Positions 1 to 49,603 of a DNA stretch of 49,603 bases are shown in pieces. The position numbers and the translations under genes are program-made. Under the pieces are notes generated by a model. It had not been told where the DNA came from and ran no database searches. It saw only the letters and a program-made list of their open reading frames with translations. Within the stretch, counting starts at the first letter, position 1. Each line of letters begins with the position of its first letter. Source of the DNA: an uncultured Eubacteriales bacterium (lineage in GTDB: Bacteria > Bacillota > Clostridia > Peptostreptococcales > Anaerovoracaceae). The DNA lies in assembly GCA_902795265.1 (NCBI GenBank), contig CADBKM010000015.1, positions 1-49,603 of the forward strand. The letters are read 5' to 3'.

Positions 1-495
<495 letters not shown>

Positions 496-506
496 TCACT
501 CTCCTT

Positions 507-524
507 ATATTTATTAATAAATAT
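507..524. promoter_or_regulatory. 18-bp perfect AT palindrome in the gdhA leader
   Basis: ATATTTATTAATAAATAT is a perfect 18-bp palindrome lying between the predicted gdhA promoter and its ribosome binding site. It could be an operator for a dimeric regulator or simply AT-rich leader sequence. No matching protein can be named from the sequence. Confidence 0.35.
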
Positions 525-553
525 TGGCCCGGGCTTTACAGCCCTATGGCTAA

Positions 554-581
554 ATTTTAACACCACAGTAGTAAAAGTCAA
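554..581 (-). promoter_or_regulatory. gdhA promoter
   Basis: On the minus strand TTGACT (581-576), a 16-base spacer and TAAAAT (559-554), the latter preceded by TG one base upstream (extended -10). It fits a housekeeping sigma promoter and would start transcription near 547, about 58 bases before the gdhA ATG. Confidence 0.65.
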
Positions 582-691
582 CCGCAAAGATATGTTAAAC
601 ATACAATAAAAATATGCATTCAGAGTCTTTCTGAAACAGGCATGTGCACAATTAAAACCTGCCTGTTTCCTCCCGCATGAGGGCAAAAATG

Positions 692-700
692 TGTTAAAAT
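692..700 (+). promoter_or_regulatory. extended -10 promoter directly in front of pcrA
   Basis: TGTTAAAAT is an extended -10 element ending only 9 bases before the pcrA ATG at 710. No convincing -35 and no Shine-Dalgarno sequence are seen. Transcription from it would start at about 706-710, giving an mRNA with little or no leader. Confidence 0.45.
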
Positions 701-709
701 AAATTAACT

Positions 710-3040
710 ATGCGCATGACATTAAACAGTGAACAGAATAAGGCCGTGAGGCAGATCGACGGTCCGGTGCTGATACTCGCGGGAGCGGGTTCGGGCAAGA
801 CCGCGACCATGACACACCGCATGGCGTACATGATAGAGCAGGGGATAGATCCGCACAGCATATTGGCAGTCACCTTTACAAACAAGGCCGCCGGTGAGAT
901 GAGAAGCCGTGTCGAAGATCTGGTCGGAGAGGTCTACGGAATGTGGATCATGACTTTCCATGCCACCTGTCTTCGCATGCTCAGATATTCCCCTGAAAGG
1001 CTCGGCTACAAGGCGGGCTTCAGCGTCTACGATGAGACCGACAAGAAGACTCTCATCAAGCGTATCTGCAAGGAGCTCAACATTGACGACAAGAATTCGA
1101 CTCCTTCGATGATCATCTCGGTGATCAGCAAGTGCAAGGAGCGCGAAGAAGGGCCTGAAGAATACCTCGCTACGACGCAGGGGCTTCTTTACGAGAGGCA
1201 CATCTATGACGTGTACAGGCGCTATCAGGAAGAGATGCTGAAGGCCAACGCGATGGATTTCGACGATCTGCTGTGGAACGGCGTGAAGCTGCTCGAGCAG
1301 AATCCCGACATACTCGCTTATTACTCGAACCGCTTCAGATACATAATGGTAGATGAGTACCAGGATACCAACTACCTGCAGTACAAGCTCATCAAGATGC
1401 TGGCTTCGGCGCACGGCAATCTTTGCGTTGTCGGCGATGACGACCAGTGCATCTACCAGTGGCGCGGCGCGGATATCCGCAACATACTCGACTTCGAGAA
1501 CGACTTCGGCGATGTGCTCACCATAAGGCTCGAGCAGAATTACAGATCAGACGGCAATATCCTCAAGCTCGCCAACTCGGTGATCAAAAACAACCGCGAG
1601 CGCAAGGCCAAGGCTCTGTGGACCGAGAGGAAAGACGGCGAGAAGATCACATACAAGAGGCTCGACGACGAGAAGCAGGAGGCCTGGTGGATAGGCTCCG
1701 AGATAGAAAGGCTCAGGGAGACCGAGGGCTACAGCTACAAGGACTTCGCGATCCTCTACCGCAAGAACGCACAGTCGAGAAGCTTTGAAGAGAAGTTCAG
1801 CTTCCGCGGCATCCCGTACAGGGTGCTCGCGGGTCTCAGATACTACGACCGCAAAGAGATAAAAGATGTGATGGCCTATCTGCGCCTGATCGAGAACCCG
1901 GGCGATAATGTGTCGCTGCTGAGGGTGATCAACGAGCCTAAGCGCGGCATCGGCGGCAAAACCATCGCGGGCATCGAAGAATACGCAAACGCGTACGGCA
2001 TGACCATCTTCGAGGCTCTGTGCGAAAAGGAACTGCTCGCGACCTTTGGTCCTAAACTCAGAGGCTCCATAGAGGCCTTTGTTGAGATGATATCCGGCAT
2101 CAGGCAGGAGCAGGATAACCTGACTCTGACCGATCTGTATGACAACGTGCTCAACCGCTCGGGCTACCTTAAGGCGCTTGAAGATGCCGGCACGGTCGAG
2201 GCCGAGAGCCGCATAGAGAACATAATGGAATTCAAGACCGTCATCGCGGAGTTCGAGAAGGGACTCGCTGACGGAAGTGCGCAGGCTCTGCGCGAAGAGA
2301 TAAGAGCCGAGAGGCTTGCGCTCATGGGAGCCGATATAGCAGCTGACGAGCAGTCAGAGCTCTCGGCATTCCTCGAGCAGATAACTCTCATGGCAGATAT
2401 AGACAACCACGACGAAGACGAAGATGCGGTGGTGCTCATGACCCTGCATTCGGCAAAGGGACTTGAGTTTCCGGTCGTATTCATGCCGGGCATGGAGAAC
2501 GGCATGTTCCCGGGAATGGGCGCCATGGACAGCGAAGGTGGCATGGAAGAAGAGCGCAGGCTCTGTTACGTGGGCATAACCCGCGCCATGAAGAAGCTCT
2601 ACCTGACGGGCGCTCAGGTTCGCACGGTCTACGGCCGCACCGACTTCCAGATGGAGTCGAGTTTCCTTGAGGAGATGGACAAGGAATGCATGGACGGCGA
2701 CACGCTCGTGAACGACAAGGTGAAGACCGGCTCCGGTCTCAGGGGCGAGGGCGCGTACTTCGGCGACTATTACTTCGGAGGTCGCTCATTCGGAACAGCT
2801 GACGGCTATTCGGGGGCACCGGCTTCGAAGCCGTTCGACAGCCTTTCCGCTTCAAGAAGGCAGACGGCAAACAAGGGAAATATACATCAGGAATTCGAGA
2901 ACGGGGATATCGTAAGGCATCCTAAGTTCGGCGAGGGTATGGTCATAGAGCAGGACGAAAAAACTATGACTGTAATGTTTGACGACTTCGGTCAGAAGAA
3001 GCTCGGCAAGGGTTACGTCAAAATGGAGAAGGTCAACTGA
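710..3040 (+). CDS. pcrA: ATP-dependent DNA helicase PcrA/UvrD
   Basis: Superfamily 1A 3'-5' DNA helicase acting in nucleotide excision repair, removal of RecA filaments and rescue of stalled replication. The 776 residues show the Q-motif region LNSEQNKAV, Walker A GAGSGKT (about 25-31), motif II VDEYQDTN (about 214-221), GDDDQCIYQWRGAD, QNYRS, and TLHSAKGLEFPVV plus YVGITRA near 580-640. The C-terminal tail ends in a Tudor-like PcrA domain (GDIVRHPKFGEGMV). Length is close to the usual 720-780. Its stop codon overlaps the ATG of the next gene (ATGG/TGATGG), suggesting translational coupling. A second in-frame ATG lies at 716; neither has a Shine-Dalgarno site. Confidence 0.97.
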   Translation: MRMTLNSEQNKAVRQIDGPVLILAGAGSGKTATMTHRMAYMIEQGIDPHSILAVTFTNKAAGEMRSRVEDLVGEVYGMWIMTFHATCLRMLRYSPERLGYKAGFSVYDETDKKTLIKRICKELNIDDKNSTPSMIISVISKCKEREEGPEEYLATTQGLLYERHIYDVYRRYQEEMLKANAMDFDDLLWNGVKLLEQNPDILAYYSNRFRYIMVDEYQDTNYLQYKLIKMLASAHGNLCVVGDDDQCIYQWRGADIRNILDFENDFGDVLTIRLEQNYRSDGNILKLANSVIKNNRERKAKALWTERKDGEKITYKRLDDEKQEAWWIGSEIERLRETEGYSYKDFAILYRKNAQSRSFEEKFSFRGIPYRVLAGLRYYDRKEIKDVMAYLRLIENPGDNVSLLRVINEPKRGIGGKTIAGIEEYANAYGMTIFEALCEKELLATFGPKLRGSIEAFVEMISGIRQEQDNLTLTDLYDNVLNRSGYLKALEDAGTVEAESRIENIMEFKTVIAEFEKGLADGSAQALREEIRAERLALMGADIAADEQSELSAFLEQITLMADIDNHDEDEDAVVLMTLHSAKGLEFPVVFMPGMENGMFPGMGAMDSEGGMEEERRLCYVGITRAMKKLYLTGAQVRTVYGRTDFQMESSFLEEMDKECMDGDTLVNDKVKTGSGLRGEGAYFGDYYFGGRSFGTADGYSGAPASKPFDSLSASRRQTANKGNIHQEFENGDIVRHPKFGEGMVIEQDEKTMTVMFDDFGQKKLGKGYVKMEKVN

Positions 3041-3581
3041 TGGATAAAAATCTTAAAGAGATCGTAATTCTGCATTCAAATGATATACACGGCAAGTTCG
3101 AGGGCGAAAAGGACGAGGACGGAAACATCCGCCACAGTCTGGCGCTGGTTTCAGGCTATGTAAACAGGGCAAAGAAGGAGAATCCGGACACTGTCTATGT
3201 CATAGCCGGAGATGTATTTCAGGGCTCGCTTATCGACAGTGAGTACCAGGGCCTGTCGACCATGGACATCCTCAACCTCATCGATATCGATCTGATGTCG
3301 CTGGGCAATCACGAACTCGACTACGGCATATCGCACATGATGTTCGTGTCGCGCTACGCGGATTTCCCTATACTCACCGCAAACTTCCGCATCAAGAAGA
3401 ACAACAGGAATCTGTTCAAGCCTTACCAGGTACTGGATATAGGCGGGTTCAAGGTGCTCTTCATCGGACTGATCACGGCAGGCACATAGTCGCTGAAGAC
3501 GCGTTCAGCGTACTGAAAAAATACCTCAGCGAGCACAAGGGCCTCGGCAGCAGAGTCGACAAGCGCATCATTATAAAATAG
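3040..3581 (+). pseudogene. 5'-nucleotidase/metallophosphatase gene with central deletion
   Basis: The first 149 codons encode the N-terminal calcineurin-like half of a UshA/YfkN-type 5'-nucleotidase: HSNDIHGK (DxH metal site), VIAGDVFQGS (GD), and SLGNHELDYG (GNHE). The frame then stops at 3487-3489 just after FIGLITAGT. A different frame starting at 3486 reads IVAEDAFSVLKKYLSEHKG and runs to a stop at 3581; this looks like the extreme C-terminus of the same family. Complete members have about 480-520 residues, so roughly 300 residues, including the second metal ligands and substrate domain, are gone and the junction is out of frame. The gene is inferred to be inactive. A short truncated protein could still be made because the start is coupled to pcrA. 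Confidence 0.75.
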
Positions 3582-3590
3582 GGGATTTCA

Positions 3591-5537
3591 ATGGATCAGA
3601 GAAAGAGAATAGACGAACTGGTCGAAAAACTGAATGAAGCGTCGCACGCCTACTATACTGACGGCGTTGAGATAATAACCAATTACGAGTACGACGAGAT
3701 GTACGACGAGCTCCTCGCGCTCGAAGATGAGACCGGATACATAAGGGACGACAGCCCGTCGATCAACGTCGGCTTCGAGACAGCGGCAGGGCTGCCTAAG
3801 ATAGTACACGAGATCAAAATGCTCTCGCTCAACAAGACCAAAGACAGAGATGAGCTGAGGGCGTGGCTCGGCGAAAAGGAGGGCCTGCTTTCGTGGAAGC
3901 TCGACGGCCTTACTGTCGGCATCACATATGAGAACGGAAGGCTCGTGCAGGGCGTCACCAGAGGCAACGGTGTCGAGGGTGAGCTCATCACTGCTAACGT
4001 GCTCGCATGCCGCAACGTGCCTAAGAGCATACCTCATAAGGGCAGGGTCATGGTGCGCGGCGAGGCTGTCATCAGATATTCAGACTTTGAGAAGATAAAC
4101 GAGGCTATCGAAGACACCGATGCGAAGTACAAGAACCCGAGGAATCTCTGCAGCGGAAGCATACGCCAGCTCGATCCGAAGGTGACTGCCGAAAGAAGCG
4201 TCAACTTCTACGCGTTCAGCCTTACTCTGTCTGAGGGCTTCGAGACTTCGAGCCGCAGGGAAAAGATGGAGTGGATGAAGGAGCAGGGCTTCGAGATAGT
4301 CGATTATGTGATGGTCGACAAGGATAACCTGATCGATGCGATAGACAAATATGAAGAGGCCATCCAGACCTTCGATATTCCTTCTGACGGCCTGGTGCTG
4401 ACGCTCGAAGATGCCGATTACGCGTCGACTCTGGGCGAGACTGCTAAGTACCCAAAGGATTCGATCGCGTTCAAGTGGCGCGACCAGCAGGCCGAGACTG
4501 TGCTTCGCGAGATCGAGTGGAGCCCTTCAAGAACCGGGTTGCTCAATCCTGTAGCAATATTCGACCCGGTAGAGCTCGAGGGCACGACCGTATCGCGTGC
4601 TTCGGTGCACAACATCAACATCATGGAAGACCTCGCGCTCGGCATAGGCGACACCATTCAGGTGTACAAGGCCAACATGATAATCCCGCAGCTTGCCGGC
4701 AACCTCACGAGGAGCGGAAATATCGAGATCCCTGAGGTCTGCCCTGTATGCGGAGGCCGCACTCTCATCAGGGAAGACGAGGGCACGAAGACTCTCAACT
4801 GCACGAACCCTGACTGCCTTGCGAAGCACGTAAAGAAGTTCGAGCACTTCGTATCGAGAGACGCGCTGAATATAGAGGGCTTGTCAGAATCGGGACTGCT
4901 CAAACTGATCGGTATAGGAGCGCTGAGTTCGTTCGCGGATTTGTTCAGGCTCGAGGGCCACAAAAATGATATTATAGCAATGGAAGGTTTCGGCGAAAAA
5001 TCGTACGACAACCTCATTGAATCGGCAACGAGGGCATCGAACACGACTCCTGCCAGACTCCTTTACGGACTCGGAGTGCCGGGCATCGGGGTCGCGACGT
5101 CGAATATCATTTCGCGCGCATGCCGCAATAAGTGGAGCGAGATAGAAAGCCTCGAAGAGGCCGATCTTAAGGATATCGACGGGGTCGGGCCTGTCATGGC
5201 ACGCGACTACGCAGGCTTTTTCGCAGATGAAAAGAACAGGGCGGAGCTCGATGAGCTGCTGAGCCTGCTCACGATAGATGAGAGCTACGAGGCGGCGGGC
5301 ACGAGTCTAGAGGGCAAGACTTTCGTAATTACCGGAAGCCTCAATCACTACGCGAACCGCAAAGATCTCAAGGCCGAGATAGAGGCCGAGGGCGGTAAGG
5401 TGGCCGGCTCGGTATCGGCAAAGACCGACTATCTGATCACCAACGATCCGAATTCGGGCTCGTCCAAAAACAGGACGGCACGCGAACTAGGAGTTGCGAT
5501 CATCACAGAAGATGAGATGATCGAAATGCTGAAATAA
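3591..5537 (+). CDS. ligA: NAD-dependent DNA ligase LigA
   Basis: Seals nicks in DNA using NAD+. Domains in order: Ia (YYTDGVEIITNYEYDEMYDEL), adenylation domain with the nucleophile lysine in WKLDGL (K103) and TRGNG, OB fold, a Cys4 zinc finger (CPVC at about 384-387 and CTNPDC about 403-408), helix-hairpin-helix repeats (GIGVATSNI, IDGVGPVMARDY), and a C-terminal BRCT domain (GKTFVITGSLNHYANR). At 648 residues it is slightly shorter than the usual ~670. The motifs KLDGL and TRGNG differ from the common KIDGLA and TRGDG, and the DSP segment lacks the usual TQRVGG, so this is a divergent branch. It follows the nucleotidase remnant by 9 bases. Confidence 0.93.
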   Translation: MDQRKRIDELVEKLNEASHAYYTDGVEIITNYEYDEMYDELLALEDETGYIRDDSPSINVGFETAAGLPKIVHEIKMLSLNKTKDRDELRAWLGEKEGLLSWKLDGLTVGITYENGRLVQGVTRGNGVEGELITANVLACRNVPKSIPHKGRVMVRGEAVIRYSDFEKINEAIEDTDAKYKNPRNLCSGSIRQLDPKVTAERSVNFYAFSLTLSEGFETSSRREKMEWMKEQGFEIVDYVMVDKDNLIDAIDKYEEAIQTFDIPSDGLVLTLEDADYASTLGETAKYPKDSIAFKWRDQQAETVLREIEWSPSRTGLLNPVAIFDPVELEGTTVSRASVHNINIMEDLALGIGDTIQVYKANMIIPQLAGNLTRSGNIEIPEVCPVCGGRTLIREDEGTKTLNCTNPDCLAKHVKKFEHFVSRDALNIEGLSESGLLKLIGIGALSSFADLFRLEGHKNDIIAMEGFGEKSYDNLIESATRASNTTPARLLYGLGVPGIGVATSNIISRACRNKWSEIESLEEADLKDIDGVGPVMARDYAGFFADEKNRAELDELLSLLTIDESYEAAGTSLEGKTFVITGSLNHYANRKDLKAEIEAEGGKVAGSVSAKTDYLITNDPNSGSSKNRTARELGVAIITEDEMIEMLK

Positions 5538-5578
5538 AAGCACAAAAATACATCAAAACGGGAAAGGAGGGCTGACCA

Positions 5579-6976
5579 TTGGAGAATTTAAACTTGGTTC
5601 CTGACATGGATCAGGCATACGATGAGTCCTTTCTGAAGATCGTCGAGTATCTCGAGACAAAAAAGTACTTCCACGCCAGAGATGAGCTCCTTAAACATAA
5701 TGAGGTCGAGATAGCTGAACTGCTGGTCGACATCAGGCGTGAGTTCGATCTCCAGCGAATGGTGGTGCTGTTTCGAGCGCTTCCTAAAGACATCAGCGTC
5801 GATGTCTTCGCGGAGCTCAGCATCGATGACCAGATCGATATCATCAACATCATAACCGATCCCGAAATCAAATACATTCTGGACGAGCTCGACTTCGACG
5901 ACATGATCGACGTCCTTGAAGAGCTCCCGTCCAACATTGTCGATAAGATCCTCGACAAGACTCCGAAGAGTGAGCGCAAGCTCATCAACACATTCCTTAA
6001 GTATAAGGAAGACAGCGCCGGCGCCCTGATGACGCCGGAGTACATCAACCTTCGCAAGACTGATACTGTCAGGCAGGCTCTCGACCACATCAAGGATGTC
6101 GGACTCGACTCCGAGACCATCTATACATGTTACGTGGTGGATACAGGCCGTAAGCTGCAGGGCGTTGTATCGCTGAAGTCTCTGGTGATATCGCCTGACA
6201 CGATGCTCGTGTCGGATATAATGCACGTAGACCCCGTGGTCGCTCATGTAGATGACGACCAGGAGGAGGTATCGGATCTGTTCACCAGATACGGTTATCT
6301 GGCGATTCCGGTCGTAGACAATGAATTCAGACTCGTCGGTATCGTTACCGTCGACGACATCCTCGAAGTCATCGAAGAAGAGACGACAGAGGATATCGAG
6401 CGTATGGGCGGTGTCATCGACACATCGGACAGGGAATATCTTGACCGGTCCGTATGGCAGCACGTCAAGGCGAGGCTGCCGTGGCTGTTCCTGCTCATGT
6501 GCTCGTACTTCGTTACCGGAGGGATCCTTGCCAAATTTGAGGACGCGATGTCTGCTGTCATAGCACTTGTAATATACATGCCGATGCTGATGGGCACGGG
6601 CGGTAACTCCGGCTCGCAGTCATCTACGCTGGTCATCCGCGGTATGGCTACAGGTGAGCTCGAACTCGGCGATTTCGTAAAGGTAATGTGGAAGGAGATC
6701 AGAGTAGGTGTCATAGTGGGTATCTGCCTGAGTATACTCAACTATTTCAGGATAGTGTTCCTCGATCACAACCCGCCTTTGGTGGCGATTACGGTGTGCG
6801 TATCTATGATACTCATAGTCATAATCGCGAAGCTGATCGGATCGATGCTGCCTATGCTGGCCAAGCGCATAGGAATCGACCCTGCACTGATGGCGGGCCC
6901 GATGATGGCTTCTATCACCGACATGATATCGCTTTGCACATACTTCTTAATGGCGGGATTTTTCCTGCACATTTGA
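5579..6976 (+). CDS. mgtE: magnesium transporter MgtE
   Basis: Mg2+ channel/transporter of the cytoplasmic membrane. Residues ~35-135 form the acidic MgtE N domain, ~140-265 a CBS pair (GALMTPEYI, DIMHVDPVV, RLVGIVTVDDIL), and ~285-465 the five-helix pore domain with the signature GTGGNSGSQSSTLVIRG. Length 465 matches the family (about 450). The start is a TTG at 5579: AGGAGG lies 8 bases upstream, whereas the first in-frame ATG (5606) has no ribosome site. The acidic N and CBS domains close the pore when cytoplasmic Mg2+ is high, so regulation is probably mainly by the protein itself. Confidence 0.95.
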   Translation: MENLNLVPDMDQAYDESFLKIVEYLETKKYFHARDELLKHNEVEIAELLVDIRREFDLQRMVVLFRALPKDISVDVFAELSIDDQIDIINIITDPEIKYILDELDFDDMIDVLEELPSNIVDKILDKTPKSERKLINTFLKYKEDSAGALMTPEYINLRKTDTVRQALDHIKDVGLDSETIYTCYVVDTGRKLQGVVSLKSLVISPDTMLVSDIMHVDPVVAHVDDDQEEVSDLFTRYGYLAIPVVDNEFRLVGIVTVDDILEVIEEETTEDIERMGGVIDTSDREYLDRSVWQHVKARLPWLFLLMCSYFVTGGILAKFEDAMSAVIALVIYMPMLMGTGGNSGSQSSTLVIRGMATGELELGDFVKVMWKEIRVGVIVGICLSILNYFRIVFLDHNPPLVAITVCVSMILIVIIAKLIGSMLPMLAKRIGIDPALMAGPMMASITDMISLCTYFLMAGFFLHI

Positions 6977-6990
6977 TGAACCTGTAGAAC

Positions 6991-7024
6991 AAAGCTGCTG
7001 CCGCGGCAAGGCAGCAGCTTTTTC
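6991..7024 (+). terminator. intrinsic terminator after mgtE
   Basis: AAGCTGCTGCC pairs with GGCAGCAGCTT around a short GC-rich loop and is followed by a run of T. It ends the pcrA-ligA-mgtE transcript. Confidence 0.9.
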
Positions 7025-7069
7025 TGTAAGCGGAGGCAGGAATTATATACAGGAGGGCATAGCATAGAA

Positions 7070-7714
7070 ATGAAATGCTATCTCATACGGCATGGCATGA
7101 CCGCCGGCAATAAAGAACTTAATTTCAACGGCAGCAGGACTGATGAGCCTCTCACCGAAGAAGGACGCGCCGCACTCAAGACCATTGAAGGGATTCCGGA
7201 TGGAGCGATGCTCTTTGTGAGCCCGATGAAGAGGGCACGCGAGACTGCAGACATCATGTTCCCGTGTAAAGCTCAGACCGTTATCGACGATCTGAGAGAG
7301 ATGGACTTCGGCAGTTTCGAGGGCAAAAACCACAAGTTGCTCAACGGAGATCCTGATTATCAGGCCTGGCTCGACAGCGGCGGATTTTCGAAGATCCCAG
7401 GCGGAGAGAGTATAGCGGGATTCCGTGATCGGGTGTGCAAGGGATTTAGAGAAGCAGTCCGGCAGGCATGCGAGAATGGTGCCGAAACCCTATGTGCTGT
7501 AGTTCACGGCGGTACTATCATGGCCGTCATGAACATTGTGACTGGAGAAGATTATTTCACATTCAATGCACCAAACGGCGCAGGGTATACATTTGAACTG
7601 GAAACCGATGATGCAGGGACCTTCACTTCTGCAGCTTCATATGATCGCTTTTGCGCCGGGCTTTTTGCCGGATTTGATGGCTGGAGACCACCACAGTACA
7701 CCCCATACGAATGA
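7070..7714 (+). CDS. histidine phosphatase family protein
   Basis: Member of the phosphoglycerate-mutase-like (branch 1) superfamily, which transfers phosphate through a histidine. The catalytic RHGMT sits at residues 7-11; SPMKRARETA carries the second conserved arginine, REMDFGSFEG the catalytic acid region, and VVHGGTIMA the second histidine. Length 214 agrees with small phosphatases such as CobC or PhoE. No cobalamin genes are nearby, so the substrate cannot be named. AGGAGGG lies about 13 bases before the ATG, rather far. The C-terminal ~35 residues are not conserved in obvious motifs. The gene is flanked by terminators and is probably transcribed alone. Confidence 0.85.
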   Translation: MKCYLIRHGMTAGNKELNFNGSRTDEPLTEEGRAALKTIEGIPDGAMLFVSPMKRARETADIMFPCKAQTVIDDLREMDFGSFEGKNHKLLNGDPDYQAWLDSGGFSKIPGGESIAGFRDRVCKGFREAVRQACENGAETLCAVVHGGTIMAVMNIVTGEDYFTFNAPNGAGYTFELETDDAGTFTSAASYDRFCAGLFAGFDGWRPPQYTPYE

Positions 7715-8054
7715 ACAGAAATAACAATATGACGATCTTGTCAGAGGCGGAATGAAAGTTTGGATCTCAGGAGAAGCAATAGAAGAATTAATGTATTAAA
7801 TAGTTTTTAATTGTGTGTTAAGCCGCACTTAATAAGCTCGGTTTTTTTGTAGACTATACTCAAAATTCGGGCACAGTTTTGTAAAAACATGACAATTATA
7901 TGATCGTATATCAATTTACAATAAAAATCGGAATTGCAAAAAAATTTACATTTTCAAAATAAAGGTTAAACTAGATAAGGCTGCAGAAAATGCGGCTTTT
8001 ATGTTGTTAAATCTTTTTGAAGAATCAGTTAAAGTAAAAGGAGATTAATCAATC
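7715..8054 (+). other. AT-rich intergenic region before the NhaC gene
   Basis: 340 bases without a convincing gene. It holds a weak terminator-like hairpin (7821-7848), two very short open frames of about 15 codons without good context (not called), and at 7978-8000 a small stem GGCTGCA/TGCGGCT followed by TTTT that could be a leader attenuator for the antiporter gene. The NhaC ribosome site AGGAG lies at its right end. Confidence 0.5.
7821..7848 (+). terminator. possible terminator after the histidine phosphatase gene
   Basis: GCCG and CTT pair with AAG and CGGT with a two-base internal loop, followed by TTTTTTT. The stem is short and interrupted, so the call is tentative. Confidence 0.4.
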
Positions 8055-9413
8055 ATGGAAACACAGAAAAAGAGCAGCGGACTGGCGCTCATACCGTTTC
8101 CGGTATTCATCTTGATCTATCTTGGTGCAGGAATCATTCTGGAGTCCAAGGGAGTGGAGATGGCGTTTTACCAGTTCCCTGCAGTATCAGCAATGTTTAT
8201 TGCAGTCATCGTAGCGTTCGCAATAAACTGCAAGGCCGGCATCAACGAGAATTTCTCGGTCTTTGCAAGAGGAGCTGCTAACGAAGATGTTATGGCCATG
8301 CTCATGATCTACCTGCTTGCAGGAGCTTTTTCTGCAGTAGCAGGAGCTATGGGCGGCATTGACGCAACAGTCAACATGGGAGTTTCAATCATCCCTGCTT
8401 CACTGCTCGCAGCAGGACTGTTCATCATCGCAGCATTCCTCGGAACAGCAACAGGAACTTCGATGGGGACGATCGGAGCTCTCGTTCCTATTGCTCTCGG
8501 AGTTGTTGACAGAGCAGGACTCAGCCTTCCTCTCGTTATGGCAGCAGTAGTTTCCGGCGCTATGTTCGGTGACAATCTGTCCATGATTTCTGATACAACG
8601 ATAGCTGCAACAAGAACTCAGAAAGTTGAGCTGAAAGACAAGTTCCGCACGAACTTCTGGATTTCGTTCCCGGCAGCCGTCATTACAATCATTCTGCTTG
8701 TTATCTTCGGCAGACCTGAAACTGCTCAGGTTCTTGAGGTTGGCGGATTCGACATAGTAAAGGTCATCCCTTACATCCTGGTACTCGTTCTCGCTCTTAT
8801 CGGCATGAACGTATTCCTGGTACTCACAATCGGAATCTTCGCAGCAGGCATCATCGGAATGGCTTATGGGGATCTCACATTCATGGACTTTGCAGGACAG
8901 ACCTGGGCAGGATTTCAGGGAATGATCGAAGTGTTCCTCCTGTCCATGCTTGGCGGCGGTATCGCTGAGATGGCTAAGCACTACGGAGGAATTAACTGGC
9001 TCATCGAGAAGCTGTCAAAGACATTCAAGGGCAAGAAGTCGGCTCAGGTCGGACTCAGCGCACTTGCTGCTCTGACTGACATGGCTACAGCCAACAACAC
9101 AGTTGCCATCATAGTTGATGGTCCTATGGCAAGAGAAATCAGCGAGAAGTATGATATCGACCCAAGAAAGACTGCTTCTATTCTCGACATATTCACATGT
9201 ATCATGCAGGGGCTTATCCCTTACGGAGCTCAATTCCTCGTTGTTGCAAGCATGTGCGAAGGCAGAGTAAGCCCGATTGACATCATCCCGAACAACTGGT
9301 ATCTTTTCCTTCTCGCGGGATTTGCTATCCTTTCGTACTTCGTTCCTTGGTATGAGAAGATCACCCTCAAGGGCAAGTGGGACTGGAAGCAGAACAAAGT
9401 AGTAAACGAATAG
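8055..9413 (+). CDS. NhaC-family Na+/H+ antiporter-like transporter
   Basis: Polytopic membrane protein of 452 residues with about 11 hydrophobic segments. The pattern GTATGTSMGTIGALVPIALG, MFGDNLSMISDTTIAATRTQ and the late ALTDMATANNTVAII is typical of the NhaC/ion-transporter superfamily. The polar residues D, N and T within membrane helices are the probable ion path. Transported substrate is not certain: relatives exchange Na+/H+ or move lactate, malate or amino acids against Na+/H+. It has an AGGAG site about 11 bases upstream. It precedes the double-cubane reductase gene by 180 bases, so the two may work together, but separate transcription is also possible. Confidence 0.8.
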   Translation: METQKKSSGLALIPFPVFILIYLGAGIILESKGVEMAFYQFPAVSAMFIAVIVAFAINCKAGINENFSVFARGAANEDVMAMLMIYLLAGAFSAVAGAMGGIDATVNMGVSIIPASLLAAGLFIIAAFLGTATGTSMGTIGALVPIALGVVDRAGLSLPLVMAAVVSGAMFGDNLSMISDTTIAATRTQKVELKDKFRTNFWISFPAAVITIILLVIFGRPETAQVLEVGGFDIVKVIPYILVLVLALIGMNVFLVLTIGIFAAGIIGMAYGDLTFMDFAGQTWAGFQGMIEVFLLSMLGGGIAEMAKHYGGINWLIEKLSKTFKGKKSAQVGLSALAALTDMATANNTVAIIVDGPMAREISEKYDIDPRKTASILDIFTCIMQGLIPYGAQFLVVASMCEGRVSPIDIIPNNWYLFLLAGFAILSYFVPWYEKITLKGKWDWKQNKVVNE

Positions 9414-9519
9414 TTTTTCAAGAGAGCAATTGAAATGGGTATCATTGAGCAATACGGACGTGGATCTACGCAATGCTAATGTATAGATTTTTTTTATAAT
9501 TCTATTAACAATTTGACCA

Positions 9520-9525
9520 TATAAT
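9520..9525 (+). promoter_or_regulatory. possible -10 box before the reductase gene
   Basis: TATAAT in an AT-rich stretch about 70 bases before the ATG at 9595. No good -35 at the right distance, so this is only a candidate. Confidence 0.3.
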
Positions 9526-9594
9526 AGGAAGGTAAGGGCCACTTACTGAGGCCAATATAAAGGTGTATTTAGTAAAGAAAGAGGGTTCAGCTTT

Positions 9595-10746
9595 ATGGAA
9601 ATCATTAAAGAGCTGCCTGCGGTATTTGAAGAATTCGCAGAAGCAAGAAGAAACGCGTTCGTAAATGTAAAGAAGGTAAAGGACCAGGGAATTCCTGTAA
9701 TCGGATCTTACTGCACATATTTCCCACAGGAACTCGCTATCGCAGCAGGCTGCGCTACTGTAGGCCTTTGCTCGACATCCGGAGAGACTATTCCTGCAGC
9801 AGAGAAGGATCTTCCTGCAAACCTCTGCCCGCTGATCAAGTCCAGCTACGGATTTGCTAAAGAAGACAAGTGCCCGTTCTTCTACTTCTCCGACATCGTA
9901 ATCGGTGAGAACACATGCGACGGAAAGAAGAAGATGTACGAGCTCATGAGCGATTTCAAGGACGTATTCGTAATGGATCTTCCTAATTCCCAGAGCGAGA
10001 ACGGCCTGAAGCTCTACAAGGATGAGCTCCTCAGACTTAAGGCATATATCGAGAAGAAGTTCGACATCACCATTACTGATGAGGACATGAGAAAGGCTGT
10101 TAAGCTCGAGAACGAGATCAGAGTTGCCAAGAAAGAGCTCATCGACACAATGAAGAACGATCCATGCCCGGTATCCGGACTCGACATGTTCCACGTTCTT
10201 TACGGAAGCGGATTCAAGTTCGACCACACAGTTATCCCTGGTGAGATGGCTGATGTAAAAGCAAAGATCGAGAAAGAGTTCGCAGAAGGCAAGAAGCTCG
10301 ACAAGAGACCTCGTATCGTCCTCACAGGATGCCCGATCGGCGGAGTTACCGAGAAGGTAATCAAGGCTATCGAAGACAATGGCGGTGTTGTAGTTGCCAT
10401 GGAGAACTGCGTAGGCGCTAAGCAGTACGACAGACTCGTTGACGAGAACGCAGAGGACATCTGGGAAGCTGTAGCATACAGATATCTGCAGATCGGATGC
10501 TCCGTAATGACACCGAACCCTAACAGATATGACCTGCTCGGAAGAACTATCGACGAGTACAAAGCTGACGGAGTTCTCGAGATGACACTCCAGGCATGCC
10601 ATACATATAATGTAGAGCACAAGTCGATCGAGAAGTTCTGCGTAGAGGAGAAGAAAGTTCCATACTTCGCAGTTGAAACAGATTACTCCACAGCAGACGT
10701 TGCTCAGCTCAACACAAGAATCGCTGCATTCATCGAAATGCTTTAA
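9595..10746 (+). CDS. double-cubane-cluster BCR-family reductase (YjiM-like)
   Basis: Resembles subunits of 2-hydroxyacyl-CoA dehydratases and benzoyl-CoA reductases and, more closely, the single-subunit double-cubane-cluster proteins (DCCP/YjiM). It has 383 residues with family cysteines in SYCTYFPQELAIAAGC, NLCPLIKSSYG, EDKCPFF, ENTCDGKKKMYE, and late TGCPIGG, ENCVGAKQ, GCSVM and ACHTYN. Characterised DCCPs hold an [8Fe-9S] cluster and, with an ATP-hydrolysing activase, perform low-potential reductions; the natural substrate is unknown. No activase gene (ASKHA/BadF type) lies in this window, so it must be supplied elsewhere. The protein is oxygen-sensitive by family, agreeing with an anaerobe. 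A strong terminator follows. Confidence 0.85.
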   Translation: MEIIKELPAVFEEFAEARRNAFVNVKKVKDQGIPVIGSYCTYFPQELAIAAGCATVGLCSTSGETIPAAEKDLPANLCPLIKSSYGFAKEDKCPFFYFSDIVIGENTCDGKKKMYELMSDFKDVFVMDLPNSQSENGLKLYKDELLRLKAYIEKKFDITITDEDMRKAVKLENEIRVAKKELIDTMKNDPCPVSGLDMFHVLYGSGFKFDHTVIPGEMADVKAKIEKEFAEGKKLDKRPRIVLTGCPIGGVTEKVIKAIEDNGGVVVAMENCVGAKQYDRLVDENAEDIWEAVAYRYLQIGCSVMTPNPNRYDLLGRTIDEYKADGVLEMTLQACHTYNVEHKSIEKFCVEEKKVPYFAVETDYSTADVAQLNTRIAAFIEML

Positions 10747-10780
10747 ATGATCCATATTCAGGCGGATAAAACGTTATCGG

Positions 10781-10808
10781 GAGCCCTGCGGATACGCAGG
10801 GCTCTTTT
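10781..10808 (+). terminator. intrinsic terminator after the reductase gene
   Basis: GAGCCCTGCG and CGCAGGGCTC form a perfect 10-bp stem with a GATA loop, followed by TTTT. Confidence 0.92.
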
Positions 10809-10854
10809 GTTGTGCCGGATCCTGAATTGAGCTTTGCTTGTGTTTTTTCATGTA

Positions 10855-10913
10855 TGCATAAAGATACAGAAAAAATGAAAAAAATTCATTAATATGTATT
10901 GCATAAATATACA
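10855..10913. promoter_or_regulatory. cluster of three ARG-box-like operators
   Basis: TGCATAAAGATACA (10855-10868), ATGAAAAAAATTCAT (10875-10889) and TGCATAAATATACA (10900-10913). The first and third are 13/14 identical and match or nearly match the ArgR/AhrC box pattern TGNAT-WWWW-ATNCA. The middle one is a shorter palindrome of the same kind. Starts are 20-25 bases apart, about two DNA turns. The third overlaps the -35 box, which would give arginine-dependent repression of the operon. Confidence 0.7.
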
Positions 10914-10927
10914 AAAATTATTATAGT
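10899..10927 (+). promoter_or_regulatory. promoter of the transporter-arginine operon
   Basis: TTGCAT (10899-10904), 17-base spacer, TATAGT (10922-10927). Start predicted near 10934, 48 bases before the first ATG. It is embedded in the ARG-box cluster. Confidence 0.75.
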
Positions 10928-10981
10928 AATGCACGTAAACAGCAAATATACAGGTGTTGTATAGGAAAAGGAGAAATAAAT

Positions 10982-11935
10982 ATGAAAAAGAAATCACTGG
11001 TACTTCTGCTGGCACTTGCAATGATATTCACTTTTATGCTTAGTGCATGCGGTGGCGGCGGCGCAAGCGAAGAGCCTGCAGAGAGCGGCGATGCTGCAGC
11101 AAGCACAGACGTTGCAGCAGCATATAACAATATTCTTGAGCAGATCAACAGCGAGGCCGGCGAAACAGACGGAACACTCACTGTAGCAACATCACCGGAC
11201 TTCGCTCCAATGGAGTTTGTAGATCTTTCGAGAGAGGGTGCTGAGCAGTATGTAGGATTCGACGTTCTTCTTGCTAAGGACATCGCAAACAAGCTGGGCA
11301 AAGAGCTTGAGATCAAACCAATGTCGTTCGACGCAGTACAGGCTGCCGTTCAGACAGGAAGCGTAGACATGGGTATCTCGGGATTCAGCTGGACAGAAGA
11401 GCGTGCTGAGAACTACTTCCTCACAAGATGGTACAAGGCAGGCGAGAATGAGACAGAGCAGACAATCATCACCACAAAGGCAAATGAAGGAAAGCTGACA
11501 GCAGCTGAGAATTATGCAGGCCTCAAGGTCGGTGCACAGGGCGGATCGCTCCAGAAGATGCTCGTTGAGCAGCAGCTCCCTGATTCGGAAATGGTACTCT
11601 ATGAGAACCTGAACGACGCAGTTACAGCTCTGATGACAGGAAAGATCGATGCTCTTGCAGTAGCTACAGGAAACGGCGAGGCATTCATCTCTGCAAACCC
11701 TGACGATCTGGTCATGTCAGGATTCAACTTCGAAGTTGATGAGCTCTACAAGAACAACGTTATCATGATCAACAAGGACAACGCAGAACTTGGCGAGAAG
11801 GTCAACGCTATACTGGACGAGCAGGAAAAGGCTAACGTATGGGATACATGGTATGAAGCATGCCAGATGCTCGGCGAGATCAAGACGGCCGATGAGCTCG
11901 GATATGACGATGCCGGCAACAAGATCACAGAATAA
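10982..11935 (+). CDS. amino acid ABC transporter substrate-binding lipoprotein
   Basis: Extracellular solute receptor of the polar amino acid family (SBP_bac_3). A signal peptide ends in the lipobox LSAC with the lipidated cysteine at residue 23, followed by a GGGG/Ala-Ser linker to about residue 45. The mature part has LTVATSPDFAPMEFVD, YVGFDVLLAKDIANKLGKEL, SVDMGISGFSWTEERAE and the late KIDALAVATGN, all typical. The family's ligand is often arginine, histidine, lysine, glutamine or cystine. The arginine-biosynthesis genes in the same operon and the ARG boxes favour arginine, ornithine or citrulline. AAAGGAG precedes the ATG. The 233-base gap to the permease carries a large hairpin element that may favour higher SBP expression. 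Confidence 0.93.
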   Translation: MKKKSLVLLLALAMIFTFMLSACGGGGASEEPAESGDAAASTDVAAAYNNILEQINSEAGETDGTLTVATSPDFAPMEFVDLSREGAEQYVGFDVLLAKDIANKLGKELEIKPMSFDAVQAAVQTGSVDMGISGFSWTEERAENYFLTRWYKAGENETEQTIITTKANEGKLTAAENYAGLKVGAQGGSLQKMLVEQQLPDSEMVLYENLNDAVTALMTGKIDALAVATGNGEAFISANPDDLVMSGFNFEVDELYKNNVIMINKDNAELGEKVNAILDEQEKANVWDTWYEACQMLGEIKTADELGYDDAGNKITE

Positions 11936-11963
11936 TTATCGCTAAAGATATATAAGAATCAAC

Positions 11964-12129
11964 AGCAGGTCGCAGTATATGCATCCGTAGAGTACGGCTC
12001 TCGCCTCGCTGCAGCTTAACGCAGCGGTACTAAGCTCTGACTTCGCTACCAGAAGTAAGTAAGACAGCTTGTCAATCGCTAAGTACCGGCTACTGCAGAG
12101 CCTCTACTGCTGCATATCTGCGACCTGCT
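11964..12129 (+). other. branched inverted-repeat element between SBP and permease genes
   Basis: A 166-base stretch closed by near-perfect 19-20-base arms, AGCAGGTCGCAGTATATGCA (11964-11983) and TGCATATCTGCGACCTGCT (12111-12129). Inside are further paired segments: GTAGAG/CTCTAC, GGCTCT/AGAGCC, a local hairpin CGCTGC/GCAGCG (12007-12026), and nested CGGTAC/GTACCG, AAGCT/AGCTT and ACTTC/GAAGT. As RNA it would fold into one long arm ending in a multi-branch loop. It has no long T run, so it is not a simple terminator. Possible roles are mRNA stabilisation after the SBP gene, processing or pausing, or a small non-autonomous inserted element. Start and end are the outer arms. Confidence 0.75.
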
Positions 12130-12168
12130 TTATCACCGGATAATATATCTATAACGGAGGAATCAGTT

Positions 12169-12858
12169 ATGACAATGGGCAGGATATTCCACGACATGTG
12201 GGATATATTTATGACTTACTATATAGGGCAGGGGCTGCTGTGGACAGGCCTCGGATACACACTGGCGCTTTCGGCGATCGCCGTCATCGCGGGTGCTATT
12301 CTGGGCTCACTTATGGCTATCGGAAAGATGAGCAAATCCAAAGTTCTCAACTTCATTATCACGGCTTTTGTTGAGGTAATGAGAGGAACCCCGGCTCTGC
12401 TGCAGCTGTATATCGCTTATTTCATAGTTCCGATGATATTCAGCTTTGCGGAGATGACACCTTTCGCCTGCGTAGCAGTCGGCCTTTCGCTCAATTCTGC
12501 GGCTTACGTTACGGAGATCATCCGTTCCGGAATCGGCGCAGTAGACAAGGGCCAGACTGAAGCGGCCAGGGCACTCGGACTTACATCGAAGACGACCATG
12601 CTCAAGGTTGTCATGCCGCAGGCGGTCAAGAACATTCTCCCGGCCCTCGGTAACGAGTTCGTAACCATTATCAAGGAAACTTCGCTTGCTTCCACATTCT
12701 TCGTGGGCGAGCTGATGACGACATACGCGATCATCAAGGGAATCACATTCAACGTTATCCCTACACTGATGGATATCGGCGTTATCTACTTTATTGTAAC
12801 ATTCACACTGTCGAAGCTTCTCGGAATCGCAGAAAGGAGGATGAAGGCGAGCGCATAG
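12169..12858 (+). CDS. amino acid ABC transporter permease
   Basis: Membrane subunit of the polar amino acid (HEAAT) ABC family, 229 residues, about five transmembrane helices. The N-terminal GQGLLWTGLGYTLALSAIA and FVEVMRGTPALLQLYIAYF are family hallmarks. The EAA loop reads GQTEAARALGLTSKTTMLKV, the contact site for the ATPase. AACGGAGGAATCAGTT precedes the ATG. It lies downstream of the branched element and 18 bases before the ATPase gene. It is presumed to work as a homodimer with the neighbouring lipoprotein and ATPase. Confidence 0.93.
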   Translation: MTMGRIFHDMWDIFMTYYIGQGLLWTGLGYTLALSAIAVIAGAILGSLMAIGKMSKSKVLNFIITAFVEVMRGTPALLQLYIAYFIVPMIFSFAEMTPFACVAVGLSLNSAAYVTEIIRSGIGAVDKGQTEAARALGLTSKTTMLKVVMPQAVKNILPALGNEFVTIIKETSLASTFFVGELMTTYAIIKGITFNVIPTLMDIGVIYFIVTFTLSKLLGIAERRMKASA

Positions 12859-12876
12859 AGCCGGCCTGCAGATGAT

Positions 12877-13833
12877 ATGGAAAAGAAAATCAATCACGAG
12901 CAGAACATGCTCGACGTAAAGAATATTTACAAGAACTTCGGAAGCCTTCAGGTACTCAAGGGCGTTTCCACAACTGTAGACAAGGGCGAGGTAATATCCG
13001 TTATCGGAGCTTCGGGCTCGGGTAAGTCCACACTGCTGCGCTGCATGAACCTGCTCGAAGAGCCTACATTCGGCGAAGTATGGATCGAGGGCAAGCTCAT
13101 GACACCTGTAGATCCGTATCTGCACTTCGATGTTATCAGAGCTTCCAATACATATAAGAAGCTTGTAGCCGGCGGTCTTGAAGACATGGCTGCCATAGCA
13201 AAAATAAAAGCAGAGGATCTTCTTCTCGAGAAGCATTCAAAAGAGGGTGCCGAGTATAAGGCGCTCATGGAGAAGATCTACAAGGAGAACCACATTGACA
13301 CTAACCTCGGACGCCGCAAGATGAGCATGGTGTTCCAGCAGTTCAACCTGTTCAACAACCTCAACGTGCTCGACAACATCATGCTGGCACCGGTCGAGAC
13401 TGCAAAATACAACAAGGTAAAAGACCTTAACGCAGAGAAAGAGAAGATCCGCGAACAGGCCATGACGCTTCTGAAGCGTATCGGACTTGAGGATAAAGCG
13501 GATGCATACCCGTCAAAGCTGTCAGGCGGTCAGAAGCAGCGTATCGCTATCGTAAGATCGCTGGCAATGAATCCTGACGTAATGCTCTTCGATGAGCCGA
13601 CATCGGCTCTCGACCCTGAGATGATCGGAGAAGTACTCGATCTCATGAAGGAGCTGGCTCAGGCGGGAATGACGATGGTAATCGTCACTCACGAGATGGG
13701 ATTCGCAAGGGAAGTATCCAACCGCGTGCTGTTCGTTGATGAAGGGTATATCAAGGAAGAAGGAACTCCTGAACAGGTATTTGAAGATCCGCACGATGCA
13801 AGGCTCAAGGACTTCCTCAGCAAGGTTTTATAA
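12877..13833 (+). CDS. amino acid ABC transporter ATP-binding protein with internal insertion
   Basis: ATPase of the GlnQ/HisP type. Walker A GASGSGKS (44-51), Q-loop FQQFNLF (about 153-159), signature LSGGQKQR (215-222), Walker [15 protein letters not shown] (235-248) and the switch histidine in VTHEMGFA. The protein has 318 residues against the usual ~245. The excess lies between the first beta sheet (EVWIEGK, about 73) and the Q-loop strand ([10 protein letters not shown], from 146), a lysine/glutamate-rich, helix-prone insertion of roughly 55-60 residues. The catalytic motifs are complete, so activity is expected. Four bases separate its stop from the next start. Confidence 0.93.
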
Positions 13834-13836
13834 AGC

Positions 13837-15288
13837 ATGGGAAAAGAAATAATTATCAGTTATATAGATGAGTGCGTTGCCCCGGAAGTCATCGGGGTCT
13901 CGCACAAGGTGTGGGAGTACGCAGAACTATCTCTTAAAGAGACGGAGTCTGCGGCTCTTTACATGGAGAAGCTTGCACAGCACGGCTTTGAAGTTGAATC
14001 GGGTTACGCGGATATAGCGACAGCTTTTTCTGGCAAGTTCGTCTCAGGAAGCGGCAAGCCGGTTATAGGTATCCTCGGGGAGTTCGACGCTCTGTCGGGG
14101 CTGTCGCAGAAGGCCGGTTCCGTAAAGCGCGAGGAGCTTGTCAAAGGCGGAAGCGGACACGGCTGCGGCCACAACATGCTCGGCGCCGCTTCATTTGGCG
14201 CTGCCGTGGCAGTAAAGAAATATCTTGAAGAGACAGGCAAAGACGGCACGGTCATCTTTTACGGATGTCCGGGCGAAGAGGGCGGAGCGTCGAAGGCGTT
14301 CATGGCTCGCGAAGGGCTCTGGAAGTCGCTTGACTGCGCGCTCACATGGCATCCGGGCAGCGAGAATCAAGTATCTACCGGTACGAACAACTCCTGCACG
14401 CAGGTGCTCTATAAGTTCAAGGGCGTTGCAGCTCATGCCGCGGGTGACCCTGAAAACGGAAGATCGGCACTCGATGCGGTCGAGCTCATGAACATTGGAG
14501 CGAACTACCTGCGCGAGCACATGAAAAAGGAGTGCAGCCTCCACTATGCCATGGTGGACGGAGGCGGATTCTCGCCTAACGTAGTGCAGCCTCATGCATC
14601 GGTGCTGTATATGGTCAGATCGGTGCTTGTAAAGGATACGATCGATCTTCAGGAGAGAGTGGATAAGTGCGCTGAAGGCGCAGCTCTCATGACAGGAACA
14701 AGCTTTGAGAGGATATTCGTTGACGGTACCGCCAACAGCGTCCCTAACACGACTCTCGAGAAGCTGCTTTACGACAACATGGTGTCGATACCGCTTCCTG
14801 AATACACGGAAGAGGAGCGCGCATATGCGGCAGAACTCGACGCTACATGCCCGCAGGACGGCACCATACCGGGAACCGGAGCAAGGTTCGATGCAGATAT
14901 AAGGGCGAAGGTATGGGAACTTTCGGAAAAGGGTACTAAATCGCTGAACGACTTCGTGATGCCGTTCTATACCGGCAACGAATTCGAGCCCGGCTCGTCT
15001 GACGTCGGAGACGTCAGCTGGCAGACGCCAACCGCGCAGTTCAACACAGTGTGTTTCACCGCGCACTCGCCGGGCCACTCCTGGCAGAACGTATCGTGCG
15101 GAGCCTCGCCGATAGGCGATAAGGGCACAGTCTATGCAGCCAAGGTGCTTGCGTGCTCGGTCATCGACCTCTTTGACGACAACTCGATCATAGCGAGAGC
15201 TAAAGAAGAGTTCAAAGCGCGCCTCGGTGATGAAGAATACGTCTGCCCGATACCGGCAGATGCCGAGCCATACATAATAGAGGGGTAA
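13837..15288 (+). CDS. M20-family amidohydrolase, AbgB-like
   Basis: Zinc-dependent amide hydrolase of the M20D family, 483 residues, close to AbgB (p-aminobenzoyl-glutamate hydrolase subunit B, about 480). Visible motifs: GILGEFDALSGLSQKAG, the metal site GGSGHGCGHNMLG, GCPGEEGGASK with the catalytic glutamate, ALTWHPGS, and the dimerisation domain start FKGVAAHAAGDPENGRSAL. A late TAHSPGHSWQN supplies another metal ligand. It starts 4 bases after the transporter ATPase and ends 3 bases before argC, so it is clearly operonic. The context suggests it cleaves an imported N-acyl amino acid or peptide to feed glutamate or ornithine into the pathway. It is not a typical ArgE, and ArgJ makes ArgE unnecessary. 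Confidence 0.85.
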   Translation: MGKEIIISYIDECVAPEVIGVSHKVWEYAELSLKETESAALYMEKLAQHGFEVESGYADIATAFSGKFVSGSGKPVIGILGEFDALSGLSQKAGSVKREELVKGGSGHGCGHNMLGAASFGAAVAVKKYLEETGKDGTVIFYGCPGEEGGASKAFMAREGLWKSLDCALTWHPGSENQVSTGTNNSCTQVLYKFKGVAAHAAGDPENGRSALDAVELMNIGANYLREHMKKECSLHYAMVDGGGFSPNVVQPHASVLYMVRSVLVKDTIDLQERVDKCAEGAALMTGTSFERIFVDGTANSVPNTTLEKLLYDNMVSIPLPEYTEEERAYAAELDATCPQDGTIPGTGARFDADIRAKVWELSEKGTKSLNDFVMPFYTGNEFEPGSSDVGDVSWQTPTAQFNTVCFTAHSPGHSWQNVSCGASPIGDKGTVYAAKVLACSVIDLFDDNSIIARAKEEFKARLGDEEYVCPIPADAEPYIIEG

Positions 15289-15291
15289 AAA

Positions 15292-16233
15292 ATGTATAAA
15301 GTATTTATCGACGGAGCCCATGGGACTACGGGACTCAGGATCAACGAATATCTGATCGGGCGTCCCGACATACAAATACTTGAGATCGATTCTGATCTGC
15401 GCAAAGATATGGAAGCCCGGGTCAGCATGATCAAAAGCGCTGATGTAAGCATCCTGTGCCTGCCTGACCAGGCGGCCAGAGAGATCGCTGCCGCGGCGCC
15501 GAAGGATTCGGTAATTATCGACACATCGACTGCTCACCGCACCGATCCGGACTGGGTGTACGGAATGCCGGAGCTGTGTGCGGAGCAGAGAGATAAAATA
15601 CGCAGCAGCACGAGGATAGCCAATCCGGGCTGCCACGCAAGCGGATTCATTCTGCTTGTGAGACCGCTCATCGATGCCGGTCTGCTCGGAAGAGAAAGCC
15701 TTCTTTCGTGCTTCTGCATGACAGGTTATTCAGGCGGCGGCAAAAAAATGATAGCCGATTACGAGGATGACGGCAGGGACTGCAGCCTTGACTCGCCGGG
15801 GCAGTACGCACTCGGGCAGACACACAAGCATCTGCCTGAAATGGTGCAGATGACGGGCCTTGCAGAAGCTCCGTGCTTCAGCCCTGTGGTCGCGGATTTC
15901 TACAGCGGAATGGTGATGACAGTGCCGCTGCACGGATCGATGCTAAAAGGCGGAGCCGGCAGAAATGAAGTGCTCGGAGCGTTTTACGAAAGATACGACG
16001 GTGAAGCACTGATAAAAGTGTACGATGAAGTTCCGGAATCGGGCAAAGTCTATTCGAACACCATGGCGGGAAGCAACGGCATGGAGATATACGTGGCCGG
16101 CAATGATGAAAGAATGCTTCTGATCGCGTCTTATGACAACCTCGGAAAGGGAGCGTCGGGCGCGGCAGTACAGAATATGAATATAGTTCTTGGGGCAGAT
16201 GAGACGGCCGGTCTGCTGCAGCAGACGGACTAG
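15292..16233 (+). CDS. argC: N-acetyl-gamma-glutamyl-phosphate reductase, short type
   Basis: Reduces N-acetylglutamyl phosphate to the semialdehyde with NADPH, third step of arginine synthesis. The N-terminal dinucleotide fold reads FIDGAHGTTGLRI, and the active-site cysteine is C114 in ANPGCHASG. HKHLPEM and GKVYSNTMAGSNGMEI follow. At 313 residues it is the short type-2 class rather than the 340-350-residue type-1 enzyme. GAGGGG lies 6 bases upstream of ATG. It is the first arginine gene of the operon. Confidence 0.93.
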   Translation: MYKVFIDGAHGTTGLRINEYLIGRPDIQILEIDSDLRKDMEARVSMIKSADVSILCLPDQAAREIAAAAPKDSVIIDTSTAHRTDPDWVYGMPELCAEQRDKIRSSTRIANPGCHASGFILLVRPLIDAGLLGRESLLSCFCMTGYSGGGKKMIADYEDDGRDCSLDSPGQYALGQTHKHLPEMVQMTGLAEAPCFSPVVADFYSGMVMTVPLHGSMLKGGAGRNEVLGAFYERYDGEALIKVYDEVPESGKVYSNTMAGSNGMEIYVAGNDERMLLIASYDNLGKGASGAAVQNMNIVLGADETAGLLQQTD

Positions 16234-16256
16234 CTCAGAGACAGAAGGGGAAGACT

Positions 16257-17474
16257 ATGATAAAGATGATAGAAGGCGGCGTTACAGCTGCGACAGGATT
16301 CAAAGCAGGCGGCATCTACAGCGGAATAAAGAAGAACCCGGAAAAAACCGATCTGGCTCTTATAGTCAGTGAAGTACCGGGCAATGCCGCTGCGGTCTAC
16401 ACAAAAAACAAGGTCAAGGCTGCTCACATAGCAGTTACAAAAAGGCACCTCGAAAACGGTACGGCGCAGGCTGTGCTCTGCAACAGCGGAAACGCCAATA
16501 CATGCACTCCTGACGGGGAGGAGATCGCTGAAAAGGCTACACAGATCGCTGCTGACTGCCTCGGCATCAGCGCAGATGACGTTCTGCCTGCAGCTACCGG
16601 CGTTATCGGAGTATCGCTTCCGATAGAGCCTTTTGTGAAAGCGATGCCTGATCTTGTGGGCAATCTTTCGAGGACAGGATCTGCCGATGCAGCTAAGGCC
16701 ATCATGACGACCGATACATACATCAAGGAATGTGCAGTGCAGTTCGAAGTAGGCGACACAGTCTGCACCCTAGGCGGAATAGCCAAGGGAAGCGGTATGA
16801 TCCACATCAACATGGGAACGATGCTGAGCTTCATTTCGACAGACTGCGCCATAAGCAAAGAGCTCGTAAGCAAGGCTCTTCATGAAGAAATCGCTGACAG
16901 CTACAACCAGGTAAGCGTTGACGGCGACACATCGACCAATGACACGGTAGTCGTCATAGCGAACGGCCTGGCCGGAAATCCGGAGATCTGTGAAGAGGGC
17001 GAAGCATATGATGCATTCTGCGAAGCTCTTCATGTGGTCAGCGTCGAGCTTTCAAAGATGATCGCCGGCGACGGAGAGGGCTGCACGAAGCTGCTCGAGG
17101 CTCATGTAACGGGAGCACCTGACAAAGAGACTGCAAGGCTGGTAAGCAAGAGCATAGTCTGCTCATCGCTTTTCAAGGCAGCTGTTTTCGCATCAGATGC
17201 GAACTGGGGCCGCATCCTTTGCGCCATAGGCTACACTGATGCTGAATTCGACGCTTCGAATATCGACGTGAGCGTAAAGTCGGAAGCCGGTGAGGTGCTG
17301 GTCTGCAAGGCCTCCGCATCGGTGCCGTTCGACGACGATTTCGCGACAAAGGTGCTGTCAGAAAAGCATGTAACAGTTGAGGCTGAGCTCCACGACGGAG
17401 ATGCTGAATCGTACGCATGGGGCTGCGATCTCACATACGATTACGTAAAGATCAACGGCTCGTACCGCTCATAA
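16257..17474 (+). CDS. argJ: glutamate N-acetyltransferase ArgJ
   Basis: Moves the acetyl group from acetylornithine to glutamate (cyclic pathway); some members also use acetyl-CoA. The precursor cuts itself into alpha and beta chains before a nucleophilic threonine. Here the site is GMIHINMGTMLSF with T188; the residue before the threonine is glycine, whereas most ArgJ proteins have alanine there (NMATML). Other motifs: CNSGNANTCT, LPAATGVIG (oxyanion region), IMTTDTYIKE, SVDGDTSTNDT and DANWGRILCAIGY. The C-terminus lacks nothing obvious at 405 residues. An ArgJ here implies no ArgE is needed. Confidence 0.94.
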   Translation: MIKMIEGGVTAATGFKAGGIYSGIKKNPEKTDLALIVSEVPGNAAAVYTKNKVKAAHIAVTKRHLENGTAQAVLCNSGNANTCTPDGEEIAEKATQIAADCLGISADDVLPAATGVIGVSLPIEPFVKAMPDLVGNLSRTGSADAAKAIMTTDTYIKECAVQFEVGDTVCTLGGIAKGSGMIHINMGTMLSFISTDCAISKELVSKALHEEIADSYNQVSVDGDTSTNDTVVVIANGLAGNPEICEEGEAYDAFCEALHVVSVELSKMIAGDGEGCTKLLEAHVTGAPDKETARLVSKSIVCSSLFKAAVFASDANWGRILCAIGYTDAEFDASNIDVSVKSEAGEVLVCKASASVPFDDDFATKVLSEKHVTVEAELHDGDAESYAWGCDLTYDYVKINGSYRS

Positions 17475-17493
17475 TAAAGAAGGGGTCTAAGGG

Positions 17494-18393
17494 ATGGTAA
17501 AGCAGAAATACATGGAGAAAGCCAATGTACTTATTGAGGCTCTCCCTTACATACAGCGGTTCAACCGCAAAATAATAGTGATCAAATACGGCGGAAGCGC
17601 CATGATAAACGAAGAGCTCAAGAAGCACGTGATAGAAGACGCGGTGCTGCTGAAGCTCGTCGGATTCAAGCCGGTCATCGTGCACGGAGGCGGCAACGAG
17701 ATAAGCAGCTGGATGAGAAAGACAGGCATTGAGCCTCAGTTCATCAACGGCCTCAGAGTCACGGACGCCGATACACTCGAACTGGCAGAGATGGTTCTGG
17801 GCAAGGTGAACAGCGATCTTGTCACAATGGCCCAGCAGCTCGGAGTAAGGGCATGCGGCATAAGCGGCAAGGACGGAAGGCTTCTCACCGTAAAAAAAGC
17901 AAAGCCTGGAATGAAAGACATAGGCTTTGTAGGTGAGATCACAGAGGTCGACACAAAGATAGTCGACGATCTTCTGAACGATGACTTTCTGCCTATCATT
18001 TACCCGATAGGCATGGACAAGAGCGGACAGTCATACAACATAAACGGCGACCATGCTGCAGCTGAGATAGCGAAGGCACTTAAAGCTGACAAGCTGGCAT
18101 ACCTGACTGACGCACCGGGCGTATGCACCGATCCTGATGATCCCGAATCGTTCATATCTGAGCTTTTCGTTGAAGAAGCAGAGAAGCTGATCGACGAGGG
18201 CATCATAACCGGAGGCATGATACCTAAAGTGCGCAACTGCTTCCGCTCTATCGAAGGGGGAGTCAACCGGGTGCACATACTTGACGGAAACATCCCTCAC
18301 TGCCTGCTTCTTGAGATATTCACCGACAGAGGCGTAGGCACCGTGATAATGAAAGACGGAGTAAAGTACTACAGCAGAGAGAGGAGCGAATGA
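17494..18393 (+). CDS. argB: acetylglutamate kinase
   Basis: Phosphorylates N-acetylglutamate, the second step and usually the arginine-inhibited step in cyclic pathways. The 299 residues show the amino acid kinase motifs IVIKYGGSAM, VHGGGNEIS, NGLRVTDADTLE, NINGDHAAAEIA and GGMIPKVRNC. An N-terminal helix (about residues 1-20, KYMEKANVLIEALPYIQ) is present; in hexameric arginine-sensitive enzymes this helix forms the arginine site, so feedback inhibition is inferred. AAGGGG precedes the ATG, and the last codons overlap argD by four bases. Confidence 0.95.
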   Translation: MVKQKYMEKANVLIEALPYIQRFNRKIIVIKYGGSAMINEELKKHVIEDAVLLKLVGFKPVIVHGGGNEISSWMRKTGIEPQFINGLRVTDADTLELAEMVLGKVNSDLVTMAQQLGVRACGISGKDGRLLTVKKAKPGMKDIGFVGEITEVDTKIVDDLLNDDFLPIIYPIGMDKSGQSYNINGDHAAAEIAKALKADKLAYLTDAPGVCTDPDDPESFISELFVEEAEKLIDEGIITGGMIPKVRNCFRSIEGGVNRVHILDGNIPHCLLLEIFTDRGVGTVIMKDGVKYYSRERSE

Positions 18394-19565
18394 TGGACCG
18401 CGGGCATATAAAGGAACTGGACTCAAAGTATATAGTCCATACATATAACCGCTATGACGTGGTCGTCGATCACGCAAGCGGCGCGGTGATCACCGATGCG
18501 AACGGTAAGGAATACATCGACCTTTGCAGCGGATATGCCGCGAACTCGCTGGGCTATCAGAACGAGGCATGGCTTGAAGCCGTAATAGCTCAGCTCAAAA
18601 GGGTGCAGCACGCATCAAACCTGTACTACACCGAGCCGGGGCCGGTGCTTGCGGAAAAGCTGGTCACCAGAAGCGGACTTTGCAAGGTGTGGTTTGCGAA
18701 TTCGGGCGGCGAAGCAAACGAAGCTGCCATAAAAACCGCCAGAAAGTATGGAAATACTCTTGCAGATCACAAAAAGAACACTATAATCTCTCTGAAAAAG
18801 TCTTTCCACGGCCGGACTCTCGCTACGGTAACGGCCACGGGACTTGCCGAGGCGCAGGAAGTATTCGCGCCGCTGGTACCGGGCTTTGTGCATGCTGAGG
18901 TCGATGACGCGGAAGCTCTCGTAAAGCTTGCAGATCAGTACGATCCATGCGCGTTCATGATGGAGCTGGTGCAGGGCGAGGGCGGTGTACATGCGCTCGA
19001 TAAAGAGTTTGTTGCTAAGGCCGCGGAGCTCTGCAAGGAAAGAGACATACTGTTCATAGATGATGAGGTGCAGGTCGGTATCGGCCGGAGCGGAACGCTT
19101 TTCGCCTTTGAGCAGTACGGAATAAAGCCTGACATCGTATCGTTCGCAAAGGGCATAGGCGCAGGACTCCCTATAGGCGGCATCATATGCGGACCGAAGA
19201 CCTGCGACGTGCTCGTGCCGGGCGATCACGGCTCGACTTTCGGAATGAACCCGGTGGCATGCGCAGGAGCCTGCGTGGTGCTCGATACTCTCGATGATGC
19301 ATTCCTCGGATCAGTAAGAGCGAAGTCAGAGTTCATGAGAAGCGAGCTTAAAGGCATGAAGAAGGTAACGGGTCTCGACGGTCTCGGACTGATGATAGGC
19401 GTTGACCTCGACGGCATGACAGGCGCTGAAGCAGTAAAGATGCTGATGGACGAAGGCGTGCTGGCCATACCGGCAGGTCAGAGGCTGAGACTTCTGCCGC
19501 CGCTGACTATAAGCGAAGATGAAATAAAACAGGCACTTGCCGCAATACGCAAGGTGCTCGACTGA
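18390..19565 (+). CDS. argD: acetylornithine aminotransferase
   Basis: PLP-dependent class III aminotransferase, 391 residues, converting acetylglutamate semialdehyde to acetylornithine. Motifs: YIDLCSGYAANSLGY, NSGGEANEAAIKTARKY, FHGRTLATVTATG, LFIDDEVQVGIGRSG and the PLP lysine in SFAKGIGAGLPIGG. A start at the ATG at 18390 overlaps the argB stop (ATGA), with AGAGAGGAG upstream; a second ATG follows at once at 18393. The enzyme may also serve lysine synthesis, as in other bacteria. Confidence 0.94.
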   Translation: MMDRGHIKELDSKYIVHTYNRYDVVVDHASGAVITDANGKEYIDLCSGYAANSLGYQNEAWLEAVIAQLKRVQHASNLYYTEPGPVLAEKLVTRSGLCKVWFANSGGEANEAAIKTARKYGNTLADHKKNTIISLKKSFHGRTLATVTATGLAEAQEVFAPLVPGFVHAEVDDAEALVKLADQYDPCAFMMELVQGEGGVHALDKEFVAKAAELCKERDILFIDDEVQVGIGRSGTLFAFEQYGIKPDIVSFAKGIGAGLPIGGIICGPKTCDVLVPGDHGSTFGMNPVACAGACVVLDTLDDAFLGSVRAKSEFMRSELKGMKKVTGLDGLGLMIGVDLDGMTGAEAVKMLMDEGVLAIPAGQRLRLLPPLTISEDEIKQALAAIRKVLD

Positions 19566-19611
19566 TACAGATAATAAAAAGACATAAAAATACAGAAAAG
19601 GGGTAACGACC

Positions 19612-20868
19612 ATGGAAACAAAAGGAATCAAGAAAGTTGTGCTGGCATATTCGGGAGGCCTCGATACTTCGATAATAATCCCGTGGCTTAAAGAGAATTA
19701 TGACGATCCTGAGATCATCGCTGTATGCGGAAACGTAGGCCAGAATGATGAGCTCGACGGGCTCGAAGAGAAGGCCATCAAGACCGGCGCTAGCAAGCTT
19801 ATCGTGGCAGACCTTGTAGACGAGATGGTAGAAGAAGTGATCATTCCGTCGCTCAAGATGGATGCCAAGTATGAGGACTATCTGCTCGGAACAGCCTTCG
19901 CACGTCCGGTCATCGGCAAGAGACTCGCTGAGATCGCCATAGAAGAAGGCGCTGATGCCGTATGCCACGGCTGCACAGGCAAGGGCAACGATCAGGTAAG
20001 ATTTGAGCTCGCAGTAAAGAGATGGGCACCGGGCATGAAGATCATCGCTCCATGGAGAGAGTGGGATATCAAGTCGAGAGACGAAGAGATCGACTACGCT
20101 GAGGCTCACAATGTACCTCTGAAGATCTCAAGAGAGACGAATTACTCAAAGGACAAGAACCTGTGGCATCTGAGCCATGAAGGACTCGATCTCGAAGACC
20201 CTTCACTCGAGCCTCAGTACGAGAAGGAAGGCTTCCTCGAACTGGGAGTTTCCCCTCTGCAGGCACCGGACGAGCCTGAATACGTTACCATCGGTTTCGA
20301 GGAAGGCACTCCTGTATCCGTGAACGGCGAAAAGATGAAGGCCAGCCTCATCATCGAGAAGCTGAATGAGATCGGCGGCAGAAACGGAATCGGAATCCTC
20401 AACATCGTCGAGAACAGACTTATCGGCATGAAGAGCCACGGCGTATATGAGACTCCGGGCGGAACCATCCTCTATGATGCTCACGCTCAGCTCGAGACTA
20501 TCACAGTCGACAAGGATACGATGCATCTTAAGCAGAAGCTTGCTGTAGATTACGCAGATATGCTGTATAATGGAAAATGGTATTCACCTATGCAGGAAGC
20601 TCTCACAGCATTCGCCAATGTCGCCAACAAGAACGTGACAGGCGAGGTAAAGCTCAAACTGTATAAGGGAAATATCATTCCTGCAGGAGTAACTTCTCCT
20701 TATTCGCTCTACTCTGAGTCGCTTGCATCGTTTGGTGAGAGCGATTACGATCAGGGCCTGGCTGCGGGCTTCATCAATGCATGGGGACTCCCGACAACAG
20801 TACTCGCAATGAGAGAGAAGACTATGCACGACCCTACAGATATTTCACACCCGATCAAGAGAGACTAA
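19612..20868 (+). CDS. argG: argininosuccinate synthase
   Basis: Joins citrulline and aspartate using ATP. The N-terminal PP-loop is [18 protein letters not shown]; citrulline/aspartate motifs such as [29 protein letters not shown] and [12 protein letters not shown] are intact. Length 418 is within the usual 395-420. The AAAGGGG ribosome site is 8 bases upstream. argF (ornithine carbamoyltransferase), needed to make citrulline, is not in the window. Thus argG-H use citrulline made elsewhere or imported by the transporter of this operon. Confidence 0.96.
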
Positions 20869-20874
20869 TAAACT

Positions 20875-22254
20875 ATGGACAAACTTTGGGCAGGCAGAAC
20901 AGCCGGAACGACAGCAAATCTGGTAGATGAGATCAATTCATCGATAGCCGTAGACAGAAGACTGTATAAGAGAGACATCGCAGGCAGCATAGCTCACGCG
21001 AAGATGATGGCAAAGCAGGGCATCATCACACAGCAGGAGGCCGGCGCCCTCGTCGAGGGGCTCGAAGGCATCGAAGCTGATATCACTTCGGGCGCGCTCG
21101 CGATCGATCCGACAGCAGAAGACATCCACATGTTCGTGGAAACTGTTCTCACGGCCAGGATAGGCGATACCGGAAAGATGCTTCACACGGCGAGGAGCCG
21201 CAACGACCAGGTAGCGCTCGACACGAAGCTGTACTGCATTGAAGAGGCTGAAAGCGTAAGAGACCTCATCTGCGAACTCCTCAGAGTGCTCGCGGACAAG
21301 GCTGAAAAGAATACCGGCGTCATAATGCCGGGATACACTCACATGCAGCACGCACAGCCGGTGTCGTTCGGACAGCACCTCATGGCTTACGCGATGATGT
21401 TCGAAAGGGATATAAGCAGACTCGATGACTGCAGAACGAGAATGCTCGAGCGATCTCCGATAGGGTCATGCGCTCTGGCCGGCACCACCTTTGATATCGA
21501 CAGAGAATACGAGGCAAGTCTGCTCGGCTTTACCGGCATAGCAATGAACAGCATGGATGCCGTTTCAGACAGAGACCATTTCGTTGAGCTGATGTCTGAT
21601 CTGGCTATCATCATGATGCACATTTCGAGGCTTTCCGAAGAGATCATCATGTGGGCGACATCCGAATTCGGATTCATACACCTGCCTGATGAGTACACGA
21701 CCGGATCATCCATAATGCCTCAGAAGAAGAACCCTGACGTAGCAGAGCTCTGCAGGGGCAAGACCGGCAGGGTGTACGGCAATCTCATGTCGATCCTTAC
21801 GACTCTTAAGGGAATGCCTCTCGCATACAACAAGGATATCCAGGAAGACAAGGAGCCGCTGTTCGACTCGATCGAGACGGTCAAGCTCTGTATCGAGGCG
21901 TTCATCGAGATCGTGGATGTCATGGAAGTAAACGAAGTAAGCATGTACGAGTCGGCAAAGAAGGGCTACATAAACGCGACCGATATGGCGGACTACCTGG
22001 TAGTAAAGGGAATGCCTTTCAGGGATGCGTACAATGTATCCGGAAAGATCGTATCGTACTGCGTCGGAAGGGGCTGCCCGCTCGAAGAGCTGCCGCTTGA
22101 AGAGTTCAAAATGTTCTCAGATCTGATAGAGGACGATATTTATCACCGCCTCGATCTCAGGACCTGCATGGAGAAGAGAAACTCCGCAGGCGGAACGAGT
22201 CCGGAATCTGTAATGAAGCAGATCGAGTACATAAGATCAAAAATTGAAAAGTAA
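20875..22254 (+). CDS. argH: argininosuccinate lyase
   Basis: Splits argininosuccinate into arginine and fumarate. The fumarase/aspartase superfamily signature GSSIMPQKKNPD contains the catalytic serine. TARSRNDQVALDTKLY, PGYTHMQHAQPVSFG and SYESAKKG-like YESAKKGYINATDMADYL are also typical. 459 residues equals the usual length. It starts 6 bases after argG and is the last gene of the operon, followed by a strong terminator. The fumarate product can be hydrated by the enzyme encoded directly opposite. Confidence 0.96.
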   Translation: MDKLWAGRTAGTTANLVDEINSSIAVDRRLYKRDIAGSIAHAKMMAKQGIITQQEAGALVEGLEGIEADITSGALAIDPTAEDIHMFVETVLTARIGDTGKMLHTARSRNDQVALDTKLYCIEEAESVRDLICELLRVLADKAEKNTGVIMPGYTHMQHAQPVSFGQHLMAYAMMFERDISRLDDCRTRMLERSPIGSCALAGTTFDIDREYEASLLGFTGIAMNSMDAVSDRDHFVELMSDLAIIMMHISRLSEEIIMWATSEFGFIHLPDEYTTGSSIMPQKKNPDVAELCRGKTGRVYGNLMSILTTLKGMPLAYNKDIQEDKEPLFDSIETVKLCIEAFIEIVDVMEVNEVSMYESAKKGYINATDMADYLVVKGMPFRDAYNVSGKIVSYCVGRGCPLEELPLEEFKMFSDLIEDDIYHRLDLRTCMEKRNSAGGTSPESVMKQIEYIRSKIEK

Positions 22255-22260
22255 TATAAA

Positions 22261-22299
22261 ACCGGTATGGCGCTAATGATGCGTCATACCGGTCTTTTT
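22261..22299. terminator. terminator between argH and the hydratase genes
   Basis: ACCGGTATG-GCGC and GCG-TCATACCGGT form a long stem around TAATGAT, with TCTTTTT on the right and AAAA on the left. It is strong for argH and may also stop the converging minus-strand genes. Confidence 0.9.
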
Positions 22300-22926
22300 C
22301 TAGATGAAAGATCTGACTTTGCCGGCTATTATTTCAGCCTGTTCTTCTTTTATCCGCGCGTATTCTTTTTTCTTTTCGGCGAAGATGTTCCTGCCGCTGC
22401 TGTCTATTGACACGATGAGCGGCCCGAAGTCATTTACCCTGATGTTCCAGCAGGCTTCGGGCATGCCGAGATCGAGCCAGGCGACACCTTTGATCTCTTC
22501 TGTGCACATGGCCGCGACAACGGCGTTCCCGGCCGGGTACACGCAGTGCACAGCTCCGAATTCGCGGCAGGCTTCTGCGGTGCGTTCGCCCATGCCTCCT
22601 TTGCCGATTATAAGGCGGACGCCTGTTTTATCCATGAAATCATATTCGAGCTTTTCCATGCGCATCGAAGTGGTAGGCCCTATGGCTACCATGCTGTAGC
22701 CTTCCCCGTCAGATCCTTTTACTATCGGACCGGCGTGCATCAGAGCCATGCCGCTTATGTCGGCAGGGAGAGACAAGCCTTCCTTTACTACGCGGATGTG
22801 CATGTCATCGCGCCCTGTGACTACATCGCCGTTTATGAATATGACGTCACCGGCACGGAGAGCTCTTATATCTTCTTCGGTGAAAGGCGTTGTCAGGACG
22901 GTCTTTCCGTTGATGTTTTCTGTCAT
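22300..22926 (-). CDS. L(+)-tartrate dehydratase / class I fumarase, beta subunit
   Basis: Smaller subunit of an oxygen-sensitive [4Fe-4S] hydro-lyase. Family motifs: VLTTPFTEEDIRALRAGDV, LMHAGPIVKG, AIGPTTSMRME, IIGKGGMGERT, AVHCVYPAGNAVVAA and DFGPLIVSIDSSGRN. At 208 residues it matches TtdB of enterobacteria (about 200), and the whole sequence reads much like TtdB. TtdAB-type enzymes dehydrate L-tartrate to oxaloacetate; sister two-subunit enzymes are fumarases. Motif reading alone cannot separate the two. Its start lies 24 bases downstream of the alpha gene, consistent with a two-gene operon. Confidence 0.88.
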   Translation of the reverse strand: MTENINGKTVLTTPFTEEDIRALRAGDVIFINGDVVTGRDDMHIRVVKEGLSLPADISGMALMHAGPIVKGSDGEGYSMVAIGPTTSMRMEKLEYDFMDKTGVRLIIGKGGMGERTAEACREFGAVHCVYPAGNAVVAAMCTEEIKGVAWLDLGMPEACWNIRVNDFGPLIVSIDSSGRNIFAEKKKEYARIKEEQAEIIAGKVRSFI

Positions 22927-22949
22927 CGCTATACTGTTCCTTTCACTGC

Positions 22950-23855
22950 TTACTGTTCTGAAGTGAACCCGGTATGTGTGTCCGTCTTGAATTTCAGATC
23001 GCTGTCAAATACGATATGCCCTCTGCGGTGGGTCCAGCAGCTGAAGCTTACTCCAACTGCGAGAGTGGCAGGGTGTCTGACCGCTTTTTCGAGGTTTACG
23101 CCGAGAACGGACGCATTTCCGCCCATGCCCTGAGGGCCAATACCCATTGCGTTGATCCCGTCTTCGAGCAGCTGTTCCATCTCAGCGGCTTTCGGATCGG
23201 CGTTGTGCGAGCCTACAGGCCTCAGAAGAGCTTCTTTTGAGAGCATCGCCGCGGTCTCAGCTGAATTTGCGATCCCAACGCCTATAAGCAGAGGAGGGCA
23301 GGCGTTCGGTCCGTATTCAGCAACACGGTCCATCACAAAGCGTACGGCGCCTTCATAGCCTTCACCCGGCATCAGTACGGCTGCATGGCCCGGCAGTGAA
23401 CATCCGCCTCCTGCAAGGTATGTGTGTATCGCGCATCCGTCCCAGCCCGGAACGATGTGCCACCATACCGCCGGCGCACCTGAGCCCGTGTTGTCTCCGG
23501 TATTGACCTCTTCGAAAGGCTCTACCGCGTTCGGCCTGAGAGGCGTTTCGGCAGTGGCTTTTCTGACCGCGTCACCAAGGAGCTTCTCGAGAGACTCAAG
23601 CAGCGGAAAGCGGCTCCCGCATTCCACCCTGAACTGCACGAGGCCGGTATCCTGGCATGACGGTCTTTTCAGCTCCGCCGCTAGACGCATGTTTTCAAAC
23701 ATCATGTCGTAGATGCTGAGCGCCGCAGGGTCTGGCTCGGCCGCTCTCAGACTGCTGAGTTTTGAAACGACATCGTCGGGCAGGCGGACTGCCGTATAGC
23801 CTACGAACGAGGCCATTATATCTGTCATTTTTCTGATCTGTTCTTCAGTGTTCAT
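22950..23855 (-). CDS. L(+)-tartrate dehydratase / class I fumarase, alpha subunit
   Basis: Iron-sulfur-binding subunit, 301 residues (TtdA about 303). It carries the cluster cysteine motif RPSCQDTG, then TPLRPNAVEPFEEVNTGDN, GGGCSLPG, NACPPLLIGVGIA, LRPVGSHNADPKAAE and SCWTHRRGH. These agree residue for residue with much of TtdA. The start has GGAGG eight bases upstream. The gene is divergent from malic enzyme with a 138-base gap. In this setting a fumarase role (fumarate from ArgH to malate, then to pyruvate) is as likely as tartrate use. Confidence 0.88.
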   Translation of the reverse strand: MNTEEQIRKMTDIMASFVGYTAVRLPDDVVSKLSSLRAAEPDPAALSIYDMMFENMRLAAELKRPSCQDTGLVQFRVECGSRFPLLESLEKLLGDAVRKATAETPLRPNAVEPFEEVNTGDNTGSGAPAVWWHIVPGWDGCAIHTYLAGGGCSLPGHAAVLMPGEGYEGAVRFVMDRVAEYGPNACPPLLIGVGIANSAETAAMLSKEALLRPVGSHNADPKAAEMEQLLEDGINAMGIGPQGMGGNASVLGVNLEKAVRHPATLAVGVSFSCWTHRRGHIVFDSDLKFKTDTHTGFTSEQ

Positions 23856-23876
23856 GTGAACCTCCCTGCTGCGGTT

Positions 23877-23905
23877 AGTCTATTACATCGCGGGCAGCTT
23901 ATCAA
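23877..23905 (-). promoter_or_regulatory. possible promoter for the hydratase subunit genes
   Basis: On the minus strand TTGATA (23905-23900), 17 bases, TAGACT (23882-23877). The -10 is imperfect. It lies back-to-back with the malic enzyme promoter. Confidence 0.35.
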
Positions 23906-23925
23906 GAAGCGGAGGCCGAAATGCA

Positions 23926-23954
23926 TTGAATTAGCGGCCCGGCAGTGATAAAGT
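23926..23954 (+). promoter_or_regulatory. malic enzyme promoter
   Basis: TTGAAT (23926-23931), 17-base spacer, TAAAGT (23949-23954), about 40 bases before the ATG. Confidence 0.5.
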
Positions 23955-23993
23955 CTAGCAAGGGCCGTAACGGCATGAAAGGAGAGCGGGATT

Positions 23994-25169
23994 ATGGATT
24001 ATGCAAAGGAAGCAGCCAGACTTCACGGCGAATGGCAGGGAAAGATAGAAGTGGTGCCAAGGGTGAGCGTCAGCAACAAGGATGAGCTGTCGATCGCTTA
24101 TACGCCGGGTGTGGCTGAACCGTGCCTCGAGATACAGAAAGATCCATCCAAAATATATGATCTTACAAGAAGATGGAACATGTGCGCTGTCATTACAGAC
24201 GGCTCTGCCGTTCTGGGGCTCGGAAACATCGGTGCCGAGGCAGGAATGCCTGTAATGGAGGGCAAGTGCGTGCTCTTCAAATCGTTTGCCGGTGTGGATG
24301 CTTTTCCGCTCTGCATAAAGTCGCAGGATGTCGATACGATAGTGGAGACGGTGTATCAGATATCGGGATCTTTCGGAGGAATCAACCTCGAAGATATATC
24401 AGCACCGAGGTGCTTTGAGATAGAGCGCAAACTCAAGGAAAGGTGTGATATACCGGTCTTTCACGATGACCAGCACGGCACGGCTGTCATAGTGCTCGCC
24501 GGTCTCATAAACGCTCTCAAGGTGGTCGGTAAGGACAAAGAGACTGTAAAAGTTGCCATGTCGGGCGCGGGAGCTGCCGGCATAGCCATATGCAGGATGC
24601 TCCTTTCATATGGTTTCAAAAATATAATCATGTCGGATATAAACGGCATCATCTACAAGGACCGCCCTGAGGGAATGAACCCTGCGCTCGATGAGATAGC
24701 AGAGCTTACCAACCATGAAGGTCTGAAAGGCACTCTCGCAGACGCGATCAGAGGAGCTGACGTGTTCATCGGTGTTTCGGCTCCGGGACTGGTGAGTGCC
24801 GAAATGGTCAGATCGATGAACCCCGATCCGGTGATATTCGCCTGCGCGAATCCTGTGCCTGAGATATTCCCTGATGAGGCAAAGGCAGCCGGTGCTGCAG
24901 TCGTATCTACCGGAAGGTCGGATTACCCGAATCAGATCAACAATGTGCTGGCTTTTCCGGGGATATTCCGCGGGGCCTTCGACTGCAGGGCAAAGGAGAT
25001 AAACGAAGAAATGAAGCTGGCGGCAGCCGGAGCTCTCGTCAGCCTTATAAGCGATGATGAGCTGTCGGCGGACTATATAATCCCGAAAGCTTTCGACAAA
25101 AGAGTGGGGCCTGCAGTAGCTGCGGCAGTTGCAGAAGCTGCAAGAAAAACAGGGGTCGCCAGAAAATGA
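23994..25169 (+). CDS. malic enzyme (malate dehydrogenase, decarboxylating)
   Basis: Oxidatively decarboxylates malate to pyruvate and CO2. The 391-residue short bacterial form shows SIAYTPGVAEPC, VITDGSAVLGLGNIG, GKCVLFKSFAGVDAFPLC, the metal site INLEDISAPRCFEIE, PVFHDDQHGTA and the nucleotide fold MSGAGAAGIAICRML. FACANPVPEI is also typical. No C-terminal phosphotransacetylase domain is attached, unlike long MaeB. NAD/NADP preference cannot be settled by eye. Ribosome site AAAGGAGAG is 8 bases upstream. Paired by divergence with the hydratase genes, it suggests a fumarate-malate-pyruvate route. Confidence 0.94.
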   Translation: MDYAKEAARLHGEWQGKIEVVPRVSVSNKDELSIAYTPGVAEPCLEIQKDPSKIYDLTRRWNMCAVITDGSAVLGLGNIGAEAGMPVMEGKCVLFKSFAGVDAFPLCIKSQDVDTIVETVYQISGSFGGINLEDISAPRCFEIERKLKERCDIPVFHDDQHGTAVIVLAGLINALKVVGKDKETVKVAMSGAGAAGIAICRMLLSYGFKNIIMSDINGIIYKDRPEGMNPALDEIAELTNHEGLKGTLADAIRGADVFIGVSAPGLVSAEMVRSMNPDPVIFACANPVPEIFPDEAKAAGAAVVSTGRSDYPNQINNVLAFPGIFRGAFDCRAKEINEEMKLAAAGALVSLISDDELSADYIIPKAFDKRVGPAVAAAVAEAARKTGVARK

Positions 25170-25216
25170 AAGTTCATTAAGTTTGGGAAAATCGCTATAT
25201 TCCTGAATGTATAATA

Positions 25217-25252
25217 ACAGCGTATTTAATTGCATAAATATGCTGTTTTTTT
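25217..25252 (+). terminator. terminator or attenuator in front of ftsE
   Basis: A 12-bp stem ACAGCGTATTTA/TAAATATGCTGT with loop ATTGCA and a run of seven T. It lies 47 bases after the malic enzyme stop and 23 bases before the ftsE ATG. A TATAAT at 25210-25215 sits just in front, so it may instead be an ftsE leader attenuator. Confidence 0.85.
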
Positions 25253-25274
25253 CATTAGGAGCATAACTTCAGGC

Positions 25275-26153
25275 ATGATAGTATTTAATAACGTAACCAA
25301 AAAGTATGGAAACAATGTCGGCCTTATCGATGCGAGCGTGCATATCAATAACGGCGACTTTGTTTTTCTTGTGGGGCCGAGCGGAGCCGGAAAGACCACA
25401 TTCATAAGACTTATTCTGAAAGAGATAGAGCCTGACAGCGGAAAGATAATCCTCGCCGGAAAGGACATCACCAGGATAAGAAAGAGCCAGGTGCCGAAGA
25501 TCAGACAGAAGATCGGCATGGTGTTCCAGGACTTCAGACTTCTCGAAAAGAAGACTGTCTACGAAAATGTGGCATTCGCCATGGAAGTACTCCACAAGAG
25601 CAGAAAAGAGATAAAAGAGAGAGTTCCTTATGTGCTCGAGCTTGTCGATATAGCCGACAAGGCCAACAGATACCCTGACGAGCTGTCTGCCGGAGAGCAG
25701 CAGAGAGTCGGCATTGCAAGGGCTCTGGTCAATAAGCCGAGAGTTCTTATCTGCGATGAGCCAACAGGAAACCTCGATCCTATCACTGCGATGGACATCA
25801 TGAGACTGCTCGAGAAGATCAACGTGCGCGGCACGACCGTGCTCATGGTAACTCACGCAAAGGATATCGTAGACAAGATGAACAAGAGAGTCGTGGCTAT
25901 CGATCACGGCAGGATCGTTCGTGATGAAGAAGGAAGCTACGGATTCGTTCAGCAGAGCGAACCTGAACCGGACCTCTACGTACCGGGATTCACTTCATTC
26001 CTTGACCCGGATGAACTGAGGGCTGTTCAGGCACAGGTCGGCAGAAACAGCGAGAGCCCTAAGGGCAGGACTATTGCGGTGCCTGACCCGGTCGGATACG
26101 ATGACAGCCTCGTAGACGCATATCTTGACGGCGGGGAGGATGTTTATGAGTAG
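25275..26153 (+). CDS. ftsE: cell division ATP-binding protein FtsE
   Basis: ATPase partner of FtsX; in Gram-positives the complex activates cell-wall hydrolases. From the ATG at 25275: IVFNNVTKKYGNN, Walker A VGPSGAGKTT, Q-loop GMVFQDFRLL, signature LSAGEQQRVGIA, Walker [14 protein letters not shown] and VTHAKDIV. An upstream in-frame TTG (25230) is rejected because it lies inside the terminator hairpin; the ATG has AGGAG 13 bases upstream. The protein has 292 residues, some 60 more than usual FtsE (about 228). The extra C-terminal tail after GRIVRDEEGSYG is acidic and proline-bearing, without a recognised domain. Its stop overlaps ftsX by 8 bases. Confidence 0.93.
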   Translation: MIVFNNVTKKYGNNVGLIDASVHINNGDFVFLVGPSGAGKTTFIRLILKEIEPDSGKIILAGKDITRIRKSQVPKIRQKIGMVFQDFRLLEKKTVYENVAFAMEVLHKSRKEIKERVPYVLELVDIADKANRYPDELSAGEQQRVGIARALVNKPRVLICDEPTGNLDPITAMDIMRLLEKINVRGTTVLMVTHAKDIVDKMNKRVVAIDHGRIVRDEEGSYGFVQQSEPEPDLYVPGFTSFLDPDELRAVQAQVGRNSESPKGRTIAVPDPVGYDDSLVDAYLDGGEDVYE

Positions 26154-27036
26154 AGTAGGATACAACGTAAAACAGGCCTTCTCCCAGATGGGAAGAAACA
26201 AGGGCATGTACTTCACTTCCGTCCTCGCGATCACAGCCATGATGCTCATCCTCGGACTGTTCTTCGTAGCATTCATGAACGTCAATCTGTTCGCATCTTC
26301 AATAGAGAAGGACTACAACGTGATCCAGATCTACATCGAAGACGGCGGAAGCCAGGAAGTCATAGACTCGGTAGGAGCAGAGCTTCGTAAGACAAAGGGC
26401 GTCGAAAAGGTGGAATTCGTTTCCAAGGCTGACGCGATGGAGTCCCTTAAGAAAAAATGGGGCGATAACGGCTACCTCCTGGAAAACCTTCCGGAGAACC
26501 CGCTGCCTGACTCATATATGGTATATGTTTCAGACAAGGATTCGGCCAACAGCGTAGCTGCGGCAGCACCGGCAATAAAGGGAGTAAACGACGTGGTCTA
26601 TTACCGCGATACCATTGAAAAGCTTGCGCAGGTGTCGCACTTCATTGAGATCGGTTCTCTGGTCGCGATGGCATTCCTGGTAATAGTCTCGATAATCATA
26701 GTAGCAAACACCATTAAACTCACTGTTTTCAACAGAGAAAAAGAGATCAGCATCATGAAGTACCTCGGTGCCACGAACTGGTTCGTAAGAGCACCGTTCA
26801 TATGGGGAGGCATCATAGTCGGCGTGATTTCATCGGTCATAGCTACAGGCCTTACATACTTCATCTATACGAAGATCGTGGGCATAATCGGCTCTGACAT
26901 CATGAGGATACTTTCGGTATCCGTAATACCGGCTGAACAGCTGACAGCAACGCTTCTGGCGATGTTCCTCTGCCTCGGCATAGGCATCGGAGTTATCGGA
27001 AGCGCTATATCCATAAGAAGATTCCTGAACGTATAA
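26146..27036 (+). CDS. ftsX: cell division protein FtsX
   Basis: Membrane partner of FtsE, 296 residues, four transmembrane helices. The N-terminal MSRVGYNVKQAFSQMGRNKGM precedes TM1 (about 25-45), then an extracellular domain (to about 165) that contacts the hydrolase, then three helices with FNREKEISIMKYLGATNWFVRAPF between TM2 and TM3. The chosen ATG has GGGGAGGA about 7 bases upstream; a TTG 21 bases further up lacks such a site. Followed after 15 bases by an M23 peptidase gene, the likely protein it controls. Confidence 0.94.
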   Translation: MSRVGYNVKQAFSQMGRNKGMYFTSVLAITAMMLILGLFFVAFMNVNLFASSIEKDYNVIQIYIEDGGSQEVIDSVGAELRKTKGVEKVEFVSKADAMESLKKKWGDNGYLLENLPENPLPDSYMVYVSDKDSANSVAAAAPAIKGVNDVVYYRDTIEKLAQVSHFIEIGSLVAMAFLVIVSIIIVANTIKLTVFNREKEISIMKYLGATNWFVRAPFIWGGIIVGVISSVIATGLTYFIYTKIVGIIGSDIMRILSVSVIPAEQLTATLLAMFLCLGIGIGVIGSAISIRRFLNV

Positions 27037-27051
27037 GACAGGACGGTCAAA

Positions 27052-28215
27052 ATGAAAAGGGGAAAGAAACGTAACTTAATAGTCGTTCTGACACTGATCG
27101 CCGCTCTCGTAGCGGGCACGTTCGTATCTTCTTTCGCAGTCAGCCAGGAAGAATACGACAATGCGCAGGAGGCAGCCAAGGAAGCACGCGAGGCGACTGA
27201 GGCCAAGCGCAAGGAAGCCAAAGAGGCAGGCAAGGCCGCAGCTGCAGCAGTCGCTAACTTTGAAGAGGCTGAGAAAGAACTCAAAAGCATAACTGCGGAC
27301 ATCGAAGAGATCAAAGTCGCGATCAGCAATAAGGAAGCCGAAATAGCTGCTAAAAAGGCTGAGATGGAGGCAAAACAGGCTGAGATCGAAGAGCAGAACA
27401 CCGCTCTCAACAACCGCCTGACGGCTATGTACAAGACTGGCAATACCGGATTTGTAGATGTAATACTCAATTCCGAAAGTGTTCAGGACCTGCTCGCAAA
27501 CGTAGGAATGGTGCAGAAGATACTCGAAAGCGATCAGAACCTGCTCAAGAAACTCCAGAAGGACTACAAGATACTCAAGAAACTGAAGAAAGAGCTTGAG
27601 GCACAGGAAGCAGCTCTTGTCGATGAGCAGATCGCTCTTGAAGGAAAAGAGGCTGAAACTGAGGAACTCAAAAAGAAGTATCAGAAAGAAGCTGACGAGA
27701 TGCACGCTCTGCAGAAGCAGAAGGAAGCCGAAGCTGCTGAGATGGCTGCGGATGCCCTGCGTAAACAGCTCGAAGCTGAGCGCATGATAGTCGAGGCCGG
27801 CGGTACGATCGACATGACGCCGGGCGAATACGCATGGCCTACACAGGCTAACTGGGAGCTCTCCGATAAATACGGCTGGAGAATATGCCCGTTCCACGGA
27901 AGAGAATTCCACAACGGACTTGATATAGTACTCACGAGCGGAACCAAAGGCTCGCCTGTATACGCCATAGCCGACGGATACATCACAAGAGCGTCGTGGT
28001 ACGGCGGATACGGAAACTGCATCCAGTACGCGATAGGAAACGGATACAGTGTTCTCTGCGGACACCTGAGCGGGTATAATTGTAAAGCAGGCCAGTACGT
28101 TACCAAGGGCAGCGTGATCGGCTACATCGGATCGACCGGAGCTTCGACAGGTCCGCACCTTCACTTTACGGTGTTCAGGGACGGAAGTACGATCAATCCG
28201 TTCTCACTATACTGA
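27052..28215 (+). CDS. coiled-coil M23 peptidase (FtsEX-linked murein hydrolase)
   Basis: Exported, 387 residues. A signal peptide/anchor (about residues 8-28, LIVVLTLIAALVAGTF) is followed by a long Ala/Glu/Lys-rich coiled coil (about 30-250) and a C-terminal LytM/M23 zinc peptidase domain (about 265-387). Metal and catalytic residues appear in FHNGLDIV, CGHLSGY and GPHLHFTVF, so the peptidase should be active rather than a degenerate activator. The architecture matches EnvC/PcsB-like partners of FtsEX: the coiled coil binds FtsX and ATP hydrolysis releases the peptidase. The gene directly follows ftsEX, supporting that role in cell separation. Confidence 0.92.
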   Translation: MKRGKKRNLIVVLTLIAALVAGTFVSSFAVSQEEYDNAQEAAKEAREATEAKRKEAKEAGKAAAAAVANFEEAEKELKSITADIEEIKVAISNKEAEIAAKKAEMEAKQAEIEEQNTALNNRLTAMYKTGNTGFVDVILNSESVQDLLANVGMVQKILESDQNLLKKLQKDYKILKKLKKELEAQEAALVDEQIALEGKEAETEELKKKYQKEADEMHALQKQKEAEAAEMAADALRKQLEAERMIVEAGGTIDMTPGEYAWPTQANWELSDKYGWRICPFHGREFHNGLDIVLTSGTKGSPVYAIADGYITRASWYGGYGNCIQYAIGNGYSVLCGHLSGYNCKAGQYVTKGSVIGYIGSTGASTGPHLHFTVFRDGSTINPFSLY

Positions 28216-28232
28216 CAAATGACGGATCAGAA

Positions 28233-29879
28233 ATGACAATACACTCAAAAATACTGGAGATAATTGAATCACGCGGGATCGGAGAGGAGATGTTCGATGA
28301 ATTCTTCTCTCCGAAACCTCGACTGGCATACGATCCATTCCTGCTCGCAAACATGCGCGAAGGAGTGGATTTATTGCTTAAAGCGGTGGACGAGGGCAGG
28401 CACATAGTCATCTATGGTGACTACGACGTCGACGGCATCACTTCGACTGCTCTTCTTATGAAGGTGATAGGCTCGCTGACAGAGAACGTGTCCTACTATA
28501 TACCTTCGAGGCTCGATGAAGGCTACGGCCTGCACATGGAGTCGATCGACCGCATCCGCGATGACGGAGGCGAGTTCATAGTGACTGTGGACTGCGGCTC
28601 ATCATCAGCAGAGGAAACTGCATACGCACATTCTCTCGGAATAGAGACCCTTGTTACAGATCATCACAACATGAGCGGTCGCCGCGCGGAAGGCCTGATA
28701 ATCAACCCGAGGATGGAAGGCGATACTTATCCGTTCAAAGGGCTGGCAGGCGTCGGTGTAGCTTACAAGCTTGCACTGGCTGTAGCCAGAGAACGCAGTG
28801 TGCCGGGGCCTCTTATGGCGGAGATGCTCGAACTTGCCACCGTGGGGACCATTGCAGACATCATGCCTATGACAGATGAGAACCGCACACTTGTCAAGTG
28901 CGGACTTCGCAGCATACATCTGGGCTGCCGCAACAGAGGTCTGAGGGAACTGATCGACAGATCGGCGCCCGATTATAAAAACCTGAAGGCCAGCGACATA
29001 TCGTTCGGAATAGCTCCTAAGATAAACGCTTCGGGCAGGCTGGGCGATGCCGCTCTCGGAGTCAGGCTGCTCCTTTCGGATGATGAGCGCGAGATCCGCG
29101 ACTGCTGCAATGAGCTGATCGAGGCGAACCGTGAAAGAAGAAGGCTGCAGGATGACGCGTATGAGACAGGAAGCGGCATGCTCGACGACGAGCTTAACAA
29201 AGGCGACTTCGTGATCGTGGAGATCAACGACTCGCATGAAGGCGTTCTGGGTATCGTAGCCGGCAAGCTCAGAGAGAAGATCAACCGCCCGGTAGTGGTA
29301 ATATCGAGGAACGGTGATACATATAAGGGCACAGGCAGGTCGATAGCAGCCGTGAACCTTTACGAGATGCTCGATAAGTACAGAGACAGGTTCATAAGCT
29401 TCGGCGGTCACAGCGCCGCCTGCGGATTTACGATAGCGGCAGACCGCATGGATCAGCTGAGAGAAGATCTTAACCGCGACATAAGAATGAAGCTGGATGA
29501 AAGCCCAGAACTGTTCGAGGAAATACACGCCAGCGATGCCGAGATCGACCCTGACGAAGTCGATCTGGCCCTTGCAGAGGCTCTGCAGCTTCTTGAACCA
29601 TGCGGCAAGGATAACGAGATGCCTGTATTCGTTATCCGTAATGCTGAGGTCAGAGGCTGGAGATTCCTTAAAGATGATGATAAAATGGCTAGGTTCTCAA
29701 TAGAGACTTCCGATGGCAGAAGCGTGGATTCCGTAATATTCAGGAACGCTGCCGAAGCCTACGAGGCCGTCAATGAGGGAAGAGTAGACATATACTGTAA
29801 TATAGAAATAAATACCTGGAGAGACGTGAGAAAGGCGCAGGTAATAGCCAGAGCCATACTGCCTGCGGGAACGGAATGA
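28233..29879 (+). CDS. recJ: single-stranded-DNA-specific exonuclease RecJ
   Basis: 5'-3' exonuclease for recombination and mismatch repair. DHH-family motifs: IYGDYDVDGITST, TVDCGSSS, TDHHNMSG, DIMPMTDENRTLVKCG; DHHA1 region FGGHSAACGFTIA (about 390-402), then an OB-like C-terminus. At 548 residues it is a little shorter than common RecJ (about 570-580 in enterobacteria). It lies between cell-wall genes in a continuous cluster, 17 bases after the M23 gene, and its last bases overlap the next start (ATGA). Confidence 0.94.
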   Translation: MTIHSKILEIIESRGIGEEMFDEFFSPKPRLAYDPFLLANMREGVDLLLKAVDEGRHIVIYGDYDVDGITSTALLMKVIGSLTENVSYYIPSRLDEGYGLHMESIDRIRDDGGEFIVTVDCGSSSAEETAYAHSLGIETLVTDHHNMSGRRAEGLIINPRMEGDTYPFKGLAGVGVAYKLALAVARERSVPGPLMAEMLELATVGTIADIMPMTDENRTLVKCGLRSIHLGCRNRGLRELIDRSAPDYKNLKASDISFGIAPKINASGRLGDAALGVRLLLSDDEREIRDCCNELIEANRERRRLQDDAYETGSGMLDDELNKGDFVIVEINDSHEGVLGIVAGKLREKINRPVVVISRNGDTYKGTGRSIAAVNLYEMLDKYRDRFISFGGHSAACGFTIAADRMDQLREDLNRDIRMKLDESPELFEEIHASDAEIDPDEVDLALAEALQLLEPCGKDNEMPVFVIRNAEVRGWRFLKDDDKMARFSIETSDGRSVDSVIFRNAAEAYEAVNEGRVDIYCNIEINTWRDVRKAQVIARAILPAGTE

Positions 29880-31189
29880 TGCACGAAGATCTTATAAAGG
29901 AACTGAATGAAGAAAAGAAGATGGGCCTCGATCTTAAGGACACCGCATACTACAACGTGGATGACGGTGTTACTGATGAGCCTCTTCTTGGTGATGAAAC
30001 AGATGAGGTCGTCGTCGATCCCGGAGATGACGGCGGCAGGCGCAAAAGTAATAAAGGACGGACGGTTGCTGCGTTCATACTCGGCATGCTGTTCACCCTC
30101 GGCGTGCTTCTGATCGCATCTAACGTATTCGGATTCGGCCGATTTGTCACAGGTGAAGAATACAAATATCTCACCGATGTAAGCAATTCATACGGTAAGT
30201 ACTATGAGATCATGCAGATGATAGACGCCGATCCGATCGCGGAAAAAGAGCCTGATGACATCAGCGATGAAGAGCTGAAGCGCATAGTCTCGAGCATCGG
30301 CGACCCATATGCCGAGTACTATACTGCTGAGGAATACGAGCAGATGGAGAGGAGGCTCATGGGCGATTATGTCGGAATCGGCATAGGCGTGGTACAGGAG
30401 GAAGAGAACGTCGTCATAAAGGAAGTGTTTGCCGACTCGCCAGCCGAAAAAGCCGGCATACAGGCAGAAGATATAATAATCGGGGTCGACGGAAAGAAAC
30501 CTGCCGATGTGGATGATGCCGTGAGCATGATCACAGGCGAGGCCGGAACCAAGGTGACTGTCACCATCAAGAGGGGAGATGAAACGCTTGACTTCGATCT
30601 TACAAGGCAGCAGATCGAGACAGATTCGATCGCATATGATGTTCTCGAAGGCCACGATGATGTCGGGTATATCCTGATCAGTTCCTTCGTAAAGGACACC
30701 GATGACGATTTCAAGCTGGCTGTCAAAGATCTTAAATCCAAAGGCTGCACGAAGTTCATCATCGATCTCAGAAATAATGGCGGCGGGCTGACGGATTCCA
30801 GCATAGAGATAGCTGACTATCTGCTTCCTGCATGTAAGATCATGAGCGAGAATACGAAGAACGGCAAGGAGACGGTATACAACTCCAAAGCCAGTTCGGC
30901 AGACCTCGAAATGGTTGTTCTCGTGAATGAAAACACAGCCAGTGCGTCAGAGATACTGGCTGCGGCTCTTCAGGACAACAACGCAGGCGCCATAATCGGC
31001 ACCAAGACTTTCGGCAAGGGCGTTACACAGCTCATGCATAAATTTTCTGACGATACCGCAATAAAAATTACAGTTACTGAATACTTCAGACCGAGCGGCA
31101 AAACTGTTCACGGAGTCGGGATCACTCCTGACATTGAGGCCGAAGGAGAGGAAGTGCTCGACGCAGCACTCAAGGAACTGGGCGAGTGA
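29876..31189 (+). CDS. S41 C-terminal processing peptidase (CtpA-like)
   Basis: Membrane-anchored serine protease of 437 residues. An acidic cytoplasmic N-terminus (about 1-60) precedes one transmembrane helix (TVAAFILGMLFTLGVLLIAS, about 63-82). A PDZ domain follows (VFADSPAEKAGIQAEDIIIG), then the S41 catalytic core with serine in NENTASASEILAAAL and lysine in GTKTFGKGVTQ. The long charged cytoplasmic tail before the anchor is unusual in length. It overlaps recJ by 4 bases; a good GGGAACGGA lies upstream. Substrates are unknown; exported hydrolase regulators are plausible given the neighbours. Confidence 0.93.
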   Translation: MMHEDLIKELNEEKKMGLDLKDTAYYNVDDGVTDEPLLGDETDEVVVDPGDDGGRRKSNKGRTVAAFILGMLFTLGVLLIASNVFGFGRFVTGEEYKYLTDVSNSYGKYYEIMQMIDADPIAEKEPDDISDEELKRIVSSIGDPYAEYYTAEEYEQMERRLMGDYVGIGIGVVQEEENVVIKEVFADSPAEKAGIQAEDIIIGVDGKKPADVDDAVSMITGEAGTKVTVTIKRGDETLDFDLTRQQIETDSIAYDVLEGHDDVGYILISSFVKDTDDDFKLAVKDLKSKGCTKFIIDLRNNGGGLTDSSIEIADYLLPACKIMSENTKNGKETVYNSKASSADLEMVVLVNENTASASEILAAALQDNNAGAIIGTKTFGKGVTQLMHKFSDDTAIKITVTEYFRPSGKTVHGVGITPDIEAEGEEVLDAALKELGE

Positions 31190-31800
31190 TCATCTATTAT
31201 ACTGATAAATACAAAGGCGGCAGAGAGGCCAGCCACGGACTGCTCAGAGAGGCACTGACGGAATACACCGGAGACTCTGAGCGGGCCGGGCAGCTTGTAT
31301 GCGCGATGAAGAAGGGAGAACACGGCAAGCCGTACATAGATGGGTTCAGCTGTTTCTCCATTTCTCATACCGGGGGAATATGGGCTGTTCTGATCACTGA
31401 TCGCGAATGCGGCCTTGACATACAGCTCGGCAGAGACTGCGATGCAGCTTCGATAGCGCGAAGGTGGTTCGCGCCGGCTGACGCACAGCGCATTGAAGAC
31501 CTGTACGAAGAAAATGAAGAGGCAGCATCTGCTGAATTCTTCCGCATATGGACAAAACGCGAGGCACTGGTGAAGGCGATGGGCAGTTCTGTATACGAAA
31601 CAGATCTGCCGCCGGTATCATCCGGTGAAGCCGAAGCGGACGGAAGAAATTACATAATGAAAAACATTGCGTTCCCTGGAGGAGCCTGTTCAGGGGAAGG
31701 CAAGGATCTGTTCGCTGCGGTCTGCATGGAAGGCAGCGGTGCCTCGGATGACATCACTTTCTGTGCCCTGCAGCAGCAATCAAAAAATGAACGACAATAA
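31186..31800 (+). CDS. 4'-phosphopantetheinyl transferase superfamily protein
   Basis: Probably loads the phosphopantetheine arm from CoA onto a carrier protein. The Mg-binding motif is GLDIQLGRD and the second motif is WTKREALVKAMGSS, with FSISHTGG upstream, all as in Sfp/AcpS-type enzymes. The 204 residues agree with Sfp-like single-chain enzymes rather than the 120-residue AcpS trimer. The start is a GTG overlapping the ctpA stop (GTGA), with AAGGA about 10 bases upstream. No carrier protein or synthase gene is nearby, so it may be the housekeeping enzyme or serve distant clusters. Confidence 0.85.
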   Translation: MIIYYTDKYKGGREASHGLLREALTEYTGDSERAGQLVCAMKKGEHGKPYIDGFSCFSISHTGGIWAVLITDRECGLDIQLGRDCDAASIARRWFAPADAQRIEDLYEENEEAASAEFFRIWTKREALVKAMGSSVYETDLPPVSSGEAEADGRNYIMKNIAFPGGACSGEGKDLFAAVCMEGSGASDDITFCALQQQSKNERQ

Positions 31801-32323
31801 CAGCGAAAAAAAGAACAGAAAAAGCGCGATCGAGACGGCCTATGCCTACCTTGCGAGCCGCATGAGGACCACAGCTGAGGTCCGGAAGCATCTTGAAAGC
31901 AAAGGGTACCCGGAAGAGGAGATCACAGAAGCCGTAAACGAACTCATCGGAATGAGATATCTCGATGACTATCTTTTCGCGCTCAGGTATTATGAGTATA
32001 ATCACGAGAAAAAGCGCGGTGCTCTGAGAGCCGAGCGTGAGCTCGCGGAAAAAGGTGTCGACAGAGAGACTGCGCGCAACGCCAAAGATGATTTCCTCTA
32101 TGAGAACAAGGTGAACGAATTTGAGGACGCTCTCGACATAGCACTCAAAGAGGTGTTCATACCATCAGATATATACGGTGCGCCTCCGGTCATGAAAGAA
32201 GTCGATGAGCGCCTTACGGCTAAGATAGCGCGCAAGCTCGAAGGAAAGGGTTTTGCAAAGGGCGACATTTTCAGGGTGCTCGACAGCATAAGAAGGGAAG
32301 CAAGGGAGTATGGAGATGACTGA
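31787..32323 (+). CDS. recX: regulatory protein RecX
   Basis: Inhibitor or modulator of RecA filaments. The protein has tandem three-helix RecX repeats: AYAYLASRMRTTAEVRKHL, then YLDDYLFALRYYEYNHEKKRG, which contains the family signature (D-x-x-FA...RG). The ATG at 31787 gives 178 residues, in line with the family; a longer frame from 31667 would run deep into the preceding gene and shows no RecX sequence there. The start overlaps the PPTase gene by 14 bases, with no clear Shine-Dalgarno site, so translation may depend on coupling. No recA is nearby. Confidence 0.87.
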   Translation: MNDNNSEKKNRKSAIETAYAYLASRMRTTAEVRKHLESKGYPEEEITEAVNELIGMRYLDDYLFALRYYEYNHEKKRGALRAERELAEKGVDRETARNAKDDFLYENKVNEFEDALDIALKEVFIPSDIYGAPPVMKEVDERLTAKIARKLEGKGFAKGDIFRVLDSIRREAREYGDD

Positions 32324-32990
32324 CAGATATTCACGTACAATAAAGCTTGTAGGAGAGGAAGGCCTTGAAAGACTGAGATCCGCGTCTGTACTTATCATAG
32401 GTGTAGGCGGAGTAGGCTCATATGCCGCCGAAGCTGTCGCTCGCTCCGGAGCAGGCCGAGTGACTCTGATGGACGGCGATACCGTTCAGCCGAGCAATCT
32501 CAACAGACAGCTTGTCGCTCTGACATCTACTCTCGGAAGAAACAAGGCCGAAGTGATGGCTGAGAGGGTCAAAGACATAGACCCGTCGACAGAGGTCAGC
32601 GCCATTGCGCGTTTTTACAAAGAGGGCGACGATCTCGATCTGACGGCATTTGACTGGGTCATCGATGCCATCGATGATGTCAATGCCAAGACTGCTCTGA
32701 TAAAGACGGCTGTTGAAAACGGGGTCAATATAATCTCGGCGATGGGAGCTGCCGGGAAATTCGACACTCAGTTCAAAGTCGCAGATATCTCAAAGACTTC
32801 CACATGCCCGCTCGCAAAAGTCATGAGAAAAAGGCTCAGAGACATTGGCATAGAGCACCTTCCGGTGGTATTTTCAGAGGAGAAGCCGGTGCCGCGCAAC
32901 GGCGAGCTCGGGACTCTCAGCTATGTACCGGGGTCAGCCGGACTCTGCCTGGCCGGGTATGTGATCCGCAAGATAGCCGAAACAGAATAA
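32310..32990 (+). CDS. tcdA: tRNA threonylcarbamoyladenosine dehydratase
   Basis: E1-like ThiF-family enzyme that cyclises t6A37 of tRNAs to ct6A using ATP. RYSRTIKLVGEEGLERL and the nucleotide fold VLIIGVGGVGSYAAEAVARS are followed by DGDTVQPSNLNRQ, IDAIDDVNAKTALI and SAMGAAGKFD; late LPVVFSEEKPV is a TcdA hallmark. Length 226 is slightly under the usual ~250. AGGGAG lies 1 base before the ATG at 32310 and 7 bases before the ATG at 32316; the latter may be the true start. It overlaps recX by up to 14 bases. Confidence 0.9.
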   Translation: MEMTDRYSRTIKLVGEEGLERLRSASVLIIGVGGVGSYAAEAVARSGAGRVTLMDGDTVQPSNLNRQLVALTSTLGRNKAEVMAERVKDIDPSTEVSAIARFYKEGDDLDLTAFDWVIDAIDDVNAKTALIKTAVENGVNIISAMGAAGKFDTQFKVADISKTSTCPLAKVMRKRLRDIGIEHLPVVFSEEKPVPRNGELGTLSYVPGSAGLCLAGYVIRKIAETE

Positions 32991-33003
32991 AGGAGGACAG
33001 ACG

Positions 33004-33738
33004 GTGAGGATTTTTGCAATAGCAGATCTGCATCTGTCATTCGATGAGAATATAGACAAGCCCATGGATAAATTCGGTCCCGGATGGGAGGGCCATCCGC
33101 AGAGGCTTAAAGAGAACTGGGAGAATACGGTGACATCTGAGGATATCGTTATGATCCCGGGCGATATCTCGTGGGGCCTCCGCATCGAAGAAGCCATGGC
33201 GGACTTCGAGTGGATACACGCGCTGCCGGGCATAAAGCTGCTGTCAAAGGGAAATCACGATCTGTGGTGGTCAAGGATCCAGTACCTGAATTCACTATAT
33301 GATGATATAATCTTTCTGCAGAACGAATGCTATGTCGTGGAAGGGGAAGATATAGTCATAACCGCGTCAAGGGGCTGGCCTTATCCGGGCTCCGACGAGT
33401 ATACTGAGCACGATGAGAAGATATACGCCAGAGAGTTCGGGCGCATGAAGATGGGACTTGATGCTGCCAAAAGAGAGGCTCCGGACTCGCGCGTGATCGC
33501 CTGCCTCCATTATCCGCCTGCAGGGCCTAACGGCAGAGAGACGGAATTCACAAAGCTCCTTGAGGAGTACGGGGTGTGGAAGTGCGTATACGGGCACCTT
33601 CACGGCATGCCGGCATATGCCACCGGCATAAAAGGAAACTGCAGAGGCATAGAATACATACTTGCTTCATACGATTATCTGGGCGCCAGGCCGAAGCTGA
33701 TCTATGACAGCATGGCCGAAAAAGGAAATCAACTGTGA
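33004..33738 (+). CDS. metallophosphoesterase
   Basis: Calcineurin-like phosphoesterase of 244 residues. Metal motifs: IADLHL (DxH), IPGDISWG (GD), SKGNHDLWW (GNHD), CLHYPP and YGHLHGMPA (GHxH). It belongs to a clostridial family annotated as predicted phosphohydrolases; the substrate is unknown. The GTG start has AAAGGAGG eight bases upstream. Its stop overlaps the GTG of the following carboxypeptidase gene (GTGA). Confidence 0.88.
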   Translation: MRIFAIADLHLSFDENIDKPMDKFGPGWEGHPQRLKENWENTVTSEDIVMIPGDISWGLRIEEAMADFEWIHALPGIKLLSKGNHDLWWSRIQYLNSLYDDIIFLQNECYVVEGEDIVITASRGWPYPGSDEYTEHDEKIYAREFGRMKMGLDAAKREAPDSRVIACLHYPPAGPNGRETEFTKLLEEYGVWKCVYGHLHGMPAYATGIKGNCRGIEYILASYDYLGARPKLIYDSMAEKGNQL

Positions 33739-35081
33739 AAGACGAAAAAGGGAAGAGATTCAAAAGCAAAAAGAAAGTAAGGATAAACTATATGAAAGCA
33801 GCCCGTTCACTGGCGCTGCTTATTATTGTGCTGACAATAGTGCTGTCATATCTGCCTGTCGCATTCGGAAGCGGCATGGCATATGACCGCAGTCTGATCA
33901 GACCGAGCGGTGAGCTCGGCTCAAAGGCGCCGGGTATAAGAGCGCAGTCCGCGATCATGTACTCTACCGACCTCGATATGGCAGTGTATGAAAAGAATGC
34001 CGACAAGCGCATGGAGCCTTTTAGTATTACAAAGATACTTACATGCTACCTGGCGCTCGAAAACCTCGATCCCGATGAAACTGTCACGGCATCAAAGAAT
34101 GCCTGCAGAGAGCTCGAAGACGGCATGGAGCTTGAACTGGTACCGGGCGAGGAGTCAAAAGCCATAGATCTGATCTACGCAGCGATGATGATGTCAGCCA
34201 ATGATGCGACTATCGCGCTGGGCGAAGCAGTTTCGGGGAGTGAGGAAAAGTTCATCAAGCTGATGAACAAGACACTGAAAAAGTGGGGCTGCGAAAACAC
34301 CAATTTCGTGAACACGAACGGCTGGCAGCATAAAAACCATTACACGACAGCGCGCGACATGGCGATAATCACGAAGCACTGCTTTGAGAATGAAAAGCTC
34401 AGAGAGATAGCTCTAACCAAAAAATATACGATGCCTGCCACCAACAAGGGCGACAAGCTCAAAATGGAGAACGCTCTTCTCAAGGCGACTGACAACCTTG
34501 AATGGATCACATATGGCAAGACCGGAAGCTGGTCCGAGTCGCAGTGCACGCTGACGATAGGCTTTACCGAGAGCGGTATAAACGGTATCATCGTGCTGCT
34601 CGGTGACACCGCAAAGGGCAGAATGGAAGATCCTAAAACGCTCATCAAGGCTGCGCACGATCTGACACCGGGCTTTATCGTTACGGACAGCGATAAGAAC
34701 GTATGCAGCGCACATGTAAAGCATGGCGCTAAGACAGAGGTGCCTCTTGATACAAAGGGCCTCAGATATGCTTACCCGAAGAGCCAGAAAGCGGCAGGTG
34801 TCAAGGTCGAAACTGAGATCAACATACCTGAAGCTCCAGTCAAAAAGGGCGACAAGGTCGGCAAGTTCTATATCTACGCAAACAGAGAGCAGGTGGGCGA
34901 GGGCTACCTGTACGCAGGCGAAGATGTGGAAAAGGGCTGGCTGCCGTCATACCTGTACATTTCAAATACAAAGACTATAGTAGTGGGTATCATCCTGGCT
35001 CTTGTGCTTGTTCTGGGATTCGTTCTGCAGAAAAGGGATGATCTTAAGAGAAGAAGAAAAATAGAAGCGCAGACAAGGTAA
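33735..35081 (+). CDS. D-alanyl-D-alanine carboxypeptidase (DacF-type PBP5)
   Basis: Trims the terminal D-Ala of peptidoglycan stem peptides. Penicillin-binding motifs: SITK (S97-K100), SAN (154-156) and KTG in YGKTGSWS. There is an N-terminal hydrophobic segment (about 22-45) that should act as signal peptide, a C-terminal PBP5-like beta domain, and an extra C-terminal transmembrane helix (about 415-437, VVGIILALVLVLGFVL) with a basic tail. This is a true helix, unlike the amphipathic helix of classic PBP5. The GTG start overlaps the previous stop; the ATG at 33792 is an alternative that would remove the basic pre-signal stretch. Last gene of the cluster. Confidence 0.92.
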   Translation: MKDEKGKRFKSKKKVRINYMKAARSLALLIIVLTIVLSYLPVAFGSGMAYDRSLIRPSGELGSKAPGIRAQSAIMYSTDLDMAVYEKNADKRMEPFSITKILTCYLALENLDPDETVTASKNACRELEDGMELELVPGEESKAIDLIYAAMMMSANDATIALGEAVSGSEEKFIKLMNKTLKKWGCENTNFVNTNGWQHKNHYTTARDMAIITKHCFENEKLREIALTKKYTMPATNKGDKLKMENALLKATDNLEWITYGKTGSWSESQCTLTIGFTESGINGIIVLLGDTAKGRMEDPKTLIKAAHDLTPGFIVTDSDKNVCSAHVKHGAKTEVPLDTKGLRYAYPKSQKAAGVKVETEINIPEAPVKKGDKVGKFYIYANREQVGEGYLYAGEDVEKGWLPSYLYISNTKTIVVGIILALVLVLGFVLQKRDDLKRRRKIEAQTR

Positions 35082-35099
35082 ACTGACGGTTTTTAGCAC

Positions 35100-35128
35100 T
35101 TGTTTAAGCTTTGCGAGTATGTTAGAAT
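35100..35128 (+). promoter_or_regulatory. promoter of the serine tRNA gene
   Basis: TTGTTT (35100-35105), 17-base spacer, TAGAAT (35123-35128), about 12 bases before the tRNA 5' end. Confidence 0.7.
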
Positions 35129-35140
35129 AACACTCGCTGT

Positions 35141-35235
35141 GGAGAGATACCCAAGTGGCTGAAGGGTCTGGCTTCGAATACCAGTAGGTCGGTAGTACCG
35201 GCGCGAGGGTGGTTCAAATCCCTCTCTCTCCGCCA
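35141..35235 (+). tRNA. tRNA-Ser (anticodon CGA)
   Basis: Acceptor arms GGAGAGA and TCTCTCC, discriminator G and encoded CCA. The D arm is CCC-AAGTGGCTGAA-GGG; the anticodon stem-loop reads CTGGC-TTCGAAT-ACCAG giving CGA with a C-A mismatch next to the loop. A long variable arm GTCGGT-AGT-ACCGGC marks a class II serine tRNA reading UCG. The T arm is odd: GAGGG and CCCTC pair only if the loop is TGGTTCAAAT (ten bases), or else TTCAAAT is closed by GGTGG/CCCTC with one mismatch. The length is 92 without CCA. Confidence 0.88.
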
Positions 35236-35240
35236 ACATA

Positions 35241-35264
35241 GCCTTGCTAACGCAAGGCTTTTTT
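35241..35264 (+). terminator. terminator after tRNA-Ser
   Basis: GCCTTGC-TAAC-GCAAGGC stem-loop followed by TTTTTT, starting 5 bases after CCA. Confidence 0.9.
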
Positions 35265-35310
35265 CGTTGAGAGAGGGCTTCTCACCCTACGGGTTCCCTA
35301 ACCAGTCTTG

Positions 35311-35602
35311 CGTATTGCCTGATAAGGATATATAAACTTTTGGCAATACAGCATCATGAACACAAGAAGGTACTGTATTGCCTCGTAAGGATATATAATC
35401 TTTAGGCAATACAGCATGATGGAAATAAGCAGGCACTGTATTGCCTGAGCTAAATAAGCAGCTGTCAGGCAATACAATTAAGACAAAAAGATGGAATAAT
35501 GTATTGCCTCAAAATGTTATTAACCTTTCAGGCAATAATAGAGGCTCAAGAAACCGGATGGCTGTATTGCTGCAAATGCGTATAGATGCGATAGGCAATA
35601 AA
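35311..35602. repeat. five-unit inverted-repeat array with exact 63-bp period
   Basis: TGTATTGCCT occurs at 35311 (first base C), 35374, 35437, 35500 and 35563 (TGTATTGCTG); its inverse AGGCAATACA occurs at 35341 (TGG...), 35404, 35467, 35530 (ends AAT) and 35593 (ends AAA). Each pair is separated by 20 bases and each unit by 23, so the period is exactly 63. Units 1 and 2 also share loop and spacer sequence; units 3-5 differ there although lengths are kept. Each unit could form a 10-bp stem with a 20-base loop. 63 bp is six turns of B-DNA, putting all arms on one face. It lies between the tRNA terminator and a miniprotein gene. Confidence 0.92.
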
Positions 35603-35801
35603 TGCCAATGGAGTATATGGTTTCGCCGAAAGCCGGACGCATTGATCTCCGGATGCAAGCCTTCCGGTAAATGGCGGCTGATGGCATTTTAAGTGGCGCT
35701 TAATATAATGGTAATATTTCTTAACTTTACTTATGTTTCTGAAAAAGTACAATATAAGTAGAAAAAGATATATCGTCGATTCAGAAATGGAGGTGGCAGT
35801 C
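35603..35801 (+). other. gap between the repeat array and the miniprotein gene
   Basis: No gene is called here. A short hairpin CCGGA/TCCGG lies at about 35651-35669. The last 80 bases are AT-rich and carry the promoter described separately. Confidence 0.4.
35726..35753 (+). promoter_or_regulatory. promoter for the 33-residue protein gene
   Basis: TTTACT (35726-35731), 16-base spacer, TACAAT (35748-35753), about 49 bases before the ATG. Confidence 0.45.
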
Positions 35802-35903
35802 ATGTTATCAACAGTACTCGTAGGTGGCGCGTTTGTCGCAATCCTTGCCCTGAAATGGAAATTCTACTCTGACTATTATAAGAAAAGAACAAAAACAGTC
35901 TGA
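35802..35903 (+). CDS. 33-residue single-pass membrane miniprotein
   Basis: The ATG at 35802 has a strong GGAGGTGG site six bases upstream and begins MLSTVLVGGAFVAILALKWKF, a transmembrane helix of about 16-18 residues, followed by a basic tail with SDYYKKRTKTV. A putative promoter lies upstream and a perfect terminator 25 bases downstream, so it is probably an independent gene. The helix resembles the start of small FeoB-associated membrane proteins, but the cysteine-rich tail of that family is absent and no feoB is near. Function unknown. An in-frame ATG at 35787 would add five residues but would leave no ribosome site. Confidence 0.7.
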   Translation: MLSTVLVGGAFVAILALKWKFYSDYYKKRTKTV

Positions 35904-35929
35904 TCGATTTGTTCTAAATGCATAATCCA

Positions 35930-35958
35930 AAGCCCGGTTCAAAAGTCCCGGGCTTTTT
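35930..35958 (+). terminator. terminator after the miniprotein gene
   Basis: AAGCCCGG pairs with CCGGGCTT around a short loop and is followed by TTTT. Confidence 0.9.
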
Positions 35959-36043
35959 CTTATTCCGGCCTTACTGTTGCTGTTCCGGGAAACGCCCTTT
36001 GGGCTTCCTCAACTGCTACAGATGGACGCAGAGAATCTGTAAG

Positions 36044-36052
36044 TGGTATAAT
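36044..36052 (+). promoter_or_regulatory. extended -10 promoter for gap
   Basis: TGGTATAAT is a perfect extended -10; a weak -35 TGGACG lies 18 bases upstream. Transcription would start about 54 bases before the gap ATG. Confidence 0.6.
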
Positions 36053-36112
36053 CCTTTATAGCAACAAGGCCGTTCTGCCGGCTAAACAGCTTAAGAGAAA
36101 GGAGTTCCGCAA

Positions 36113-37222
36113 ATGAGTGATAAAGTCAAGGTAGGAATCAACGGTTTTGGCCGTATTGCGCGTATCATCATCCGCAGTCTGGAGCTGCGTGATACCAATA
36201 TAGAGGTAGTTGCTGTCAACCTGCACCATGCTGATCACAAAAGAATGGCATATCAGGTAGAGTACGACTCAGTATTCGGCCGTTTCATGGGAGAAGTTGA
36301 GGCAACAGAAGATGGCATACGCATAAACGGAAAGGACATCCACGTATTCTCTGAGGACGATCCTGCAGATATCAACTGGTCCGCTTATGGTGCAGAGTAT
36401 GTTATCGAATCTACGGGCAAATTCCTGACAAAGATGGCTGCATCCCGCCACTTCCTCGGCGGAGCCAAAAGGGTCATCCTGACAGCTCCGGGCAAATCAG
36501 AAGATATCCCTACATTTGTCATGGGTGTAAATGAGGAAACATATGACCCGGCTTCAATGACTGTCGTTTCTAATGCCAGCTGCACAACCAACTGCCTGGC
36601 TCCTCTGACTAAGGTAATACACGAGGCATTCGGAATCGAGAAAGCCCTCATGTCTACGATCCACGCTTCTACATCCAAGCAGAAACCTGTAGACTCCAAC
36701 GGAGGCCGTGACTGGAGAACAGGCCGTTCCGTATTCAATAATATAATTCCGTCTACGACAGGCGCAGCTAAAGCCGTCGGCAAGGTTATCCCTGAGCTGA
36801 ACGGCAAGATGACAGGAATGAGCTTCCGTGTACCTTGCAATGATGTATCAGTTGTAGACCTGACAGCTCAGCTCAAAACAAAGACGACATACGAGGAAAT
36901 CTGTGCCGCTATCAAAAAAGCTGCAGAAGGTTCGATGAAAGGCATCATCGAGTACAACAACGATGAGCTCGTATCATCCGACCTGCGCGGAAATTTCAAC
37001 ACATGCATCTTTGATGAGAAAGCCGGCATCATGCTCGATGACAGCTTTGTAAAACTCATCGCATGGTACGATAATGAGTGGGGATATTCCAACAAGGTTA
37101 TCGACCTGGTAGAGCACATTGCAAAGACCGATGCAGCCGTACTTGCTTCAGGCAAAAACGTCAAGAAGCCTCTGGTAGTTGAGGAAGCAGTTCAGGAAGC
37201 AGCTGCCGCCAAAAAGGCTTAG
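36113..37222 (+). CDS. gap: glyceraldehyde-3-phosphate dehydrogenase
   Basis: Glycolytic or gluconeogenic enzyme forming 1,3-bisphosphoglycerate. Rossmann start VGINGFGRIARI, catalytic SNASCTTNC (C157), the mobile loop MSTIHASTSKQKPVD, RTGRSVFNNIIPSTTGAAKAVGK and the C-terminal WYDNEWGYSNKV are all present. At 369 residues it is about 30 longer than usual because of an Ala/Lys/Glu-rich tail after VLASGKNVKKPL. In the cofactor strand it reads VVAVNLHHAD, where NAD-specific enzymes have VNDL or IND; loss of this aspartate suggests relaxed or NADP preference. AAAGGAG precedes the ATG. No pgk or tpi follows; it is a single-gene unit. Confidence 0.95.
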   Translation: MSDKVKVGINGFGRIARIIIRSLELRDTNIEVVAVNLHHADHKRMAYQVEYDSVFGRFMGEVEATEDGIRINGKDIHVFSEDDPADINWSAYGAEYVIESTGKFLTKMAASRHFLGGAKRVILTAPGKSEDIPTFVMGVNEETYDPASMTVVSNASCTTNCLAPLTKVIHEAFGIEKALMSTIHASTSKQKPVDSNGGRDWRTGRSVFNNIIPSTTGAAKAVGKVIPELNGKMTGMSFRVPCNDVSVVDLTAQLKTKTTYEEICAAIKKAAEGSMKGIIEYNNDELVSSDLRGNFNTCIFDEKAGIMLDDSFVKLIAWYDNEWGYSNKVIDLVEHIAKTDAAVLASGKNVKKPLVVEEAVQEAAAAKKA

Positions 37223-37270
37223 CTAAAAGAGCGAAGTCGCTCACAGGCTGAAAACAGAATAAATCAAATA

Positions 37271-37302
37271 ACCGCTGCCGTTTCGTGCGACAGCGGTTTT
37301 TT
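37271..37302 (+). terminator. terminator after gap
   Basis: ACCGCTG and CAGCGGT flank an imperfect inner stem and are followed by TTTTTT. Confidence 0.9.
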
Positions 37303-37372
37303 CTTTGAGATTAAGGAAAAATGCCGTATATTATTATAGAGGTAAATCTTTACGGGAAAGGTCATTGCATAA

Positions 37373-37972
37373 ATGAGAACTCCTTATTACGAAAGCACAA
37401 TGCACAGGCAGATCAGAGAAAAGCGCGAAGACCGCAAGGAGCGTATCAAAAATGACCTGCAGCTGTACGGCGAAGATGTGCTGAATTCAGAAGAGATGAA
37501 AGAGGCTTTTCAGCAGACGCATCACCGCTGGTCGACTGTAGGCGAGCATACGTTCAGAGTTGCGTTTTCGAGCGTAATGATTTGTTATGCTCTGAAAAAA
37601 CTCAATATAAAAGTCAGCGTTCCTGCGGTAGTGATCGGCGCTCTGTGCCACGATCTTGGAATACTCGGAAGGGACGGGAAATATTCCAGTTCAAAGGAAA
37701 TGAGCAGGGAGCATCCGAAGGAGTCTGTTACTGTTGCAAGAGATCTCGTAGCAGACATGCCTGAGAAGACCGAAGATATAATCGAAAGGCATATGTGGCC
37801 GGCGGGGCAGAGCAAAGCTCCGAACTCGATAGAGGGTGTCATTGTTTCAGCGGCAGATAAGTACAGCGCTGTCAAAGACGTTGTAAAGGGCAGCGATGTC
37901 AAGAAGACCGGCGTTAAGTATTATGTGCGTGACGAAAAGGAGAAGATAAAAGATCTGATCAAAGATCTGTAA
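37373..37972 (+). CDS. HD-domain hydrolase
   Basis: A 199-residue protein with an HD-type metal phosphohydrolase fold: first histidine in VGEHTFRVA (about residue 62), the HD pair in ALCHDLGILG, a histidine in ERHMWPAG and the late aspartate in SAADKYSAVKD. The N-terminal 40 residues are highly charged and helical (REKREDRKERIKND). Relatives act on nucleotides or other phosphate esters; no substrate can be named. The ATG has AAAGG about 10 bases upstream. It converges with the minus-strand exporter genes, only 6 bases apart. Confidence 0.85.
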   Translation: MRTPYYESTMHRQIREKREDRKERIKNDLQLYGEDVLNSEEMKEAFQQTHHRWSTVGEHTFRVAFSSVMICYALKKLNIKVSVPAVVIGALCHDLGILGRDGKYSSSKEMSREHPKESVTVARDLVADMPEKTEDIIERHMWPAGQSKAPNSIEGVIVSAADKYSAVKDVVKGSDVKKTGVKYYVRDEKEKIKDLIKDL

Positions 37973-37978
37973 ATGGAA

Positions 37979-38440
37979 TTACTGCTTCTGCACTTTTTCC
38001 GCCAGCCTGAACAGATATTTGTTCAGGATCTCAACGACTATGAAACCGAGCGCGATACCGAGGCATGTAACGACGAGTGTGACCGCTTCAGATACAGCCA
38101 TGTCGTGCTCTTCCATTACTATTCCGTACATCATGTAATAAAGGTTAGGTCCCGGCACCAGAGGAAAGACGCATATGGTCTGGAATATGGTAGCAGGGGC
38201 TTTATTTATTCTGGCCATTGCCTGAGCGTAGAAGGCTACGAATATCGATCCAACAAGTGTAGCCACGAAGTTGCCGTATCCGGCTTCATAAAGCAGGGCA
38301 TACGCGAGCCAGGTGAAGAAAGCGCCGATACCGGCATACAGCACCTGTATCCCCTTAACGTTGAACCAGTATGCAAAGCCGACGCATGCGGCAGTGCACG
38401 ATATGAGCTGTACTGTAAGGCTCGGAGTGAGTTCCATCAT
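37979..38440 (-). CDS. threonine/serine exporter, ThrE_2 (small) subunit
   Basis: Integral membrane protein of 153 residues with about five helices, of the type found as the second half of Corynebacterium ThrE. Characteristic stretches: GAFFTWLAYALLYEAGYGNF, IFVAFYAQAMARINKAPATIF and VFPLVPGPNLYYMMYG. It starts one base after the stop of the larger subunit gene, with GGGGGTGAT as ribosome site, so the two are translationally coupled. Function inferred from family: efflux of threonine/serine or related small molecules. Confidence 0.87.
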   Translation of the reverse strand: MMELTPSLTVQLISCTAACVGFAYWFNVKGIQVLYAGIGAFFTWLAYALLYEAGYGNFVATLVGSIFVAFYAQAMARINKAPATIFQTICVFPLVPGPNLYYMMYGIVMEEHDMAVSEAVTLVVTCLGIALGFIVVEILNKYLFRLAEKVQKQ

Positions 38441-38441
38441 C

Positions 38442-39200
38442 TTACATCACCCCCTTGAACAGCATGATAGGGAGGGCAATGCCTATGGCGATGCCGGTAG
38501 CTCCGAGCAAAGCCTTGGATATGTTGATTATGCCGGACAGTGTATCTCTGTGAAGCAGATTGCTTATTCCGTTGGTGAAGCCTATTCCCGAAATAAGAAG
38601 CATGACAACGCCTACGGTTATATTGCCGGAGTGGTGTCCGAGCCCGAGGCTGACGGAAAGAATAATGAAGACTTCAACAATAAAAGAGATGATCGCGTTA
38701 AAGATCAGAGGGTTTGTTTCGATCTTGCCGAGATAATCTCCGAGAGCGACTATGATCAGAGAAGCGAGCACTGCAACGATGCTGTCAGCTAAATCGCAAT
38801 TGAAAAAAACCGCGAACCCTGTGCCGCCGAGAATGCCTGCAACATAATGGAGCCACTTAGGCTGCTCGGGCCTTGACATGACTTCATCGAGCTGTCTTCT
38901 GAGCTCGGGAGCATCAGGCGTTTCTTTGCACACTTTGCGCGACAGATTATTAAGATAGTCGAGTCTGTCGAAATTCATCTCGCCGCCCGGCACGTGGCGG
39001 ATCTGGGTGAATATATCTCCATCAGGCGTTTCTACTGTTGCCTGGATGTTTGATGAAATTACCCAGCAGTTTGCTCTTTTGAAGCCGTAACTGCGGCACA
39101 GCCTGTACATGCTGTCCTCAACGCGGCCTATTTCGGCCCCGCTGTTGATCATTTGCTCGCCTATGTCGAGTATCACTTTCAGTATCTGTTTATAGTCCAA
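38442..39200 (-). CDS. threonine/serine exporter, ThrE N-terminal-type subunit
   Basis: Protein of 252 residues. The cytosolic first part has the DUF1212/ThrE signature ILDIGEQMINSGAEIGRVED and ISSNIQATVETPDGDIFTQ; five or so membrane helices follow from about residue 125 (WLHYVAGILGGTGFAVFF onward). The start chosen is a TTG at 39200 with GGAGGG four bases upstream and the conserved helix beginning just after it; a longer frame from 39290 adds 30 residues without homology. With the neighbouring small subunit it makes a split ThrE-type exporter. Confidence 0.87.
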   Translation of the reverse strand: MDYKQILKVILDIGEQMINSGAEIGRVEDSMYRLCRSYGFKRANCWVISSNIQATVETPDGDIFTQIRHVPGGEMNFDRLDYLNNLSRKVCKETPDAPELRRQLDEVMSRPEQPKWLHYVAGILGGTGFAVFFNCDLADSIVAVLASLIIVALGDYLGKIETNPLIFNAIISFIVEVFIILSVSLGLGHHSGNITVGVVMLLISGIGFTNGISNLLHRDTLSGIINISKALLGATGIAIGIALPIMLFKGVM

Positions 39201-39294
39201 TTTTCCCTCCGAAAACACAATAGAATTGCTGGCAGAAAAGCTACCACAAAGAGCCTTGTCTTTCAAGGGATTGTTCTGTTTTTTGCTCAATTAT

Positions 39295-39327
39295 TTGCTT
39301 GACATAAGAGCGCCTGTATGGTTTAGT
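39295..39327 (+). promoter_or_regulatory. promoter region of the riboswitch transcript
   Basis: Two overlapping candidates: TTGACA (39299)-17-TTTAGT (39322), or TTGCTT (39295)-16-TATGGT (39317). The second would start at about 39329 and include the entire aptamer stem. Confidence 0.55.
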
Positions 39328-39330
39328 TTA

Positions 39331-39433
39331 ATCGGTTTACTAGGGAGTAGCTTGCGCAGAAATGCGTTACATATTTCGTCAGTACGGGATAATGACCCCG
39401 GAATATGTTCGAAGTAGCGAGACTTTTACCGAT
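39331..39433 (+). ncRNA. yybP-ykoY (manganese) riboswitch aptamer
   Basis: Conserved elements in the right order: GGGAGTAGC (39343-39351), then CGTCA (39377-39381), CCGG (39398-39401), and GTAGCGAGACTTTTACC (39414-39430). The closing stem is ATCGGT/ACCGAT (39331-39336 with 39428-39433). A second helix forms in GTAGCTTGCGC...GCGTTAC, and ACATATT/AATATGT makes the third arm. Family members bind Mn2+ and usually control manganese exporters. Here the aptamer's last strand is also the first strand of a terminator, so ligand binding is expected to permit read-through into the transporter gene. Confidence 0.85.
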
Positions 39434-39458
39434 CTTATTACGGTGAAAGTCTTTTTTT
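39421..39458 (+). terminator. riboswitch expression-platform terminator
   Basis: GACTTTTACCG pairs with CGGTGAAAGTC over 11 bp (one G-T) around ATCTTATTA and is followed by TTTTTTT. The 5' strand is shared with the aptamer (ACCGAT of the closing stem), giving two exclusive folds. Confidence 0.92.
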
Positions 39459-39516
39459 GTAAAATGCCGGGCAGGGGGAGGCCCTGCGGCATAAAGAAGT
39501 TGGAGGGTAGTATATT

Positions 39517-41277
39517 ATGGATTTTACAAACATCATTTCGCTTCTCGGAGGAGTCGCGTGCTTCCTTTTCGGAATGTCAGTCATGGGAGATTCCCTCAAG
39601 AAGGTTGCCGGAAGCAAAATGGAGATGGTCCTGTATAAACTTGCAGGCAATCCGGTAAAAGGCATTCTGCTCGGAACCGGCGTAACGGCAGTAATACAGT
39701 CGTCATCCGCTACATCGGTAATGGTCGTCGGTTTCGTAAACTCCGGAATGATGAAGGTGCGTCAGGCCATCGGTGTCATACTCGGAGCCATCCTGGGAAC
39801 AAGTATCACCGGCTGGATCCTCGCGCTTAACAGTATCGGCGGATCAAGCGTCGCGTCATTCTTCAGCACTGAAGTGCTTACAGGCGTTGTAGCTCTTATC
39901 GGTATCATATTATGGATGTTCTCCGGAAAGGCTTCGAAGAAAAACGTCGGAGGCATCATGATGGGCTTCGCAGTCCTCATGTACGGAATGAGCATGATGT
40001 CCGGATCAATCGAGCCGCTGAGAGAAGACCCGCATTTCGTCAGCATGCTGACAAGCTTTTCGAACCCTGTGCTCGGCGTACTGGCCGGTCTTGCACTGAC
40101 AGCTATCATCCAGAGCGCCAGCGCTGCTGTCGGTATCCTTCAGGCTCTGGCAATGACCGGTGCCGTGACATTCGACATGGCATTCCCGATAATCATGGGT
40201 ATCGGAATCGGTGCTTCTGTTCCTGTAATGCTCAGCGCACTCGGAGCAAGCACAAACGGCAAGAGAACAGCCTTTGTATACCTTCTTATCGATGTTCTCG
40301 GAGCTGTCATCTGCGGTTCGGTTTTCTACGCTCTGAATGCCGTGATCGGCTTCAGCTTCATGGGCATGACAATGACTATGGTATCGGTCGCTCTTACTAA
40401 TACGCTTTACAGACTCGCAACTGTAATTATACTTGCACCTGCCATGGGACTCATGGAAAAAATCGTCATCGCTCTGTTCCCTGAAGGTGAAGAGGCAGCT
40501 GCCGAGCAGGCTGATATGGACCGTCTTGAGTCCAGATTCCTCGAGCACCCTGCACTTGCTCTTGCACAGAGTAAAACTGTTATCGACTCGATGGCTGTAA
40601 AATCATATGAAAGCGTTGCAGAAGCGGTAAAAGCCAGAAGAGAGCGCAGCAAGACTTCGATCAAGCGCGTGCTCGATCTTGAAGGTGTCATCGACAGATA
40701 CGAGGACAAACTCGGAACATATCTGTTTAAGATCACATCGGCAACACTCAATGATGAGCAGTCAAGAGATGTAAACAAATATCTCAGATCGCTTTCCGAC
40801 TTCGAAAGAATGTCTGACCACGCCAGAAACATCGGAGAAGCTGTATCGGAGATCAACGATAAAAAGATCGTTCTGTCGGATAAGGCAGAAAAGGAGATCC
40901 GTGTTCTCGAAGACGCGATAAATGAGATAACAGATATCACTATCACCGCCTTTATACATAATGACAGGCAGCTGGCGATGAAGATCGACCCGCTCGAGGA
41001 GGTCATAGATGATCTTTGCGATGCGGCAAAGGCAAACCACATAGAGAGAGTCACACGCAAGGAATGCACGCTCGAAAACGGATTTGTATTCAACGACCTG
41101 CTTACTGACTACGAGAGAATTTCCGACCACTGCAGCAATATCGCTGTCGATATCATCGAATCCGGGCAGGATGGTCTTGAGGCTCATAGATACCACATGG
41201 ATCACGACTACAGAAATGACGAAAGCTTTAAAAACAGCTTCAATGATTATAAAGCCAGGTATTCTTTTGAAAACTGA
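39517..41277 (+). CDS. Na/Pi cotransporter family protein with PhoU domain
   Basis: Membrane protein of 586 residues: two NptA/Na-Pi cotransporter repeats with the QSS motifs (VIQSSSATSVMVVGF near residue 65 and IIQSASAAVGILQAL near 200), about eight helices to residue 320, then a cytoplasmic PhoU-like helical domain (about 350-560; SLSDFERMSDHARNIGEA and LLTDYERISDHCSNIAVD are paired PhoU repeats). This family (YjbB type) moves phosphate or a related anion with Na+. GGAGGG lies about 11 bases before the ATG. Control by the upstream Mn2+-type riboswitch is unusual for this family and may tie phosphate or metal-phosphate balance to manganese. Confidence 0.92.
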   Translation: MDFTNIISLLGGVACFLFGMSVMGDSLKKVAGSKMEMVLYKLAGNPVKGILLGTGVTAVIQSSSATSVMVVGFVNSGMMKVRQAIGVILGAILGTSITGWILALNSIGGSSVASFFSTEVLTGVVALIGIILWMFSGKASKKNVGGIMMGFAVLMYGMSMMSGSIEPLREDPHFVSMLTSFSNPVLGVLAGLALTAIIQSASAAVGILQALAMTGAVTFDMAFPIIMGIGIGASVPVMLSALGASTNGKRTAFVYLLIDVLGAVICGSVFYALNAVIGFSFMGMTMTMVSVALTNTLYRLATVIILAPAMGLMEKIVIALFPEGEEAAAEQADMDRLESRFLEHPALALAQSKTVIDSMAVKSYESVAEAVKARRERSKTSIKRVLDLEGVIDRYEDKLGTYLFKITSATLNDEQSRDVNKYLRSLSDFERMSDHARNIGEAVSEINDKKIVLSDKAEKEIRVLEDAINEITDITITAFIHNDRQLAMKIDPLEEVIDDLCDAAKANHIERVTRKECTLENGFVFNDLLTDYERISDHCSNIAVDIIESGQDGLEAHRYHMDHDYRNDESFKNSFNDYKARYSFEN

Positions 41278-41297
41278 TCCGGAATGCCGGCAGGTAT

Positions 41298-41324
41298 GAG
41301 GCCATGAAACGGGCCTCTTTTTTT
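41298..41324 (+). terminator. terminator after the Na/Pi cotransporter gene
   Basis: GAGGCC-ATGAAACG-GGCCTC stem-loop followed by TTTTTTT. Confidence 0.9.
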
Positions 41325-41442
41325 CATATGCAAAAAGTATGATAATGCCAACAATATATGTATTGTTACCTATTAAAAAGATAGCGTATCGTTAAGATAT
41401 AAATCAGACAGCAAATGCCTCACTGGCTATGTCAACTGTATT

Positions 41443-41560
41443 CCTGCTTCAGCAGGGGTGTTTCTGAAAGTAAGGGGGGGTCATCCTGATCAGGGACGAA
41501 GGATGATCTTTTCAGCAGTATCGACCGTGGATCGGCAAAAAGGGGTGCCGGTCCTTGGTC
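41443..41560 (+). other. folded gene-free stretch, candidate small RNA
   Basis: Three consecutive stems: CCTGCT/AGCAGG (41443-41456); CTGAAA/TTTCAG (41464-41469 with 41510-41515) enclosing TCATCCT/AGGATGA (41481-41506, then TCTTTT); GACC/GGTC (41523-41526 with 41557-41560) enclosing GGATCGGC/GCCGGTCC (41529-41554). A T-rich run follows at 41583-41593. There is no open frame of note. The region lies after a terminator and before the promoter of the next operon, so it is not simply a leader of that operon. I recognise no known RNA family. Confidence 0.5.
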
Positions 41561-41607
41561 AATGACAGTGAGCTGGTGGGGGTTTTGTTTTTTCGCGTTT
41601 GTAAACC

Positions 41608-41636
41608 TTGAAAGAGTATAACGGCGATACTACAAT
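41608..41636 (+). promoter_or_regulatory. promoter of the MacB-like transporter operon
   Basis: TTGAAA (41608-41613), 17-base spacer, TACAAT (41631-41636); start about 41643, 32 bases before the ATG. Confidence 0.75.
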
Positions 41637-41674
41637 TAATGATGCACTTTTAATACTGTACGGAGGACTTCCAC

Positions 41675-43924
41675 ATGAGCATGATAAGACTGAAAAATGT
41701 CTCCAAGTTCTACTATAGCAAGGGTATTATCGCCAGCGGCATATCGAAGGTAAACCTCGATCTTGACGCGGGCGAATTTGTTGTGATCACCGGAGAGTCG
41801 GGCAGCGGAAAGTCCACACTGCTTAATGTCATATCTGGCCTTGATACGTATGAAGAGGGCGAGATGTATATCGAGGGCAGCGAGACCAGCCATTATACAG
41901 CCGAAGATTTTGAAAGATACAGACAAAAGTATATATCGTGCATTTTCCAGAGTTTTAACCTTGTTTCGAGCTACACCGTATTCCAGAATGTGGCGCTTGC
42001 CATGGAAATAGACGGACACGACGGGCATGAGATAAAGCAGAAAGTAAATGAGATCCTTAATAAAGTCGGTCTGTCCGCCTATAAGAACCGCAAGGTCTCG
42101 AAACTCTCGGGCGGCCAGAAACAGCGTGTGGCTATCGCCAGAGCGCTGGCAAAAGATACAAAAATACTTGTGGCAGACGAGCCTACGGGCAATCTTGACA
42201 GTGCCTCTGCAGAGGGCATAGTTGAGTTGCTCACAGAAATAGCTTCCGACAAGCTGGTAGTAGTGGTCACGCACAACTATGACCAGTTCAAAGACCATGC
42301 TACGCGTGTCATAAAGATGCACGACGGAAAGATCGTCGAAGACACCGGCGCTGCAGAAAGCTCCGCGGCAAAATCCGATCTTCCGGCTCACGGCAGAAGG
42401 ACTGCCAGATCCGAACACAGCTCAGAAAAGCGCAGCATCACATACGGAACACAGCTGAAGCTCGGAGTACGGAACACCTTCAATCTGCCGGCAAAATTCC
42501 TGCTCCTTCTGCTGGTGTTCATATTTGTGGTAGGTGCCGTCAGCGCGCAATACGTTTCCGTAAAGAAACAGAAGGATACCGTTTCAGAAGAAGGGTGGAA
42601 CAACTATTTCACCAATTACGACCCGAAGCGAATCGTTGTCGAAAAGCAGGATCACACTGCATTCACAAGGGCTGACTATGAGGCTCTTGAAAACGCTCCT
42701 CACGTCGAAAAGATCATACGCGAAGACATAATGTACGATTCTTCTGTTTATATGGAGAACGACCAGTTTTCGTTCGGCGGTTTTGCATTGAGCATAGGCA
42801 ACCTCGAGGGCGAACCCGATCTGGGAACACTTCCCGAAAAGGAAAATGATGTGGTCCTGTCAGGCTATGACGACGGATGGACTTTCGGAGAGAAGCCTGC
42901 CGATCTGATCGGAAAAGAGTTTACCGTGATGACCGATGACGGCGGCGAATACAAGATAAGAGTAAGCGGCATAGTGTTGAAGCCTGAAGACGATTCCATG
43001 TATTCCGGCAACAGCGAGATGTATCTTCCGGATTCGATGATGTCCGATATCAGGAGGGGAATGTACGCATCTTACAGCAACACTACGATGCTGATAAACG
43101 GAAATGAGGAGAAGCTCTATCCGGGAGCCGGCGGACTCGTGACAAACGAGAACGTCCCTGAAGGGTATATTCTTCTGCCTACAAGCTATGACTCCATGTT
43201 CAAAGAAGGCTATGCAGCCGGAAAGGAAGTGGATCTCCGTGCCAAGGCTCTTTATTATGATGAAAACCTGACTCTCATGATAATGGGTACATACGGCGAA
43301 AAGACCTTCGAAAAGAAGACCGGGCTGAAAAACCTCGAAGAGCATGACGGAGAGATCTACATAAATCCGGTCGATTACCGCAGGCTGTATGAGAAAGGCA
43401 GCTTCCAGACTTCCGTGTTTGTTGACGATACCAAAAATATGGAAGGCATGAAAGACATGCTTGAACGCGGCGGATACCACACGCTGGTGCTGAAAGACCA
43501 CATTTTCAATTTCATGAACAGCGATATCGTAAGCGTTATACAGCTTCCTCTGGCAGTCATCGTCTGCCTTGCCGTATTCTTTGTAGCTTATTTCGTTGTA
43601 AGGCTGATCCTTAAGTCGAGAGGCGTTTACTTTGCCACGCTCCGAATGCTCGGAATGGGCAAGGAACCTGCCAGACGCATAATGCGCGTCGAGCTCGTGC
43701 TGGTATGCGTGATAGCGTACGCTCTGTTCGGCGTCTTCATATACCTTAATTACAGAGGGCTTATCTTTAATGACAAGCTCATGGATTATATTACGTATCT
43801 GACTGTGAGAGACTATGCAGTGCTCGCGGTCATCCTGCTCGTCATGGCGGTCCTTATATCGGGAAGATTCATGAGGTCGATATTCAGGAACTCAGCCATG
43901 GGATCATACAGAGAGGAGGCGTAA
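41675..43924 (+). CDS. MacB-like ABC transporter, fused ATPase and permease (first)
   Basis: 749 residues. ATPase half (about 1-230): Walker [16 protein letters not shown]-loop FQSFNLV, signature [12 protein letters not shown], Walker [22 protein letters not shown]. After a linker comes TM1 (about 272-292, FLLLLLVFIFVVGAVS), an extracytoplasmic domain of about 325 residues, and three helices (about 620-740; LPLAVIVCLAVFFVAYFVV onward) with the FtsX-like turn VYFATLRMLGMGK. The layout is that of MacB/LolCDE mechanotransmission proteins, which use ATP to act on substrates outside the membrane. GGAGG lies upstream. The next gene is 3 bases away and encodes a paralogue, so the two probably form a heterodimer. 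Confidence 0.9.
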   Translation: MSMIRLKNVSKFYYSKGIIASGISKVNLDLDAGEFVVITGESGSGKSTLLNVISGLDTYEEGEMYIEGSETSHYTAEDFERYRQKYISCIFQSFNLVSSYTVFQNVALAMEIDGHDGHEIKQKVNEILNKVGLSAYKNRKVSKLSGGQKQRVAIARALAKDTKILVADEPTGNLDSASAEGIVELLTEIASDKLVVVVTHNYDQFKDHATRVIKMHDGKIVEDTGAAESSAAKSDLPAHGRRTARSEHSSEKRSITYGTQLKLGVRNTFNLPAKFLLLLLVFIFVVGAVSAQYVSVKKQKDTVSEEGWNNYFTNYDPKRIVVEKQDHTAFTRADYEALENAPHVEKIIREDIMYDSSVYMENDQFSFGGFALSIGNLEGEPDLGTLPEKENDVVLSGYDDGWTFGEKPADLIGKEFTVMTDDGGEYKIRVSGIVLKPEDDSMYSGNSEMYLPDSMMSDIRRGMYASYSNTTMLINGNEEKLYPGAGGLVTNENVPEGYILLPTSYDSMFKEGYAAGKEVDLRAKALYYDENLTLMIMGTYGEKTFEKKTGLKNLEEHDGEIYINPVDYRRLYEKGSFQTSVFVDDTKNMEGMKDMLERGGYHTLVLKDHIFNFMNSDIVSVIQLPLAVIVCLAVFFVAYFVVRLILKSRGVYFATLRMLGMGKEPARRIMRVELVLVCVIAYALFGVFIYLNYRGLIFNDKLMDYITYLTVRDYAVLAVILLVMAVLISGRFMRSIFRNSAMGSYREEA

Positions 43925-43927
43925 GGC

Positions 43928-46423
43928 ATGGTAAGACTGCAGAATGTAGATAAATACTTTTACCGCCGCAAGTCGAATCAGATACATGTTATCAACGACA
44001 CCTCGCTTGAGTTTGGAGAAACCGGCATGACAGCGCTGCTCGGTCCGTCGGGCTGCGGAAAGACGACCCTGCTCAACGTGATAGGCGGTCTTGATAAACC
44101 GGATAAGGGCAATATATACATAAACGGACAGAAGATAACCGGGAGGACTGCGGCAACTGTCGATAAGATACGAAACCTCAATATCGGTTACATCTTCCAG
44201 AACTACAATCTCATCGATGACATGACTGTCTTTGACAATGTCGCCATGGTGCTCAAAATGGTAGGCATAAAGGACAAGGATGAGATCAAGGAGAAGGTCG
44301 AATACGCGCTCGAACTCGTAGGCATGTACCGCTACAGAAAGCGCTATGCCGACATGCTATCGGGAGGAGAGAGACAGCGTGTCGGAATCGCGCGTGCCAT
44401 CGTAAAGAACCCGTCGATCATCATCGCTGATGAGCCAACCGGAAACCTCGACAGCGCCAATACGCTCGAGGTAATGAACATCATAAAGGCTATCTCGCGC
44501 GAAAAGCTGGTAATACTCGTCACTCACGAGGAAAACCTGGCCAACTTTTATGCCGACCGCATAGTCCGCATCCGTGACGGAAAAGTGGTATCCGATGAGA
44601 TCAACCACAACGCGGAAGGGCTTGATTACAGAATAGAGAACAGGATCTACCTGAAGGATATAAAAGACCAGCGCGTGCTCGGCGACGATGACCATAAGGT
44701 GCGCATTTTCAATGAAAGCGGCGGAAAGATGGATATCGACATCGTAATAAGCCGCGGAAACCTGTTCATACAGTCGCACGATCCGTCTTCAAGGATGGAG
44801 ATAGTAGATGAAAACTCGAGCATAGAGCTTGTTGACGATCATTACAGAGCGCTGACTGCAGAAGAGGCTGAGGCGAGGCGGTTCCATGCCGAACGCTTTG
44901 AGACGTCCAAACCGCTTAAGCATTCGTCTATCCTGAATACTTTCACCATGATTGCCTCGGGGTTCCGCACGGTGAGCAGATATCACATCCTGAAAAAGGT
45001 GCTGCTCGCGGGATTCCTGATTTCGGCCATGTTCATAACATATGCTGTCTCCAATATCGCAGGCATACTCAACATGCCTGACAATAAATTCGTTCAGGAT
45101 GACAAGTCATATGTAAGCATCGTGCAGAAGAAGGTGGCTGTCAAAGACTATCTCGATCTTGAAGCGGACCCGTCTGTCGAATACGCACTGCCGGGTGACG
45201 GGCATATCAACATGTCGATGCCGTACGATGAGTACTGGCAGACTTCAAACAGCGGAACTGTGTTCAACGGATCGCTCAGCTCATCGAACGATCTTACGGA
45301 GGATGACATGATCTGCGGAAGAGTTCCTGCGAACAGATACGAGGTAGCTGTAGATAAGCTGATACTCGACCGTCTGCAGTCTGATTGCGATATAATCCAG
45401 GCGGGTTACAAGACCCCTGAAGAGCTTGTCGGACGCCATCTGACTCTCAAAAACATGCCTGAATTCACTATCGTGGGCATTACAGACAAGTCCAGTCCGT
45501 GCATCTATGCTCCTGAGTCGATGTTCATCAGCATGATCGCAAACTCAGGCGGAGAGGACTTCTATGAAGACTCATACTCTGAAGATTATGAGGAAGAGCC
45601 TGAGACCTTCGATGAAGAAGGGCTTGTAAATGCGAGCGCTCCGAAGCCGGCGGCTCTGCTTGAATATGACCTCTATTCTGACGACATTGTCATTGACGAG
45701 GGAAGCAGCAAGCCTGAAAAAGACTATGAAGTGCTTGTTGACAAGGACTACGCAAAGTCCATGAAGATCGGAAAAGAGATAAAGACGAAGGTAAACGGCC
45801 ATAAGCTGACGGTCTGCGGATACTATACAAGCGACGAGGTCAGCGGAAAATTCTTTGTCAGCAGCAATACGATCAAGTACAGGGAGATCCGCGGTCATGA
45901 ATACATGACTGTTAAGGCTGCCGGTTCCAAAGAAGAGACTGTATCCGCGATGAAGTCTTACGGGGTCAAAGCCAGAGACCTGTATAAGTATCAGAAGAGC
46001 AAATACAGAAAGAGCCAGCTGTCCACTGTCAGGGCGTTCCTGCTGGTCGGTGCGATAATCATAATAATATCGCTGATTGAAGCGTTCCTGATCATGAGAG
46101 CGTCGTTCCTTTCGCGCATAAAGGAGGTAGGCACTCTCCGCGCGATTGGTGTGAAAAAGTCGGATATCTACAGGATGTTCACCGGCGAGATCCTCGCTAT
46201 TACCGTGATCGCATCCGTTCCGGGATGGCTCCTGATGAATTATGTGATCTATAAGCTGCAAGGCTTTACTTATCTTTCGGACATGTTCGTATGCACTCCG
46301 CAGACCGTACTGATATCGCTTGCGCTCATATTCGGCTTCAATCTGCTGTTCGGACTGATGCCGGTATTCCATACACTCATGAAGAGACCGGCAGAGATAC
46401 TGGCCCGTACTGATGTAAACTGA
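43928..46423 (+). CDS. MacB-like ABC transporter, fused ATPase and permease (second)
   Basis: 831 residues with the same plan as the preceding gene. ATPase motifs: [45 protein letters not shown] and VTHEENLA. Between ATPase and TM1 (about 355-380) is an extra ~110-residue segment. The extracytoplasmic domain (about 380-690) has a very acidic stretch near [17 protein letters not shown]. The last three helices contain [21 protein letters not shown], the typical FtsX-like loop. It is divergent enough from the first protein to suggest distinct roles in one complex. Substrate unknown; antimicrobial-peptide resistance or cell-surface protein release are family possibilities. Confidence 0.9.
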
Positions 46424-46451
46424 TGCGCCGCTATCTGAAAAGGTGATAAAG

Positions 46452-47393
46452 ATGATGATAAATAAAGATATTAAATATATTAAATATATAATAAAGAACA
46501 TCATTCTGAGAGCGGCATGCCTGATGATGGCCGCGCTGATCGCATCCGTCATGCTGCCGGCAGATACGGTGTTTGCCGATACGGGTGATACGGCTCAGAA
46601 GAAAGCCGAAGAACCGATCCGCGAGGTGCATAAAGTCGGCGTAGGCAGCAAGCTGTACTGCTTCTTTGTGACGCACAATGTCGTGTTCACACCTGCTGAG
46701 ATAGAGGGCCTCAGCGATGAAGAGCTGAGTGCCGAGATACTTAAGCGTTCAGGCCTCTACATGAAGGAAGCCAACTGCAACAAGCCGTCGCATACAGCTG
46801 TCACTCCTGAAGCATGGGATAAAGACAAATGGCATTTATATATAAGCGATACAGACATAGAAGAGCTGCGCAGCGCAGAGCCTGTCGAAGGCGAGCCTGT
46901 AAAGCTGCATATGGATGTCAGGGTCAAGGATAAAACCGCGGATGAAGAAGCTGAGGAAGTATATTATTCGACCTTCAAACGGCTGAGTCCGAGGATAATC
47001 TTCATTGCGGTGGCGACAGAAGAGGATGCTGCTCTGGGCGAAGACATATGTGAAGAGGAGCAGCCTGCTCCTGCAAAGCAGGAAAAAAAGAAAAAGACCA
47101 AAAAACAGCCTTCCATCAAAGATGGCGGAGGCGGCGAAGCTGAAGAGATGCTGCCTGAGTACAGGACTATCAGCATGACCGACAGATCGGGAGGGCCTCT
47201 GGAAGAGACTCTTAAAGACGGCACACCGGTCACACTTGAATGGATAGAGCCTGACCGTCATGCAAAAAGTGATGCCGAAAAAACCTTCCTTGACCATATA
47301 CCGGGCAGGGCTTACGGGCTTGCCGCCGGTATTGCCGTTGTTGCTGCACTGATTGCCTTTGCTGCAGTCAGGAAAAAGCGCGGAAATGAATGA
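46452..47393 (+). CDS. unrecognised exported membrane-anchored protein
   Basis: Not recognised. From the ATG at 46452 (AAGGTGAT seven bases upstream; an upstream GTG at 46443 sits in the ribosome site) there are 313 residues. A signal peptide covers about residues 15-43 (RAACLMMAALIASVML... DTVFAD). The exposed part has two cysteine-containing segments (KLYCFFVTHNVVF, KEANCNKPS), then a Lys/Pro-rich linker (KQEKKKKTKKQPS) and GGGG. A C-terminal transmembrane helix with a basic stop (GLAAGIAVVAALIAFAAVRKKR) anchors it. It directly follows the MacB-like pair by 28 bases, so it may be their accessory or substrate-handling protein. Confidence 0.72.
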   Translation: MMINKDIKYIKYIIKNIILRAACLMMAALIASVMLPADTVFADTGDTAQKKAEEPIREVHKVGVGSKLYCFFVTHNVVFTPAEIEGLSDEELSAEILKRSGLYMKEANCNKPSHTAVTPEAWDKDKWHLYISDTDIEELRSAEPVEGEPVKLHMDVRVKDKTADEEAEEVYYSTFKRLSPRIIFIAVATEEDAALGEDICEEEQPAPAKQEKKKKTKKQPSIKDGGGGEAEEMLPEYRTISMTDRSGGPLEETLKDGTPVTLEWIEPDRHAKSDAEKTFLDHIPGRAYGLAAGIAVVAALIAFAAVRKKRGNE

Positions 47394-47414
47394 TTTCAGA
47401 AAAAGGTATAACAG

Positions 47415-47993
47415 ATGAAAACCGTTACAGAGGTAGAAAAGCCGATATTTGACTCCGTTGATATAGCCATGACAGGGTTGTGTGCTGCGCTTATAGCCGT
47501 GTGTTCATGGATATCCGTTCCTGCTGCGGTCCCGTTTACCATGCAGACGTTCGCGGTATTCGTCGCTGTCGGTGTGCTGGGAGGCAGACGCGGAACCTAT
47601 TCCGTGATATTGTATCTTCTGCTGGGAGCCATAGGTCTTCCGGTATTTTCAGGTTTTACAGGCGGCATAGGCCATCTTTTCGGGGCGACAGGAGGCTATA
47701 TTATAGGATTCCTGTTCTCGGCTCTTGTGATGTGGGCGATGGAGAAGGCTCTCGGCCGGAGCTTCAGGGTGCTCATAGTCTCAATGGCTGCCGGACTGCT
47801 GGTATGCTACATATTCGGCACTATCTGGTTCATCATGCTCTATACAAGAGATAACGGAAGCGTAGGAGTGATGACGGCTCTCGGCTGGTGTGTATTTCCT
47901 TATGTGATCCCCGATGCGCTAAAAATAGCGCTCGCCGCCGGGCTGACACGCAAGCTCAGGCCTGTGGTCGCGGGTACAGCAGACCAGCATTGA
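47415..47993 (+). CDS. bioY: biotin transporter BioY
   Basis: Biotin-binding S component of an ECF transporter, 192 residues, six membrane helices. Family stretches: AVPFTMQTFAVFVAVGVLGGRRG, YLLLGAIGLPVFSGFTGGIGHLFGATGGYIIGFL and YVIPDALKIALAAGL with the conserved aspartate and lysine. It works with shared EcfA/EcfT, which are not in the window, or alone at low efficiency. It lies 21 bases after the unrecognised membrane protein, so co-transcription is possible. No BirA operator palindrome was seen nearby. Confidence 0.95.
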   Translation: MKTVTEVEKPIFDSVDIAMTGLCAALIAVCSWISVPAAVPFTMQTFAVFVAVGVLGGRRGTYSVILYLLLGAIGLPVFSGFTGGIGHLFGATGGYIIGFLFSALVMWAMEKALGRSFRVLIVSMAAGLLVCYIFGTIWFIMLYTRDNGSVGVMTALGWCVFPYVIPDALKIALAAGLTRKLRPVVAGTADQH

Positions 47994-47994
47994 G

Positions 47995-48022
47995 TTGCAC
48001 ATACAAAAAAATATGCTAAAAT
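47995..48022 (+). promoter_or_regulatory. promoter for the GPH symporter gene
   Basis: TTGCAC (47995-48000), 16-base spacer, TAAAAT (48017-48022), right behind the bioY stop. Confidence 0.45.
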
Positions 48023-48038
48023 AAAGCGGGTAAAAAAG

Positions 48039-48066
48039 GGACAGTTGCGAAAACTGCTCTTTTTCT
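48039..48066 (+). terminator. weak terminator or leader hairpin after bioY
   Basis: CAGTT-GCGAA-AACTG with partial outer pairing GGGA/CTCT, then TTTTTC. It lies behind a possible promoter (47995), so it could end bioY or attenuate the next gene. Confidence 0.45.
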
Positions 48067-48116
48067 TATGTTTTTTATACTGAATAAAAAGTTGCGCTAA
48101 TTACAGGAGAAACAAT

Positions 48117-49475
48117 ATGCAGAAGAAACCTATCACCAACAAACTGCTGTGGATATTCGCGATAGGCCAGTTCGGATGGAGCCTGCTGTCGGGAATCGTT
48201 GCAAACTGGATGGTATACTACTATACCGGAACACCTGACGCTCAGAATCCTAATACGGGAATCTTTGCGATGGGCATCACACAGCACCCGATCCTTTTCA
48301 AGCTTACGCTCTTCGGACTCGTGCTGGCTGTAGGACGTATATTTGACGCCATTACAGACCCGCTGATCGCAGGGTGGTCAGACCGCTCAAAATACAAGGG
48401 CGGCCGCCGCATACCTTTCATGCGCACTATTGCCATCCCGTTTGCACTGGTAACTATCGGACTGTTCACTCTTCCGCAGACCGGAAACATCGTAGTGAAT
48501 GATGTGATACTCTTCGCTCTGCTCATTACGTTCTACCTGTTCATGACAATATTCTGCACTCCGTACAACGCGCTGATCGCAGAGCTCGGAGACACGCAGG
48601 AACACCGCATCAATGTTTCGACATATATCTCGTTCACTTTCATTGCGGGTCAGTCGATATCCTTCATGCTGCCTAACGTAGCCGGTGCGCTTCAGGGCGC
48701 GGTCGGACAGGCGGGCTCAGTCAGACTCGCTGTAGCTATAATGTCGACTATCGCCTGCATCGCGATGCTCATACCATCGCTCTACATCAAGGAGCGTGAT
48801 TATCTTGAGGCCAAGCCGAGTGAGACAAAAGCATTCTCATCGCTGCTCAAGACATTCCAGAACAGACAGTTCCGCCGCTTCGTATACAGTGACGTGATCT
48901 ACTTCTTTGCTCTGACACTTTTCCAGACAGGTCTGGCGTTCTACGAGACAAAACTGATGGGTATAGAAGACACCTGGACTTTCGTGCTTACTGCAACCAT
49001 GACCGCCATAAGCGTATGCCTTTATCCGGTCGTCAACAAGCTGGCACCTAAGCTCGGAAAGAAAAAACTGATAATCACCGGATTCTTCGGCTATGCGGTC
49101 GTATTCTTTATCACATTCATCTGCGGACAGGGCCTGTACTGGGGCTTCATAGTTGCGGTATGCGCAGCTGTGCCTATGGCCATCCTCGGAATTCTGCCTC
49201 AGGCATGTGTCGCAGACGTTGCGGAGCTCAGCCGTCTTGAGACAGGTGAGGACAGAAGCGGCATGTTCTTCGCTGCCCGTACATTCGCGTTCAAGATGGG
49301 CCAGGCTCTTGCCATGGTGGTGTTCACTTCCATCACAGTATCGGGAACACCTGCAAGCTACCGCGTGACAGCTGCTGTAGCCTTTGTCACATGCGTCATA
49401 GGAGCATGCCTGTTCTTCCTCTATAACGAAAAGATGATCCTGGCAAAGATCAGGGAAATCAAGGGAGAAGAATAA
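48117..49475 (+). CDS. MFS/GPH-family sugar:cation symporter
   Basis: Membrane protein of 452 residues with 12 predicted helices in the glycoside-pentoside-hexuronide:cation symporter family. Typical motifs: VGRIFDAITDPLIAGWSDRS with the cation-site aspartates, KGGRRIPFM, FCTPYNALIAELGDT, RTFAFKMGQAL and the internal repeat near ADVAELSRLETGEDRSGMFF, the usual VDYGE-like region in diverged form. Substrate unknown: sugars, sugar acids or other solutes with Na+ or H+. CAGGAG is 8 bases before the ATG. No sugar-degrading gene is next to it in the window. Confidence 0.88.
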   Translation: MQKKPITNKLLWIFAIGQFGWSLLSGIVANWMVYYYTGTPDAQNPNTGIFAMGITQHPILFKLTLFGLVLAVGRIFDAITDPLIAGWSDRSKYKGGRRIPFMRTIAIPFALVTIGLFTLPQTGNIVVNDVILFALLITFYLFMTIFCTPYNALIAELGDTQEHRINVSTYISFTFIAGQSISFMLPNVAGALQGAVGQAGSVRLAVAIMSTIACIAMLIPSLYIKERDYLEAKPSETKAFSSLLKTFQNRQFRRFVYSDVIYFFALTLFQTGLAFYETKLMGIEDTWTFVLTATMTAISVCLYPVVNKLAPKLGKKKLIITGFFGYAVVFFITFICGQGLYWGFIVAVCAAVPMAILGILPQACVADVAELSRLETGEDRSGMFFAARTFAFKMGQALAMVVFTSITVSGTPASYRVTAAVAFVTCVIGACLFFLYNEKMILAKIREIKGEE

Positions 49476-49505
49476 GACAGGCCTTCTGAACAGGATGAAA
49501 AACGA

Positions 49506-49571
49506 AGGGGCTGTCGCATTTGAAAAAATGTGGCAGCCTCTTAACTTGCCCGCCTATCGGCGGGCTGTTTT
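49506..49571 (+). terminator. two consecutive hairpins ending the symporter transcript
   Basis: First GGGGCTGTCGCATT pairs imperfectly with AATGTGGCAGCCTC (49507-49540) but has a poor T run. Then GCCCGCC-TATC-GGCGGGC (49548-49565) followed by TGTTTT is a good terminator. The remaining bases to 49603 show no gene. Confidence 0.8.
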
Positions 49572-49603
49572 GTGCAACATGCTTGAAGCCCTTGAAAATG
49601 CTT

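Follow-up and report, generated by a model that had tools for sequence, protein, structure and literature searches.

An array of helix-phased inverted half-sites, one copy of a Clostridia repeat family that often accompanies nuclease-like genes

The repeat array in the window (the whole stretch of 49,603 nucleotides analysed here, which belongs to contig C15 of genome G000) is one copy of a family of Clostridia arrays that often lie beside a large, unnamed family of nuclease-like genes and, together with these genes, appear to form an undescribed protein-plus-repeat system. Helix-phased arrays of this kind are tied to the protein family: the arms and the whole-turn spacing are kept and the intervening sequence is not, paralogs often have adjacent arrays with other arms, and arm and protein change together. 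For the window array itself, we favor, with a probability of about 0.6, the interpretation that it serves as a dispersed platform for the binding of a cognate protein of 273 amino acids (aa), encoded elsewhere in the genome (contig C40), that would bind the array cooperatively on one face of the DNA. The protein likely binds the arrays, and it possibly cuts or spreads them as well. The open-licence literature in PMC yielded no earlier description of such arrays.

The array consists of five TGTATTGCCT-N20-AGGCAATACA units with a period of exactly 63 bp (Table 1; F denotes TGTATTGCCT and R its reverse complement). The ten alternating half-sites, the 20- and 23-bp gaps and the 63-bp period described in the initial annotation were all recovered in place: the inner gaps are 20 bp long in 5 of 5 units and the linkers 23 bp long in 4 of 4, with five half-sites matching the 10-mer exactly, three with one mismatch and two with two. 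The window contains 13 sites with at most one mismatch to the 10-mer, 8 of these inside the array, whereas 2.76 would be expected and the count of 13 was never reached in 100 shuffles; the array is far beyond chance. With TRF, the 63-bp period is detected at 35312-35446 (2.1 copies). The array is unlikely to be a decayed coding repeat because related arrays have periods of 62, 64, 65 and 74 bp, none of them a multiple of 3. The family protein had no match within the window (tblastn, E 1e-5).

Table 1 Parts of the window array, neighboring genes and a second repeat (positions in the window, except where a locus is named)
Feature	Position	Strand	Description
Half-site F1	35311..35320	+	CGTATTGCCT, one difference from the 10-mer
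Half-site R1	35341..35350	-	TGGCAATACA on +, one difference
Half-site F2	35374..35383	+	exact
Half-site R2	35404..35413	-	exact
Half-site F3	35437..35446	+	exact
Half-site R3	35467..35476	-	exact
Half-site F4	35500..35509	+	exact
Half-site R4	35530..35539	-	AGGCAATAAT on +, two differences
Half-site F5	35563..35572	+	TGTATTGCTG, two differences
Half-site R5	35593..35602	-	AGGCAATAAA on +, one difference
Whole array	35311..35602	.	five palindromic F-N20-R units, four 23-bp linkers; copy away from the gene
tRNA-Ser(CGA)	35141..35235	+	upstream neighbor; outside the system
GAPDH gene	36113-37222		other flank of the window array
Second palindromic repeat	L011 ~2573-2620 and ~3117-3160 (G000:C36); L050 ~455-490 (G000:C58); L200 1364- (G000:C52)		

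The assembly from which the window was taken (G000; 70 contigs, 1.95 Mb, 86% complete) carries arrays with the TGTATTGCCT arm on contigs C5, C15 (the window array), C25, C36, C40, C48 and C58. In the loci that we inspected, arrays lie between genes, in differing orientations. Among the listed arrays of this genome and of G041, the linkers differ in sequence and are exactly 23 bp long in 25 of 29 cases (one linker with a run of N was excluded), the others being 33, 33, 22 and 12 bp, that is, two of these four are longer by 10 bp; the loops are 19-22 bp long. By eye, most of these arrays begin with F and end with R, with the exceptions of the G041 C27 array, which starts with R, and the C25 array, which has an extra F. 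The loops of the C5, C36 and C48 arrays are alike (0.74-0.79 identity); the best loop matches of the other arrays (0.33-0.55) are at about chance level, with 95% of single random pairs below 0.50. Matches to the R-N23-F pattern with up to two mismatches were found in 3 of the 47 genus genomes, namely, 25 in G000 (at least one of which, on C49, looks like chance), 9 in G041 and 1 in G002; the reversed control gave one match in each of two genomes. Of 7 contig stretches, 5 (L013, L014, L016, L017 and L019) contain a single unit each, in cyanobacteria and other unrelated organisms; we estimate that chance alone would yield one or two of these, and they were therefore dropped as chance-like.

The C5 and C40 arrays probably derive from one array that the assembly split in two, given that a PTS gene and a gene of the family flank a single array in G002 and G041; the order gene-array-PTS gene is found in G041 and G002 (with a degenerate array in G002) and is split over C40 and C5 in G000. 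In G002, the degenerate array is separated from the PTS gene by a further short tandem repeat, AGCCCTGTGGGGCTCAGTATGAAACA with variants (L086 ~1310-1480, G002:C41). The G000 C5 and G041 C27 arrays, which adjoin the same PTS gene, have little in common except for arms and lengths. Compared to G000, the PTS protein is only 88% identical in G041 and 95-96% identical in several genomes that lack TGTATTGCCT arrays, so that, by this single-gene measure, the presence of these arrays is patchy. Contigs C5 and C40 begin inside an array (L009 1-404 and L012 1-96), and one array includes a run of N (L034 1521-1592); thus, such arrays may interrupt assemblies, and their lengths may be underestimated. Some arrays have in their vicinity a second palindromic repeat, TGAGTCAG...GGGGACGT or ACGTCCCC...CTGACTCA (Table 1), which looks like a REP-type element of another system.

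The gene that adjoins the sister array on C5/C40 (G000:C40:200-1018) encodes the 273-aa protein. This protein has no Pfam match over the cut-off and no NCBIfam match; a Pfam search up to E 5 returned UB2H alone, at 0.16 and below the cut-off, and no Nop domain, and a PDB sequence search with the family protein gave no match below E 0.38. Homologs from the family are present in 43 of the 47 genus genomes, usually, several per genome. Close orthologs of the C40 protein were found only in G002 (76%) and G041 (67%), with the next best match at 48%; the three genomes with a close ortholog are the same three that carry TGTATTGCCT arrays, and in both G002 and G041, the ortholog adjoins one such array. 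Profile matches were obtained in 135 of 393 genomes sampled from the order (E 0.001), 130 of them from the same taxonomic family, and in 27 of 391 genomes sampled from the class (E 1e-15), 22 of them outside the order. For one ortholog pair, dN/dS is 0.17; dS is saturated for the G000 pairs.

Conservation is 0.26-0.31 in the first 130 residues, 0.47 in the remainder and 0.54 in the core. The N-terminal YY...G..K..YLG stretch may resemble DNA-binding segments of integrases. The C-terminal domain matches the PADLOC profile PDC-S68 in 18 of 18 members and PDC-S69 in 17 of 18. In two plasmid relatives, the shared domain lies at the end of an SF1-type helicase; the plasmid and phage records have the C-terminal domain alone in common with the family, and two such records from a phage collection showed no array. 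E168, D198, E214 and G217 are invariant in the 18 proteins, as are E154, D186 and E202 in a set of 11 proteins, 3 of which are common to both sets. With its invariant E, D and E, the C-terminal half appears to resemble PD-(D/E)XK nucleases, the third motif in the family being E-H-x or E-Y-x, not ExK.

A DNA-binding protein common to the neighborhoods of such arrays had been suggested as a check in the initial annotation, and a candidate protein family is indeed common to many of them. An inverted-repeat array, mostly with differing arms, lies beside 40 of 80 family loci (chain score of at least 3.6), at most 613 bp from the gene, on the 5' side of 25 genes and the 3' side of 15; in 34 of the 40 loci, exact half-site copies are confined to one side of the gene. 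Among the control loci, 4 of 76 have an array (Fisher p 1e-10), and at a stricter score of 4.5, the counts are 29 of 80 family loci vs 0 of 76 controls. The 80 family loci are the best matches plus 40 that were hand-picked from profile lists and are not a random draw; of the 80 control loci (tRNA-Ser, PTS, Y1), 8 score, and the 4 that hold own or cis arrays were left out, giving the 4 of 76; family genes were masked and control genes were not. Of the four scoring controls, L105 (G008) and L112 (G010) are arrays of the same kind; the other two are a 54-bp inverted repeat (L056) and a short chain (L132). The threshold of 3.6 was set after seeing the shuffles (maximum 3.0 in 40 and 2.95 in 40; 1 of 10 reached 3.6 with a wider gap limit), and 9 of the 40 family matches score only 3.6-3.65, near this threshold. 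The chain score was adopted because earlier array detectors failed on short linkers and degenerate arms; the earliest of them already picked up arrays with other arms beside paralogs, against none in 30 shuffled loci. No array was detected at the other 40 family genes; visual inspection reveals one at both L139 and L157. Of the three other paralogs of G000, those on C9 and C17 fall short of the threshold, and the one on C52 has a nearby repeat that seems to be of a different kind. On average, segments between half-sites share 0.59 identity (26 arrays), and in a few arrays they are as unlike one another as spacers would be. In G010, one array lies beside a gene (L163, C20) and another away from a gene (L112 3904-, C11), with the arm TGTATCAG and a period of 106 bp, or ten turns; this arm begins like the window's TGTAT, and the proteins are only ~32% identical.

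The interpretation of 63 bp as six helical turns, put forward in the initial annotation, is borne out by 38 related arrays (score of at least 3.3 and a consistent period), whose periods cluster at ~42, 53, 63, 75, 86, 95 and 106 bp, near multiples of 10.6 bp. The detector includes no term favoring multiples of a turn. At 10.6 bp per turn, R is 0.82 with an offset of 0.03 bp (Rayleigh p ~8e-12; 0 of 2000 jittered sets reach this R), and a scan of turn lengths peaks at 10.7. At a score of at least 3.6, 34 arrays remain with R 0.82, and with one array per protein cluster, p is ~3e-6 at 45% identity (n=20) and ~1e-3 at 40% (n=13). Off the rule are L200 (57) and, weakly so, L235 (72). Irregular steps within arrays mostly differ by approximately whole turns (65 among 76, 52 among 63, 95 among 63 and 74 among 53), as does the 33-bp linker against 23 bp in the G041 C3 array; steps of 80 among 74 in L149 and 111 bp (among 75) in L284 fit poorly. 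Ten further loci, one from this taxonomic family and nine from other orders, include 6 with scores of at least 4.0; the five other-order arrays have periods of ~84.3, 74.4, 85, 74.8 and 62.3 bp, or 7.9 to 8.0, 7.0 to 7.1 and 5.9 turns (the weak L286, with 51-52, was excluded), a modest replication because 4 of the 5 come from one genus and two have a common arm. Selection on spacing, likewise proposed previously, is upheld, given that gap sequences are hardly alike in some arrays where arms and lengths persist. In L207, L213 and L222, the arms (at most one mismatch) and the period hold while identity between the intervening segments is only 0.26-0.42, which argues for constraint rather than recent copying.

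Arm and protein similarity are correlated across the 40 loci (Mantel test on arm profiles, Pearson 0.33, Spearman 0.17; 0 of 5000 permutations reach the Pearson value). The signal comes mainly from the 25 closest protein pairs, with a mean arm similarity of 0.48 vs 0.29-0.34 in the distant bins. The orthologs L151 and L152 (82%) have the common arm ACTTCCGT, L140 and L143 (57%) share TGGTCC, and the G000 and G041 genes share TGTATTGCC; the arms of L150/L209 (70%) and L150/L202 (59%) do not look alike. Units with the ACTTCCGT arm occur in 16 of the 47 genus genomes (11 with two or more), with up to 27 in G013 and 0 or 1 in the reversed control. A close gene for this arm was found only in G013 and G025, with the next relatives at 54-55%; the 16 assemblies are 77-96% complete. 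No family member was found in G008, which has 21 such units; single units also occur in this genome. Either the gene is often lost while the arrays persist, or it is missing from the assemblies, or another protein reads these orphan arrays.

The proximity of the window array to a tRNA gene had suggested an integration site. We rejected such tRNA-linked integration because other tRNA-Ser loci lack the array and other arrays lack a tRNA: among 30 tRNA-Ser loci inspected, from 44 genomes with a match, only the window locus has a TGTATTGCCT array and none of the 29 others has one after the tRNA, and ten stretches with other arrays of G000 and G041 contain no tRNA gene. In G044, the tRNA-Ser is directly followed by GAPDH, with no array between; the G041 tRNA-Ser stretch contains neither an array nor a GAPDH gene and, given the absence of the latter, is not the same site as the window. 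Three other tRNA-Ser neighborhoods carry features of their own. L056 2929-3089 (G044:C5) is a 54-bp tandem repeat of inverted half-sites GGTCTTGC, five turns in period, ~1.4 kb from the tRNA-Ser; L134 ~1471-2218 (G046:C11) is a RAYT-like Y1 transposase gene after the same tRNA-Ser, roughly at the place of the window array; and in L062 ~947-1118 (G017:C39), a second copy of the 3' part of the tRNA-Ser and of its downstream sequence follows the gene, which may reflect past integration or recombination.

Under the favored interpretation, the C40-type protein would bind each inverted half-site pair as a dimer, and the whole-turn spacing would put the bound dimers on one face of the DNA, allowing for cooperative binding. 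The phased site for a DNA-binding protein that the initial annotation envisaged is supported. Less securely, the nuclease-like domain might act on the arrays or nearby DNA, so that the arrays become homogenized and spread into new sites; such a life style would resemble that of RAYT and REP, with another enzyme and another form of repeat. More tentatively still, and with more doubt than confidence, we consider an undescribed Clostridia system in which many paralogs have private half-sites of ~8-12 bp, the helix-phased arrays are selfish satellites copied by the cognate nuclease, and the protein-arm pairs hold a readable DNA-recognition code.

In RAYT-REP and REPIN systems, dispersed palindromes are accompanied by a cognate nuclease-type gene flanked by the repeat, the repeats differ between species, and tandem REP arrays exist (PMC3733652, PMC3116915). 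The arrays described here are similar in being dispersed palindromes with a cognate gene of putative nuclease type, but are mostly tandem inverted half-sites at whole-turn spacing, with several paralogs per genome. No match to PF01797 (Y1/HUH) was found in G000 (86% complete) or G002 (79% complete), and the one strong match in G041 was read as IS200-type. The GTAG/CGTC tag reported at the foot of the REP palindrome (PMC3733652) has no conserved counterpart at the arm ends in the units that we inspected. Four loci carry long Y1 genes with weak scores, and one of them (L132) also has a short chain of inverted repeats (score 4.0); RAYT genes of the genus may, therefore, be accompanied by their own repeats. 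That the arrays are REP/BIME or MITE-type repeats, unrelated to the family genes and next to them incidentally, would fit the dispersal of palindromes between genes and the ACTTCCGT units in 14 of 16 genomes where no cognate gene was detected; however, the lack of a Y1 transposase match in G000, the strength of the gene association at both score thresholds and the arm-protein covariation make this explanation improbable. Tn7-like ends are comparable in that arrays of transposase sites lie near a gene and sites have been compared among close homologs (PMC8649781); the likeness extends to inverted-repeat arrays near a gene, but here the exact half-site copies are mostly confined to one gene side, and no paired ends were seen.

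Transcription of the array as a chain of RNA hairpins, as a type III antitoxin or as guide RNAs appears very improbable. The predicted fold of the window array is stable (z -5.65), a value that carries little weight because any inverted repeat would give it, and by-eye inspection of compensatory changes in TGTATTGCCT-type arms gave a mixed picture. The arrays do adjoin a nuclease-like gene, and in some of them, the segments between half-sites differ like spacers. However, an RNA gives no reason for helical steps, the arrays lie on either side of the genes as well as away from any family gene, and there is neither an Rfam match over the window array nor a Nop domain among the Pfam matches; the hairpin chain envisaged earlier is accordingly disfavored. 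In type III toxin-antitoxin systems, an RNA repeat array lies upstream of the toxin gene, whereas here 15 of 40 arrays are 3' of the gene and others are away from family genes. CRISPR arrays are set apart by the form of the repeat: here only arms of ~8-12 bp are conserved, not long, near-identical repeats. TIGR-Tas similarly combines short repeats with variable segments beside a gene, upstream or downstream (PMC12045711), but has a 36-nt unit, whereas our arrays consist of inverted copies of one half-site with segments of ~2 to 55 nt and a period set by helical turns, beside a protein with no Nop domain match.

A depot or self-tolerance function is unlikely. In this scenario, the arrays would keep the nuclease inactive and assembled, or label self DNA, with the nuclease directed against invading DNA. 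The many paralogs with different arms would then be an arms-race feature, and the several diverged paralogs per genome, along with the homology of the C-terminal domain to the candidate defense protein PDC-S68 in all 18 members, are in its favor. The PDC-S68 profile differs in its length of ~1200 positions and in that two plasmid relatives carry SF1-type helicase domains. Against this function, neither the three exact arm patterns nor the family protein had a match in viral contigs, so no viral target was seen, and arrays persist also where no cognate gene was detected. A structural or regulatory role, with the protein being a domesticated DNA-organizing factor and the arrays its chromosomal anchor sites, with no cutting, is quite unlikely: helical phasing over ~4 to 10 turns and the location of arrays between genes, in differing orientations, agree with it, but the invariant E168, D198 and E214 suggest retained catalysis, and the presence is patchy, with the TGTATTGCCT arm in 3 of 47 genomes.

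If the binding-platform interpretation and the protein-repeat system that it implies hold, the arrays would represent a new class of bacterial repeat, distinct from both CRISPR and REP-RAYT, that follows a clear physical rule, spacing by whole helical turns, legible in the raw sequence. A large unnamed gene family of Clostridia would then have a DNA partner, and its paralogs would provide a series of protein-site pairs for the comparative study of DNA recognition.
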